NCBI RefSeq assembly: GCF_001625215.2
Contig: NC_030381.2
Location: 49,375,214-49,439,213 of the forward strand
From: Daucus carota subsp. sativus
Lineage: Eukaryota > Streptophyta > Magnoliopsida > Apiales > Apiaceae
Direction: 5' to 3'
DNA: 64,000 bases
Shown here: piece by piece, positions 1 through 64,000 of the stretch
How the letters are laid out: the number at the start of each line of letters is the position of its first letter
Position numbering within the stretch: the first letter of the stretch is position 1
Translations under genes and position numbers: made by a program
Notes under the pieces: model-generated
Told to the model about the DNA's origin: nothing
The model's database searches: none
Seen by the model: the letters and a program-made list of their open reading frames with translations, nothing else

Positions 1-698
1 GTGAAGGTAATACAGAGCACCAGATTTCGACTTCTTCATTGGACTGCCTTCTGTAGCTTGTTGTTAGTGTAAGGGTTATATTGTAACAGTAGCCTTTTTC
101 ATAATCGGTGGTGTCTATATATAAAAAACAATTCCTACTTGGAAAATTACAGTAGTTCAGCTCCTGCTTTTCCTTTCGGAATATCAAATTTAGTTAGAGA
201 GATGCGTTAAAAAACCAGAAATTGTTGAGTAATTGGGCAAGGAGGCTGATGGCCATAAACCATGAGGTGGCTGGTTAAACGTAGCAGGTAGAAATTTTAA
301 TGTTATTATTTTAAAAAATAAAGTCAGCTAAAATCACATTTTAGTGCAATATATTAGAAAAAACACCATAAGTATTTTTAAGAGGAGAAAATATGGACGT
401 ATCTTATTTTGGAAAAGTGTACAGCACATGCAAATAAGGTATATATATTTTGCACATGCAAATAAGGTATATATATTTTTTATTTGTGCGTCTTTTTGGT
501 GAGAAAATGCTCTATATGCCGCAATTTCCTTGAGTAATGTCTAGTTGAGAAAAATAATTTAAAATATCATTTATTAATGATGGATACTCGAGCGTTTTGA
601 TTATTGGAAGAAAATGTTAGATCGTGTTGTGTTTGGTTATAAAAATCACTACAAAACATCACACGGTTTAACGTTTTAAGAATAAAATGTTAAATAAA
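1..698. other. AT-rich intergenic sequence, no gene seen
   Basis: No coding region with recognisable protein similarity was found. The only structure noted is a perfect 28-bp tandem duplication beginning GCACATGCAAATAAGG at 424-451 and 452-479. Confidence 0.5.
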
Positions 699-700
699 TA

Positions 701-1006
701 CTCCCTCCGTCCCTATTTATCTGTCCACTTTGGAAGTAAAAATTTGTCCCTATTTATCTGTCCATTTATATTTTCAAAACTAATTTAATGATAGTTTTTC
801 AAATATATCTCCATAATTTCAATTTTCAAGACTTGACTTATTTAAAACTTGGTTGAATTCATGTTTTCAAGACATAAAGTTGGGGTATTCCACCATTTTC
901 AAGATATTAATTAGAGGTATTTAATGAAAAAGTTCATACAATCAATTATTCCTTGGTATGTGTTTTTTTTCTTCCAAAATGGACAGATAAAAAGGGACGG
1001 AGGGAG
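701..1006. mobile_element. Stowaway-type MITE
   Basis: The element starts CTCCCTCCGTCCC and ends with the inverted GGGACGGAGGGAG. It is flanked by TA on both sides (699-700 and 1007-1008), the TA target-site duplication expected of Tc1/Mariner-derived Stowaway MITEs. No coding capacity is visible in about 306 bp. The match of termini and TSD is read directly; the family name rests on known Stowaway consensus ends. Confidence 0.85.
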
Positions 1007-1838
1007 TAGTATTTAAGATCTTAAAGTGCTAGATTGTGTAGCGTTAAGGGAAAGATAATAAACATTGCATGATCTAACATTTTGAATTGCAAAATAATAT
1101 GTCGGGATTATCTTCTTCGGCAGTGGAGTTTTTTCTTGAAAAATTAAGGCAGTGAGGGCTAAACACCCTTTTTTGGTGGAGGTATGAAAACAATTTGAAG
1201 AAGCCGAGTTAGAAGTTGTGCTTTCAGACATTACTAGTGAGTCTTCCCAAGATGCTGCCATCATGGTTAATGATCATAATTAGACTTTTAAAACAGCACA
1301 AGTAGATTAAACGACACTCTTAATTTCTTCTGCAGACATTTATAATGATACAGTTGTGAATAAATTTGAATTAAAAAAACGTAGTTGCATAATAATGGAT
1401 GAGGTGTTGTCAAATTGAGATTAGGAAGCAAGATAATGGTTGCGCAACTGATGCAAATTGAGTGAACTATCATAATCATGATGAAGATCAAGTAGTGAGG
1501 CTGAAGATTGATGGACAGACACTAGTAGTAATTCAACAACAGAAAGAGAGGGTGGCATGAATCATTATTATCATCTATGGCATGATACACAAAAGTCTTC
1601 CTGTGCCATTCATTATGCATAGATGCTTCCTAAATACCCATTTATTTCTTTTGCTAAACTACTTTGGTCCCATGCTTTATCTTTCTTTTTTCCTTGACCA
1701 ACTACAACTGCACCATCAATTGCGCAACAAATTTCATGAGGAGACTCGAGAGTCAAGGCAGGAGATGAAAAGGTGGAAGAATTTGCACAAACATTGACAT
1801 TGAAATTATAGAAGTATTTTATTTTGTTCAGAACAATA

Positions 1839-2060
1839 CTCTCTCGTGTTCTTAATTATTCGTCTTTTGACTTTTTAATATGTTTGTTAGAGTGCTTTGG
1901 CTATATAGTTAAAATTTTCTTTTTCTAAATAAAAATATTACAGCAATACTTTTATTCATAAAAAATATTTGAAAATAACATTTATATCTACATGATCAAA
2001 GCACCTTAAAATGTGTGCTAAAAGGTCAGAAAACAGTCATTCAAAAAAGGAGAGAGGGAG
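1839..2060. mobile_element. Degenerate Stowaway-like MITE
   Basis: The left end CTCTCTCGTG is preceded by TA. The right end reads GGAGAGAGGGAG. Internal sequence runs from ATTCGTCTTTTGAC to an inverted GGTCAGAAAACAG-like stretch, as in other MITEs of this window. The right-hand TA is degraded, so this is an older, diverged copy. Confidence 0.45.
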
Positions 2061-3298
2061 TGTATAAGTTTGAGATTTTACTAAATGAGTGTCTCTTTTC
2101 TTAAAATGATTTAAATCTATGTATAGTTTGTCGTATAATTTTTCTCGATAACAAGAAATTGATGATTGTACTTTTAACAAAGACATGCATGTGCAACACT
2201 ATCCAGTATCCATCCATGGCTCTGGACTGAATACCCTGTAGGGGTGCATCAAAGTACATGGTGAAGTGAGAGGTGGATAAATCTTTGCATTCCAAAGAAG
2301 AGGGGGAGTTAAATGAGAAGCAACATAAGTTGGTAAAAACCTTAATTGCATATGGGCAAGTAGGAAACACTAGTGTATGCAAACAATACAGAACCAGTAG
2401 TGTATCATAGATTCAGAGCTTAACCTACATGCGTATCAGTGTATGAGTTGCACATGATCTGTGTTCACTCCATATTGCAACTACTTGAAACCCCACCAAA
2501 CTTCTCCATCTCATTATTACCTGCCCACTCCACACTCCTTTCTCTCCTGTGTATCCATCTTTTCCGTTAATTTCGAAACATTTTAAATTTCCAAATGCCT
2601 AAATTCATCATATTTACATAAGATATGATATTACTTTTGAACCAGGCCATCTTTCTTTTCCACCCATTTCACCTAATTAGTTGAAAAAACACCATTTCAG
2701 CTACAAACACCATCAATTTGGGTGGACACATGTCAAGTGAAGTTGATGAAATATGCTCTCTTTGGACAAAATTATGTCACTCTATGATTAAAAAAAAAAG
2801 ATAACCAGAAAAAAAAATTGGATTCTTTTATTAGGATTTTCTGGCTTCTACAGTTATAGGTTTATTTATTTAGCTTATGTATATATATATAAAAAAAAAA
2901 AGAATTCTATGTTTTGAAATACAAGTCATTTGATTTTTTAACATATATTTTGAATATTTTGACCGCGTTCGCTAAATTATTAATTTTGAAATTTCTTTTC
3001 TGAGTTATAATAGTAATTTTATATATTTACTAAAAAAGAAAATTTAAGAAATAATAATTTTCATTATGTGACCAAAAAATTTAGAAATATGTGTCAAAAA
3101 ATAAAATGATTTATATATTTCAAAATAGAAGAGTAAAATTAAACATGATATTTGTAATTGCAATTCCTAAATCACATGTGACACCAACACCCTTTTTTCC
3201 TACACGAAAATCACAAATTGTATGTTTGTATAGAATGGCAAGTCAATTTAATAAAAAGACCAGCACACACTTGACACAACACAACACATAAAATCCTC
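2061..3298. other. Upstream region of the E6-like gene
   Basis: No gene is seen. The stretch at about 2905-3137 (ends resembling GTTTTGAAATACAAGTCATT and its inverse) looks like a decayed relative of the MITE at 51749. If so, an old MITE lies in the distal promoter of the downstream E6-like gene. Confidence 0.35.
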
Positions 3299-3305
3299 TA
3301 TATAG
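3299..3305 (+). promoter_or_regulatory. Probable TATA box of the E6-like gene
   Basis: TATATAG lies in the context CTCTATATAGAGG, 61 bp upstream of the ATG at 3366. This leaves room for a 5' UTR of about 30 nt, a normal plant spacing. It is inferred from sequence and position only. Confidence 0.55.
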
Positions 3306-3365
3306 AGGCAGCACCTTAACAATATTTTCCCAACTAGATACCCAACAATTCCTTTCTAATCCAGC

Positions 3366-4316
3366 ATGGCTTCCCCTACCACCTATTTTTCTATCCTCAT
3401 CTTCCTAACCCTCTTTTCCTCCCTTCATGTTCATGCAAGAGAAAGCAAGTTCTTTAGCAAATTCACCAATGACAACAATGCCAAACAGCTTCTCCCACCA
3501 AAAGAGCAAGAACAGCCCTTAAACAAACCAGAACAAGAGCCAAATTTCATCCCACAGAACCAACAAAACTCCGGGGGCTATGGCCTCTACGGACACGAAT
3601 CAGGCCAACTCCCTCCCACCACCACCACCACCGAAAACCTCCCCTACACAACAGAAACAGAAAACTCATACAACAAAGAATCCATCCCTAGTTCCAACAA
3701 TGGCCAGTACTACAACAATGATGCTCAAGTCAATACCGAATCCTACTCAAACAATGACCAGTACTACAACAACAATGCTCAGGTCAATACCGAATCCTAC
3801 TCAAACAATGGCCAGTACTACAACAATGATGCTTATGTCACTAAGCCGCAAGGCATGAGTGACACAAGATTCATGGACGAGGCCTACAAGCCCTACACGA
3901 CTCCCATCAACAACAACGACAACAACAACAACAATTATTATAATAACGGCAATATGTACAACAATAGGCAGCATGGGATTGGTGAGGCCAAGCTCGGAGT
4001 GACTAATGACAACAATTACAACAATGAGAAGCAGGGCATGAGTGACACAAGGTTCTTGGAGAACGGAAGGTATTATTATGACCTTAATAGCGAAAATAAT
4101 TACAATCTTAATGCTAATAACGTCAATGAAAATTCAAGAGGGTTCAACTCAAGAAATGAGTATTACAACAATAGAGGCAATTATGGAAACTCATTTAGGC
4201 AGCAGTATGGGAACAATGAGAACTCCAACTCTTATGAAGCTAACAATTCCATGGAAGGGTACAATGGGAATCAAGAGGAGTTCCAGGAGAGCCAAGAGGA
4301 GCAATTCAATCCTTGA
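3366..4316 (+). CDS. Protein E6-like, secreted Asn/Tyr-rich protein
   Basis: This is a single-exon gene of 316 aa. Residues 1-24 form a signal peptide (hydrophobic SILIFLTLFSSL, then HVHA before RESK), so the product should enter the secretory pathway and probably the cell wall. The mature part is dominated by Asn, Tyr, Gln and Ser. It holds about three tandem copies of a 17-residue unit around NNGQYYNNDAQVNTES near residues 109-155, and two GMSDTRF motifs (about residues 161 and 226), the hallmark of plant E6-like proteins first known from cotton fibre. The Asn-rich spacer between the motifs is built from AAC/AAT repeats and is probably length-polymorphic. The tail is Glu/Gln-rich. The molecular function of E6 proteins is not established. 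The start is the first ATG after the TATA box and gives the signal peptide. Confidence 0.85.
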   Translation: MASPTTYFSILIFLTLFSSLHVHARESKFFSKFTNDNNAKQLLPPKEQEQPLNKPEQEPNFIPQNQQNSGGYGLYGHESGQLPPTTTTTENLPYTTETENSYNKESIPSSNNGQYYNNDAQVNTESYSNNDQYYNNNAQVNTESYSNNGQYYNNDAYVTKPQGMSDTRFMDEAYKPYTTPINNNDNNNNNYYNNGNMYNNRQHGIGEAKLGVTNDNNYNNEKQGMSDTRFLENGRYYYDLNSENNYNLNANNVNENSRGFNSRNEYYNNRGNYGNSFRQQYGNNENSNSYEANNSMEGYNGNQEEFQESQEEQFNP

Positions 4317-4412
4317 GCTTGAATGTTCATTAGTTACATGAAATGAAGTCTATTTATTAATTGTGATTTTTAATATATATTTGTAATATAAATGTTTCAC
4401 CCGGAGAATACA

Positions 4413-4608
4413 GATGAACTTGTACCGGATCGAATTGTTATACATTATAATCTGATTATCTATGTGTTCGTGCAGAATTGCAGATTGCAAAAGCAATAAA
4501 TAATATTTAAGATGAACTTGTACTGGACTCGAAGTGTTATAAATTATAATCTGATCATCTACGTGTTCGTGCAGAATTGCAGATTGCAAATGCAATAAAT
4601 AACATTTA
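4413..4608. repeat. 98-bp tandem duplication downstream of the E6-like gene
   Basis: Two near-identical units begin GATGAACTTGTAC at 4413 and 4511. Each contains TATAATCTGAT, GTGTTCGTGCAGAATTGCAG and a GCAATAAATAA end. The AATAAA-like string occurs once per unit, so the 3' UTR/poly(A) region may be duplicated. The start is only about 97 bp after the stop codon. Confidence 0.75.
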
Positions 4609-4609
4609 T

Positions 4610-7600
4610 AGTATTATAAATCTCTCCGCACAGAGTATGGAGGCTTTAGAATTGTAGGTCGCGCGCAACACCTATTTCCTTCATTTAGTATGACATTATT
4701 TGCTCGGAATTATTTTTTGGCTTCCTCCAAAAGACTTGATACTAGTAAAATTCTTCGACCGTTCATATTCAAAATAATTTATTTTTTTATCTTTACGACA
4801 TAGGACTTGGATTGACACTCACTCAATAAAATTTTCACCACAAAACCAAAAACTTGCTGCCCCCTTTTCTTACTTTCTTGTACCACTTGTACAGTTGTAC
4901 CAAAAGCCATGGGCATATTCATGTACTACTAGTTTGGATTCACCAATGTTGCGGTAACGCTTAACAAACCGTACTAGCAGACCTACATGATCAATACTCA
5001 GCATTATAGTCCATTATGCCTCAGGTCCACCAGCACAAAATCATGCCCCATTGTTTAATGTACACAAGTTAATAATCTTATCTCCATTGTATTTAGAGAT
5101 AATAAAAGCAATTGAATTCTTGAAGTTAGTTACCCGAACTAGAGTTTATCTTTAGTTCTGTAAGGATTATCTTAAACACAACACGTGTGAGTCGTGTTTT
5201 GTTGAAATATAAGTATAAGATTCATAAAAGAGTCTCCTCGAATACTTTAAAGTTTTAGATGGAATGGTTACCTATATGATATCAGAGCTCTGGTTTACGG
5301 GAGGTGTCAGGTTCGAGTCCATGCCACCCCTAATAATCTCTGCTGACTTGTAATTGTAATTTGGGCTCCTTGGATGTAACCTCCCTGCTGACTTGTAATT
5401 GTAATTTGGGCTCCTTGGACTAATGATCTGCATCAGGTCACCTGTTTCCACTTTTGGTGCAGAGGAGGATTATGTTCCGGTATCCAAAGACTCTCAATGA
5501 TCCAAATTGTGTTGTTGTCTAAGCGACATGATCAGTTAAAACACGTACTCCCTATGTCGCACTTTATTATTATAAGTTTATAACCACGCATTCGTAAACT
5601 ATACTTATTTAACATTTATTAACTATTTTTATGTGGTTAAGATTAAGTCAAGTATCCATTTTTAAATTAAAAAAAATGAAGAAAAAACGTATTCATTTCT
5701 TAAAAATTGTGTTAATCAAACAAGCTCATACAAATCACTGTACAATGTTTGAGTTGATTGGGTGAAGTGTGTGAAATGTTGAGTATATAATGTTTTAAAT
5801 TTTTTTTAGTAAAGATAAGAAAATTATATTTGCAATCATATTTGCAACTACTGACAATCTTATATACAATTACAGATACAGTCTTAAAAACTATTGAAAT
5901 TAATTTCAATTAAAACAACCATAAATACAACTTCAATGAATATCCTTGCGCAACTGAATCTCAGTTATCAACCAAAAACAACTAATACAATAACTTCTCA
6001 AAATAAAAAAACCAAATCAACTAAAATTAATAATCTCAATTCTAATACAATTCTAAAAGCAGTCATACAATTAAATGTTACTTTATGATCAACGAAAAGT
6101 CATATTATCGTCACTTTCTCACTCGATTGAATATGTACACACATACCACATACAATTATATTAAAGAAAATTTAACGCACGATTCTTTAATTTCCTTCAC
6201 TATATTGATTTTATACATTGATTTTATTTGGAAATTAAGGTTTAGTTATTAGTAGACTGAATTAGATTTGTTTGGAAGTGTTGTACGAAACTGTTGTAAT
6301 GTTAGTAAAAGTGCTGGTAAAAGAAATTGATGATGCAAAACTCATATAATTGTCTAGTAATTTTTTTGAAAAAGGACATATTTTGATTTATAATATTAGA
6401 AAATAATGATATTGGAGGGGTGTGATACTAAAGTCCATTGCAATTTCCCGCAAAAATTTTAAAAAAAATTAGCAATTTTTTTAAAAGTATGGTATACCTA
6501 CTTTCTCTAAAAGCAACTTTTGAGTGAAAAGGTGTTCCGAATTTTTTTTTTTGGATTTACTTAAAAAATTTATTAGTTTTTTTTATAAACAGCTGTTCAG
6601 TCAGTTTTTTGTATTTTAAGTAGACACGTAGCAATCTTTAATTAAAAAAGTTTCTCTAATTTACTTTTTAAAGATTAGTATTTTTAAGTCTCAATCACTA
6701 TATTAATCAATTAATCCGTTAATTAAAAAACATTAATATTAGATATTTCACATGGTGAAACGACTTTAATAGTTTCAAACCAAACATCATCATACTTATT
6801 TTTAGTACCTTTTCTTTTGTACTATACTTTTATCATTTAAATAGGAGAACATGGTTTTTCTTAACCTTTTTATTTGTACACTTTTTTATGAAAGTAATTA
6901 TTACAAGTTTATCTATAGTGTCATATAAAAATATATTAACTCGAACGTATTTATTAATTATTTATTATTTAAAAAAAATTTTTCATTTAAAGACACGTAT
7001 AACTCTAACATTAATATATTTCCAATAGCATATTAAATATTAAAACACATGCGATAAAAAAATATTAGAAGTCGCCCTTAAATCCCGACTTGTAAACTAA
7101 TTTGTTTACAAGACTTTTTCTGAGTTTAACTGATATAAACTTATTTGATGTGCCGAACAGATATACATGTTTATTATATTCAATATAAATATACTTCATC
7201 TTTGTATTTTAATAGGCTTTTTTTAAAAATAAAATGTTTCATAATATTTGTCTCCTTCTTTGTTTAATGTAACTTTATACAATTATTTTAATAATCGTGT
7301 TTTTCAAAATAAAATGTATCATAGTCTCCTTATTTGTTCAATGTAACTTAATACTATTTTCAACATTGACTATCAATAATTCACACAACTTTCAAAATTC
7401 TCTAAACAACTAATTATGAAATTTCATAAAATTGATGAAAATTTGGTTATATTCATGTTTAGTTAATGCAATTTTAGTGATGACAACAATAATAAGATAT
7501 CACGTTTAATATTTTTTTAATATGTGTGAAATTTGTAAAGAAAACTATTAAAATGGGCAGAAGGGAGTATCAACTAAAATATATCATTATTTATTTAACT

Positions 7601-7727
7601 TTATTTTAATTTTAATATAAAGACATATTATTCTCATATAATTATATTTACAAATAAAGTAAACATGTCATCCGGTCCAAACGAATGATGGTGGTAATGG
7701 TTGAAGGTTGACTTGTATATACGTATC
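4610..7727. other. AT-rich intergenic region with retroelement debris
   Basis: No intact gene was found. At 5341 and 5386 a 35-bp sequence starting TGCTGACTTGTAATTG is tandemly repeated with a 45-bp period. At about 5279-5290, TGATATCAGAGC is one mismatch from the initiator-Met tRNA primer-binding site (TGGTATCAGAGC) used by many plant LTR retrotransposons, so 5180-5420 may be an LTR/PBS remnant (weak). A Stowaway-like left end (TACTCCCTATGTCGCAC) occurs at about 5546. The rest shows nothing recognisable. Confidence 0.35.
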
Positions 7728-9010
7728 GATTTAATAAAAAAATTGAATAATCAGTAAAAATTACCAGCGCAATCATTATATATTACCGGTGTAATTACTA
7801 AATATTATTGTTTTTCTAATTTTCATTTGACTTATGTTTCTAGTGGAGTCAATGATTTATAGTGGTATGCTACGAATCTCTATATAAAAAGGACTTATAT
7901 ATTATATTTCCTCTCTTGATTATTGTTGCACAGCGGAATTCGTAAACTTTGTTACAATATTACGAATTTGCAATATTTTTCGATTGCTGCCTTCTAGAAC
8001 TCAGGTTGGAATTTTTTATTCTGATTTTGTCTTGTCACTTGAGTTTCTCCAATTTACACGGTAAATCTTGTTCAAAGATTCCACTTACTTTATATCGAGA
8101 AAAGCTGGAGCTACTTTTGAAGATATAAATATTGTGGACAGTCAGCGTACTTGTAATTCTGTGAAATATTTTATATAGATGTTGATTGTGAAAGGAAGGG
8201 CTACCTTTGATATTTATCAGAAAAAAGTAAACGAAAGAGTATTGTATACGTTACTTTTGATTAAGGGAATAAAATGAAACGATTAATCGAGGGTGACATT
8301 AAAATGCTGATTACAGATAGTAAAAGTATTTTAAAAGTTATGGATGACATAGTTGTAATTGACTATGATTTACCTATCGAGTCATAAAAAATATTTTTGT
8401 GTGAAAACACACATTTGTAGTGATCAACTTCATCACTAATATAAATGTTGTGGACTTTTATAAAATACAAGATTATTACAATTTTGTTATCGATTGTATT
8501 CCTCCACAATTTCAGTTAGATTTATTTGAAAATGTTCTGTTTGATGTCATGTGAAGTACATACATGCCTTTTAGAGAATTTTGAAGACCAAATATTAATT
8601 TGCAATATATAGTATGGTAATTTTTTTGTGATTTAATCAAAAAAAATTGAATAATAAATAAATATTACCGGCGCAATCACTACTTTTTACCGATTCAATT
8701 ACAAAACATTATTGTTTTCTAATCTTCATTTGACTTTTGTTTCTAATAGAGTCAATGATTTATAATGGTATGCTACGAACCTTTATACAAGAAGCACTTA
8801 TGTATTATATTTTCTCTCTTGATTATTGTTGCGCAACGGAATTTGTAAACTTTGTTACACTATTATGAATTTGAAATATTTTTCAGTTACTATCTTCTAT
8901 AACTCATGTTAGGGATTTATTTTTTCTGATTTTGTTATGTCACTAGAGTTTCTCTGATTTACATTGTAATTAATCTTGATCAAAGATTCCACTTATCTCG
9001 AGAAAAGTTG
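7728..9010. repeat. Pair of ~380-bp direct repeats
   Basis: Copy 1 (7728-8107) and copy 2 (8630-9010) run in the same direction and share nearly all their sequence. Examples are GAGTCAATGATTTATA, GGTATGCTACGAA, TCTCTTGATTATTGTTGC and the CGAGAAAAG end. Copy 1 carries a TATA-like CTCTATATAAAAAGG; the same place in copy 2 is mutated (CCTTTATACAAGAAGC). They have no TG...CA ends, so they are not typical LTRs. A segmental duplication of a promoter-plus-leader-like sequence fits best. The 520-bp spacer holds no recognisable gene. Confidence 0.65.
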
Positions 9011-9028
9011 ATTAATGTATCCGTAAAC

Positions 9029-9355
9029 ATGAATAGGGATCCTTTTATTCTAAGCACTCTTGCTGGTGATGAGATTTATATTGCAAAGAGGGGAGAATTT
9101 CAGTGTATGAAGGCTTCTTTTAACAATGGTATTCTCACCCCGGTCTACATTGGCTTGTTGAATGATGAGAGTCTATTTATGATTGGTATCCTCACTCCGG
9201 TCTACATTGGCTTGTTGAATGAAAAGGGTCTAACCATGTGGAAGATGATGATGTTTTTGTATTGTTTGGAAGCTCCTATCTATGGGAAATATTTACACCC
9301 ATTGAGATTAATGCATGATGTTTGTATAGAGGGCATTTTCAACTCCAAATTGTGA
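9029..9355 (+). CDS. Unrecognised short ORF after the second direct repeat
   Basis: This open frame encodes about 108 aa from the ATG at 9029, directly after repeat copy 2. I recognise no domain. It contains a 19-residue tandem duplication (GILTPVYIGLLN followed by ESL/KGL-type variants), encoded by a 57-bp direct repeat that keeps the frame. The frame could be the surviving piece of a duplicated gene, or chance. Codon use and the lack of family similarity argue against a functional gene. Confidence 0.2.
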   Translation: MNRDPFILSTLAGDEIYIAKRGEFQCMKASFNNGILTPVYIGLLNDESLFMIGILTPVYIGLLNEKGLTMWKMMMFLYCLEAPIYGKYLHPLRLMHDVCIEGIFNSKL

Positions 9356-9359
9356 TATC

Positions 9360-11255
9360 TAACGTGTACAAGCTAATTGTATCTCCTTTATCTCATGGAT
9401 ATATATTAAAATTAAGAAAAATCCGGTACAAACATTAGATTGTCTAAGATGGAGAGTAACATTACAAATAAATATTTGCTTGTTCAAATCAAAAGCTACT
9501 ATACCATACATACTAATATTTGGGAACGCAAACATGATTTATTTTTATTTAAAAAACATATGGTGGATTATGATTTGATTTCTTGCTAGTTATACTTGTT
9601 ATAAAGAACTCTGAACAACAGCTCGTATGATCATATCGGTGAAAGAAATTATAACAATTTATTTGAAGTGGTTGTACTTTAACTAGCTGACTACTGAAAT
9701 TTCACATGAAATATATTTTTTATTTTTGATATTTTTATAATATCATTAAAATAAGTATATCTCAACATCTATGCGGTTGGATCTTCAAGAAATATGTAAA
9801 AAAAAATAAGATATTAATTGAATTTTTATAAAAAAAACAAATTTTTATAAACTACTCGAACTCAACTCGGTTCTTAACGAGTTCGAACAACAAATATTGT
9901 TTGATTAGCTTAATGATCAAACTCGACTTGTCAAGAGAAAACTCGAACACGATAAGTAAAAACTCGGCTCGGTTCCTTTACAACCCTAACTGAGATGGAA
10001 GAGAGCGAATAAAATGTATGTTTTTCTCACTTTTGTGAAGGTTTGGTGTGAGAGTTTTAAGCTCCGGTGTTAGCTCTAAGTTTATCACCGGAAGAACTTA
10101 TTTGGGGGAGTTTTTTCCTGAAAATTTAAGGGCGAGTTTCTATATAAAAAAAGTACATATTTTTATAATTTTTTAGATATAAATATTAAGAAGATGTTTT
10201 ATATTTGTTATTTAGTAAAATATAAGGATTTATTCAAAAAAAAAAGAATTATATGTATTTTTTTTTCCAGAGATAAGGTTTTATTTCTCAAAACCAAGTT
10301 TAGTAAAACGAGCGCCAAGCACTTTTAATAAGAAAACATGTTTTAAAAAACTCCCTAAATTGAATCAATGACTTCACCGGAAGCAAGGCAACGATAGAAA
10401 TTCAGTTAAAAGGCCTTCTGTACAATTCAGGGTAGCAACTGAGCAACTCATCATTCATGTTCAGCGGTTATTGATTATTTAAAATCTGTTAAATATTTTG
10501 ACAGTGCAAATATTATATTTACGAGTACAAACTGACGGAAGAACATCAACTTTTCTCCCTCACCAACAGCAAAACTATTGATGCATTTTATCATGTCACT
10601 AAAATTATATGAAAATGGCGTCGTATTCCTTAGACGACATCAATTACTACTTGTCATTTTATTACTACATACACAGCTATGAAATAATGAAATGAAATAA
10701 AATAAAATAGTATCACAGTTGCAGAGTAAAGAGGCATCATATTAATTTTTCAGTACTACTGATAGTGAAGCAACACCATACTATTAATTATATAATTATT
10801 AGTACCCTCCAAACAACCTAGCAAGTAGCAAGTGACCCATTTATACATTAAACTATTTAAAACCATAATTCTATATTGCTGGATTATTGTTCATCAACCT
10901 CTTGTCCGAGTTTATTTTAAGTGTTAGTCACTATCTAATTAGCAGACTTAAAATTATTTTTAGGAAAATATGTTCAAACTGGCTATCCAAAATTACATGC
11001 ACAAATATACAATGATGGCTTATCATATATTAATATAATTAAGAGCCAAGAATGAGAAGAAAAAACTAGAGCAAATACAAGAGAACAGAACACAAGGGTG
11101 ACTAATATGCTAGGAGGGGCCCAAGAGAATGATTTATGGTAATGTTTAAGGAATAGTTCTAAGTTTGTTTGAAAAGTAAGCCTTTACTTGTATTAAAAAC
11201 GAGTTTGGTTGGTGATATTTGGATTGCCAATCATCTCCTCCTTTTTGCAGCTCTT
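9360..11255. other. Intergenic region, hAT-like terminal fragment only
   Basis: No gene is seen. At about 9850-9995 the sequence is rich in CTCGAACTCAACTCGG / AACTCGGCTCGGTTCC and ends with TACAACCCTAA. This resembles the terminus of common plant hAT-type non-autonomous elements (TAGGGTTGTAAA...GAGCCGAG on the other strand). No second terminus was found. Confidence 0.3.
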
Positions 11256-11591
11256 ATGAATACTCAGGTGAGTTTTTTTTTTCATGGCTTTTGATTGTTC
11301 TCTAAAAGTCCTGCTGATTTAGAGTCTGGATTCTGTGAAATTCAAAGCATTTTTGTATCGAAATCTTTGTTGTAGAATTTATATGATCTTTCTTGAGCTC
11401 TCTGATTATTAATTCTAATAGCAACTAGCAAGTGCTTGTGCATTTTTTCTGTATGATGAATACCATAAGCTTTCTTTGATATGATATCAAAGAAAAAGCA
11501 CAACTGAAATGAATGATTAAATTTGATATAGTCACTTTTCCAGATGCTGCTGATTTTTAACGTGACTTTTCGGGTATAATTTTGGTAACAG

Positions 11592-12083
11592 ATGGCTCTG
11601 CAGGATAATTTGATGCGAAATGGATGGCCTCTTGGGCTCGAAAACATGAACACCAGATTGCTCCAAGCTGCAGACAGCTCACCGCAGGCTGCAGTGGTCG
11701 CATCAGAGCCAAGTTCTTTACATGTGCCATCTTCCAGCTTCTCATCATTCTCATCCTCCAATCTTGACACAGAGGTACTAATTTTTGTGAAAATAGACTT
11801 GTCATTTATAATTTCACTCTGAAATCATGATATTAATTTTAGTTCAACATGTTTGCTACAGTCCACAATATCATTTTTCGCAGACCACAGTGTGACACTA
11901 GGGCGGTTGATTGGAATCAATCCGAGGTCCAGGCAAAGCTTGCGCTTCACAAACACAATGCAAGCTGAGACGGAGCAAGAACCTGGTAGCATTGTCTCTG
12001 CTAATGGTGAAAAGATGATGTGTCGGGGGATTTGTGTTCCTTTGCTGCGAAATATAATGGTGATGAAATGCAAGAGCTACTAG
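11592..12083 (+). CDS. Plant-specific small protein of unknown function, 2 exons
   Basis: Two exons, 11592-11774 and 11862-12083 (stop at 12081-12083), join in phase 0 across a GT-AG intron to encode 134 aa. Key segments are WPLGLENMNTRL near the N-terminus, a Ser-rich SSSFSSFSSSNLDTE at the exon junction, then SFFADHSVTLGRLIGI, and GICVPLL near the C-terminus. This SSNLDTE-S-x-SFF-x(4)-S-x-x-LG-x-LIGI arrangement is, from memory, shared by a small plant-specific family without assigned function. A GT-AG intron in the leader (donor 11268, acceptor just before the ATG) is likely. The upstream exon offers an in-frame ATG at 11256 that would add MNTQ. The gene ends only 28 bp before the TSD of the next MITE, so its 3' UTR may run into that element. 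Confidence 0.7.
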
Positions 12084-12114
12084 CAAAAGACATGATTTAT
12101 ATAGTGAAGTATTA

Positions 12115-12745
12115 GGTTGTGTTCACTTGGCATGAATGGAATGGAGGGAGAATGGAATGAATTTTGTACTCTAGAATGGTGTTGCTTAAAGAAAATGTAT
12201 ATAGTTTTCATTCCTTCAATCATTCCAATCATACTATTTTAACTATAATTCTAACCCACATGTTTTGGAAGGAATGCTCATTCCATCTCTACATCATGTT
12301 TCTTTATCTACTTTCTCACAAGAAATTTAACTGCATTCATATTTTGTCCCTATTATTTCATACTTTCTTTTTTTTCTCCTTAAAACCTCTATATAATTTT
12401 TCATTCCATTCTCCCTCGCTGTGTTCATTTCATGGAAAGGAATGAGGGGAGAATGGAATGAAAAATTATATAGAAGTTTTAAAGAGAAAGAAGAAAGTAT
12501 GAGATAATGGTGACAAAATATGTATGTACTTAATTTTTTTGTGAGAAAGATTGTGAAGAAACATGATGTTGAAATGGAATGAGCATTCTTTCCAGAACAT
12601 GTGGGTTAGAGTTATAGTTAAAATAGTAAGGTTGGAATGATGGAAGGAATGACAATTATATACATTTTATTTGATCAACACCATTTTTGAGTACAAACTT
12701 CATTTCATGCTCCCTCCATTCCATTCACTCCAAGTGAACACAACC
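12115..12745. mobile_element. Palindromic Harbinger/Tourist-type MITE
   Basis: Terminal inverted repeats start GGTTGTGTTCACTTGG. The flanking trinucleotide TTA is duplicated (12112-12114 and 12746-12748), as for PIF/Harbinger elements. Almost the whole 631 bp is one inverted repeat: the left arm (12115 to about 12425) pairs with the right arm (about 12430-12745), including inner segments such as ATGGAATGA and CATGTTTTGGAAGGAATG. A second terminus-like sequence sits near the centre (GTGTTCATTTCATGG), so it may have arisen from two head-to-head ~310-bp elements. The transcript would fold into a long hairpin. Confidence 0.8.
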
Positions 12746-13425
12746 TTAGTGTTTTGGTTGTTGTCAATAAAATTTGTAGCCGGCTGAGACCTGAGTGTAT
12801 GCAATTTGTAAAGGCATGGGCCTTGCTCGGTATAATTCAAGTCCCGGAGAAAACCATTTTTCCTTGATGAACCCGAGTCAATATAAATAACTGGTCAAGT
12901 CAATAAACATAACTAATTAAGATGGACTCTTCCACGATAACCGGGAATTTTGGGAAACAAAATCTACAATAAAATCTTTATAAATAGAACAAGAAAATTG
13001 GAGCGGAATTGTTGCATTTATTTATTATGTTGTAAAACAGATTTTTGTATTTTCAGATATTTAAAGTTTTTTTAATTAAAATAACTATAATTTTTGAAAA
13101 ATATTGTAAAATAAAAGATTATTTTTAAATTATTAAAATTATATTTTATCCGATTTTAGAGAATGACTCAAAATGAGGATTCAAATTTTCTTTTAAATAT
13201 GAACTTCATCTATTAATATATTTATATAATTTATATAATGTAATATGGTTAGCTTTGCAAAAGATAATTGAAAATTAATTAAAATCTTCACAAAAATTCT
13301 AGCTTTACTTGAAAAAAAATGATAATATTTTTTTATGGGTAAAAAAAAAAGAATTGCAAAACCCCATCAAAACCCTGAATTGCTTTCTTCTTCACAAATC
13401 GACTTTTTCACAGAGAAGAACAAAC

Positions 13426-16400
13426 ATGGCCGCCATTGCTGCTAGATCACTCCTACGTTCCGCGCGTTTGGGAAGCACAAGATTCGCCAAACCCACCAAG
13501 TCCCCTTCTTCCCCTTTTCATCTCCCCAAACAAAAACCCCCCTCTTCATTCATTTCAAGGTCACTTTTAACCATATAAATCTACACACATCTATGTATTA
13601 TATACACACTTATATGATTATGATGTAAATTTTGAATTTTACAGGATGCCAGTTGAGATGAGTTGTGCTATGGATTCGATGTTACCGTTTCATACAGCTA
13701 CAGCTTCTGCGTTGCTCACTTCGAAGCTTTCTGTCACTCCCAGGATCAATTGGGCCATTGATGGTATACTAAAATAACCCTTTTCTTTGTATCGGTTTTA
13801 GTTGATTTTACAAATGCCCTGTTGTTTTTTTTAATTGATAGTAGTAGATTTAGGAAAAAGAGGTTAAAGTTTGGATTTTAGATATTTAAATTGGACAAGG
13901 ATGGAGATTCTAATAAATTATCAAATTCGAGAAGAAAGGGGAAAAACCTAAGCATTAGGTTTAGTAATGGGCTGTTTTAGTAATGTACCTTGTATATGAC
14001 ACATCTGCAAAGCATTTGATAGCTTCTTGGCTTGGCCCTCTTCACATATGTATTTTTTTACCCATTTAGTGCCCGACACCAGTTTGCATAACATAGGTCA
14101 AGTGTTCTTTTCGTATCTTAGTTTTTTCGTGGCAGTCGTAAGTTATAGACATAGATAAAGCATAATAATGATAATTTGAGAATGAGGTTGGATCGGTAAT
14201 TTGAATGAGAAGAATTATCATGTGAAACAAAGAGATCATCTAATATCATGTGTGTTCGTTGTACTTTTATTGTAATTGTTGAGCTAAGTTACCATTGTAC
14301 CTTTTGGTAATTAAAAAACTATGTGTTATATGTTTATTTTTAATTATTTAAATTGGGATTAAATGATAATATTTTAAAATGATATGTGGTGTAATTAACA
14401 AATTTGGAATCCTGGCTTTTGTCTTGAGTCACCGGATTACAATGTTTTTTTTTTTTGAAATAAAGGACCACTGTCCAGGTTATAGTCAGATTATAGTGAC
14501 TGGCACATCTTTGGGTTTTAAATTATTAGCTTGCTGAGTTTTGCAACTCCCCCCTACAATTTTCAGGTTATATGGATTCATAAAGGTTGATTTGGATTGG
14601 AAGGATTTTTTGCATTGGATTATCTTCTTTAGACAATTTGTTTATAAGCAGCGCCTTTGGTTGCTAAGCTTAAATATTGTAATAGTTACTTTGTAAGAAT
14701 TTCGGACTAAAAAACTGTTTTGTATATTAGTTTGATTACATTAGCATTTAGCCGTCTATAAAAGTGTGGCATGTTATATTATTAGAGATCTAAATTACTT
14801 TTCACTTGACTGCCACTTAGCTTGACGCGTGGGTAGTAACTAGTGAGTTTTTGAGATTGACATGTCATGACTTTTTCTTGATATAGGAAAATTTGGAGTT
14901 CTAATACTGTAACATGCCACACGTTTAATATATTGTTGCTATATCGTATTGTTCAAAATTATATCATCTCTAGACACATTACTTCACCCCACTAATTGGA
15001 TTGGATAGTAGCTTGCTGAGTTTTGCAACTCTTTACAAATTTCAGGTTTTATGGATTCGTAGAGGTCGATTTGGAATGGAAGGATTTTTGCATTGAATTG
15101 TCATCTTTAGACCTTTTCTTTTTAGCTGAGCCTTTATATTGTGAGCTGACAATTTATAGAAGTTACTTCTGTAAGATAATATTGGACTTATAAATTGGGT
15201 TGTATTTTAGTTGATCAAATTAACAGTCTGAAAGGGTGCGGGTTGTTACAGTTTTCTTGAACTGAATTTAGAATTAATCTCCGTTGAATTAAGGGCAAGT
15301 TTAGGGGTTTTGAAGTCAATTTGTGAATGATCTGTGAAATATTAATTCTGTTAATTGAAGTCAGTTTGGGGAACAAGTTACATGAAACTAACTGAAAATG
15401 GGAGGTGAGTGTAGTCAAAAGCAGGATACCAAAGACCAGAATTGTATTTCATACCATTTAGATTTGCTTATCATTCTACGGTGGATGAAACTTACTGAAT
15501 ATGGGAGGTGAGTGTGGTCAAAAACAGGTACCAAAGACTAAAATTGTGTTTCATACCATTTAGATTTGCTTATCATTCTATGGAGAAACGAGATATATTA
15601 TAATGGATGTATGTTAGTATAATGTTAGAACATAATTTTGTATCAATAGTAATTAGTTTGGGTCAATAGCTATTGGTTGGGGAATTGGGGAGATTTTCAT
15701 ATACATGTCAGATTGGATGAAAGGATGGTATGTTTTGATGAGTGGTGCCCTAAATCAGTTCCAGATGATTAATGATTTGTTTCTTCCTAAGTTCTATTTA
15801 CTTGTCTAAGGATTCTATATTGTTTGAAAAATGATATATTCTTGTCAAATTTGGTTTCTAGTAATGTTAACGAGCTTTCTTTTAACTAATAATAAATCTT
15901 TTATTTCAAAATGGTAAAATATTGAAAGTTCACTCTACAATGATTAGTTTGTGTCATTACCCATGCTCTTGAATTTCACTTATATGATCACATCATGCCA
16001 TGCAGTTTTATGTGACAATGTCAAAGTTATTTTTTTTATTCTATAATCGATTTCTTTCAGGATCTTTGCACTAATGTTATTGCACTTCAACCTGACGAGT
16101 CTTCATATTATATATGTAACTACATAAACTTTTTACTTTTGTCTCATAAATTTTCTTGACATGTATATGTGATAGACCTCTATAGATTGATTGTTTATGC
16201 CGAAGAAATACTGGTCTGTGTTGGAAAAGTTAAGTGGGTCTGCTACTATATTACATGTCTGCTATATTATTGGTTCAACACACTCAGAACTCTCTTTCAG
16301 CTGAAACTGCTTGGTTAATAGACCATGATTATTTTGGATAGATACTATTCTCATCGTCACATTTACATATATGTTAACATATATATCTCTGTTAAAAATC

Positions 16401-16716
16401 TTGACCGAGACACTCCTCGTTTCTTTTCTTTTTGGTTTAGGGGTGTAATACTGAACATGGCTGAATATTACTTGGAGAGTGTTCGTTATATTTCTGTGTT
16501 TTGTTCTACCAGTTTTGGAAGTTTATAGACCTTGGCCACCGGCCAGTGACTGATAGTCCAGGACAAAAAAGTTTCTGTATTATTATCAGTTTGCAATATT
16601 TATATTTCGTGGCCTTCAGATTGCAAGTATACAAACTTGCAACAAGGTTTACGTTGTCGTATCGTAAGCATATATCTTCTTGGTTTGTGAATCCTTTTTT
16701 TTTTGTAGATGATTGA
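13426..16716 (+). CDS. NFD6-like organellar protein, tandem copy 1
   Basis: Exon 1 (13426-13559) encodes a basic, Ser/Ala/Arg-rich N-terminus (MAAIAARSLLRSARLG...) typical of a mitochondrial or chloroplast transit peptide. Exon 2 (13645-13763) encodes MPVEMSCAMDSMLPFHTATA, then SALLTS and LSVTPR. This matches NUCLEAR FUSION DEFECTIVE 6-like proteins (pattern PVEMS-x(4)-S-x-LP-x-HTATASALLTS). Two terminal exons fit the phase-1 end of exon 2. One starts at 16061 and adds GSLH before TAA (16072-16074), giving 88 aa. The other starts at 16709 and adds DD before TGA (16714-16716), giving 86 aa. Both acceptors recur in copy 2, so I infer alternative 3' ends. In Arabidopsis NFD6 is needed for karyogamy and is organelle-targeted. 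An upstream in-frame ATG exists, but this start is the one shared by both copies. Confidence 0.72.
14528..15585. repeat. Duplicated blocks in intron 2 of NFD6-like copy 1
   Basis: A ~110-bp block starting AGCTTGCTGAGTTTTGCAAC occurs at 14528 and again at 15010 in the same direction. A second, ~103-bp block starting ATGAAACT is tandem at 15382 and 15485 and contains TTTAGATTTGCTTATCATTC. Both lie in the long intron between exon 2 and the terminal exons. Confidence 0.65.
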
Positions 16717-17628
16717 TTGTGACTCTGTGAGTTGTGGGGATGTGCTGCATCTGGAGTATGTTACAACTTACAAGTATAAGAAGTGAATAGAATTGGTCCC
16801 TTGAGTTAAGAACACAAATTTCTTATATGTTTCTACTAGCATATAAGTAGTATGTTGAAGGCTAGGGAAATGTTCCTGACAAAAAATAAGGCTAGGGAAA
16901 TGTTTACACCGGAGAAAGAGCAATTCAGATGTTTTATTTGGTTTGAATAGAATGCAGTGAAGTAGCTAATTCTCTACAAATTTCTCACTCATATTAGTCA
17001 TCAACTTTATCGATTACAAGTGAATACACTGGTGACAGTTTATATAGTGCAATAGTGCACATCTCTGTTCAAGCCAAACTGAATCTTAAGTCCGGTTCCT
17101 AGGTCCTGAATTCTATTCTTTCGTAATATGCAAACAAATTATCATTAGCAAGCAATATGCAATTCAATTTTCTCTGCAGAAAATATGGACATTATGAAAA
17201 ATATAATGTCTCTGCAGAACTAAACATGCAAAAAGTGTCATGTTTATGTATTTTGAACATATACAACGATGTAAAAAAAACATGTATTTTGATTTAGATC
17301 CTAAAAATCTATTTAAAAGATAGGGGTATTTTAGTGGTTATATGGTTTTATTTTAAGGATTAATTCTCTCGCATTAGCCTGTACATATATATTTCAAACC
17401 CCGGGCTAAACAAGAAATTGCAACTTTTTATAAAATTTTTTTAAAAAAAAAACTGCTATCACTCTAACAAAATTACTTTCATGATGTTAAGCATACTATC
17501 AATATAAAATATCACATATCATGTTCTTTTTATTGTAACTTTAATTAGTAAAAAAATATTAAATTTACATTAATCTCATCAACCTGATCACGTCAATATA
17601 TCACATCACTATTAACATATATTTTATA

Positions 17629-17886
17629 CTCCCTCCGTTCCAATTTATCAGTTTTGTTTGACTTTTTATGGTCAAATTGACCAAACTTTAACTGAAATTT
17701 GTATATATAAAATAACTAGAAAAAATTATAAAAAAATATATCACTGAAATCTACATCAATTTTATTTTAAAATGTATTTTTTTCAATTTTCAAGATCATG
17801 TAAAAATAATTATTAATTACCAGTCAAAATTTGATCAATTTGACCACAAAAAATCAAACCAGACAGATAAATTGGGACGGAGAGAG
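17629..17886. mobile_element. Stowaway-type MITE
   Basis: It begins CTCCCTCCGTTCCAATTTAT and ends with the inverted ATAAATTGGGACGGAGAGAG. TA flanks it at 17627-17628 and 17887-17888. It lies between the two NFD6-like copies, about 300 bp upstream of the second ATG, so it could be part of that copy's promoter. Confidence 0.85.
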
Positions 17887-18190
17887 TAACAATTTTATAT
17901 CCAATACACATAACACTCCTTTTAAATAATTTTAGTCCACTCTTAATTACTTAATTAGTTAATTATCATTTTTTCGTTATTGCCTTACTTATTTCTTTTC
18001 GGTGATATAATAGACAAAAAATGGATAAAATATCGACATTTACAAGAAAAATTAAAATTTAATTTTTCAAAAAAGATTGCGATAATAATTTGGTCTGTAC
18101 GAGCTAAAAGCCTAAAAGTGCAAAACCCCAAGAAAACCCTTGAATTTCTTTCTTCTTCATCATCAGAAACTAGTTTCTTTGCACAAAAAC

Positions 18191-18946
18191 ATGGCCGCCA
18201 TTGCTGCAAGATCAGTCCTACGCTCCGCGCGTCTGGGAAGCACAAGATTCGCCAAACCCACCAAGTCCCCTTCTTCTCCTTTTCTCCTCCCCAAACAAAA
18301 ACCCCCCTCTTCATCCATTTCAAGGTCACTTTTTAGCATCCAAATTTACACACATTCATGTATGTATACACACACTTATATGATTATATTGAAATTTTAA
18401 ATCTTGCAGGATACCAGTTGAGATGAGCTGTGCTATGGATTCAATGTTACCATTTCACACAGCTACGGCTTCTGCATTGCTTACTTCAATGCTTTCTGTC
18501 ACTCCTAGGATCTATAATTGGACCATTGAAGGTATATTGTGCTGACCCTTTTGTATATAGAGTCTGGTTACAGTTTTCGTCAACTGAATTTGGGTTTAAT
18601 TTTTTGTGAAAATAAGTGGAAGTTTGTTGTTTTCAAGTCAATTTCTGAATAGTCTTGGAATGTTGGTGGAACTTTGTTGATTTGTGGAATAAATTAGGTG
18701 AGGTCTAGACAAGGGAGCGGCTGTGTAGATTGTCTTCATACCATTTATATTTGCTTATAATTGTACAATGGATTGAGAATGCTTATAATGTATGGGGGAT
18801 AATGTGATGCTAAATCATAATTTTGTTTTGGTAGTAATTGATTCGGGTCATAAATTGATGGGTGTGGCAAGATTTAATCATGCATCCTGGGGTAAGTGCT
18901 ATTTATGGATTGTACAATTGCTTACAGTAATATAGTTGGGTGATTC

Positions 18947-18986
<40 letters not shown>

Positions 18987-21295
18987 AAAAGGCTCAATCA
19001 CCATCAAACAGGAGACCAACTTTCAACTGTGAAAGTATGAAACCATTAAATGGTTTTTAATAGTGTTTGGCTGTTAAAAATTGTTAGAAATCGAAGGAAA
19101 GTTGATGTAGAGTGCTGATGTGTTAATATGTTCTAACTTATAAAGTAGATAGCATGACAGAGAAAGTTGCAAGAGATTACTAAATCACCATCAAACAGGA
19201 GACCAACTTTCAACTGTGAAAGTATGAAACCATTAAATGGTTTTTAATAGGTTTTGGCTGTTAAAAAATGTTAGAAATCGAAGGAAAGCTGATGTAGAGT
19301 GCTGATGTGTTAATATGTTCTAAAGGAGATAGCATGACAGAGAAAGTTGCAAGAGATTACTAAATCACCATCAAACAGGAGACCAACTTTCAACTGTGAA
19401 AGTATGAAACCATTAAATGGTTTTTAATAGGTTTTGGCTGTTAAAAAATGTTAGAAATCGAAGGAAAGTTGATGTAGAGTGCTGATGTGTTAATATGTTC
19501 TAAAGTAGTAGCATGACAGAGAAAGTTGCAAGAGATTAGGGGGAATAGGATCATGCTCTGTTGTATCAACAGAAGAAGATTGAAAACAGACCACCCTTGT
19601 TTCTTGAGTTACGGAGAAGGTAGAGGAAAAGATTATGGTGCGACTCCAGGAGTTAGTTGGGAGCAAGATCTGCATCCGTCCTCATAGTTTTTGTATCTTT
19701 CGTGTATGTTATCTTTCATAACAATCACATAAGTACCAAAATTAGGAACATCGGCTGATTTAATTTGTGCTCTGTAGTACATCGAATAGGATGGTGTAGG
19801 CATGTCATTTGTGTGGTTCCTGTTGCTTTTGACTGGTAGATGGGGTTGATATTTTTGTGGAAGGATGACCTTTTTTTATTAACAGATTACTTCCAGGCTG
19901 TTCCAGCAAGTAAATGGAAACGAAATTTTTCTTGCATTTAATTAATTAACCGACTACAGGTTTTATCTGATTGAGTTGTCAATATACAAGCTTTTGAGTG
20001 CATACCTGCAAACTGTTCCCCTGTTCAATGCTGGTTTATCCCTCAACCCCCCAAAAAATGTCTGACGTTTAGAAATTGACAAGCAAAAAGTTCAGACTTT
20101 TAATGGAAGAATTAAAGGCTAATGAAGGTGTAAAATGGAGTGGATTGTTATTTACAGGCAATACTTTGAGCTGGCTCCAATACTGAATATAGTCATACGA
20201 GCAAGTGCTTGTTTTATTTTCGTAAGATAAGATTTGCAAGTTCAATAAAGCTTAAAACTTCCTAGTTCTTATGACAACGTATAGAATATATTGGAATTCT
20301 CATCGTAAACAATTGATTCAACACACAGCTAACTAATCTCCGTGTAGGTTTTCGCGTTCAATAGAGTTCATGAGTCCATGTCTTGTTAATTATCTCTATG
20401 ATAAGTCATTAGATGATATGATCTAGTCAATTTATATTCTAGAGGTGTTAAAGAAGTATCCTTTCAAGGAAAAACGCCCTTTTTTTTATATCAAAATTGG
20501 GGATATACCAAATGGTTACAATATATAAATGATTTGTGTTATTCACCCAAGCTCTTAACTTTTACTTGTATAGTTAGAGCATGCCATACAGTTTTATGTG
20601 TTTATGTCCACATTTGTTTTTATTGTTTTCTTTATCGATTTTTTCAGGGTTGTGAGCACTAATTTTGTCGCACGTCAACCTGAAGAGTCTTCAGTCTATG
20701 TAATTACATAATCTATTTACTTTGTGCTCTTAATTTTTCTTATCATGTATATGTGAAACCGTAATAGACCGCTGTAGACACTGATTGCTCAAGTCGAAGA
20801 GGGTACTGGTTAAGTTGTAAGGTTCATTAAGTGGGTGTCCTACCATACGACCTGTCTGTCATGTGATCGTCCAATACACTCAGAAATTTCTTTCAGCTTA
20901 AACCACTTAATTGATAAATGATAAACCATGATTGTTATGGATAGATACTACTGTCACATTTACATTTCAATAAACATATATCTTTGTTAAAATCTTGACC
21001 AATACACTCCTCTTTTCCTTTCTTTTTTGGTTTAGGGCTATAATACTGAACATGGCTGAAATTGACTTGGAGAGTGTTCATTATATTCCATGTTTTGTAC
21101 CGTCACTTTCGGAAGTTTATAGACCCAGTGGCTGATGATCCAAGAAGAAAAGAATTTCTTTTTTTATTATTATCATTTTGCAATATTTGTTCTCTGGCCT
21201 GCAGCTTGGAACTATATAATCTACCAACAGCATTTACTTTGTCATAAATTTATACTGTTGGTTTTTTTGTTTCCTTGTGAATTGTAGATGCATGA
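18191..21295 (+). CDS. NFD6-like organellar protein, tandem copy 2
   Basis: This is a paralogue of the gene at 13426 in direct tandem. Exon 1 (18191-18324, 134 nt) has the same length as in copy 1. Exon 2 (18410-18531) is one codon longer and encodes IPVEMSCAMDSMLPFHTATA, then LTSMLSVTPRIYNWTIE. As in copy 1, two terminal exons fit the phase-1 junction. An exon from 20648 adds GL before TGA (20653-20655); an exon from 21288 adds DA before TGA (21293-21295). Both isoforms are 87 aa. Both copies share untranslated context upstream (GCAAAACCCC) and at the 3' exons (GAGTTGTGGGGATGTGCTGCAT), so the duplication covers the whole transcription unit. Differences are mostly conservative, and both copies are open, so both may work. 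The intron carries the poly-G tract and 180-bp repeats listed separately. Confidence 0.72.
18952..18982 (+). repeat. 31-G homopolymer in NFD6-like copy 2 intron
   Basis: There are thirty-one consecutive G residues after CATACC and before TTAAAAAA. Runs this long are very rare in plant DNA and can form G-quadruplexes. They are also where assemblies and polymerases fail, so the true length is uncertain. Confidence 0.9.
18997..19538. repeat. Three tandem copies of a ~180-bp repeat
   Basis: Units begin ATCACCATCAAACAGG at 18997, 19184 and 19364 (periods 187 and 180). The third ends near 19538. Each holds ATGAAACCATTAAATGGTTT (itself partly palindromic) and ends GAAAGTTGCAAGAGATTA. They are nearly identical, hence recent. 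The array starts 14 bp after the poly-G tract. Confidence 0.9.
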
Positions 21296-22202
21296 CTATG
21301 AGTTGTGGGGATGTGCTGCATTTGGAGGCAATTCAGTGGATGGTGGGATAACAATGTAATAATACAACTTTAGGCAGTTCAACGGTTAACTGTGAAATCA
21401 AATTGTTCAACTGTTCCTTTTTCTGGGAAGTGCAAGTAATCATATTTAAATCAGGGACGCATGCATGTAGTATTAAATTGCTGGCACAATTACTAAATGT
21501 TGTTTAATTTCAAAATTCTTTAAAGTGGTTATGCTTCTGGTGCAAGTCGAAAACACTTGGTTCTCCCAAAATTGCATGTAGGCATACGTCGTGGCCAGTA
21601 AGGGCAACTGTGAACGTTCACTTTTTTAGCACTCAGATAAATGTTGCACTGTCTTTCCTGCATTTTGGGAGAACACATTTTTTTTTTCTTGGATCTCTCA
21701 TTTTTCTCTAGGGCAGTGTTACAACTTACAATTTTTGCTTTTGCACTAGTATATGAAATTGATCAAAAATTTCACTTCATCATCCGGTGCTAGAAGCTAT
21801 GATATATGGTTGTAGCCTTTGTATATACAAAGCTGGGGCCTGGGGGTTGTGAACTTTGAAAAAGAGAATTATTCAAATGTTGTGTTTGGTTTGAATGGAA
21901 TGGACCAAAGAGAAAATGTCATTCGTTTTGAAGGGGGAAATGTACGAACAAGCTAATACTCATAAAACTTTTAGTCATATTATAAATCAACTTTATCAAT
22001 CACTTAAATAAGTGCAATGAATCTACTGACTACCAATGGTGTTCATATCTCTGTTCCATTTCAAACGACCAAGTGCAACATCCAACATGACAGGAACACA
22101 CAATAATAAAACCAACTTGAATATGAAATCTGAAATTGGTCTTTAGTATTGTATACTGTTCAGCCTATGATAAACTTAATTACATAAAACTTTCAACGTT
22201 CG

Positions 22203-22553
22203 CTTGGATGGAATGGAGGATGATACAATGAATTTTGTACTCTAATTTGAGAATAATTGAACAAAATATATATAAATATATCTTTCATTCCTTTAATCAT
22301 TTCGTTCCGAACTATTTGAACTAGAATTCTATCTCACGTGTTTTGGAAGGAATATTCCACTATATTTCATAATTTTCCTTGCACTCTTGATCATAAAAAT
22401 TTAGACTCGCTCATATTTAGTTACTAATATCTCATACATTCCACTTTCTCTATAGAACTTCCTTTTTAGTTCATTCTCTCCTCATTCCTCGTACACTCCA
22501 CTTTCTCTATAAAATTTCTTTTTCAGTTCATTCTCTCCTCATTCCATCCAAGT
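22203..22553. mobile_element. Solo relative of the 12.1-kb MITE
   Basis: The left end (GCTTGGATGGAATGGAGG) and right end (inverted, CATTCCATCCAAG) match the ends of the element at 12115. The interior shares ATGAATTTTGTACTCTA and CGTGTTTTGGAAGGAAT with one arm of that element. A ~53-bp stretch near the right end (TCCACTTTCTCTATA...) is tandemly repeated. No clear TSD was read. Confidence 0.55.
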
Positions 22554-22590
22554 CAGATAAGAAAGTGAAGAATTAAATTGGGAGGCAAGC

Positions 22591-23382
22591 ACAGGTTAAG
22601 GTGTATTAAATATAGTTGCTAGTGGCTGACATTTGTATTAGAGTTACATTCTATTTGTTCAAACTCCACTAATTCTTTCCATTTTTACCGTCTTTCAAAA
22701 CTTTGATATCTGTTTTTCTAATTTTTGTTTTTAATCGCCACATTTAGTCTTATTTACTTTTTAAGAAAACATGTATAATAAAATATTTATTTTAATATAA
22801 TAGTCTATACTCAATTTTTGCATTTTTTATAGCTAAAAAATAACAAATAATAAGGAGGCCCCCCCTGCATGCACACTAATTTTCTAACTAAAATTAGCCT
22901 TCTAATTAAAATCAGCCAATTTGATATTTAATAATAAATTTATGATTTTATCATTTATATATTTTAATATTATTAAATATCAAATTGGATGATTTTATTA
23001 TTAAAAATTCATAATTTTATCACTTATATTTTTTAATATTCACAAATTTATTATTAAATATCAAAATAGCTGATTTTAATTAGAAGGCTAATTTTAGTTA
23101 GAAAATTAGTGTACATGCAGGGGGGCCTCCTTATTATTTGTGGGATGAAATCAATTTATATTTTTTATACATATATTTGTTATTTTTTAGTTATAAAAAA
23201 ATGCAAAGATTGGGTATAGAGTATTATATTAAAATAAATATTTTATTATACATGTTTTCTTAAAAAATAAATAAAACTAAATGTGGTGGTTAAAAAATAA
23301 AATTTAGAAAAACAAACATCAAAATTTTGAAACACTAGTGTCCTGAGGGCACCGAGTGTCTTTAATACATCTTAACCTATGT
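22591..23382. mobile_element. ~790-bp long palindrome (foldback-type element)
   Basis: The left arm starts ACAGGTTAAGGTGTATTAAA and the right arm ends with the inverse, TTTAATACATCTTAACCT. The arms pair over most of their length, including AAGAAAACATGTATAATAAA and GAGGCCCCCC/GGGGGGCCTC. The centre is near 22985. The right arm has an extra ~45 bp near 23140. The right boundary is bracketed by a direct repeat of TGTCCTGAGGGCACCGA at about 23339 and 23381. No coding region is seen. The superfamily is not settled because no clean TSD is visible. Confidence 0.6.
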
Positions 23383-23399
23383 CCTGAGGGCACCGATAA

Positions 23400-24143
23400 A
23401 ACATAGGTAGATGGGACAGCATTCATAGTATTTTTATGGTTGGATCATAATTTCCATGGCTCCCTCAGTTCTATTCCTAAATACAGAGCTCAAATCTCAA
23501 CAGTTTTGACAAATGATACTCCATTGCTCTTTCACTCCAGGAAATTACAATACCTCATTTGTTCTCTCTCCTTTAACTTCAATTCATAATCTTTCATCTC
23601 ATTCCGCTCTCCCAAACAGAGCACAAATATGTTTAATTTGGGCAACCAAAGGGTTTTTCCTCGACAAATCATGAAAATGAACATGAAAAGCCTCAAAAAG
23701 GGCCCCTGCCATTCAATATACTCTAACTAAAGAAAATTAGGTTGCTCATATAAATATCCTACTTATTGTACAAAGATTCAAATTTATAATTACTAATTCA
23801 TTTGATTAATAGTTCACCTAGTCTATAATGCTTGATCGCGTACAAACACCAAGAACCAAAATTACACATCCAATTATTAGAATTTGGAAACAGAGGAATT
23901 CAATATCAAAGGAAGAGTAAGTCGATGTGTCACCTACTCATTCATTAGCTTCGGTATCAGAAGCAAACAATCAAACAAGGGTCATTGTTACATGCCAACT
24001 ACTCCAATTACTCATATTATCAGCTGAAAGACAGAAACGACTCCGAGATATTGGTATACCAAACCCAGTTGTGCCAGAACTTTATGTCAGTACATCTTAT
24101 GGCATAGACAATGACATAGCTTGAAGGTGAGGAATCCGGATCA
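23400..24143. other. Intergenic region, no gene seen
   Basis: This lies downstream (3') of the minus-strand OB-fold gene. No convincing coding sequence or repeat boundary was found. The last part probably contains that gene's 3' UTR. Confidence 0.4.
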
Positions 24144-26028
24144 TCACACTTCGACATTAACCAACTCATACTCAACTAGAGAGAGATTGTTATCTTCTTT
24201 GACATCAAATTTTGCAGGTTCGGTTACTTCCACGAGGCCCCACTTGTCAACAGCTAGCCTCATAGAACCCTTAAACATGTCAATCTTAGAATTACGTATG
24301 ATAACTGTCGTTCCAGGCTTCATTAAGTCAACTGCCACAAAATGCAAACAAAATTCAGTTATTCTCTGTGCTAATAGACATAATGAAAAAGAATTATGTA
24401 AGTAAGTACACGTGTATCTTCTTTCGAACTCTGTGCTAAAACAAAAACTTGTATCTTCTTTCAAACTCTGTGCTAAAACAAAAACGTCAACATATAGTTA
24501 CAACTTGCAAGCAAAGTTGAAAACTTTTTGCTAACTGTCATCCTATGTAGCTTAGGGCAAGAATGCATTTTCACATATAGTACCCAAGTCCTAACAATCT
24601 AACAACATTAAAAGTAAATATGAAACTTGGTAATTTTACACGTGGCCGGTATATTCTACATATACCACTGTTCCTTTACCTCCCCTCATACCTAGTGTAG
24701 GACAAGCTGGTTAAACATAGATCCAGTAGCCAAGGCATCTAATGACCGCCTTTATGTATAGAAAAATAATCACTTGTAATTACATATCACTATTATATGA
24801 TCGCTTTTGGCCAATACCGGTCAACTTATTTGCTCAAAATTTTACTAAAATCAGGGATAAATATTGTCGTAGGAACGTCACAACTTACAAAAGTAATCGA
24901 AGTTGCTCATAAATACTGGTCCTTATTTATTATTTTCATACAAAATGATATACATTGCTTACTTATGATAGTGAGTCTTACATAGCTTATTTTTATTAAC
25001 CAAATTCCCACCACACACAATAGATAATAGATAACATGTTAGATATATAGCTGTATATATTTTTCCACCTATAATATTTTATCCCAAATATATTAGCTAC
25101 AGACTACTTTACAATAAATCAAGCAAAGTTTTTGGCCATAATAGAATAAAGAAGAGGGGAAAATAAGAGTATATTAAGCGAATAAAGAGAATATTGAACA
25201 AAGCAATTAAGGAAGAATAATATGCAAGAAGATCGTCGGACAAGGAAGATGCACCATTTACGATTTAGTTTAGTTGCTCAGGGAAAGGACTCGCAGCTAG
25301 CATACAAACCAAATTAGAAATAATAATTCCAATGCATGTCGAACAGATGGGATCAAAAATTCAAAATATATATGGATTAGGCAACGCAAAACTGATTCCA
25401 GTAGGCCGCTGAAAAAGACAAGTACACCTCTTCATTTTTTTACCCCTTTACACACTTGTCAAGAACAGCAATTAAAGAGCGAAATATATCTATCTGAACA
25501 TACACGAGTTTTAACCACATTTTCCTGCTTCCTTTTATACATTAAAAAAAACACACAATTTCAACAACACTTATCCGTGTTACAAAACTCAAAAAACATC
25601 TCATAATAAACAAATTCACTAGCATTAATCCGCAAAACTTACACACAACACAACAAACATTTCCACCGCATCAATCCACGATATACAAGCACATAACCTA
25701 GATCTGACATCCATCACAAATTCATAAACAACACAAAACACACAGACACACACACGAACACACACAGAGAGATAAAAATGAGACCTTGTTGGTTACGAGC
25801 AGTGAAGAGAATAGAGGCAGTATCATCAGCAATAAGACACTCAGCAATACGAGTGTTACCGGAGCTCCGAATTGACTTTTTGTCAAGAACGGTGGTGGAG
25901 GAGACGACTTTGACGATGAGATTGTGGCCTTTGGTGCCTGGTTTCAAATCATTCACTTTCACGAACACTGGCTTTCTCTTTGCGGGAACGCTACTTGCGC
26001 TTCCTTCTTGTTTTGTGTTGCTCGCCAT
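24144..26028 (-). CDS. OB-fold nucleic-acid-binding protein (At4g28440-like)
   Basis: Two exons on the minus strand, 26028-25785 and 24331-24144, join in phase 1 across a GT-AG intron of about 1.45 kb and encode 143 aa. After a short Ser/Lys-rich start comes KRKPVFVKVNDLKPGTKGHN, then VKVVSSTTVLDKK, RIAECLIADDTASILFTARN, VDLMKPGTTVIIRN and DMFKGSMRLAVDKWG, ending NNLSLVEYELVNV. This order of beta-strands is the single OB fold of plant At4g28440-type proteins, which resemble the SOSS-B/hSSB single-stranded-DNA-binding subunits. The match extends over the full length. Its role in plants is not well defined; ssDNA or RNA binding in the nucleus is inferred from the fold. The start is the only ATG before the conserved region. 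A telo-box lies about 40 bp upstream of it. Confidence 0.88.
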
Positions 26029-26066
26029 TGAAATGAAAAGATGAGGCTTGTTTGGGGCAAATGTGG

Positions 26067-26080
26067 AACCCTAACCCTAA
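26067..26080. promoter_or_regulatory. Telo-box upstream of the OB-fold gene
   Basis: AACCCTAACCCTAA (telomeric-type repeat) lies about 40 bp upstream of the OB-fold ATG. Telo-boxes are known in promoters and leaders of plant genes for ribosome biogenesis and DNA metabolism, which fits a nucleic-acid-binding product. Confidence 0.6.
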
Positions 26081-27084
26081 TTTTAATTTCGCCTAATTCA
26101 GAGATGGTGTAAGTGCAGCTTCACAACTCGTTTATATATATTGCCCCATTTTTATTTTTATTTTAACAACTCGTTCTATATTTTTATCCAATCTAGATAA
26201 ATACATGAGAAAGACACGTTACGCTGAACTTATTTTTCACAAATAAAAATTTATTTTATGTAAAATACTCATGGTATATATCATTTTCAAATAATATATT
26301 TATACAGGTTAAGACTTTTGGAGTTATATATATGACATCTTTATGTATATTAATAAAATTTTGTCACAAAACGTAACATAAAAGATATTTTAAAGATGAA
26401 CTGAAATTAATATATGATCTCCAATACTCTAAAGATTTAAGGTTTCCATAGAACTTGATTCTAATTTTATAACTTATTTTCTAAAAAAATATATTTAAAA
26501 TAAAAATCTGGATGTTAAATTTTTATCCAAAAAGAACTTAAAAATAAATCACATAATTATAATTTATTTTTTTATAAGCAAACAGAACTATAATTTATAG
26601 GAGCATTAAAGTGAGTGTTTGTGCATGTCACCTAATATATACTTACTCGGGGGACAAAAGGAATATCTTCTACTGCAAACATCAAAATAATACATTCTTA
26701 TTATTGCTCCCTCCGTCCTATCCAAATGTTTATATTTAATTTGAGTATGGAAGTTAAAAAATATGTAAAGTAAGAATGGAAAAGTAATGAAAATGAGGAT
26801 AGCAAATTAGCAATGTAACCGTTTGATTTTAATATAAAAAATATGTGTAATAAAGAAAAGTAGCAAGTATATTTGATTTTTATATTATAAAATTTTAATA
26901 TATTTAATAAGATTTGAAATATAAAGAATTGGATGTTACACTTTAAAGACGAAAGTATTAAGAAGTTGTTAGTACATTGGAATAAGTTTTATGGGACATT
27001 TGTTAAGTAACTATTTTTATAAAAATAATCGAGAAAACAAAACTTTTTCTCTAATTATAGCATTATTTAATCGCATATATAATA

Positions 27085-27395
27085 CTCCCTCCGTCCCATT
27101 TTAATTGACACTTATTCCTTTTTGGGACGTCCCAAAAAGAATGAACCTATTACACTTACTATTTTTTAACACTACTTTTCACTATTACACCCCCTACTTC
27201 TTCCACTGTCTCTATTCTATAATAATATAAACACTATTACACCCACTACTTTCCTCTACTATCTCAAATCTATTATTAAAATTTTGATGGGTCCCATCAC
27301 TTTACCAACTTTTCAACTAATTTAATTTCTTTTACTACTTTTTTCTTAATCTCCGTGAAAGTCAAAGCATATCAATCTTTTTGGGATGGAGGAAG
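27085..27395. mobile_element. Stowaway-type MITE
   Basis: It begins CTCCCTCCGTCCCATTTTAA with GGGACGTCCCAAAAAG inside. It ends TTTTTGGGATGGAGGAAG. TA flanks lie at 27083-27084 and 27396-27397. The interior (CTACTTTCCTCCACTATCTC-like) matches the copy at 35258. Confidence 0.82.
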
Positions 27396-27587
27396 TATTA
27401 TTTATTAAAGTTTATATTCGCGTGTTACCTTCAATTTTAGATTTATATAGTGTCTCCGCATACAAACACAAATATCAACTATATTCGCATAAACATATTC
27501 AAAAACTATGATTCATATCAACTATATTCATATAAAATCAAATATTCAAGTTTAAATATGTCTTATAATTAAAAACATATACCCCTC

Positions 27588-27886
27588 ACTCTCAATCATT
27601 TGTATACATTTGGTTGAGATACGAAATTCAGGAAAAAGTGTAAAAACTGAATAAAGTTAGATGAAAAGTAGGTATAATGGTAGGATCTATTTATAAGTAA
27701 TAATAGATTTTAGATAATGGAGGAAAGTAGTGAGTATAATAGTGTTTATATTACATAGTAGAATGGAGATAGCAAAAGAAAATATGTGATGTAGTAGTGT
27801 TTTATGTTATATAAGTTTACGGAATACATATAGTTGGTAGTGGGACATCCAAAAAGGAGATTGTATATAAATGAATGGGACGAATA
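27588..27886. mobile_element. Diverged Stowaway-like MITE, opposite orientation
   Basis: The interior (GTAATAATAGATTTTAGATA, then GGAGGAAAGTAGTGAGTATA) is the inverse of the element at 27085. The left end is CCCCTCACTCTCAATCATTT and the right end AATGAATGGGACG. The ends are eroded and the TSD is unclear. Confidence 0.5.
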
Positions 27887-28354
27887 ATAAATTTACTGAG
27901 TCATACTTTTTTAGTTAGCAAAAAAGAACATCTCTTTTTTCTTTTTAAGTCTTTTTAAAGAGGATTTAACACTCTACGAACCACAGGTTCTCATTTCGGC
28001 AACCTGTCGGCCAAGGGACATATCATATCCGAATCTTTCTTTAGAAATCAGCACATGCATATTACTACTTTTACCATTAAAGGTTCAACTACCATATTAT
28101 TTCACTCAAATAATTTTATTACATTCTTGATTCTTGTCAAAAAAGGATAATTAAAATTTATTTCATTCGATTAATTTAGAGATTGTATACCCAAATCAAG
28201 CAAAGCCTACCTATAAACAATAAACAATCCTGCAAAGTACAAACACCACAAATATATATATAAAAATAAATATAGAAGATAAAAACAAAGCTATACATAC
28301 AAAAGAATTGTAAAACAAAATTGTCTATTTTTTCAAATAATCCATTTTGTAGAA

Positions 28355-31300
28355 ATGGATTCTGAATATTGGACCTCTCGGCTAGCGGCGGCCAAGCGTC
28401 ATTTCATTCATCACCACCATCAAAACAACACCTCCCGTCTCTCTTCTCATATGGGTCTCAATTTTCTTGACTTTTAATTCATTTTTTCATTCTTGATATA
28501 TTTATTTATGTTTTTATCACATGGGTATTTTTTAATTTTGTGTTTTGTTGATCAGATCGTTTAAACATGGATGATTTTGTTGATGTTGAAGAAGATGGTC
28601 GTCCTGATTTCCCTTGCCCTTATTGTTATGAGGAATATGATTTGGCTACTCTTTGTTTGCATCTTAAAGATGAGCACCCTTCTGAGTCTAGAGTCACTGT
28701 GAGCCTTTTCTTTCTTGTCTTGATTATTGTCAATTTTTTAAGATATGTTGTGTTGTAATCTTGTTTTTATGTTGTAAAGTTTTGATCTTTGAGCTTAATT
28801 GCGTTATTATGTGATCTTATTGGCAGTTGTGTTTTAATTATACTTGATTTCAAGGGAATGGTGGAGAATGGAGATATTGTTTTATGTTGTAAAAGTTTTG
28901 ATCTTTAAGCTTAATTTATGATTGTTATGTGATTTCATTGGCTCTTGTCATTTGATCACAGATTAAAAAGAAAATTTGCAAGTTTGTTTGGTGTGTTTCT
29001 TTTCTTTGGATATTTGCTAGTGCCAACATGATTTAACAAATGTTAATAAAATTTATTTGAGGTGTTTAGAGAGGCGGAGCCAAGAATTCTTGTCAGGAAC
29101 CTGAGTTCATGATTCTAGGTACAATAAATTGCTATTTCCATGAAGGTGAACTCATAACTTAGATACTCACAAACTCATATTCGAGTGAGACTTGACTCCT
29201 CAACTTTTTACAAACAGAGATATTAACGACTGGCTACCAAAGCCGGGAAAGGAAATATAAAAGTCAATTGTGCTGTGTTGTGTCAGCCTGTGGATGATTG
29301 CTAGTTAGGGGAGCTTTATACGATAAGGTTGTGTATGGCTTCTTCTTTTTTTGCTATCAAAGTCTTTGGTAATCGTAAAGTGATTGTGAAGGGGAGATGT
29401 TATGAGCACTGGTTCATTTAGGTTCAATATGGCAGGAACAGGGGATATTGCATTGGCCTCAATTAGGACTCAGGGTGTGTGAATGGTTAATTAGCGTTTT
29501 GAGTATATAGATCGGAAACTACAGGTTTAGTTACAATTGCTGCATATTTATATACATACATACACACACATCTTGATTAAAAATTGCAATTAGCATAAGA
29601 AGAGTGGTATTGCTGCATATTTGTTTACATACGCACATGATGGCTCCCAAAAATAAACCCGCCATTACAGCTTGCTGCCCTACGGAACGGTAGCCTTAAT
29701 CCTCACGGTCCAGAACGGAAGATAACCACAGAGCCGAAGGAGGCCTACGGAAGCAAGCATGTTTCCAGCTTGACACCTGTCAAGCCAGGCGTTGTGTTAC
29801 ACCCACCGTTAGTCATTCCTTAATTTCTGGGATACATGACACCTAAAAACCTACTTTCAGATCATCTGGTCTACCTACTAATAGGTCTAAAAACATGTCA
29901 TTCCACCCCGATAATTAGGAAGGAGTCGGCACCTCTGATAATTGACTATAAATAGTTAAGAAGCCATGGAGATAAAAGGTAATGTACAATGTTATTAAGA
30001 CACTAATCTCAAAAAACCTTCTGATGATGGCCTTTGAAACCCAGGCGTGATCCCTACGGCACCCAAATAGGACATTATGGCCATCAACACACATCTCGAT
30101 TAAACATGCAATTAGCATAACAAGAGTGGTAGACTTGTACGGCTCTGCCAAGAATCTCAAAAGTTATGGCAAGTGAATAAGTGTAGATTTGTATTTTCAC
30201 ATGAACAGCACTGAGGAACATCATTGTGTTTCATCATTGTTGGGACTCTCACTCGTAGATATATATACTGTGTTTCTGTTAGGTGGAGAACCTTTGCGGC
30301 TTGGCCCCTCTTTTCCTCAAGAAACTCACATGCTATTTCATCTTTTCTCTCCATCCCTTTCTGCAATCCCAAAACTCACAAATTTTTTGCAGCCTACCAA
30401 ATAGAACCTTTTCATGTTTTATGGTGTGCGCTGCTCGTTTCCGTGTTTGATTGATATGCACTTCAGTAAAACAGGAGGTATAAATATTTTTAGAAAATAT
30501 TGCTTCACCGTGCTAGTACAAAAAATAAACTAAGCTTTTTAAGTTGTTATATATACTGGAAAACATTTATAATCTATCATGTGGTTGGTTCACTGGAAAA
30601 CTGATTGGAGGGTCCTGATTATCTCTAGTTCCTTTTACTATATGTTTTTTCTTGATTTACTAGGTGCAAATTGCAATGGATGAATCATTTTAAAGTGTCA
30701 TTTACATTGTTATTAAATTGCTCCAAGATTGTGAAGTTCCTACTAGCAATGTTATTTGAATCTTACAAAGAATTCACAATTTCTTTGCAGGTTTGTCCCG
30801 TATGTTCTGTCAAGGTTGCAAGGGACATGTTAACTCATATAAGGATGCAACACGGGCACTTGCTTAAGATATCCTTTTGAATGGAAATGGTTAAATTTTA
30901 AAGTTTGTAGCAAATTTGTTTGATAGCTCATTATCTTTGCCTTATGCAAGTGTTCTCCTTAATTGACCAATACTTGCATAGACGTCGTAGATTACGTAGA
31001 GTTGCAGTTCCTGACAGTCAGACACTGTCTCTTTTGGGAAGAGATCTCCGCGAGGCCCATTTGCAGGTGCTTCTCGGAGGTGGTGCCTATCGATCAAGTA
31101 CTGCAACCCCATCTCCTGCAGCCACTGATCCGCTACTTTCATCGTTGATTATGAACTACCCTACTTCTGAAGCTGAAGAGATCACAAAAGTAGTAACATC
31201 ATGTGCTGAGGATTCATCTACGAATACGGCATCACAACATCTATGGAAATCAAGGTATATTACATTTGTTCATGGTGTACCTCCCTTTCTTATAGTTTAG

Positions 31301-32051
31301 TATTGTTTCGCCTTTGTTACTTTCTGCTTGTAGTTTGCTCACGTGCTAATAAAATGGTGTGCTGATCAGAAAGTACAACTGATAAAAAAATCTTAATATA
31401 CCCTCATGAGTTATATTTAAAAGTATAGCCAGAACTTAATTACACACAGACATGTTCAAACTCCTTATAGATGCTATGTTGTACAGACAGAATGTAGATA
31501 TAGAGCTATATTTCCAGAAACGGAAGTCCTGCAATCAATATATACTGTATTAGGTTGTACAAACAATTCTATGTGAAAAATTTAAATACCCTTATGCAGT
31601 CAGAACAAGTACTGAAAAGAAAATTACTATCTTCATATTATATACGGAGTATTAACTTTTAATTACTACTATTATTATAGAAAAAGTTCTTTAAATTCCC
31701 AGTGCCTCGAATATATGTTTATACCACTATAGGGTCTCAGTATTTCATGGTATCTGGTTGCACGTGGGTAGACATGATTATCATTTGGCTTTATGCGCAT
31801 TTGTCAGGGCTCGGGGAATTGGGCATAGTATTTTAGAAATTATGTCATTTATAGCTTCTGAGTCAATTGTGTGCCCTGTATATTGCCATTTATATAGTTT
31901 TTAGTATGTTTAAATATTTCTGACCCTATTTCCCCCTTGCAGTTTTGATCCATCATTGAGTATTGAAGAGCGACAAAAACGAATTACACAGGATGCTAGA
32001 AAAGCAATGTTTATGCAAGATCTGGTTGTCTCAACTCTGTTAGTTGAGTAA
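28355..32051 (+). CDS. Di19: DEHYDRATION-INDUCED 19 (Di19) zinc-finger protein
   Basis: Five exons encode 236 aa: 28355-28454, 28556-28698, 30791-30868, 30974-31254 and 31943-32051. Residues 52-107 form the zf-Di19 domain with two Cys2/His2-type units: C54-x2-C57...H69-x4-H74 and C83-x2-C86...H97-x4-H102. A basic stretch HRRRRLRR (109-116) is a likely nuclear signal. The C-terminal part holds the conserved SLLGRDLREAHLQVLLGGG, RSS, FDPSLSIEERQKRI and a Leu/Val-rich end resembling an export signal. Di19 proteins are nuclear, respond to drought and salt, and bind DNA in Arabidopsis; they can be phosphorylated by CDPKs. Intron 3 only works as an AT-AC intron, which gives HGHLLK-LHRRRRLRR without a frame break. 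Intron 2 (about 2.1 kb) contains a solo LTR. Confidence 0.93.
29541..30135. repeat. ~70-bp tandem duplication split by an LTR
   Basis: The unit ATTGCTGCATATTT...AGCATAAGAAGAGTGGT occurs at 29541-29610. A second copy starts at 29611, is interrupted by the solo LTR (29638-30086), and resumes to about 30135 with AGCATAACAAGAGTGGT. The duplication therefore predates the LTR insertion. Confidence 0.7.
29638..30086 (+). mobile_element. Solo LTR in Di19 intron 2
   Basis: This 449-bp segment starts TGATGGC and ends GCCATCA, the short inverted TG...CA ends of an LTR. The flanks are GCACA and ACACA (four of five equal), consistent with a 5-bp TSD. A TATA-like GACTATAAATAG lies at about 29944. No internal retrotransposon sequence or second LTR is present, so it is a recombination-derived solo LTR. 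Its orientation is inferred from the TATA box. Confidence 0.72.
30869..30973 (+). other. U12-type AT-AC intron (Di19 intron 3)
   Basis: The donor is ATATCCTTTT, a perfect match to the U12 AT-AC donor consensus ATATCCTT. The branch site is CTCCTTAAT at 30955-30963 (consensus TTCCTTRAY). The intron ends AC, 11 nt after the presumed branch A. It is 105 nt long and phase 0. No GT-AG alternative in this stretch keeps the Di19 frame and the conserved K-L-x-RRRRLRR junction. Confidence 0.9.
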
Positions 32052-32936
32052 CCAGAGATGCAAGTTAATTATGCATAACAAACTTAGGTAGAGTTTTTCT
32101 GTGGTACAGTAAAGAGAGAACATGGTACACTTTCTGGTTGCTTCCATTGCAGTGACATCTGGGCATTGTCACAGAGCATTTCTCTCGTCTGCCCCAAGAA
32201 GCAGAGTTCTATTGCATTACAGCACAAGTTGATCATTTTATTTTAAATTTTACTTCAACAAGACAGTTTATGTTTCAAATATCAACAAATGGATTCTTAT
32301 TGGTCTTCTGACGAGGCAGGTTTAAACGAGAGAGAAACTAGAACCCTGGACATGATGGCATTATCATCAGTATGACGATAATTCATGTCTTGAAACTAGA
32401 AAGATTACCTATATAAGATCATAAAAGGTTAGCCCACACAATTTGTTGTATATTTTATTTTATTGGATCAAATTTCATAATAAGATTATGTACTTTCTCA
32501 GTAGCGTCACATTTTTAACTGATTTGAATTTTGAAGTATTCTTGATGTATTTATGTATGTGCTGGTAGTTTGACTATTTCCCTATTTATAATTAACTCCC
32601 TACATCATGCAAACATAATTAAAAATTAATTATGCAGTAGGCCAGTAGGGCATGTTAAATTATAGGAACCGACGATTTTCTCAATGTGGACATCGACGAG
32701 GCCGTCGGTTTGTTCGATCAAGTGCGTACAAATTTCGTGAGAGGTTGATTGCAAATTGTTGGGATTTTTTCAAACATCCCAACAATTTTTAACAACATTC
32801 CAAACAGAACCTTAACCGTTAACCCTGAACAGACTAAACATAAAAATATACTAAAAGAGGAGATTTTAGGCTATACTGTGTGAATATCTTTTTTCAAAAT
32901 ATATAATATTTAAATTTACTTAAAGAGGTCTTAAAA
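32052..32936. other. 3' flank of Di19, no gene seen
   Basis: This includes the probable 3' UTR of Di19. Nothing else coding was recognised. Confidence 0.4.
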
Positions 32937-32949
32937 AGTAAGATTTATT

Positions 32950-33178
32950 CCATAGCACGACACAATTGTTCCATATCTGATCGTGTTTGGAGAGGGAGAG
33001 ATGTCAAGGTTCAAGTCTACCGGTCTGTTAGGATGCCTCAGCTGCCAGGTTGAGGAAGAGTTACGGGACGTAAAACAAAAAATACGCAGACAGGGGTCGA
33101 GCATACTATTTTCATTATGTGTTGTCGAACGATTTGTGCAGTTAATAGAATCTTGACATTTACCGGCAAAAAAAAAAG
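32950..33178 (+). mobile_element. tRNA-derived SINE with poly(A) tail and TSD
   Basis: The ~229-bp body is flanked by AGTAAGATTTATT (32937-32949) and AGTAAGATTTGTT (33179-33191), a 13-bp TSD with one mismatch. It ends in a run of A residues after CCGGC. A pol III B-box-like GGTTCAAGTCT lies at about 33008 and an A-box-like TAGCACGACAC at 32953. TSD, tail and B box together make a SINE; the family is not identified. Confidence 0.75.
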
Positions 33179-33561
33179 AGTAAGATTTGTTAAGAAACTT
33201 CTTAAGAAAGACGAAAAGATATCTTTACAAAGTGAACTGCAGTTTTTCTTAAGGATTGCCATTGTCTAGAATCACCAGGTTATCATTTTTTTAGTAACAA
33301 CTATATAGTTGTATAAAATATCTTTCTTAAACACCATTAAAGTGTGTGAACGTGTTATACACACGAATTTGTGAAATAATAGTGTAGTATTATATACTCT
33401 ACGTGACTCCACAATCCATATTCTGATTATATGGTGAAAATATTCATTTCATATTTGATGTTGAGTTCGAATCTTCCATCAAGATGGCACGTGATTATTG
33501 ACTTCACATATTGTATTATTTTCACATTTCGCTTCTACATCATCGCCTAACTTTCTGTCTA

Positions 33562-34021
33562 TCTATACTATATTATAATAAGCCAACATGGGTATAATTT
33601 GTAGTCCAAGATTTTAGTTATATTTTTTGGTTTGGTACTCTCCTTTTGGTACTATAACTATAAGTCTACAAATATGGAGTTTATTAGTATTATATACAAT
33701 TTCAAATACTAAAAACACTCATAACAATTCATTATCATATAATATTTTATTTAAAAAATTATAATGATGTTATAAATAAAATTATAAATATACAATTTTG
33801 AATATCTTCTTTTAACAAAAATCTTCATATAACTCTTTTTAACTTTAACATGTTCTATTTCAATATAAACATGAACCATTACATAACTCTTTCTAACTCT
33901 AATTTTAAAAGTTATTGTTGTCAAAAAAACCAATTACAGAATTACACACAATCGGCTATGCTTACAAAATTGTTCTTTTTAAATCTACGTGTACTAAATT
34001 CGGATTAAATGCATTAAAATT

Positions 34022-34069
<48 letters not shown>

Positions 34070-34259
34070 ATATATATTTATATTAGGGTTTGTCCATTTT
34101 CAAATAATCGGGAGAAAATATAGTCAGTTGAATAATATAATTTAATTAAAATTCGATCCATTAATACTAAAATACTAATAAATGATGTTAAAATTTGAAT
34201 TATAAATAATAAATTACGAATTATATATCCGTCCGTGCTTCGCACGGGTTAAAGGCTAT
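33562..34259 (+). mobile_element. Non-autonomous Helitron, copy 1
   Basis: The 5' end is A|TCTATACTATATTATAATAA. The 3' end has the hairpin CCGTGCTTCGCACGG followed by GTTAAAGGCTAT. The whole is co-linear with the copy at 37231, which keeps the canonical CTAG|T end; here CTAG has become CTAT. No Rep/helicase coding is present. The interior holds a (TA)n/(TG)n microsatellite (34025-34078) absent or short in copy 2. Confidence 0.8.
34025..34078. repeat. TA/TG microsatellite
   Basis: An uninterrupted TA tract runs to about 34060, followed by TGTGTGTG and more TATATA. It lies inside Helitron copy 1. Confidence 0.9.
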
Positions 34260-35257
34260 ATTATATAAAAAGAGAAACTACTGCCAAACATTTGTTATTA
34301 CACGTTTATCAGGTAGTTTATATTTTCACGAAGTGATGCAAGTAGTTAGGGAATTGTTCTCCCAACAATTTCCGATCAACTCATTTTTACGCTATATGTT
34401 AATCTTAATTTTTGACATATTTAGATTTTTTTTAATTGTATCATAAATATTATGATCTTTCACCAATCTTTTTATGAATTAAATTTGATTTTTATATTTT
34501 ACTTATGAAAACATTTTTTTAAATAATTATTCTGGTTGTAAAGTGAAAGAATCTATAAACCTATGGTATGAAGTTATAATAATAATTATAAATATGAGGG
34601 GGAAGCATTAAATATTTTTAGTACAATCCAAAGAAAACTTAATCAATCTCGAAACGTGTAAACTGCTGCACTAGCTTGGCTAAGTATTTGAAGTTCATCT
34701 TTTAAAGTGTCACCAAATCTCGCAACAAACATAAGCAATGTCAAGATTCCTCCCACTAGAAATCATTTATTCATTGTGTAGCACACGTATCCATGGCTCC
34801 ATAACAAAGCACATGGCCAAAGCGTAAATTAGTTTCCAAATCTTATGTGTAGTTGGATAGTCACTATTTTCCTCTTTTTTATATCCTTGCTCATATTAAA
34901 ATTTATGACATCAAATATTATTTATAATTATTTACTGGCTCATAAATTATATTAGAAAGGAACAAAGTGATACGCGGTAAAATTTAATTAAAAGGTTCAA
35001 TCAAATAAAAAAGTTGCACACCCAAAAGATATAATATTGTTTTTTCAAACGTAATACTATGTATTCCGGATTTGTTCCAATTTTTTTCAAATAACATGAC
35101 ACACATGATTGATTTTAAGTAGATAATTTATATGTATAAAATATTTTATTATTAGTAGTAGTATAAGTAACCGAATCATATAATATAAATAAAATTCCAA
35201 AAAGTTAAAAGTAATTTTTGAGTATTTAATATTTTTCAAAAATATTACTCTAGGCTA
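34260..35257. other. AT-rich intergenic region, nothing recognised
   Basis: No coding region, RNA gene or transposon ends could be supported here. Confidence 0.4.
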
Positions 35258-35620
35258 CTCCCTCCGTCCCAATGAATTGTATACAGTTTCCTTTTTGGGA
35301 CGTCCCACCAATTGTATACATACCAAAAGTAGTAACTTTTATGATATAAAATAACATTACACCAACTACTTTCTTCCACTATCCCCATTCTATAATAATA
35401 TAAACTAGTTACACCAATTACTTTCCTCCACTATCTCCATTCTATAATAATAAAAACACTATTACACCCACTACTTTCCTCCACTATCTCAAATCAAATA
35501 TTAAATATAAATGGGTCCCACCACTATACTCACTTTTCATCTAACTTTACTCATTTTTTACATTTTTTCTTGGTCTCCGTGTCCCAACCATTTGTATACA
35601 AATGACTGGGACGGACGGAG
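35258..35620. mobile_element. Stowaway-type MITE
   Basis: It starts CTCCCTCCGTCCCAATGAAT and ends ATGACTGGGACGGACGGAG, with TA at 35256-35257 and 35621-35622. An internal motif TCTATAATAATATAAAC...CTACTTTCCTCCACTATCTC is tandemly repeated. It belongs to the same family as 27085 and 27588. Confidence 0.85.
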
Positions 35621-36313
35621 TATGGTTTAGGTGAAGTGCCGGCTGCTTAAGACGTGTGGGGCCGACAAAATGGCAACATGGGTCAGCAGATGCCTCTACT
35701 GCCGTTGCTTCTGGATTGTCCAATGCACCACCACGCAACTAATCCTATATTTATACTAGTAATAATAAAAATTGACACATGCCAGTTAACAAGATTCGTA
35801 ATTCGCATTTATCGCTTGGCGGTTCCGTGTCACGCATCAGTCTTATTCGTCTTAGTCAATTCGGGGTGTTACCTACATCACGTCTAGTGCAAATGATGCA
35901 CATTAATCTTTTTTTCTTGCGTTCATACTGCCATGATGTCTACTGGAGTATAATTTTAGATGTATTGCTCGGGAAATAAGAAAATGTTCTAACAGATTTG
36001 ATACGGTCTATGTCCCATTTCCTATTGTGAACTTCCCACTCAATTTTATACACTTTAAAAGTTATAAAATATATATACAGATTCATTATTCCCACTACGC
36101 TTATTTTATATATTAAATATTAATTGATATCATCACTTTATTATTTTTATTATTCTTTTTATTAAATTATGTTTTTTCTTGGAGCAATATTTTTCCTCCC
36201 CCTCCTCAAATCTCAAGTTAAGAGCCTGAATGAAGAGCCTCCTGGAGATGCTCTTATGCTGCTAACTTGAGATTTGAAGAGGGAGAGGCAAAATGCTGCT
36301 CCAAAAGACTCTT

Positions 36314-37041
36314 TTTTTTTTTTGACGAAAAGCAAAAAATTTTAATAGATAACTGAAACCCAGCCGAGACAAACCCTCGAACTGTCAATTACAACCTGAT
36401 TAAGAAACAAAAAACGAGCTAAACATATAGCCGCTTTGTTTTCAGATCGTTTAACAGATAGAATATTTAAATTCTTTATACTAAAAAGTATTACAATCAA
36501 ATCTCGAACAATCCAACTTATATCAGTTGTGAACATAGTAGCATCGCAATTGACCTTCACATAAGCAGCAGCATCTGTAGCCCAATGTTCAGAATTATCA
36601 GTTACATCAACCGATATTGGATCAACAAATGACCCCAAAAGATGAACAATTTTATGTCGTGAAAGGTGAGCTCTTACGATATTCACCACCGTACCATATC
36701 TGATACAAGCCTCACGGATTACCCAAAATATCATGTAACTCCTTCTTAGAAACATTACCGAGACCCATAACAAAACACACAGAAACGTCAAAACAGACAC
36801 AAACATCCCAAAAAGATGGGCACGACCTTGATGACAAGGTACTCAACAAGAACTCACCCAAAAGGATTAGATCTTGGTTTTATTGATAAAACTAAAAAAA
36901 TACGAGAGAAGATGGAAGAACGAAGATGATTAATCAGAGGGGATGAAGGATGAAGAGCGGAGAAGTGGGGGTTAGAGCTTGGAGTCGACTCTCAAAACTG
37001 CAAACCCTAATTTTGAGAGAGAATTACTTGAAGTTGAAACT
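36314..37041 (-). mobile_element. Internally deleted LINE with 15-bp TSD
   Basis: CTCCAAAAGACTCTT occurs on both sides (36299-36313 and 37042-37056). Read on the minus strand the element ends in poly(A) (the T run at 36314). A 154-codon open frame (36806-36342) carries decayed RNase H-like LINE sequence: VKVNCDA, WIVRD, VKRSENKAAICLAR, CLGWVS, matching the C-terminal domain of plant LINE ORF2. The 5' part (36850-37041) looks like a leader with CTCAAAATTAGGG. Most of the ORFs, including the reverse transcriptase, are missing, so this is a short non-autonomous or dead copy. Confidence 0.75.
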
Positions 37042-37230
37042 CTCCAAAAGACTCTTAAGTGGCTCTTAAATCACTAAAAACCTTTTGTTTCTCTCTCTCC
37101 TTTCTCCTCAAAGTTAAGAGCCACCACAAGGCTCCTAACTTATTTTTTCACAATAAAAAAATTCTTCCCTCTAATTAACTTCCATTTTTCCTTCTATTTT
37201 TGTTTTGTTTCCCAATATAGTGGAGCTCAA

Positions 37231-37984
37231 TCTATACTATACTATAATAAGCCAACATGGGTATAATTTGTAGTCCAAGATTTTAGTTATATTTTTTGGT
37301 TTGGTACTCTCCTTTTGGTACTGCAAGTCTACAAATGTGGAGTCTATTAGTATTATATTGTTAAACAGTTTCAAATCCTAAAAACACTCATAACAATCCA
37401 TTATCATATAATATTTCATTAAAAAAATTATAATGATGTTATAAATAAAATTATAAAAAAATTATAATGATGTTATGAATAAAATTATAAATATATAATT
37501 TTGAACATCTTCTTTTAACAAGAACCTTCATATAACTCTTTTTAACTTTAACATATTCTATCTCAATATAAATACGAACTATTATATAACCCTTTCCAAC
37601 TCTAATCTTAAAAGTTATTGTTGTCAAAAATCCAAAATTACAAAAATTATGTTGAAATTCGATTTATTTACTAAATCTTTCAAAGGTATTACACGATCGG
37701 TTATGTTTGGAAAAGATTTGAATTTTCTGATTTTTTTATTTTTAAATCTACTTTACTAAATACTGATTAAATGTACTAAAATCCGTGTGTGTGTCTATAT
37801 ATATATTAGGGTTTGTCCATTTTCAAGTAATCGGGTGAAAATATAGTCAGTTGAATAATATAATTTAAATTAAAATTCAATCCGTTAATGCTAAAATATT
37901 AATAAAATGATGTTGAAATTTAAATTATAAATAATAAATTACGAACTATATACCCGCTCGTGCTTCGCACGGGTTAAAGGCTAG
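37231..37984 (+). mobile_element. Non-autonomous Helitron, copy 2
   Basis: The 5' end is A|TCTATACTATACTATAATAA. The 3' end has the hairpin CGTGCTTCGCACG, then GGTTAAAGG and CTAG|T. It lies between A and T, as Helitrons insert. It is 754 bp with no replication-initiator/helicase gene. It is highly similar to 33562-34259 across the full length (for example GTATAATTTGTAGTCCAAGA). A ~30-bp internal tandem duplication (AAAAAATTATAATGATGTTA) is present at about 37424-37480. Confidence 0.88.
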
Positions 37985-38084
37985 TATGAATAAAATATGA
38001 AATAGAGAAGAGATATAAAGAGCATTGTTGGAGTGTACACTTTTAACTTTGTACTGAATTGCTAAGAATCATATTGTTTATATT

Positions 38085-38331
38085 GGGGCCGTTTGGCTAA
38101 ACTTAAAATAAGTGCTTTTTGCTTAAAATAAAAAAGTGAAGTAGAAGTCAGAAGCAAGTTAAGACTTATAAGTGATTAAACTGTTTGGGAAATAAGCAAA
38201 AATTCTGAAACAAAAGCTAGCAATCCTAACTTCTTTTAAGTGCTTCTTAACTTTTTACACAAACGGTACAAATAAGTGTTTATAACTTATAAGCCCAGAA
38301 GTCGACTTATACTGGGCAACCAAACACCACC
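38085..38331. mobile_element. hAT-type MITE
   Basis: The ends GGGGCCGTTTGG and (inverted) GGTGGTGTTTGG face each other. The flanks TTTATATT and ATTATATT match in seven of eight bases, consistent with an 8-bp hAT TSD. The interior contains AAAATAAGTGCTTTTTGC and its approximate inverse. Confidence 0.68.
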
Positions 38332-39456
38332 ATTATATTTAGGAGGCAACAAGAAGTCTCTTGGAGATGCTCTAAACGTAAGTGCAAGTATATGCAGCTG
38401 GGTTGCCGCAGATTAAACCAAAAGAACACACCGAAGCACTGAATCGAACTAGGACAAGAGTGAGTCACTCATTATAATTGGAAGCGAGCTCGTAACTTCT
38501 CAATTTAGTGATATGATATAAGTGAATTAACAACAGGCCCACAATACATGGATCGTTATCTTACACGTTGCTCATCATATACTTCTCCCGTCTCCACCGT
38601 TACCATCTTTTTTTTTTTGCTAAGTCCACCGTTACCATCTTTATCAACATTAAACAATTTCTCTATTGACATATTCCGGTGATTAAGAAGGAGTATAAAT
38701 AAATATTAAACATAACGAAATCAAGACAAAAAATACTAAGCAATCCCTCTCATTTTTTTATGTTATTTTTCGACATATTTTATAAGTCTTATTTAAAGTA
38801 TAGTTTCATAAGATATTTTTAATTTTTTTGTAAATAAAAATTTGATATTTAAACTTTTATCCAGGATAAAAAGAATTTAAAAAAAAAATTATGAAACTAT
38901 ATTTTACAAGAGTGTCAAGATGGGTGCAAATCGTGAACGTAAACAACCTACCGGGACTGAAGAAGTAATAAATTAAAATTAGCTTTACAAAATCAGTAGG
39001 AAAAAAGGCCGTTTTTTCGGTGTCAGGATAAAGTATACAACCCACTTAACACTGTGCGGTGTGTGGTGCGCGGTGTTGAGGATAAGGGGTGTGTTGTGGA
39101 CTGAGGACAGAAAGCAATTGATTGAAAGGAGCGTAAAGAGCACGTGTTGAAGAGACACGTGGTTGATACAAAATGTCGGATGAAAATGAAACTGGGTGTA
39201 AAAAAAGAAAGGTGGTATTTCAAAACCTTGGGCTAGGTTTCCTCTCTGTCCGACACCACACGCTTTAGGCTTGACGTGGGCAAGTAAGTAGAGTGGGGCT
39301 TAACAAACCCACGCGGCGAGAAGCCCCAGCATGGCGACAACTAAACCAACGTGTGGCTGCTATACTTGTGCTAAGTTTACAATACGCTTTCACAGGCACA
39401 CTCTTGCACACCAAAAATCAAAATGATTTGTAGACCGTAAATCAGATTCGCAACTA

Positions 39457-39680
39457 CTCTCAATAAATTGTATACGCTACTTTTTGACACATTTTTTAAT
39501 GCTCTTTTAAAATATAGTTTCACAATATTTTTGAATTTTTTTTTCTTAAATAAAATTTGATATTCAAACTTTTATTTAAAAAAACAGAAAATTCTAAAAA
39601 AAATTATGTAACTATACTTTATTGAAACCTCGAAATGCGTGCAAACAGTGAACGTATACATCTCACTGGGACGGAGGGAG
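39457..39680. mobile_element. Stowaway-like MITE
   Basis: The right end CTGGGACGGAGGGAG is followed by TA. The left end (CTCTCAATAAATTGTATACG) is eroded but preceded by TA. A decayed relative with the same interior (GACATATTTTATAAG...TTGTAAATAAAAATTTGATA) lies at about 38742-38965. Confidence 0.65.
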
Positions 39681-40267
39681 TAATCAATTAGTCTAAGAAT
39701 TTAATAAAGATTTATAAAAGAATTTTATAAATATTTTAATCAAGTTATAGCATAATTTGATAAAGTGATACTGTTTTTTTAAAGATTAATCAAATAGTAA
39801 TCCTGTATCTTTAAAACACACGCGAGACCTCGCGAGCAAGGTTAGGTTATGATCAACGAAATTGAAACATAAATTTAGTTACGTGCTGCCAATGGGATGG
39901 AATGAACTTGTCATTCTTACTCATCCTATTTCAAAATATATTTTTTCTCCTTTACTGAAATAATGTGTATACAAATACTCCACTTATATTAGTTTGAAAA
40001 AGAATTTGTATATGGTATTATACCTGATGAAGTGAAGTAGGGCTCGGCAAGATCTCGACTGCCATAAATATTAAATAAAAAATCACATCAATATAAACAG
40101 TACGACTAATTATCAAACTGGGCAAGACTTATAATAAGTAAAATCATACTTCATTAGTTTAATTTAAATTTTCATATCGAAGTAAACTCATTAGAAAATC
40201 TTGCAAAGAGCACCAATCGGTTTAATTTATTTTAATGACTAGGTTAATGACATACATGAGAGATGTT

Positions 40268-40493
40268 GGGGCCGTTTGGGCAAACTTAAAAAAAGTGATT
40301 CATTGCTTAAAATAAAGAAATGGATTAGAAGTGAGAAGTAAATAAGTTAATAAAGTGTTTGGAAAAGAAGTAGAACTGTAAGAGAGTAGTTAGCATTCTC
40401 AGTTTTTTAAAAGTGCTTTTGCTTTTTTACACAAACGGGTCTAAAGAAGCAGAAGCCAGAAGTAGCTCCGGCTTCTTCCAACCAAACAGCCCG
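40268..40493. mobile_element. hAT-type MITE, second copy
   Basis: It begins GGGGCCGTTTGGGCAAAC and ends with inverted CGGGCTGTTTGGTTGG. The interior (AAAATAAAGAAATGGATTAG) resembles the copy at 38085. No TSD was read. Confidence 0.5.
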
Positions 40494-41106
40494 TTTTCTA
40501 AGAGCAAATGAGGAGGGTCCTAGTTTAATTCTTAAATATAATATAAAAATAATGTTTTTGTGAATTTGGACATATTTAACTAAATTCAACTATAATGTGC
40601 CTTATATTTATATACGTTTAATATTTTATTATTAAAAATAAATTCATCATTAAAGTACAATATAAAACAGAGAGGGAAAGAAAGTGTGTAAAAAAATTTA
40701 TTATAGAATATTGGATAAGTCAAAAGAAATATGCCTTATAAATAAGGTTTAAGAGGTTGTCTTAATGATATAGAACATCAATTAAATATTATTGGACCAA
40801 TATTCATCAAATGTTCTAAACCATAATTTAGGACATGTTATAAGTTATTTCTTGAACTTGCTCTGAGCAAAAAATAATTCATGAAAGATTAGTACATCTG
40901 CTGATCTGCATCATGCAAGCAATATCTGATCAACAGCATATTTGGATATAATTTATCTAACTCTACTTATATTCCAGTTTAAGTTTTAAAAGCCTGTTTC
41001 ATTTCAATGAAAATCCAGCATTTGAGATTAAATTGATATACTTTCAGTGAAAATTCAGCGTTGCCGTTTAAGATTAAAGATCAATATCCTTAAAGACAAA
41101 CCTGGT

Positions 41107-41334
41107 TTATTTTCTCGAATCGGCATCATTATACAGGACTTCAAAATAGACAGAGCTTGTGGGAATATTACAAGTAACATCATCCCACTGGCGGTACTCC
41201 ACAAAGTCTATGGGGTATGTCCTTGTCAAAACTTGCACTTTAAATTGTTTAACACATTTTACGGCACGCAAACACAATTCTTACATCCTAAAATTATTGT
41301 TGCCTGCCGTCCGTATATACCTCTGCACGTCCAT
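41107..41334 (-). pseudogene. Orphan coding-like fragment with one in-frame stop
   Basis: On the minus strand an ATG-led frame begins MDVQRYIRTAGNNNF, meets TAA (at 41281-41283) after 17 residues, and then stays open for 57 residues. That part includes VLTRTYPIDFVEYRQWDDVT and PTSSVYFEVLYNDADSRK. The composition looks like real protein rather than AT-rich noise, but I cannot name a family. It may be a gene relic or a spliced exon; an AG lies just before the open part. Confidence 0.25.
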
Positions 41335-41832
41335 CTTGGCCCGTTCAGCTTATTTATTTCTTTATTATCTTTGATAGGTCAAGTAAATAATAAACAGAAT
41401 TGTTTTTTCCAGTCCTTTTATTTTGTGCTTATGGACCAAGACCAACTTGTCCTTTTTAAAAATGAAAGATATTTTTGCACATGTGCGAAGAACTCCTCAG
41501 AACGTCATGTCTTCCGGAGCAAACTAAAAAAATTGAAAATTTTATATTTTATTTATAAATTTTTAAACCTTGATTGTCTAACTTACTTAATTAATCAGCC
41601 AGAGAAACCCTAAAGAGGCTAAACAAATCACGGCTAGAGATTGTTATAAAATTATTTTTTTGATAATGCAGATTTATATGTCATATAAATTGAGTATATG
41701 TTTCAATAATTCTCGGGATAAGCCAATATCAAACCCGGATATCTCGGATAAACTAACCGCTGGATTATCCAATCGTGATCAATGTATACAAATTATTTCA
41801 GAAAGAACATTTGAAACAGTGATAATATACTA

Positions 41833-42094
41833 CTCCCTCCGTCCCTTTTTACATGTCTCTTTTGAAATTTTTTTTTGTCCCAAATTACTTGTCCACTTCT
41901 CTTTTCAAAGCAACTTTTTGTATGTTTTTTCAAAATGTAACAACTTCCAATGTTTGACTAGCATATATATATACACAACTCTATCTAATTCATTGCATTT
42001 ATTAGGGATATGTATGAAAACAAGATATCCACCTAACATTTTCTTAAGATGCGTTATTTTTTCAAAAGGGACAAGTAAAAAGGGACGGAGGGAG
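41833..42094. mobile_element. Stowaway-type MITE upstream of an ERF gene
   Basis: Perfect terminal repeats CTCCCTCCGTCCCTTTTTAC and AAAAAGGGACGGAGGGAG are flanked by TA at 41831-41832 and 42095-42096. The element ends about 175 bp before the ERF TATA box, so it sits in the proximal promoter. It is very similar to the copy at 701. Confidence 0.88.
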
Positions 42095-42268
42095 TACTTC
42101 ACAACACCCATGTACAAAAAATACGGCATAAAATAATGATGCCACCAACAAAACACTGGTTGCCACGTGGTCCCCCACCATGCAATCCATATTACACAAA
42201 TGCCATCACACACGTCTAGGGCGGCTATATCATCCTCCGTATTATCAGTCAACACACCCCTCTCCATC

Positions 42269-42276
42269 TATATATA
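42269..42276 (+). promoter_or_regulatory. Probable TATA box of the ERF gene at 42.4 kb
   Basis: TATATATA lies in the context CATCTATATATACACG, about 110 bp before the ATG. The CT-rich stretch that follows would be the 5' UTR. Confidence 0.6.
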
Positions 42277-42378
42277 CACGCACTTCACACACATTTCTCC
42301 ACCACCTCTCCTCCATTCTCTCCCCTAAAATATCGCACCCTCAAAGATCAAATTATTCAATCAAATTTTTAACTAAAA

Positions 42379-43017
42379 ATGGCTCCCAAGGAAAAGACGG
42401 CGCCACCATGCAAGAAACAGACCAACGTCGACGAAGTACATTACAGAGGTGTCCGAAAGCGCCCCTGGGGAAGATACGCCGCGGAGATTAGAGACCCGGG
42501 GAAGAAAACTAGGGTTTGGCTGGGGACGTTTGATACGGCGGAAGCGGCGGCGCGGGCTTACGACGCTGCCGCTCGCGGGTTTCGCAACAACAAGGCGAAG
42601 ACGAATTTTCCGACCCCCGATGAAATAATGAACGTGAGCGATTTCAAGAAGATCGATACGAGTAAGAAGGTTGGGAATGAGTATGATGTGAAGCAGAGCC
42701 AGAGTCCGACGAGTACGCTGGAGTCGTCGAGTCAGGAGCGGTTTTTGTCGTTGGATCTTAACGTTGCCGCGGACGGGTTCGGGTCGGGTTATGGGTCCGG
42801 TTTCGGGTCACCGATTTTGTACCCGTTTCAAATCCAGCCGGTTCAGATTTTTGGGTTTGTACCGGCGGCGGGTTACCGGAGCTCCGACGGGTCGGGTTTT
42901 AGGGTTAGCAGTGGGTCCCAGAGTGATTCGGACTCGTCTTCGGTGGTTGATGTGAATATGAATCGGAGAGGGATTATGATTGATCTGAACGAGCTTCCGC
43001 TGCCTGAATATTTTTGA
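42379..43017 (+). CDS. ERF transcriptional repressor (group VIII, EAR motif)
   Basis: This is an intronless gene of 212 aa. The AP2/ERF domain spans about residues 21-78 ([20 protein letters not shown] through AKTNFP). It has the ERF-type Ala and Asp at the positions that separate ERF from DREB, and the DNA-contact [10 protein letters not shown] and RVWLGTF motifs. It has two EAR-type sites: SLDLN near residue 125 and the C-terminal IDLNELPLP. These recruit TOPLESS-type co-repressors in plants, so the protein should repress GCC-box genes in the nucleus. The layout (short N-terminus, one AP2 domain, C-terminal DLN-x-x-P) is that of group VIII/B-1 class II ERFs (ERF3/4/8/9-like). The region between the EAR sites is Gly/Ser-rich with [10 protein letters not shown]. 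The exact orthologue cannot be fixed by eye. Confidence 0.93.
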
Positions 43018-43535
43018 ATAAAACAGGGACGTCGTCGTTTTGATTCTATATGAAAATTTGGTTGTTAACTTGTAATTTTAGTGATTTTATTGTAGTATTT
43101 CTAGAAGACAAGGCTGTGATCTTTTTTTGCGACGGCAAGAGATTCTGTTGAGAATTTCCGACCGTTTGTTTCGAGATTCACCTGTAATTCTTCTATTGAC
43201 AACTACTGGTGATGATTATTATATTAATAAAATTTGTTTGTAAAATTTAGTGTGTTTGATTGTGTTTACAATTTCACATGTGAAAGGAGTAAGGTTACAT
43301 GCATGTTTAAGCTTAATTTACCAGTGACATGATATGATGAACTCAAGTTGAGTTGGTTTCTTTGGAATACAAACGTGTCGGCCGGCAGTTTTGTCTCGTG
43401 CAATAGTTGATTTATTTTAATCAATAGTATTAGAGATTCCCACTAATATTCAATACAGTAGAAGTTGCTTGATTTTGCGCATCCAACGACTACCGAGAAT
43501 AGTTGTGGTTAAATAAAATGAGCCTATAAAAATTT

Positions 43536-44247
43536 GGGATCTTTTTAAAAATACTCATCTGTAAAATTATTTTTTTAAAAATACTACCATCTTTTTCATT
43601 GTTTTTAAAAATACCTTTTCATAAAATTTTTTTTTCAAAAATACGATTTGCAACCTTTGCAACCTTGGGCGGCGCAGCCGTAAAAGTTGCAAATGAGGTT
43701 GCAAAAGTTGCAAATAAAAATGGAAATGAGGTTGCAAAAGTTGCAAATGAGGTTGCAAAAGTTGCAAATAAAAATGGAAAGTTGCAACTGCAATTGCAAC
43801 TAGTTCAACTGAAAACTGTAAGTTGCAAAAGTTGCAAATGAGGTTGCAAAAGTTGCAAATGAGGTTGCAACTGCAGTTGCAACTTTTGCAACTGCAGTCA
43901 AAAGTTGCAAATGAGGTTGCAAAAGTTGCAACAATGAGGTTGCAAAAGTTGCAACTGCAGTTGCAACTTTTGCAACTGCAGTTGCAACTTTTGCAACTGC
44001 AGTTGCAACTTCATTTGCAACTGCAGTTGCAACTTCATTTGCAACCTCAGTTGCAACTAAATGCAACTGAAAACTGTAAGTAACAACAGATGTATGGTGT
44101 GCCCCTGGCGGGGCCATTAGATTACAATAGAATCAACTGAATGCAACCATATGCAACTGAATACAACCATATGCAACCATATATCCAATTACAAATCCTG
44201 ATTTCAAGTTCCAGTTTTCAAATGTCGTTTTCGACCTCATTTTCGGA

Positions 44248-44299
<52 letters not shown>

Positions 44300-44546
44300 T
44301 CCGAAAATGAGGTCGAAAACGACATTTGAAAACTGGAACTTGAAATCAGGAATTTGGTTGCATATGAAGTTGCAAAAGAGGTTGCAACACGGCTGGCGCC
44401 GCCTGGAGTTGCAGATGAGGTTGCAAAAGTTGCAAACAGTATTTTTGAAAAAAAGATTTTATGAAAATGTATTTTTAAAAAGAATTCTGGAAGGTAGTAT
44501 TTTTGTAAATAATTAAAGAAAAGGTAGGTAGTTTTGTAGATTTCCC
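43536..44546. mobile_element. Non-autonomous MULE-like element filled with GTTGCAA array
   Basis: A 9-bp TSD TAAAAATTT flanks the element (43527-43535 and 44547-44555). Long, imperfect terminal inverted repeats of ~150 bp begin GGGATC / GGGAAA and share CAAAAATAC, TTTTCATAAAAT and GGCGGCGC. This is the structure of a Mutator-like element. The interior (about 43660-44060) is almost entirely built from GTTGCAA, AAAGTTGCAAATGAG and CTGCAGTTGCAAC units on both strands, followed by a large hairpin. No transposase is present. Open frames on both strands here are by-products of stop-free repeats. Confidence 0.75.
44196..44351. repeat. Near-perfect 57-bp-arm palindrome with TA loop
   Basis: The left arm (44196-44252) begins TCCTGATTTCAAGTTCCAG and ends GGAATCGA. 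The right arm is its inverse, ending GGAACTTGAAATCAGGA at 44351. They are separated by a TA tract of about 42 bp that is itself self-complementary. No mismatch was seen by eye. It lies inside the MULE-like element. Confidence 0.88.
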
Positions 44547-44555
44547 TAAAAATTT

Positions 44556-45709
44556 TGTAATTTATATTTGACTATATTAATTTAATTTTAATGTATCATA
44601 TTAATATTTAATTCAATTAATCGAATTGGTTGGTTTAACAAGTGGCGGTTTCATCGATTAGAAATTTATAGTTTATTTTAGAAAAATAAAATATTTAAAT
44701 GTTACTAGTCATCTAATTCAATACACATACATATAAAACAACCCTTTTGTCTAATACAAAAAATAAGGATTAAATATGCAAAGAATTTAGAAATTAAAGT
44801 GCTTCGATCTTCTCACTTCTTGAGATTTCTGAATAGGTAATTAAAAGGAAACAGAAAAACAATCTCTAATTTCTTAAAAAAGTATAGGGTTTGACATCGT
44901 CTACGAGCACCGGCCAGGTATTAGTCTGCGCTATACTACAAATTGAGTGGAAAAATTTTTCAGACCACCGAAGTTTCGTACTTCAGACCATTTAGATTCG
45001 GTGAGATAGGTTTTTGCCGCCAAAAACGATGACGTGGGGCAATCCTGCTGTATATTAGTTAGATTATTATTTTTCAAAGTTCAACACCCTAATTTCTATT
45101 TTAATATTATTAAAAAATTTAATGATATTAAATTTTGGTCCAATCTTTTTTCGGATTTATTGTTTAGGATATAACTTACAAATTTTAGTTTATTTTACAG
45201 AATGAACCGAATTTCAATAATTCTAGGATAATTGTTACTATAAATTTTCACTGGTTTTCTTTTTTGTAGGACTTGCCATTCAACCCTACTTATCTTTGAC
45301 TCCTCCATCGACCGCGGCTCATCTTTCCTGTACTCTTCTTTCAAAGGCCAATATGCTGTGTTTGATTTTCAAACTAATTGACATGAGCCAGCGCGCATAT
45401 TATACTCAGGATAAGCATCTTGAGAAAAAGAAGAGTATAAATAAATACGTGTTTACCTTATAATGGAGGCAAAAGAGTGGGTCCAAGATTAGCGGCTTCT
45501 GGGTAAAGACCGACCGGATCTAAATTCATGTTGACCCATCAACGTAGCAGAAGAAGCAAGGCAGCCAGCCACTTTCGAGATTCCAACTATTATCTCGTCA
45601 CGTGTAGTGTGCCCCTCTCGTTGTCTTTCATTTTCCTTGCAAAAGAATCAAATGTGTTTTATGCGGATTATTATCGAGAGTAATGGTGAATAACAATCAA
45701 TACTAAATA
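44556..45709. other. Intergenic region, no gene seen
   Basis: No coding region was recognised. There is a somewhat GC-richer stretch at 45460-45620 without protein similarity. Confidence 0.4.
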
Positions 45710-45927
45710 CTCTCTATTTTTAATATTTGACGCTTTGATTTTGAACACGTAGCTTTAGGTGTTTTGATTGAGTAGTTAAAATTATTATTCTTAAAATTTT
45801 CTTTTCCTGAATACAAATATATAATTGAAATTTTAATTCACAAAAAAAAATAATTTTTACTATCCAATTAACTCATCTAAAGATGTGTGCCAAAAGTCAA
45901 ACGTCAAATATTAAAAAACGGAGAGAG
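45710..45927. mobile_element. Stowaway-like MITE
   Basis: The left end CTCTCTATTTTTAATATTTG and the right end CAAATATTAAAAAACGGAGAGAG are inverted copies. TA flanks at 45708-45709 and 45928-45929. A related copy lies at 50395. Confidence 0.75.
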
Positions 45928-46107
45928 TAATATATTACGCTTAACATAAAAAATTTGGTGGATGATATTATATTTAAAATGAAATTATTTTGTTGAAATA
46001 TTTGATAATTTTTTACATTTTCATAAAAATCAAAAGTTAATACAATTTTATTAAAAAATTATTGATAATATACTGTACCATATGTGACCTGTCCCTGTTA
46101 TTAATTA

Positions 46108-46366
46108 CTCCCTCCGTCCCAAAAAGCTTTTCTCGTTTGATATGTTGGGACTGTTCATAACATGAGACAAATGACTAATTTACGTCTAATCTATAATACT
46201 AAATATAGTCATGAGTGATCTTGTTGGGTTCGTATTTATGAGTACTTTAATACAGTGAAATTTTTATATTTAATACTAATATAAAATTAAAGATATTAAT
46301 GATCAAAAGTGTGTGTTGGCAAACGTGAAAAGGAGAAACATGAAAAGTATTTAGGGACGGAGGGAG
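46108..46366. mobile_element. Stowaway-type MITE
   Basis: It runs from CTCCCTCCGTCCCAAAAAGC to TTTAGGGACGGAGGGAG, with TA at 46106-46107 and 46367-46368. Confidence 0.85.
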
Positions 46367-46380
46367 TATACTAATACTAA

Positions 46381-46715
46381 GAGCATCTCCAGCAACATCT
46401 TAGCCCATTCCTTAAATATAATATAAAATATTGGATCCTAGTGACTTAAGATAATAATAGTTATTCTCACCTCCAACAATATTCCTCGTATTCATTCCTT
46501 ATATACTATTTTATTATTAAAAGTTAACATGTTTGTATTCAGAATTTATTATAAAATAAGATTGAGGAGAGGAGAGAGGTTAGCTAAAGATAAGGCATGG
46601 CTAGTGGATCTTAGTGATTTAAGGAATCACTAAGATACTGTTGGAGTGGATTATTTTCCCATATTCCTCATATTTTGGTTTAAGACTTCAAACAGGGAAG
46701 CTGCTGGAGTTGCTC
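46381..46715. mobile_element. PIF/Harbinger-type MITE
   Basis: Inverted ends GAGCATCTCCAGCAAC and GCTGCTGGAGTTGCTC are flanked by TAA (46378-46380 and 46716-46718), the typical Harbinger TSD. It starts 14 bp after the preceding Stowaway element. Fragments with similar ends (GGAGATGCTC) occur near 36236 and 38358. Confidence 0.78.
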
Positions 46716-46718
46716 TAA

Positions 46719-48143
46719 ATACACTAGTGGGACTGTGGGAGTAAAAAATTTGCCGAGGGATTATGAGATAGTATTAGGTCCACATACACGCGGGCGGCGC
46801 AAACAAAAGCGCGGCGGGTATTGTTTATGGGACCCGTGAGATGGTCCTCTAAATCTTTGGGGAAGATTTTGCTTTTGAATTGGACGACTCTTTCCCGGTA
46901 AAGCTGTTCACCACTAAACAAGTACTGGTAGGTTATGCAGATATTCTTACGTAGGTCAATTTGTCTTTATGATTTCATCGGCAGCAAAATTTACTACTCC
47001 GCAGATAAATAATTTCGTTAGGCGATCTATTTTATGTAGGATGTTTGAGCATTAATTTTATTTCCGGAAGATATGACAGGACTTATAAGTTCAGTTTATG
47101 GCTCATAAATAAGAAGTAGTTTATTCGTACATTTGTGTAACGGAAATTACGAAATTGTACATCAGTTTCTAATCTATAAATAAGATTTTAAGAAGTTGTG
47201 AGTCTTAATTTTTTTTCAGTGATTTTTTTTAGGTTGGAAAATTGATTTTACAAACATGCAGAGTATCATAGATGATCTATAAAAAATTTCTTATTATATT
47301 AATAATTTTTATACCCAAAAAATTGTAAACACCTAAAAATTATCCAAACACATGCAATAAAAATTAATTCTCATTCATCAGTGATAAACATTTTTTTAAA
47401 TCACGCTAAAAACACATGTATGAGCTGGATTCGTTTTATTGACAAATTTATTTGTGCTAAATTTATATCTACACATAGGTCAAGTTTTTGTTAAATTACT
47501 TGAGCTAAGTTTATTAACAAATTTATTTGTGCTGAATTTTGTTAAATTTACTGATGACAACCTAATTGTTAAAACAACATATATATCTTCGATAAAACAT
47601 AGCTATAAATAAAATAATAGTAAAACAAGAACAACTCCAATAATAAATAGTGAAAAATGAGGAAGATATAGTGCCTCTTTGTTTAGCACAAGCTGGAGTT
47701 GCTTATGGCTTCTGCTTTTTATTGACCCGTTTGTGTAGAGAAGTAGAAGCACTTTTAAGAAGCTTAGAATGCTAGCTTCTGTCTTAGAGCTTCTACTTCT
47801 TTTCCAAACACTTTATTAACTTATTTTTATCTCATTTCTGATCCACTTCTTTACTTTAAGCGCAAAATCACTTTTTTTAAGCTTTTTCAAACGGTCCCAT
47901 AGCCTCCGTTTGGGGTTTTTTGCTTTTTTTTTTTTTAACCCAAAAAATTAAGAATTTTTTTTTAAGAAGCTGTGAGAAAGAAGTTGGAAGTACAAAATGC
48001 TAGTTCCCTTTATAACTTTTACTTACTTTTCAAACACTTTTAACAACTTATAGTTATTAACTTACTTCTCATTTCTACTATATTTTTTTACTTTAAATAA
48101 GAAGGTACTTATTTTAAGCTAACTTAAGCGACCCCATACTTTA
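46719..48143. other. Intergenic region with two hAT-like MITE remnants
   Basis: Two adjacent segments, about 47671-47902 and 47903-48137, have ends of the CCGTTTGGGG / GGGACCGTTTG kind and contain AGAAGCACTTTTAAGAAGC-like and AACTTACTTCTCATTTCTAC-like sequence. This is close to the hAT-type MITEs at 38085 and 40268. Boundaries are approximate. No gene is seen. Confidence 0.4.
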
Positions 48144-49010
48144 TTGACGAACATCATCAACATGCTCTCGAGTATGGGATGGGTATTCTGTTTAAAGTTA
48201 TTTTATTGGCTTGTTTCGTTTTATCAAAGTTTTATGGAAGGATCATCTGGTATAAGAGTCTACTTGGAAATGAGAGATTCAATTCGTGTGAGATGTCCGC
48301 ACTTATTCGGTTCAGGTACGAGTTTTAGTTTCGTTAGATTCCGGGGACGGAATCCTTTTTAAGGGGGTATATATATATAATATACGTAGTTTTAGTAATA
48401 AATAGAATAGTAATGATTAAGAGTGGGGAATTTTCAGTTATGTTTCGTGTTTTTTAAATGAATTTTAGAGAGTAGATTTTGGGGGGATTTGGAATTTGGG
48501 GACCAAATTCTTTTTAAGAAGGGTTGAATGTAATATCCCGTGAATTTTTAGAATAATATTAATTGATTAGTATTAATAAATAGGGGATTAAAATTGGATT
48601 ATAATTAGGATTTAAAATTGAACTAGGATGATGGACTTAGAATTTGGATCAGACTTGTATTCCGATTATGGATAGGTTTAGAATTAGGGTTTCAAGACTC
48701 TATATATTGATTGTATTCCTCCATTCTTTTATATACACTTTTGAGAGCCACCCAACCTTCTATTCGTTTTTATTACAAAAATTCGCAGGGTTTTATTCTC
48801 ACAAATCAGCTGTCTTGTAAAATTCGTAGTAAATACAATTCTTATCGGAATTCGATGATTCTTGATGTTTCGGAAAGCTTTTTCAATATCCTACAACTTT
48901 CGTTCATAATGTTTTCTCAGATTATGTTTCGAACTGTTCTCAAAATCACAAAACTTATTCAGACACTGTTTTTTTCGCTTCGAATCTGAGTCAGCAGACG
49001 TTTTATTTAA
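48144..49010 (+). mobile_element. Probable Ty3/Gypsy 3'-end and LTR remnant
   Basis: A short frame ends FRGRNPF at about 48362, followed by a purine-rich tract, resembling the end of Gypsy pol (a GGGGACGGAATC...TTTAAGGGGG type of end). A second purine tract (AAGAAGGGTTGAA) precedes TGTAATATCCCGTGAATTTT at 48529, a typical Gypsy LTR start. LTR-like sequence with a TATA (TATATATTGATTG, 48701) follows. The LTR's 3' end and coding core are missing. Confidence 0.4.
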
Positions 49011-50394
49011 TTCCCGATTCGTTATGAGTCCGTTTTTGATGATCCATACCTTTTCGGAAAGGTCTTTTCTTTCTTGGATGAATATCCGGCAGTCGGATTA
49101 TAACCTACTTCCAATGCTTTTTAAAACTCTTGACGAGATTTGTCCAGCGTTTTCTAACCGTTAAATCGGATTTTTTTCCAGTTCAGCAGTTAAAAAACGT
49201 AGGACGTATTAAATTTTTGTTTTTCATCCAACTGTCAAAAAAACCGATTGTTGTTTAAAATGTCCATGGCATACCTGTACCTTAAACCAAATATCAAATT
49301 CATCACAATTTAAACCAAATTTCTTAAGAAAATTTCCACTTTTACTTTAAACTAACAACCAATTAATATAAAGACGACTTAAATTTGTTAAATTCATCCT
49401 AATTCAAACTATTCTCATCAACACCCTGTCTATCCAATGAACACGAACAAACCCCAAGTCCATAATTCTTCCCTTTACATTTAACAAAATGCACGACAGG
49501 ACCCCAAAATTCACAAATCTCTCTTTCCAGATTAATAACCAAAGTCCACCTATAACAAAGCACTCAGCCGAATAACTTAAAAAATAAATTTAAAAAAAAA
49601 CACAGTTGTTAGCTAGAAAGCAATGACAAACACAATTTACAAAGAACAGAACCCTTGGGGCTTGGGGGTCGACTAGTTTCCTCGTGATATGGGCGGCTGG
49701 GGGGACGACTTATGTATGAATCTGTTACATGCATATCAGTGTATGTATGTATTGTTGCAGTCTGAGCTGACACCACCTTCTCATTACACTACTTTTCTTA
49801 CCTAATGCTAATAATAAACCAAATTTGTCAGGAACCTTCCCATCTTCTTGTACGGATTCTAACTTTAATAATTTTGCTCTAGGTCCAATCGGTTCTGCTG
49901 AAATAGACAAGAAGAATCAGAAGGCCAGCAGCATTATACAATTCGAAATTTGTTTAATTTTATATCCGGTTTGACAAGTTGTGCATGTCAAGAGATTATC
50001 TGTTTGGTTTGAGTGAAACTAGAACCGGACATATACTTGAGTACCTAGTTTGAAGCTAAACAAGGGAATATTTTATTGGGGATTTGAAATAAAAAAAATG
50101 TTGCTATTAGTTGGCGCAATCTAGAATCTAATGACCCGGTCCGGTGTATCATGTATGCAACCCTGGTCAAACAATGGTATTGCCTTGATACCGAGTATGC
50201 ATAATTTCATACTTGTGACTTGTGACTTGTGACCTGTGAGTGTTCGTAATTTTTGAATCAGGTTTTATTCCTGGTCAAACAGCAATATCGCCTAGATAGT
50301 TAGGAGTAGTACGACATATAACTCTTGTTCACCGATGCTTTTTTGTCGTGCAATGTGGCTTTTCTCGTGCACATTCAAGGTACTATTTCATTTA
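49011..50394. other. Intergenic region, no gene seen
   Basis: Nothing that resembles a coding exon or a bounded repeat could be supported. It may contain further decayed LTR sequence at its start. Confidence 0.4.
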
Positions 50395-50702
50395 CTCTTT
50401 CTGTCCTTTTTTTAAGTTATCACATTTTTATTTTTTTTGATCAAATTGACTAATTTTTGATCAAAGATTATAAATCACTATTTCATTATAGATCACTTTT
50501 GACTTGGGCATGTACCTTTAGATGGGTTGACCGCATAATAAAAATTATTATTTTTATTTAATTTTTTTGTGAATTAAAATTTGGATTACATATTTTTATT
50601 CAAAAAAGAAAATTTTAAAAATAATGTTTTTAACTACTCGGTCAAAACACTTAAAAATATTTGTCAAAAAGTCAAACGTCATATATTAAAAAACAGAGGT
50701 AG
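50395..50702. mobile_element. Degenerate Stowaway-like MITE
   Basis: The left end CTCTTTCTGTCC follows TA. The right end AAAAAACAGAGGTAG precedes TA at 50703-50704. The interior (GTCAAACGTCATATATTAAA) matches the element at 45710. Confidence 0.6.
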
Positions 50703-51748
50703 TATAGATTTGGGACAAATGGCATAGGAATCGTTGCGTAATTTTATGAATTATTTTAATTTTTGCTTTCTGAAACAACAATTTAATATTCAACTTTTAT
50801 TGAAAGCAAAACATTTATAAAATAAGTCATTGAAGTATGTTTTATAAAAATCTCTAACAAATATTTAAACAATTATGAGAAAAGATTTTGAAATTTAACT
50901 TTCTTTTTTATTTTTAAAAATAAGTCATGGATTAAATAAATATATAACTTTCATAATTATTTTTTGAAAATAAGTCTTATTAAACAATTACTCCATGAGA
51001 GAGGTTTTTATTATGGGAAAAAAATGTGGCCAAGCCGTATGCATAAAACATTTGTATATAGTGTAATGACTAGACTTTTTGTGTGGAGTAATTTGGTTGG
51101 GTTTGATAAAGAAAGAAACGAGCACGTAGCATCGAACTCTGCGTAACGGCGCCGTGAAAGTGGCGTGCGATGATTACAACGAACAATAAAGAAGAAGTGC
51201 CGCATGATTAAACCACCGTCAACGTTAGTGCTGTGAAATAAACGAACGTGACGGAGTCGCCGCGACATTATAAGGAGTACTCTACGTTTGCAAGCAATTT
51301 TTGAGATAGAGTGGTGTGTGATGCGATGCCTCAACGGCCGACATATCACTCTGGTGGGACCCTTCATCTCTTTCACCTTTGACTCTGTACAGCTCTTGTG
51401 GGTCATTGATATCACTGCTGCCATCAATGGCGCTGGTTTTAATTTTTACAAATTATTTACTTGTTTATAAATAAATATTACTCTAGTGGATATTACTCAC
51501 TCTGGACTAGAATTAGAAAAGAAAATTACATTTTATAGAAGGTTCAGAAACAACCTATTGAACGGAGGAATACTCGTAGTTGGTATATTTATATAAATCT
51601 ATAGTATAAAGTGATCATCCAGAAATACTTTAAAATCTTGATTTATCAATATAAATCATCATTCGAGAATATTTTAAAGATCTTAAATCATCGATAAAAT
51701 ATAAACTAAGGTACATCGATACACGTAAAATGTAAATTATGCGATATA
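50703..51748. other. Intergenic; GC-richer stretch of unknown nature at 51.1-51.4 kb
   Basis: The sequence around 51110-51440 is less AT-rich than its surroundings and has a 138-codon open frame on the minus strand (51427-51011). The predicted residues show no domain or family I recognise, and the frame runs into AT-rich noise, so I do not call it a gene. Confidence 0.3.
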
Positions 51749-51978
51749 TCCCTTCTGTTTTGAAATATAAGTCGTTTGATTTTTTTGCACGCGTTTCTAA
51801 ATCTTTTGACTGCATGATAAAAATTATTACTTTTGAAATTTTTTTTTTTTGAATAAAAATATATGATTGATATTATTATTCAATTTTTTTTTTCAAAAAC
51901 TATGATTTTAATCATACGGTAAAAAAATAAAAAATACGTGAAAAAGATCGAAAAATTTATATTTCAAAACGGAGGAAG
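51749..51978. mobile_element. Stowaway-like MITE
   Basis: The left TCCCTTCTGTTTTGAAATAT and right ATATTTCAAAACGGAGGAAG are inverted copies. TA lies on both sides (51747-51748, 51979-51980). Confidence 0.7.
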
Positions 51979-52493
51979 TAAGTGTCAATTTTTTCCAAGT
52001 GAGTTATTTCAACAATAAACTTTAGAAAGAACATTTGTGAAATTTGTCTTGTCCATGCGCCACTTCGTGACCAGACATAACAAATAGAGGGGGTACTCCA
52101 TAAGAATGCTCATCCACTTATTATTATACTCCATGGGAAAAGGAAGAAAGCGATAAAAATTAAATGGCGGGCGGCATTTATGGATGCTGCTGCCCCTCTT
52201 TTGGTTGACTTGTACAACTCGCCTCACAAGTCACTATTTTATCTACCAAATTGTTTTATTTACTTTGTTTATTTACGTAAAAGCGAGCGGTCAGTTTCGC
52301 GTGTTTCATTTCACCATCTTCTCCTGTTTCTGTATTTCTTGCCTAAGATTTTAGTAATTCCAAGAGACGGCCTACACGGTCTTTCAATTTGGAATATAAC
52401 GAGATTAAAATAGCTCTCTTCCTCGTTTAGTTCTTAAACATGTTGAACCATTTTTATATTATTTTAAACTCAATTACATATTTATATTCCTTC

Positions 52494-53093
52494 CGTTTTA
52501 ATTTTTTCTGTCCCAATATATTTAATTTAATATTATTATATCATAATATACGTATGTAAGGCCGCACTTAAGATAGAAATCATCCTTGAAATATAAATTT
52601 GTAACCACTAAGATTCCGCCACACAACTCTAATTTATTTTTTTTTAAAAAAATCAGGATCTAAAAGAACAACTACAAACATTATTTTTTAATTCCCTGCC
52701 GAAGACTAAGCAATCGGTAACTGAACTTATGCGAACAATTATAAATTCTATTCATCTGATTGAAACCAAATGCTTATTAGATAGATGACAAAAAATATAA
52801 AATACCTGCTATCTCTGTCCCTCAATATATATAACTCAGGGGGACGGAGGGAGTACCTTGTTAAAAAAAAAATACTCCCTCTGTCCCACTTCTTTTGTCT
52901 TGTTTGAGTACGACCAAATTTTGACCGATAATAAATAATTATTTTTACATGATTTCTAAAAATCAAAAAATGCATTTTATAATAAAATAGATATAAATGT
53001 TTTCAATTATTTAATATATATAAATTTTAATCAAAATTGAGTCAATTTGAGTAAAAAAAGTTAAACTGGATAAAAGACTTGGGACAGAGGGAG
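52494..53093. mobile_element. Stowaway MITE cluster
   Basis: The second member is clear: 52875-53093 runs from CTCCCTCTGTCCCACTTCTT to GACTTGGGACAGAGGGAG, with TA on both sides. Just before it, a right end GGGGGACGGAGGGAG followed by TA (52853-52855) belongs to another element. That element's left end may be TTCCTTCCGTTTT at about 52487. The two are only about 20 bp apart. Confidence 0.65.
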
Positions 53094-54613
53094 TATACTG
53101 ATACTTCACAGTGCACCCGGTTATAGCTTGGTTCACAACGCTGCGCTCAGGGTTGTTCTTGTGCAGCCAACCATGCCCCTAGCTCTTGTTATCTGCTTAC
53201 GTTCCAACAAGTTACGAGAAAAGACTTTGCTAGCAAGAGGGATGTCACCCATATTCTTGTTGTTGACTTGTTCACTTCCGAGTGACCAGCAAATGGTGGC
53301 CGTCCCAACCCCTTTTTATTTCTTTAACACAAGTTACATCATATTATATTACAATCATAATCGAGATTATTCACTAATTAGACAACGTGGCAACAGAAAG
53401 TTAAGGTAGACATCTCATATTAATCTGCATCTGTGTTATAATATTATACACTTACATAAGATAATCCAATGTTGATAGTGCCACAACCATAAACTTATCC
53501 ATCACACATGATCATAATTATTGCTTAATCTAGGCACGACATGTACATTTGTGAATTAGAGTATAATATAATGGATTTAATTGGTAGTGGTAATTGCTTT
53601 ACGGAGAATGGTCTGTAGATACTCAATAAGCGTACATTACTTTAATGGTCCATTTGTTTGTGTAAATTACAAAGTCTTGGAAACTTAATTATTTGACACT
53701 AGTAAGGACGGCCGGATTTTTGACTTTGTTATCCTTAAGAAATACGGCTTCAACTATAGATAATTTATTTACTATTGCTTAACAACACGGTCTTGTATCC
53801 TAGTACGCAGGAATGAAACGATGTATGTGAAGGACCACCCACAAAGAATACGGTTCAGGAGTAGATTTTAATATCAATTTTTTATACGTGTTTCTGACTT
53901 TATATACAAACGAGTTAAGAAAAAAAGAAACCGAATTTCAAGAAAAAGAAACCGAAAGCAAGGACAACCAAACATGCACTATATACGTAACCATTTCAAA
54001 ATTAAATTTCCATATAACTTTTTTCATTCAAATCATTAAAAATTTTACGACAGTGATCATGATTCTATAAATCAGTAATCAGATTAATCAATTAATTGTA
54101 ATCAATAAGTTAATAAACTATATTATAATTTTTTTATATTATTTTTAATAAATCACATATTTTTATAACACGGTATTATGTGCAGTGGGCTCCAGTTAAA
54201 TCCACCCGATTTGTGTGCCGGCCACTGTAACTTCAAATTAAGAATGGTTGGAAACTTAAAGAAAATGGTTAGTAATGTTTCTGATTTAATTTTTCATTTA
54301 AGCAAAAAATATGGTAACACTCTCTAATGGAATATTTCATCACTCGTTCTTTGCAATCATTCTTGATCAGTTGATCTATGAACGCCACCCAATTTCATTT
54401 TAGTTCTGCTAGGTATTGCTATGCTATGCTAGCTAATTTCACAATAACTTAAAAATACAAAAAAAGAAAAAGAAAACCAAACAATCAGAAAATTTGCATT
54501 GTTTCTTAGAAAGAGACCAATATTTACATACATTGATACTACTGCATAGTGGTAGTAGTACATGCTATGACATAATAATACTCCTGAATACAAGATTACA
54601 ATATTGCTACTCA
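53094..54613. other. Intergenic region, no gene seen
   Basis: No gene or bounded element was recognised. The last ~200 bp are probably the 3' UTR of the minus-strand ERF gene. Confidence 0.4.
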
Positions 54614-55060
54614 TCATGCAAGCCAAAGAGGAGGTGGCTCATTCAAATCTATCCCCAACCCACGTCGCACTATCCCCAGATACGCCGCCGTGTTCGAACT
54701 CTCCGGCACCGGAGCTCCCCCACTCCCCACCACCCCACGGTGGCTCCTACTCCCCCCTCCCATACTCTCTCCCAGAAAATCACGCATCATTATCCTCCCG
54801 GAGCTCCCTCCCCACCGCTGATCCGACGGCGCGTTCAGGTCCAGACCCAACCCATTTTCCGGCGCCGGAAAATTGGTCTTCGCTTTCGGCCCTCTCAGCG
54901 ACCTGGCTGCGCCGTCATACGCTAACGCAGCCTCCTCTGGCGTGTCGAACGTGCCGAGCCACACCCGTGTTTTCTTCCACGGGTCGCGTATCTCGGCGGC
55001 GTAACGGCCCCATGGCCGCTTTCTCACTCCTCTATAGTGACCTTCTTTAGTGGACGCCAT
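54614..55060 (-). CDS. Small ERF transcriptional repressor (group VIII, EAR motif)
   Basis: This is an intronless minus-strand gene of 148 aa. Six residues precede the AP2/ERF domain (about 7-65: [44 protein letters not shown]). Then come an internal GLGLDLNAP and a C-terminal [13 protein letters not shown]. Both are EAR-type DLN sites, so it is a predicted repressor of GCC-box genes like the ERF at 42.4 kb, but shorter (ERF9-12-like layout). The frame stays open upstream to an ATG at 55141. That ATG overlaps the TATA box and cannot be in the mRNA, so MASTKEG at 55060 is the start. The AP2 domains of the two ERFs are close, but their C-terminal regions have little in common beyond the EAR sites. 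They are family members, not a recent tandem duplication. Confidence 0.92.
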
Positions 55061-55140
55061 GGGGGTTTTAGAGAGAGAGTAAGGTGGGCCCACTGAGTTA
55101 ACGTTTGATCGTCGGCTGAGTATTAGATGGAACAAGTGCA

Positions 55141-55148
55141 TTATATAG
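55141..55148 (-). promoter_or_regulatory. Probable TATA box of the minus-strand ERF
   Basis: On the minus strand CTATATAA precedes TGCACTTG. It lies about 80 bp upstream of the ATG at 55060. This spacing decides the start codon. Confidence 0.65.
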
Positions 55149-57213
55149 AAGGGGCTTGAAGATGTTATTGTCTGCAGCTGAGGAGTTTGGGGAGGTAGTG
55201 AGATGTGAGCCGTTGGATTTCATCGGGGGATTTTTTGTGTATTTATGGGAGTGTGTTGTGTGTATTATTGGGCCGTGTTTATAAACGTGTGGTATTGTTT
55301 GTTTCGTTTTTTTCTAAAGTTGTGAAATTGATAGGTCGACATTTGAAACGTTTCAGTTTCACACTTGGTTCCGTTTTCTCATTTCGAAGAAAATAAATAT
55401 TAAGATTATGACACCAACAACAATTACATGTGTTTCCTCTTATTTTTACTGATAATAATCTGAATCAAATCTTTATTTGATTTATTAGATCGAATACGAC
55501 TTTTCGAATCTTAAATAGGATCTAATCAACAATCATCCATATTTTACTCTTTTTCTTACCATTAATACTACATAACTCAAATTCTTTTCTAGATTTTCTT
55601 CCAAGACCGAACCACAATAGTAAGGGAGGTATCTATATCTTTGAGAAAAAAATTGAAAAATTATTTTCGATACATATCATTTTCTTCTTTCATATGACGT
55701 TTTAGCTGACACACGTTATCTTTAAATACTTTCACCTAATAGCTAAAATTATTAATTTATTTTTACTAAAAGTATGTTATTAAAATTTTAATTTCACAAA
55801 AAATTAATTATATATGATTAATTTTACCATGTAGTCAAAAATTCTGATCTACACCTCAAAAAACAGGGGAGAACTGAAATCGGGTGTTATTGTCATGTAA
55901 AGAACCGTTTGCAAATTGTTTGGCTAGGCAAATAAAAAAGCAGCATAGACATGTATAGGGTCATGTGAGTTGCGCAGAGATGGTGGTAGTTGCGGGGTGG
56001 TGCGAAAAGTATAAAGAGGGTGCAGGGCTTACGTATGAGCCTGCGGTACTTGTGACACAACAAGTCTCCCCCATTGCTAGCTTCTAGCCTATATATACAG
56101 ATGCACTCTCTTAGAGTCATTAATAAACTGCTCTGCAGGCATCAAAGTACAAAGTATGCTGCAGCATCAAGGTCTGGATTAATATTTCAGATTTGATTAT
56201 TAGTGAAACTTCAGAGTATGGATGGTCGTGTAAGCAATCAGGGGAGTGGTGTCTCAAGGTGATTGGCAGGTAGTGATGGGAATCCTGTAAAGATAGTATT
56301 AAAACCCTTGCAGCTCAAACATTAGAAAAAGGTCTCTACAAGACTAAACTCCAAGCACACATATGCATGCACTTTTGCAGTCTGCAGGTTTGGTAGTGTG
56401 TGTGGACTCTTTCAGAGTTTCTTCAGACGTTCCCACGTGCTTACAAGTGTGTATAACCATAGATGGAGATAGTGTTCTGGTTTGCGGAGACAGCCATTTT
56501 CATTGTGTATCTTATTTTTGAGTGAGACATATTATTAAACACTGGACACCGACTTTCGAGTGAGATATATCGGACACTGAACCCATTTCAATATTTTTTT
56601 CAAAAATAAATTACGGAACTATATTTTACAGTAGTATTAACGTGCATATCACGTCCCCCTACCACAATGTATACCATGGAGGGTAAGGGGAGTATTGATT
56701 TAAGCAAAGAACTTTTTATCCTATAGACTATATGGAGTACAAAAGGTTATAGCAAGGTGGAGAAGCTATGGAACATCTGGCATGTAGCAAAGTAGATTAT
56801 AGATCAGAGGTACCTATAATTTATTTTACAAGAAGAGATATGATATAGGGGAATGCAACTATGCAAGTCTTGCAGTTAAGTTAGACAGCCCATGCAAAGA
56901 TTATTAAAGAATAAAGTGAATAGCTCAAGTACAGATTCGGGGTACATGTGTAACTGCACATTTTAGTATTGATATCTATCCAAATGTTGCTAAGTTTTGG
57001 ATAAAACTAAACAGGAGGGGATGAGGATAATGTACAAGATTCTGAAATACTACATGATTGTGATATGAGACTAATAACAAGATGCTTTTGACAAAGGAAA
57101 CCCCAAGATGGAATAAGAGGAAATTATCAACCTACATCAGCAAGCGGGATACAAGGATCGGTAGCCTTTCGCGTTCCACAGGTGCAAGCATCTGGAGTTT
57201 GTTGGAGCAGTAC
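55149..57213. other. Intergenic region between ERF and RLP4-like gene
   Basis: No gene was recognised. A degenerate MITE-like inverted pair may lie at about 55680-55870. The part next to 57213 probably includes the 3' UTR of the RLP4-like gene. Confidence 0.4.
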
Positions 57214-60200
57214 TCAGGATAGCAAGGGTGGTCCGTTCTCGGAAGCAGTCCTAGTATGACCAAGGCTTTGATTCCTTATCATCTGCACATCACGGAGAGA
57301 CTGCGTTCTTGCTTTTGCATAAGGAGCCTCTCTTGCTGCAAATTAAAAAGATAAAAAGAATAAAAAGCTGTAGAAACAACGAATGCTAGACATGCCCTTA
57401 TATTTTGAAAAACCTTCAGTTATTCTCTTTACAGTTGTTATTTTCCATAAAGCAATGTGTCTTTTGAAATTTCAAAGAATCTTTAGCAGGAAATTATGTT
57501 CTTTTAACCCCATCACCTATTTCACTGGAGTAGACTGTCCTACTTGTTTCAGAAAGGATTCCAATTTACATTGGTGATAATGAAAACAAACAATAAAACA
57601 AATATTTTACAAGTTTATGATTTTATCATGCCATCAATTCTTACTAACAGCTCTTGTGACAGAACCATTTTTACTATCCAATCAATATGGATAAAGACTG
57701 TGGATACATTATTGCACAATTTGGCTGCTTAACATTAGCGAGGATACTGTTACCTGCAATTCTTTGAGTTCGGAGAATATTCTGCCGTCTCTTCCACCAA
57801 CATGTTGAGCAGATGAGCAAGAGCATGAGTGCAGCACATGCTCCTAGCCCAATGCCGATTTTTCCTCCGATGGACAGATGGGTCCCACATTTTGGCAGCC
57901 CGGGTATTCCACATAGACCAGCATTATCTGTAAAACTAAGAATATGCAGGGTAACTATCCCAAGTGCAATGCATCACAGATTAAAAAGATATGTGCTGCG
58001 TTTCAACTTTCAACTGATGAACATGATTGAAATGCCCCTACAAATAGTACTAATTTCAATTTATAACCTCCCAAGTTATTCCCCCCAACCAAACACAAGA
58101 CAAGGGGATTAGGCTCACCTAAGATGGTGAGGATGCCTCGCTAGAAATTAAAAATAAAATAAAATGAAAAGAATAAGATTATTGGCTAGTCAGCAACTTG
58201 GATGTGAAACAACAATAACCTGATAGTAATACCACAAAGCGTAAATGTAATAATAGTAAATCTTGATGAACTGCGTCATCGTTTTGTAGATGTGCATCAA
58301 AGACCTCATGGCCAGCAGAAACTCTGGCATGGTCTGTTGCTGGAACACCAGGGTAGTAGTACTTGTCTAGCTAACATTACAAGGGAGACAGAACATGGGT
58401 CAACACTCAACACAACCAATTGCACTTCCTTAAAAAGCTTACTAATGCCATGGGTATAAATGAACAAGCCACAGGCCGAATAGGTCACTGGATGATAGAC
58501 AAATTTTATACGGTGATCCCAGAACTCTTAAAGCTTTTGGTGATTTTAACACGTCCACCAACGCTATCCTAACATAAGTTCATTTCAAACTGATAACATA
58601 TCTCCACTAAATGGAGTCTGCTCTTTGGAGATGTTTGGTGTTGCTCAAAGGTCTTGATTTGCATTCAAAATTTATAGCATGTACTTAGTTCATATGGGGC
58701 GTTTGTCCTCATGTAGTCATGTAACCCTGAATTGCCCTTTTACCAGGATTCTTCAAGAAGTAACAGGACAGATATAAAGTACTTTCTGAATGAGACTAAG
58801 AGAAACATACTTAAAGCTAGCTCTGTGCAAAAGCCTTCCTCCTAAAGCAGCTGGGACTTTTCCATGGAGGGAGTTGCCATTAAGATTCCTGAAAACCAAT
58901 TAAACTACGTGTTATAAACACCTATGTTGTTGCAAATTATACACACACTTCGATAATGCTTGGCATACAGTCTGCGCAATGATGTCAGTTGTCCGAGACT
59001 TTCAGGAATCGATCCATTGAGAAAATTGTACGACAGATCTCTGCAGTGCCATGTCGGACATAACATCAGTATGCTAGCCAAAAGTAAAAAATAAACAATC
59101 AATCGTGCCTCCACTAATATAAAGAACTGAAGGGGGAAATATCAACGAAATGTGTAACTCAATAGAATTGGTTAACCAAATATAAGATCTGATATACTGA
59201 ATATTTGGAAAAAAGAAAAAGAAAAAAATTAAAGATATTGCCTTACTGTCGTGATTGTTTATATCGACTTTTATGTACATATCACTCATGCCACAAACAA
59301 GTTTATAAACATTTTTTTTTAAAAAAAAAGAACGGATTGAGGTCTTACCATCACTATGTCAATATTATTTAGTTATTACCCTGTAGATTACTGGTATTAG
59401 CGTATATTATTATCGCAGATATTGACATATAATCTGTGATGAAGAGCTAACATAAAGACTAAAGTGATTTAGTACAGTAAAAGGCTGGAATTAATTGAAA
59501 TTGTGGGGTGATTTAGAGGCCGATATTAAGGAATTTGTTGGATGATTTGGAGCTCTAATTAGCTGTGTTGTGCTTACCTATAGTTACAGTGCTTGTTTGT
59601 ATGAAACATGTTCAAATCCAAAACACACTTCTATCTTTTCCATACTATTCATTTCTTCCTCCACTTTCTTCACAACATCTGAGTAAAGTCCATTTCTTAA
59701 GTGAATTCATTTCACTCCAAATAGCAAATATATACTCGTTTGATTTTCAGGCTCGTATCCTTCACAAATCCAATTTTAAACCTTTACCCTTTTGTGCTTC
59801 TTTACTATCACCTCCCATGTCTTTCTCTTCCACCTCTGATTTTTTTCAAATTTCCATTCCATTCCCTCCTTTATTTCACTTAAACTAGTCAAATGTAGCA
59901 TAAGGGGTCCCCATTATAAACTTAATAAAACACTCTACATGAACAGAAGGTGCTAATATTTGTTGTATAGTCTGTTGTATTTGAGTGCAAGTACCCAGTC
60001 TACATAAAAAGGTATTAAAGAATGACGTAAAACTGACAAAGTACTTTTTAAGCCTAAATTTATATAATTGGTTCTCACATGTGATATAATAAACAATTGC
60101 TTTATAGAAGTAGTAATTGAATGCAATTTCTGTTCGAGGTAGATCATAAATGCTAGGTACACTTACAGTACTTCCAGGCTGGTAACAGCTCCAAGTGAAG

Positions 60201-63200
60201 AAGGGATAGTCCCGTGGATGCTATTCCCACTCAAATTTCTGCAAATAACTAAAAAATCAGATAGAATGCCACAAGTTTTTGGTTGTAGTTGTCACAGACT
60301 CACAACTAATGGTGGTTGTGGAAATAACACTAATTAATGTAAACCAGGGTACTATAACTCGACTTGATTTAACAAAGTTTTTGCTAGCTAGTAAACTCTA
60401 AATTGTAGCATAATCCACACGAGAAATGCTATAATCATGACATAATATAAAGAAGAATAATTAAACAACAAAAAGGCTACTGGCAAAGAGAATAAAATGA
60501 AATTGGCTGATAGTAAATCCACTCTTGTCATGCTGATGCTAGTAATAAAGGCAGCAATTGTAACTCATAAAAAAGGTGCAGTCTTTTAGACTCCATAGAA
60601 ATCACCAGTAGATTCATCCATTTATGGGGACCTATAGCCTATAACAGAGGTATTTACAGACGAAAGTGAAGCACTTACATATTTTGTAAATGTTGCAGCC
60701 GAGACATGTCATGTGGTAAGGAACCCCTCAAGCCTTGATTGTCAAGTCCACTACTCTTGCAAAAGGAAAATAAATTGTTATTCACAACTGATTACACTAG
60801 AATTTTATACGTTTACTCTCTGGAGTTGACGAAAAAGGGGTAATAAAAACTTAACAAGCACAACTGCAATATATTGATCTGTCAAGTTATCCTAATGGAC
60901 AAGTCAAGTAAAAAACTGACACACTCTAGCAATGGTAGAAATAGAAGAAGATACCGCTCAGCATGCAATTAATAAAGAAAAGTTATTCGTTTATAAAATT
61001 AAGGAGCTTCACAAATATTATCCATAAAAACAAGGTTCATATTAGGCCACAAACATGTCTGAAACTTAAGCCTTCTCACTAAATAAGATCTGCTAATGTG
61101 CTCCACACTCTCAGGGCTCTAACAAGGCCTGCCAAAATAGGAGTTGACATGGTAAAGCTTCATAAGTTCACATTCTTACACACCGGAGGTCACTAATAAA
61201 TATGATTACTGATATCTTAGCAATAATGATCACAATAATATGGTAGTTGTAAGTATAAATACTAATCCACAAGTAGATCTGAATTTCTTTAGAAAAAGGT
61301 TCATATATTCCAGCTTGAAATCGTTTGGAACAGAAATCAGATTAATCCACTTAAGGCATAGCCATCAGTAAAATAGGTGTGATCAATACCAGCTATCTGA
61401 ACCATCAGGTGAATGGTAGCAGCAAATCGACTTTAAAATGAAGAGTCAGAGTAATATGGAATTATGGATCATAACATGAAATGACAGAAGATGCTAAAGC
61501 TCAATAGTAAAGACCACAACCCTTGGATTGTTTGGGACATGTAACAGATATCAATAAATAGCTTTGAAAGTCCCTTCAAATATAAATTTTAAACAACCAC
61601 CAATCTGCAAGATCCAGTGAAAACTCATGAACACAACTATGTCTAGTGGTTAATTATGGTGAACTGTATAAATGTGGATCAAATTAACAAGAGAACAAGT
61701 CATATGGTCAGGGACATAGATGTCAGTCTGTATTAATTGTATAAAAATATTGTTGATTCAGCAATACATATTTATGAATTTTTAGCAAGTCAAGCTCCAT
61801 TGGCTTTTTCTGTTTGCAGAATCATTGGAATAAGAAGAATATTGGTAAAATACGACTCGAATAACTTAACAATGATTAAAAATGAAGCAAAACATATTTA
61901 AGAATCTAATTCCATACAGTCCATCAATGACCCATTTGCTGCTTTCTTCATCAAACTGGCAATCTGCTCCGCTCCATGGATGCAGTTGTGGAACACAGGG
62001 ATCACCATTCCACCCAAGACGACGTGGAAGGCCCATTGCACTCTTCAGCGCCTGCAAGGCCCTAACTATAGAAAAAAGAGACATTACTGAACTATTCGTT
62101 TTCTGTTCAAATTTTAACTACCACTTACTTCTATTGGAGCTTATGCAAAATAAGTATGATGAACTACCATATTTGTCTTGTTGTCCTAGTTAAAGGGTGC
62201 ATGTGATTTTAAGCTGGTTACCCTAGACATGTTCGGAATCATTTAACTATCTTAACAATTTGGGTTCCAGTAGTCCTCCTACTTGTAACCAATACTGCCT
62301 AAAAAAATCATATTCATAACAAAAAATTTGAAAATCATGTCAACCAATTTCCTATTTGAGAAGTTAAAATCAATAATAACTAGCAAAAAAAACCAACAGA
62401 AGTACAAAACCACAAAGCCATAGTAAGAGAACACATTTAAATACACAATAGTTCAAAACAATCATCGAGAAAACAAAAAATTAAAAAAGGACAAGCTAAG
62501 ACAACTCCGACAATGGATACATTTTTGTCGGTGGATGAACATTACATGTATAAGCCAACTTTCTCCCAAAACACCTTTGATCTTTCAATTGAACCTTTTT
62601 TGTCAACACAAAATGTCAAATGGATATGGCATTTCAAACCAACATAATCATCTGGATTGCTTCTATGCATTAAGTTATATGTAAAATCTATTTTACTTAG
62701 GTTTCTGTACTATGAATTATGAAAGCAACTTCATAAAATCTTTATTCCAGACTAACTGCCAGGTTAGTTAAAACAATATAACATAGATTAAATAGAGGAC
62801 AAATATATATCAAAGATATAAACATAATGAAAAATTTGTTGAATGGAATTAAAAGGGTTAAGTTCTTTTGTTAAACAGAACAATAAAAATTCTTTTTTTT
62901 TTGGTTGAATAGAACTTCAAAATAAAATCACATTTTTAATATACATGATTTCATAATCCATGATGCCAAACACAGATACTTAAGCTTAAGGAACAAAATT
63001 TATAAGTAAATAATGCAATTAGTAAATTGTACAAAATCTTTACCATCTCTCCCTTCCCGGTTTCTTAGTAATCTATATGCATGATATCATATCATGCAGG
63101 GGTGGGCCGAAGCCAACCCAACCCAACCCACACTCTCTAATTCGGTAAGCCTTTACCATCTCTGCTTCCTGGTTTCTTAGTAATCTATAATTCTATATGC

Positions 63201-64000
63201 ATGATATCATATTATGCAGGGGTGGGCCGAAGCCAACCCAACCCACACTCACTAATTCGGTAATTCTACACATTAAATGGTCAACCCTTAAATTAAGCAA
63301 AGTGGAACATAACTAAGTAGATGATATACCTTCTTCTAACATGGTCTTGGACTCAGCCAAGATGACCTCAAAGATTTCAATACCACTGATTATTGCATGA
63401 CTGCCTTTTGTCGGGCGTAAAATTATTCTCAAACTCCTTCCAACAACAGCAACGGTTGTGTTCAGTACAAGAGCGCTGTGAATGTCACCAGTCATGTTTA
63501 CAATGTCAACATCTTTAAATAATATATTGCCATTTATCTCAATATTAAAAATCCTCTGTCCTGATGACTTGATTGAAGGATCAATCTCAGCAAAGTGCAA
63601 CCAAATGGAGTAATTTCTGCCGGGATCCACATCCATTGTATATGATAAATCAGATTGATTTGTACTAACAATAGCAGTTTGATATAAAGCTTCTGGAAAG
63701 GAGTTGGGTGCATTTGAAGCTTGTTTGATGCTACTGTTGGTCGATATGGCACGATCAGAATGTTGACCAAAAGAACTAAAAGAATTCCAGAATCGATTAC
63801 CACCCCAGCGATCCCCATTTATGTCGGCATCGAATTTTGGTTTCTGAGCACCACAGCTCAGTCTTTTGCCAGTTCGTAACATTGTTACCCGGCCAAACTG
63901 CGGACCATAATTGTATGCTTTATTATCAACCTGAAGAATTTCAATTGCGAGTACAGCAGGATCTCCATGACCAGTGCTATGGAAGCATAGAGAAGCTGAG
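57214..64000 (-). CDS. RLP4-like malectin/LRR receptor-like protein (5' end outside window)
   Basis: Eight minus-strand exons with GT-AG introns are present: 64000-63330 (partial), 62065-61918, 60753-60679, 60238-60167, 59040-58969, 58888-58811, 57935-57754 and 57335-57214. They keep one frame for 472 residues plus stop. The first exon encodes the end of a malectin-like domain (YSIWLHFAEIDP, QRIFNIEINGN). The next has the WNGDPC motif (LGWNGDPCVPQLHPWSGADC). Four short exons each encode about one leucine-rich repeat (LDNQGLRGSLP, INLSGNSIHGTIPSSLG, LDLSYNFLNGSIPESLG, LNLNGNSLHGKVP). Then follow NAGLCGIPGLPKCG, a transmembrane segment (GIGLGACAALMLLLICSTCW), a WKRRQNILR stop-transfer, and a ~50-residue tail ending ENGPPLLS. 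No kinase follows the membrane segment, as in Arabidopsis RLP4 (At1g28340), whose tail I recall as nearly the same. It is a plasma-membrane or wall-sensing protein; its ligand is unknown. The signal peptide and N-terminal malectin part lie beyond position 64000. Confidence 0.92.
63038..63263. repeat. 113-bp tandem duplication in an RLP4-like intron
   Basis: Units start CTTTACCATCTCT at 63038 and 63151. They share ATATGCATGATATCATAT (palindromic) and GCAGGGGTGGGCCGAAGCC, and end ACTAATTCGG-like. The second unit has a short extra TATAATTC. It lies 67 bp from the end of the malectin exon. Confidence 0.85.

Follow-up and report, generated by a model that had tools for sequence, protein, structure and literature searches.

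The window, a 64-kb stretch of carrot DNA, contains at positions 28355-32051 of the forward strand a complete Di19 gene of five exons, whose 711-nt coding sequence is translated without internal stop into a protein of 236 amino acids according to the exon model (Table 1). Both domains of the family were detected in the spliced protein with Pfam: zf-Di19 (PF05605) scored 77.4 bits (cut-off 27.5) over residues 51-103, spanning profile positions 2-54 of 54, and Di19_C (PF14571), beginning at residue 125, scored 97 bits (cut-off 29) over profile positions 1-102 of 102. The PDB chain nearest to the predicted protein is 9qt9_C (E 2.9e-32), the solved DI19 of Arabidopsis, followed by KCMF1, with a best E of 7.2e-05. 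Searches with the spliced protein in collections made up of organisms other than plants returned 9 pattern stretches among viral contigs and 68 among genome contigs, none of them a relative. The exon count is that of the commonest Di19 structure, four introns and five exons, which is reported for 31 of 36 Di19 genes in a set drawn from seven species (PMC8954995). The locus is read as an ordinary plant nuclear Di19 gene, in which positions 30869-30973 form the third of four introns.

Table 1. Exons of the carrot Di19 gene and elements of its third intron (window coordinates)
Feature	Positions	Strand	Remarks and basis
Exon 1	28355..28454	+	Starts with ATG; ends in phase 1 at weak donor G/GTCTCA
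Exon 2, first zinc finger	28556..28698	+	Exon model
Exon 3 (78 nt), second zinc finger, end ...HGHLLK in phase 0	30791..30868	+	Exon model; alignment to 9qt9_C
Predicted intron 3, U12-type AT-AC, 105 nt, phase 0	30869..30973	+	Motifs, chance tests, best junction by homology
U12-type 5' splice site ATATCCTTTT	30869..30878	+	Exact ATATCCTT over 30869-30876
TGA, the first in-frame stop on retention of intron 3	30878..30880	+	374 nt before next exon junction
Putative branch site CTCCTTAAT	30955..30963	+	8 of 9 positions of TTCCTTRAY
Terminal AC	30972..30973	+	Intron end ...TCCTTAATTGACCAATAC
Exon 4, LHRRRRLRR first, then basic stretch and start of Di19_C	30974..31254	+	Exon model, Pfam
Exon 5, which completes Di19_C and includes the stop codon	31943..32051	+	Exon model, Pfam

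The boundary of exon 1 is placed by reading frame and a GT-AG pair only. Intron 2 carries a degenerate tandem duplication at 28758-28956, with a period of 116-118 nt and 77-79% similarity between copies. It also has a direct repeat of about 50 nt; the copies, at 29559-29609 and 30082-30131, are spaced about 522 nt apart, an arrangement that resembles repeats on either side of an insertion. Elsewhere in the window, two open frames, each encoding a single AP2 domain, are present at 42373-43017 (+, 53.0 bits) and 54614-55219 (-, 56 bits); the DLNE-type C-terminal motif found in both recalls EAR repressor ERFs. Another open frame, at 3360-4316 (+), encodes 318 amino acids rich in Asn and Tyr after a hydrophobic start, and has no Pfam match at E 0.001. 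A scan of the window with Rfam at the gathering threshold gave 0 matches, so that no minor snRNA gene is present at that threshold.

Signals and junction of intron 3

The boundaries of intron 3 read exon ...CACTTGCTTAAG, intron ATATCCTTTTGAATGG...TTCTCCTTAATTGACCAATAC, exon TTGCATAGACGTCGT.... Three features that mark an AT-AC intron of U12 type, the 5' splice site ATATCCTT, the branch site and the terminal AC, are found in 30869-30973. The first of these is the published consensus of U12-type 5' splice sites (PMC2831892, PMC2426677), and the consensus of the branch site is given either as TTCCTTRAY (PMC5932401) or as TCCTTAAC, located 10-15 nt before the junction (PMC2831892, PMC5932401, PMC2426677). 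Position 30962 is taken as the branch A, at a distance of 11 nt from the final base of the intron. An earlier note, made from the letters of the window, had proposed this donor, this branch site and an AC ending 11 nt further on, and its coordinates and motifs proved exact; the junction that it had drawn between LLK and LHRRRRLRR was recovered as K107 to L108 in phase 0 (HGHLLK/LHRRRRLRR), with the homology to 9qt9_C running ungapped across K and L. The lack of a polypyrimidine tract is a further mark of such introns; pyrimidines make up 0.65 of the last 20 nt of intron 3 versus 0.65, 0.60 and 0.75 in the GT-AG introns of the same gene, so that intron 3 does not stand out from them in this measure. 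The pattern ATATCCTTTN{40,70}CCTTRAY had no match, but the real gap of 79 nt falls outside its range of 40-70, so this result is no evidence against intron 3.

By itself the donor motif RTATCCTTT is unremarkable, with two occurrences in the window against 2.33 expected from 100 shuffles. The pairing of donor, branch site and intron end was compared with 120 strands simulated from the dinucleotide content of the window. Loose pairing is likewise unremarkable: if any AC or AG end located 9-21 nt after the A of a TCCTTRAY branch site is accepted, 0.86 pairings with RTATCCTTT are expected per strand within 5 kb, and 0.11 within 300 nt. The full set of signals (AT...AC termini no more than 300 nt apart and a branch A lying 10-13 nt ahead of the end) has an expectation of 0.008 per 64-kb strand, equal to one in the 120 simulated strands. 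Only the donor at 30869 pairs with any end in the window, the possible ends being 30973 (AC), 30981 (AG) and 30983 (AC); with the latter two the intron would measure 113 or 115 nt, respectively, and the frame would be shifted. For a second U12-like donor, GTATCCTTTC at 20456 (+), the 5 kb downstream contain no acceptor with a strict TCCTTRAY site; its occurrence is within chance expectation.

The stronger evidence on the junction comes from a test blind to splice dinucleotides, in which 26,460 donor/acceptor pairs around it were tried; all products with an open frame were compared by alignment with the DI19 part of 9qt9_C, the reference for all junction scores. The whole frame is left open by 4,776 of the pairs, among which 30869/30973 is the sole top scorer (297). 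The runners-up are five pairs at 295, which differ from it only in that the 105-nt deletion is displaced by 1, 2, 3, 5 or 6 nt, so the lead amounts to 2 points in 297. Neither Pfam model covers K107/L108: zf-Di19 stops at residue 103 and Di19_C begins at residue 125. On this alignment, homology locates the predicted intron to within some two codons, and its exact base is set by the U12 motifs. Recognisable termini occur in two of the 25 best pairs, namely the AT-AC pair 30869/30973 and an AT-AG pair, 30871-30981, which scores 288 and has a donor without the U12 motif. Among the 17 open AT-AC pairs, the second best (30869-30967, score 285) is also in frame and would insert Q-Y after K107; its AC precedes the acceptor by 6 nt and, at 5 nt from the branch A, is probably too near to the branch site.

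Splicing of intron 3 and its rival readings

These signals, together with the reading frame and the fit to the homologous protein, make it almost certain that the third of the four introns of this ordinary Di19 gene, 30869-30973, is U12-type with AT-AC termini. It is best regarded as a constitutive feature inherited within the gene family, and not as a demonstrated switch. The minor spliceosome would recognise ATATCCTTT (through U11, then U6atac) and CTCCTTAAT (through U12) and would join K107 to L108; this is the presumed route of splicing in carrot. The predicted intron falls where the two-finger zf-Di19 domain gives way to the basic stretch and the Di19_C tail, so its removal would be needed for any full-length protein. 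When intron 3 is retained in the transcript, the frame adds I-S-F and then stops, giving a product of 110 amino acids that keeps both fingers and has neither the basic stretch nor Di19_C. A stop at such a distance (374 nt) before an exon junction is the usual layout for nonsense-mediated decay (NMD), and the same is equally true of many retained introns; the retained RNA may be subject to decay.

U12 introns are already known in the Di19 family in Arabidopsis, and the carrot intron is not new as a kind. Arabidopsis Di19-2 has served as a U12-intron test gene in RT-PCR in three papers that form one line of work (PMC3422263, PMC4892727, PMC5853960). According to PMC4892727, the splicing of Di19-2 is defective in u11-48k plants, in which the tested U2-type introns are unaltered, and several U12 introns are unaffected in both 31k and 48k plants. 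Di19 is named among the genes with U11/U12-31K-dependent splicing in PMC3422263, whereas PMC5853960 describes the splicing of Di19-2 as 'not significantly altered' in 31k knockdown plants and uses it as a control there; these published mutant accounts do not fully agree on how sensitive the splicing of Di19-2 is. The carrot gene and Di19-2 belong to the same family and each has a U12-type intron, presumably the same one. The evidence for Di19-2 is experimental, its splicing having been followed by RT-PCR in minor-spliceosome mutants, whereas the carrot intron is predicted from sequence. A similar arrangement is described for plant CBP20 (PMC5932401), in which AT-AC U12 intron 4 parts the core domain from the tail and the other introns are U2-type; CBP20 is, however, an unrelated gene, and both the conservation of its intron and the effect of moving or replacing it were tested experimentally. 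The rarity that the earlier note ascribed to AT-AC introns agrees with published proportions: they account for 13-26% of U12-type introns in four plants (PMC7367187, Table 2), and for 4.8% by another count, from transcriptome work quoted in PMC5932401.

The further suggestion in the earlier note, that dependence on the minor spliceosome could gate Di19 expression under stress, is unsupported. It supposes that minor splicing is limiting and that stress shifts the retention of intron 3, and hence the amount of Di19 protein, which seems unlikely. The retention stop, only three codons into the intron and well ahead of the next exon junction, could lower output, and slow splicing of U12 introns has been argued, from their positions, to lower expression (PMC2426677). 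Indirect support comes from two sources, neither of which specifies the event: a review (PMC3591102) describes At-Di19-5 as adjusted through NMD-coupled splicing, and PMC4578763 counts Di19 among the cereal genes with conserved alternative splicing. The mutants of Arabidopsis divide, the defect of Di19-2 splicing in u11-48k plants (PMC4892727) favouring such a gate and the lack of significant alteration in 31k plants (PMC5853960) speaking against it. The fly orthologue of KCMF1, the animal counterpart of DI19 considered below, argues against it on two counts: in U6atac-mutant third-instar larvae four of nine probes for this gene are up and none is down (PMC2952598), and its U12 intron still undergoes partial splicing when the minor spliceosome is missing (PMC7644725). 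The literature searched, outside which most subscription papers lie, yielded no report that stress regulates the retention of this Di19 intron.

Removal of intron 3 by the major spliceosome as a GT-AG or GC-AG intron, with a coincidental resemblance to the U12 type, is highly improbable. An open frame did result from 68 of 615 GT-AG or GC-AG pairs tried, and the GC-AG pair 30862-30981 keeps both fingers and scores 271, but every pair of these kinds falls below the 297 of the AT-AC pair. Among the 4,776 open pairs there are 23 GT-AG pairs, the best of which (30815-30910) scores 234 and loses H97 and H102 of the second finger, and 19 GC-AG pairs, the best of which scores 271. The GC donor at 30862 (CTT/GCTTAAG) is far from the consensus of GC donors and counts against the major spliceosome, as does the improbability of the U12 signal set by chance (0.008 per strand). 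That no GT-AG pair yields the conserved protein (best 234 versus 297) bears out the claim of the earlier note that a U12-type AT-AC intron is required for the Di19 frame, and a gene finder restricted to GT-AG introns would be expected to mispredict this gene. It is just as improbable that the locus is a pseudogene whose broken frame the AT-AC reading mends by accident, for although the donor of intron 1 (GTCTCA) is weak and intron 2, at 2,092 nt, is long and contains duplications, the coding sequence has no internal stop, the Di19 domains are covered almost fully and the five-exon structure is the usual one.

The animal orthologue KCMF1 and the Di19 family

Beyond the U12-type AT-AC intron of carrot Di19 itself, an AT-AC intron of U12 type is found in the animal orthologue. 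DI19 is described as the plant orthologue of KCMF1, a cofactor of the UBR4 (BIG) ubiquitin ligase, on the basis of a C-terminal pin region and a reconstituted complex (PMC7618180, 2025). Table 2 of PMC2831892 includes fly KCMF1, whose third intron of six is U12-type with AT-AC termini, and the human intron is given as U12-type too, of the same subtype according to the text; AT-AC introns of the fly occupy nine rows in that table and number eight in the text. The presence of a rare AT-AC intron in each of two orthologous genes suggests one ancestral intron. That the AT-AC intron of plant Di19 is the same as AT-AC intron 3 of animal KCMF1, and so predates the plant-animal split with its type and termini kept in both lines, is an evenly balanced proposition. 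Fly and human KCMF1 resemble the carrot gene in having an AT-AC intron of U12 type, whereas KCMF1 has a ZZ domain and DI19 has none (PMC7618180); the KCMF1 introns are given in that table by number, type and termini.

In a reading anchored on the fingers, K107/L108 lies five residues after H102, the last zinc-finger histidine. If the intron is shared, intron 3 of KCMF1 is predicted to be in phase 0 and about five codons past the last zf-Di19 histidine, at approximately 141/142 of 9hxw_D; the HMMER alignment to 9hxw_D, which is weak and shifted in this region, would set the junction at 134/135. The link could easily have been overlooked, since the plant orthologue of KCMF1 has been called 'elusive' (PMC7618180) and the similarity is weak. 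The Di19/KCMF1 pair may already be among the 20 shared positions that are listed in an additional file of PMC2426677, the main text of which has no mention of KCMF1 or Di19.

As it stands, the carrot intron adds an ordinary member to a known class and was read correctly. GT-AG introns by themselves do not suffice to model this gene, and automatically annotated Di19 genes of plants therefore merit a check just past the second zinc finger. The Di19_C end resembles the C-terminal pin of KCMF1 described in the UBR4 (BIG) ligase (PMC7618180), and loss of minor splicing should leave Di19 with its fingers and without this tail. If the intron is common to Di19 and KCMF1, it would add a further U12 position to those shared by plants and animals, and would provide independent support for the orthology of DI19 and KCMF1.
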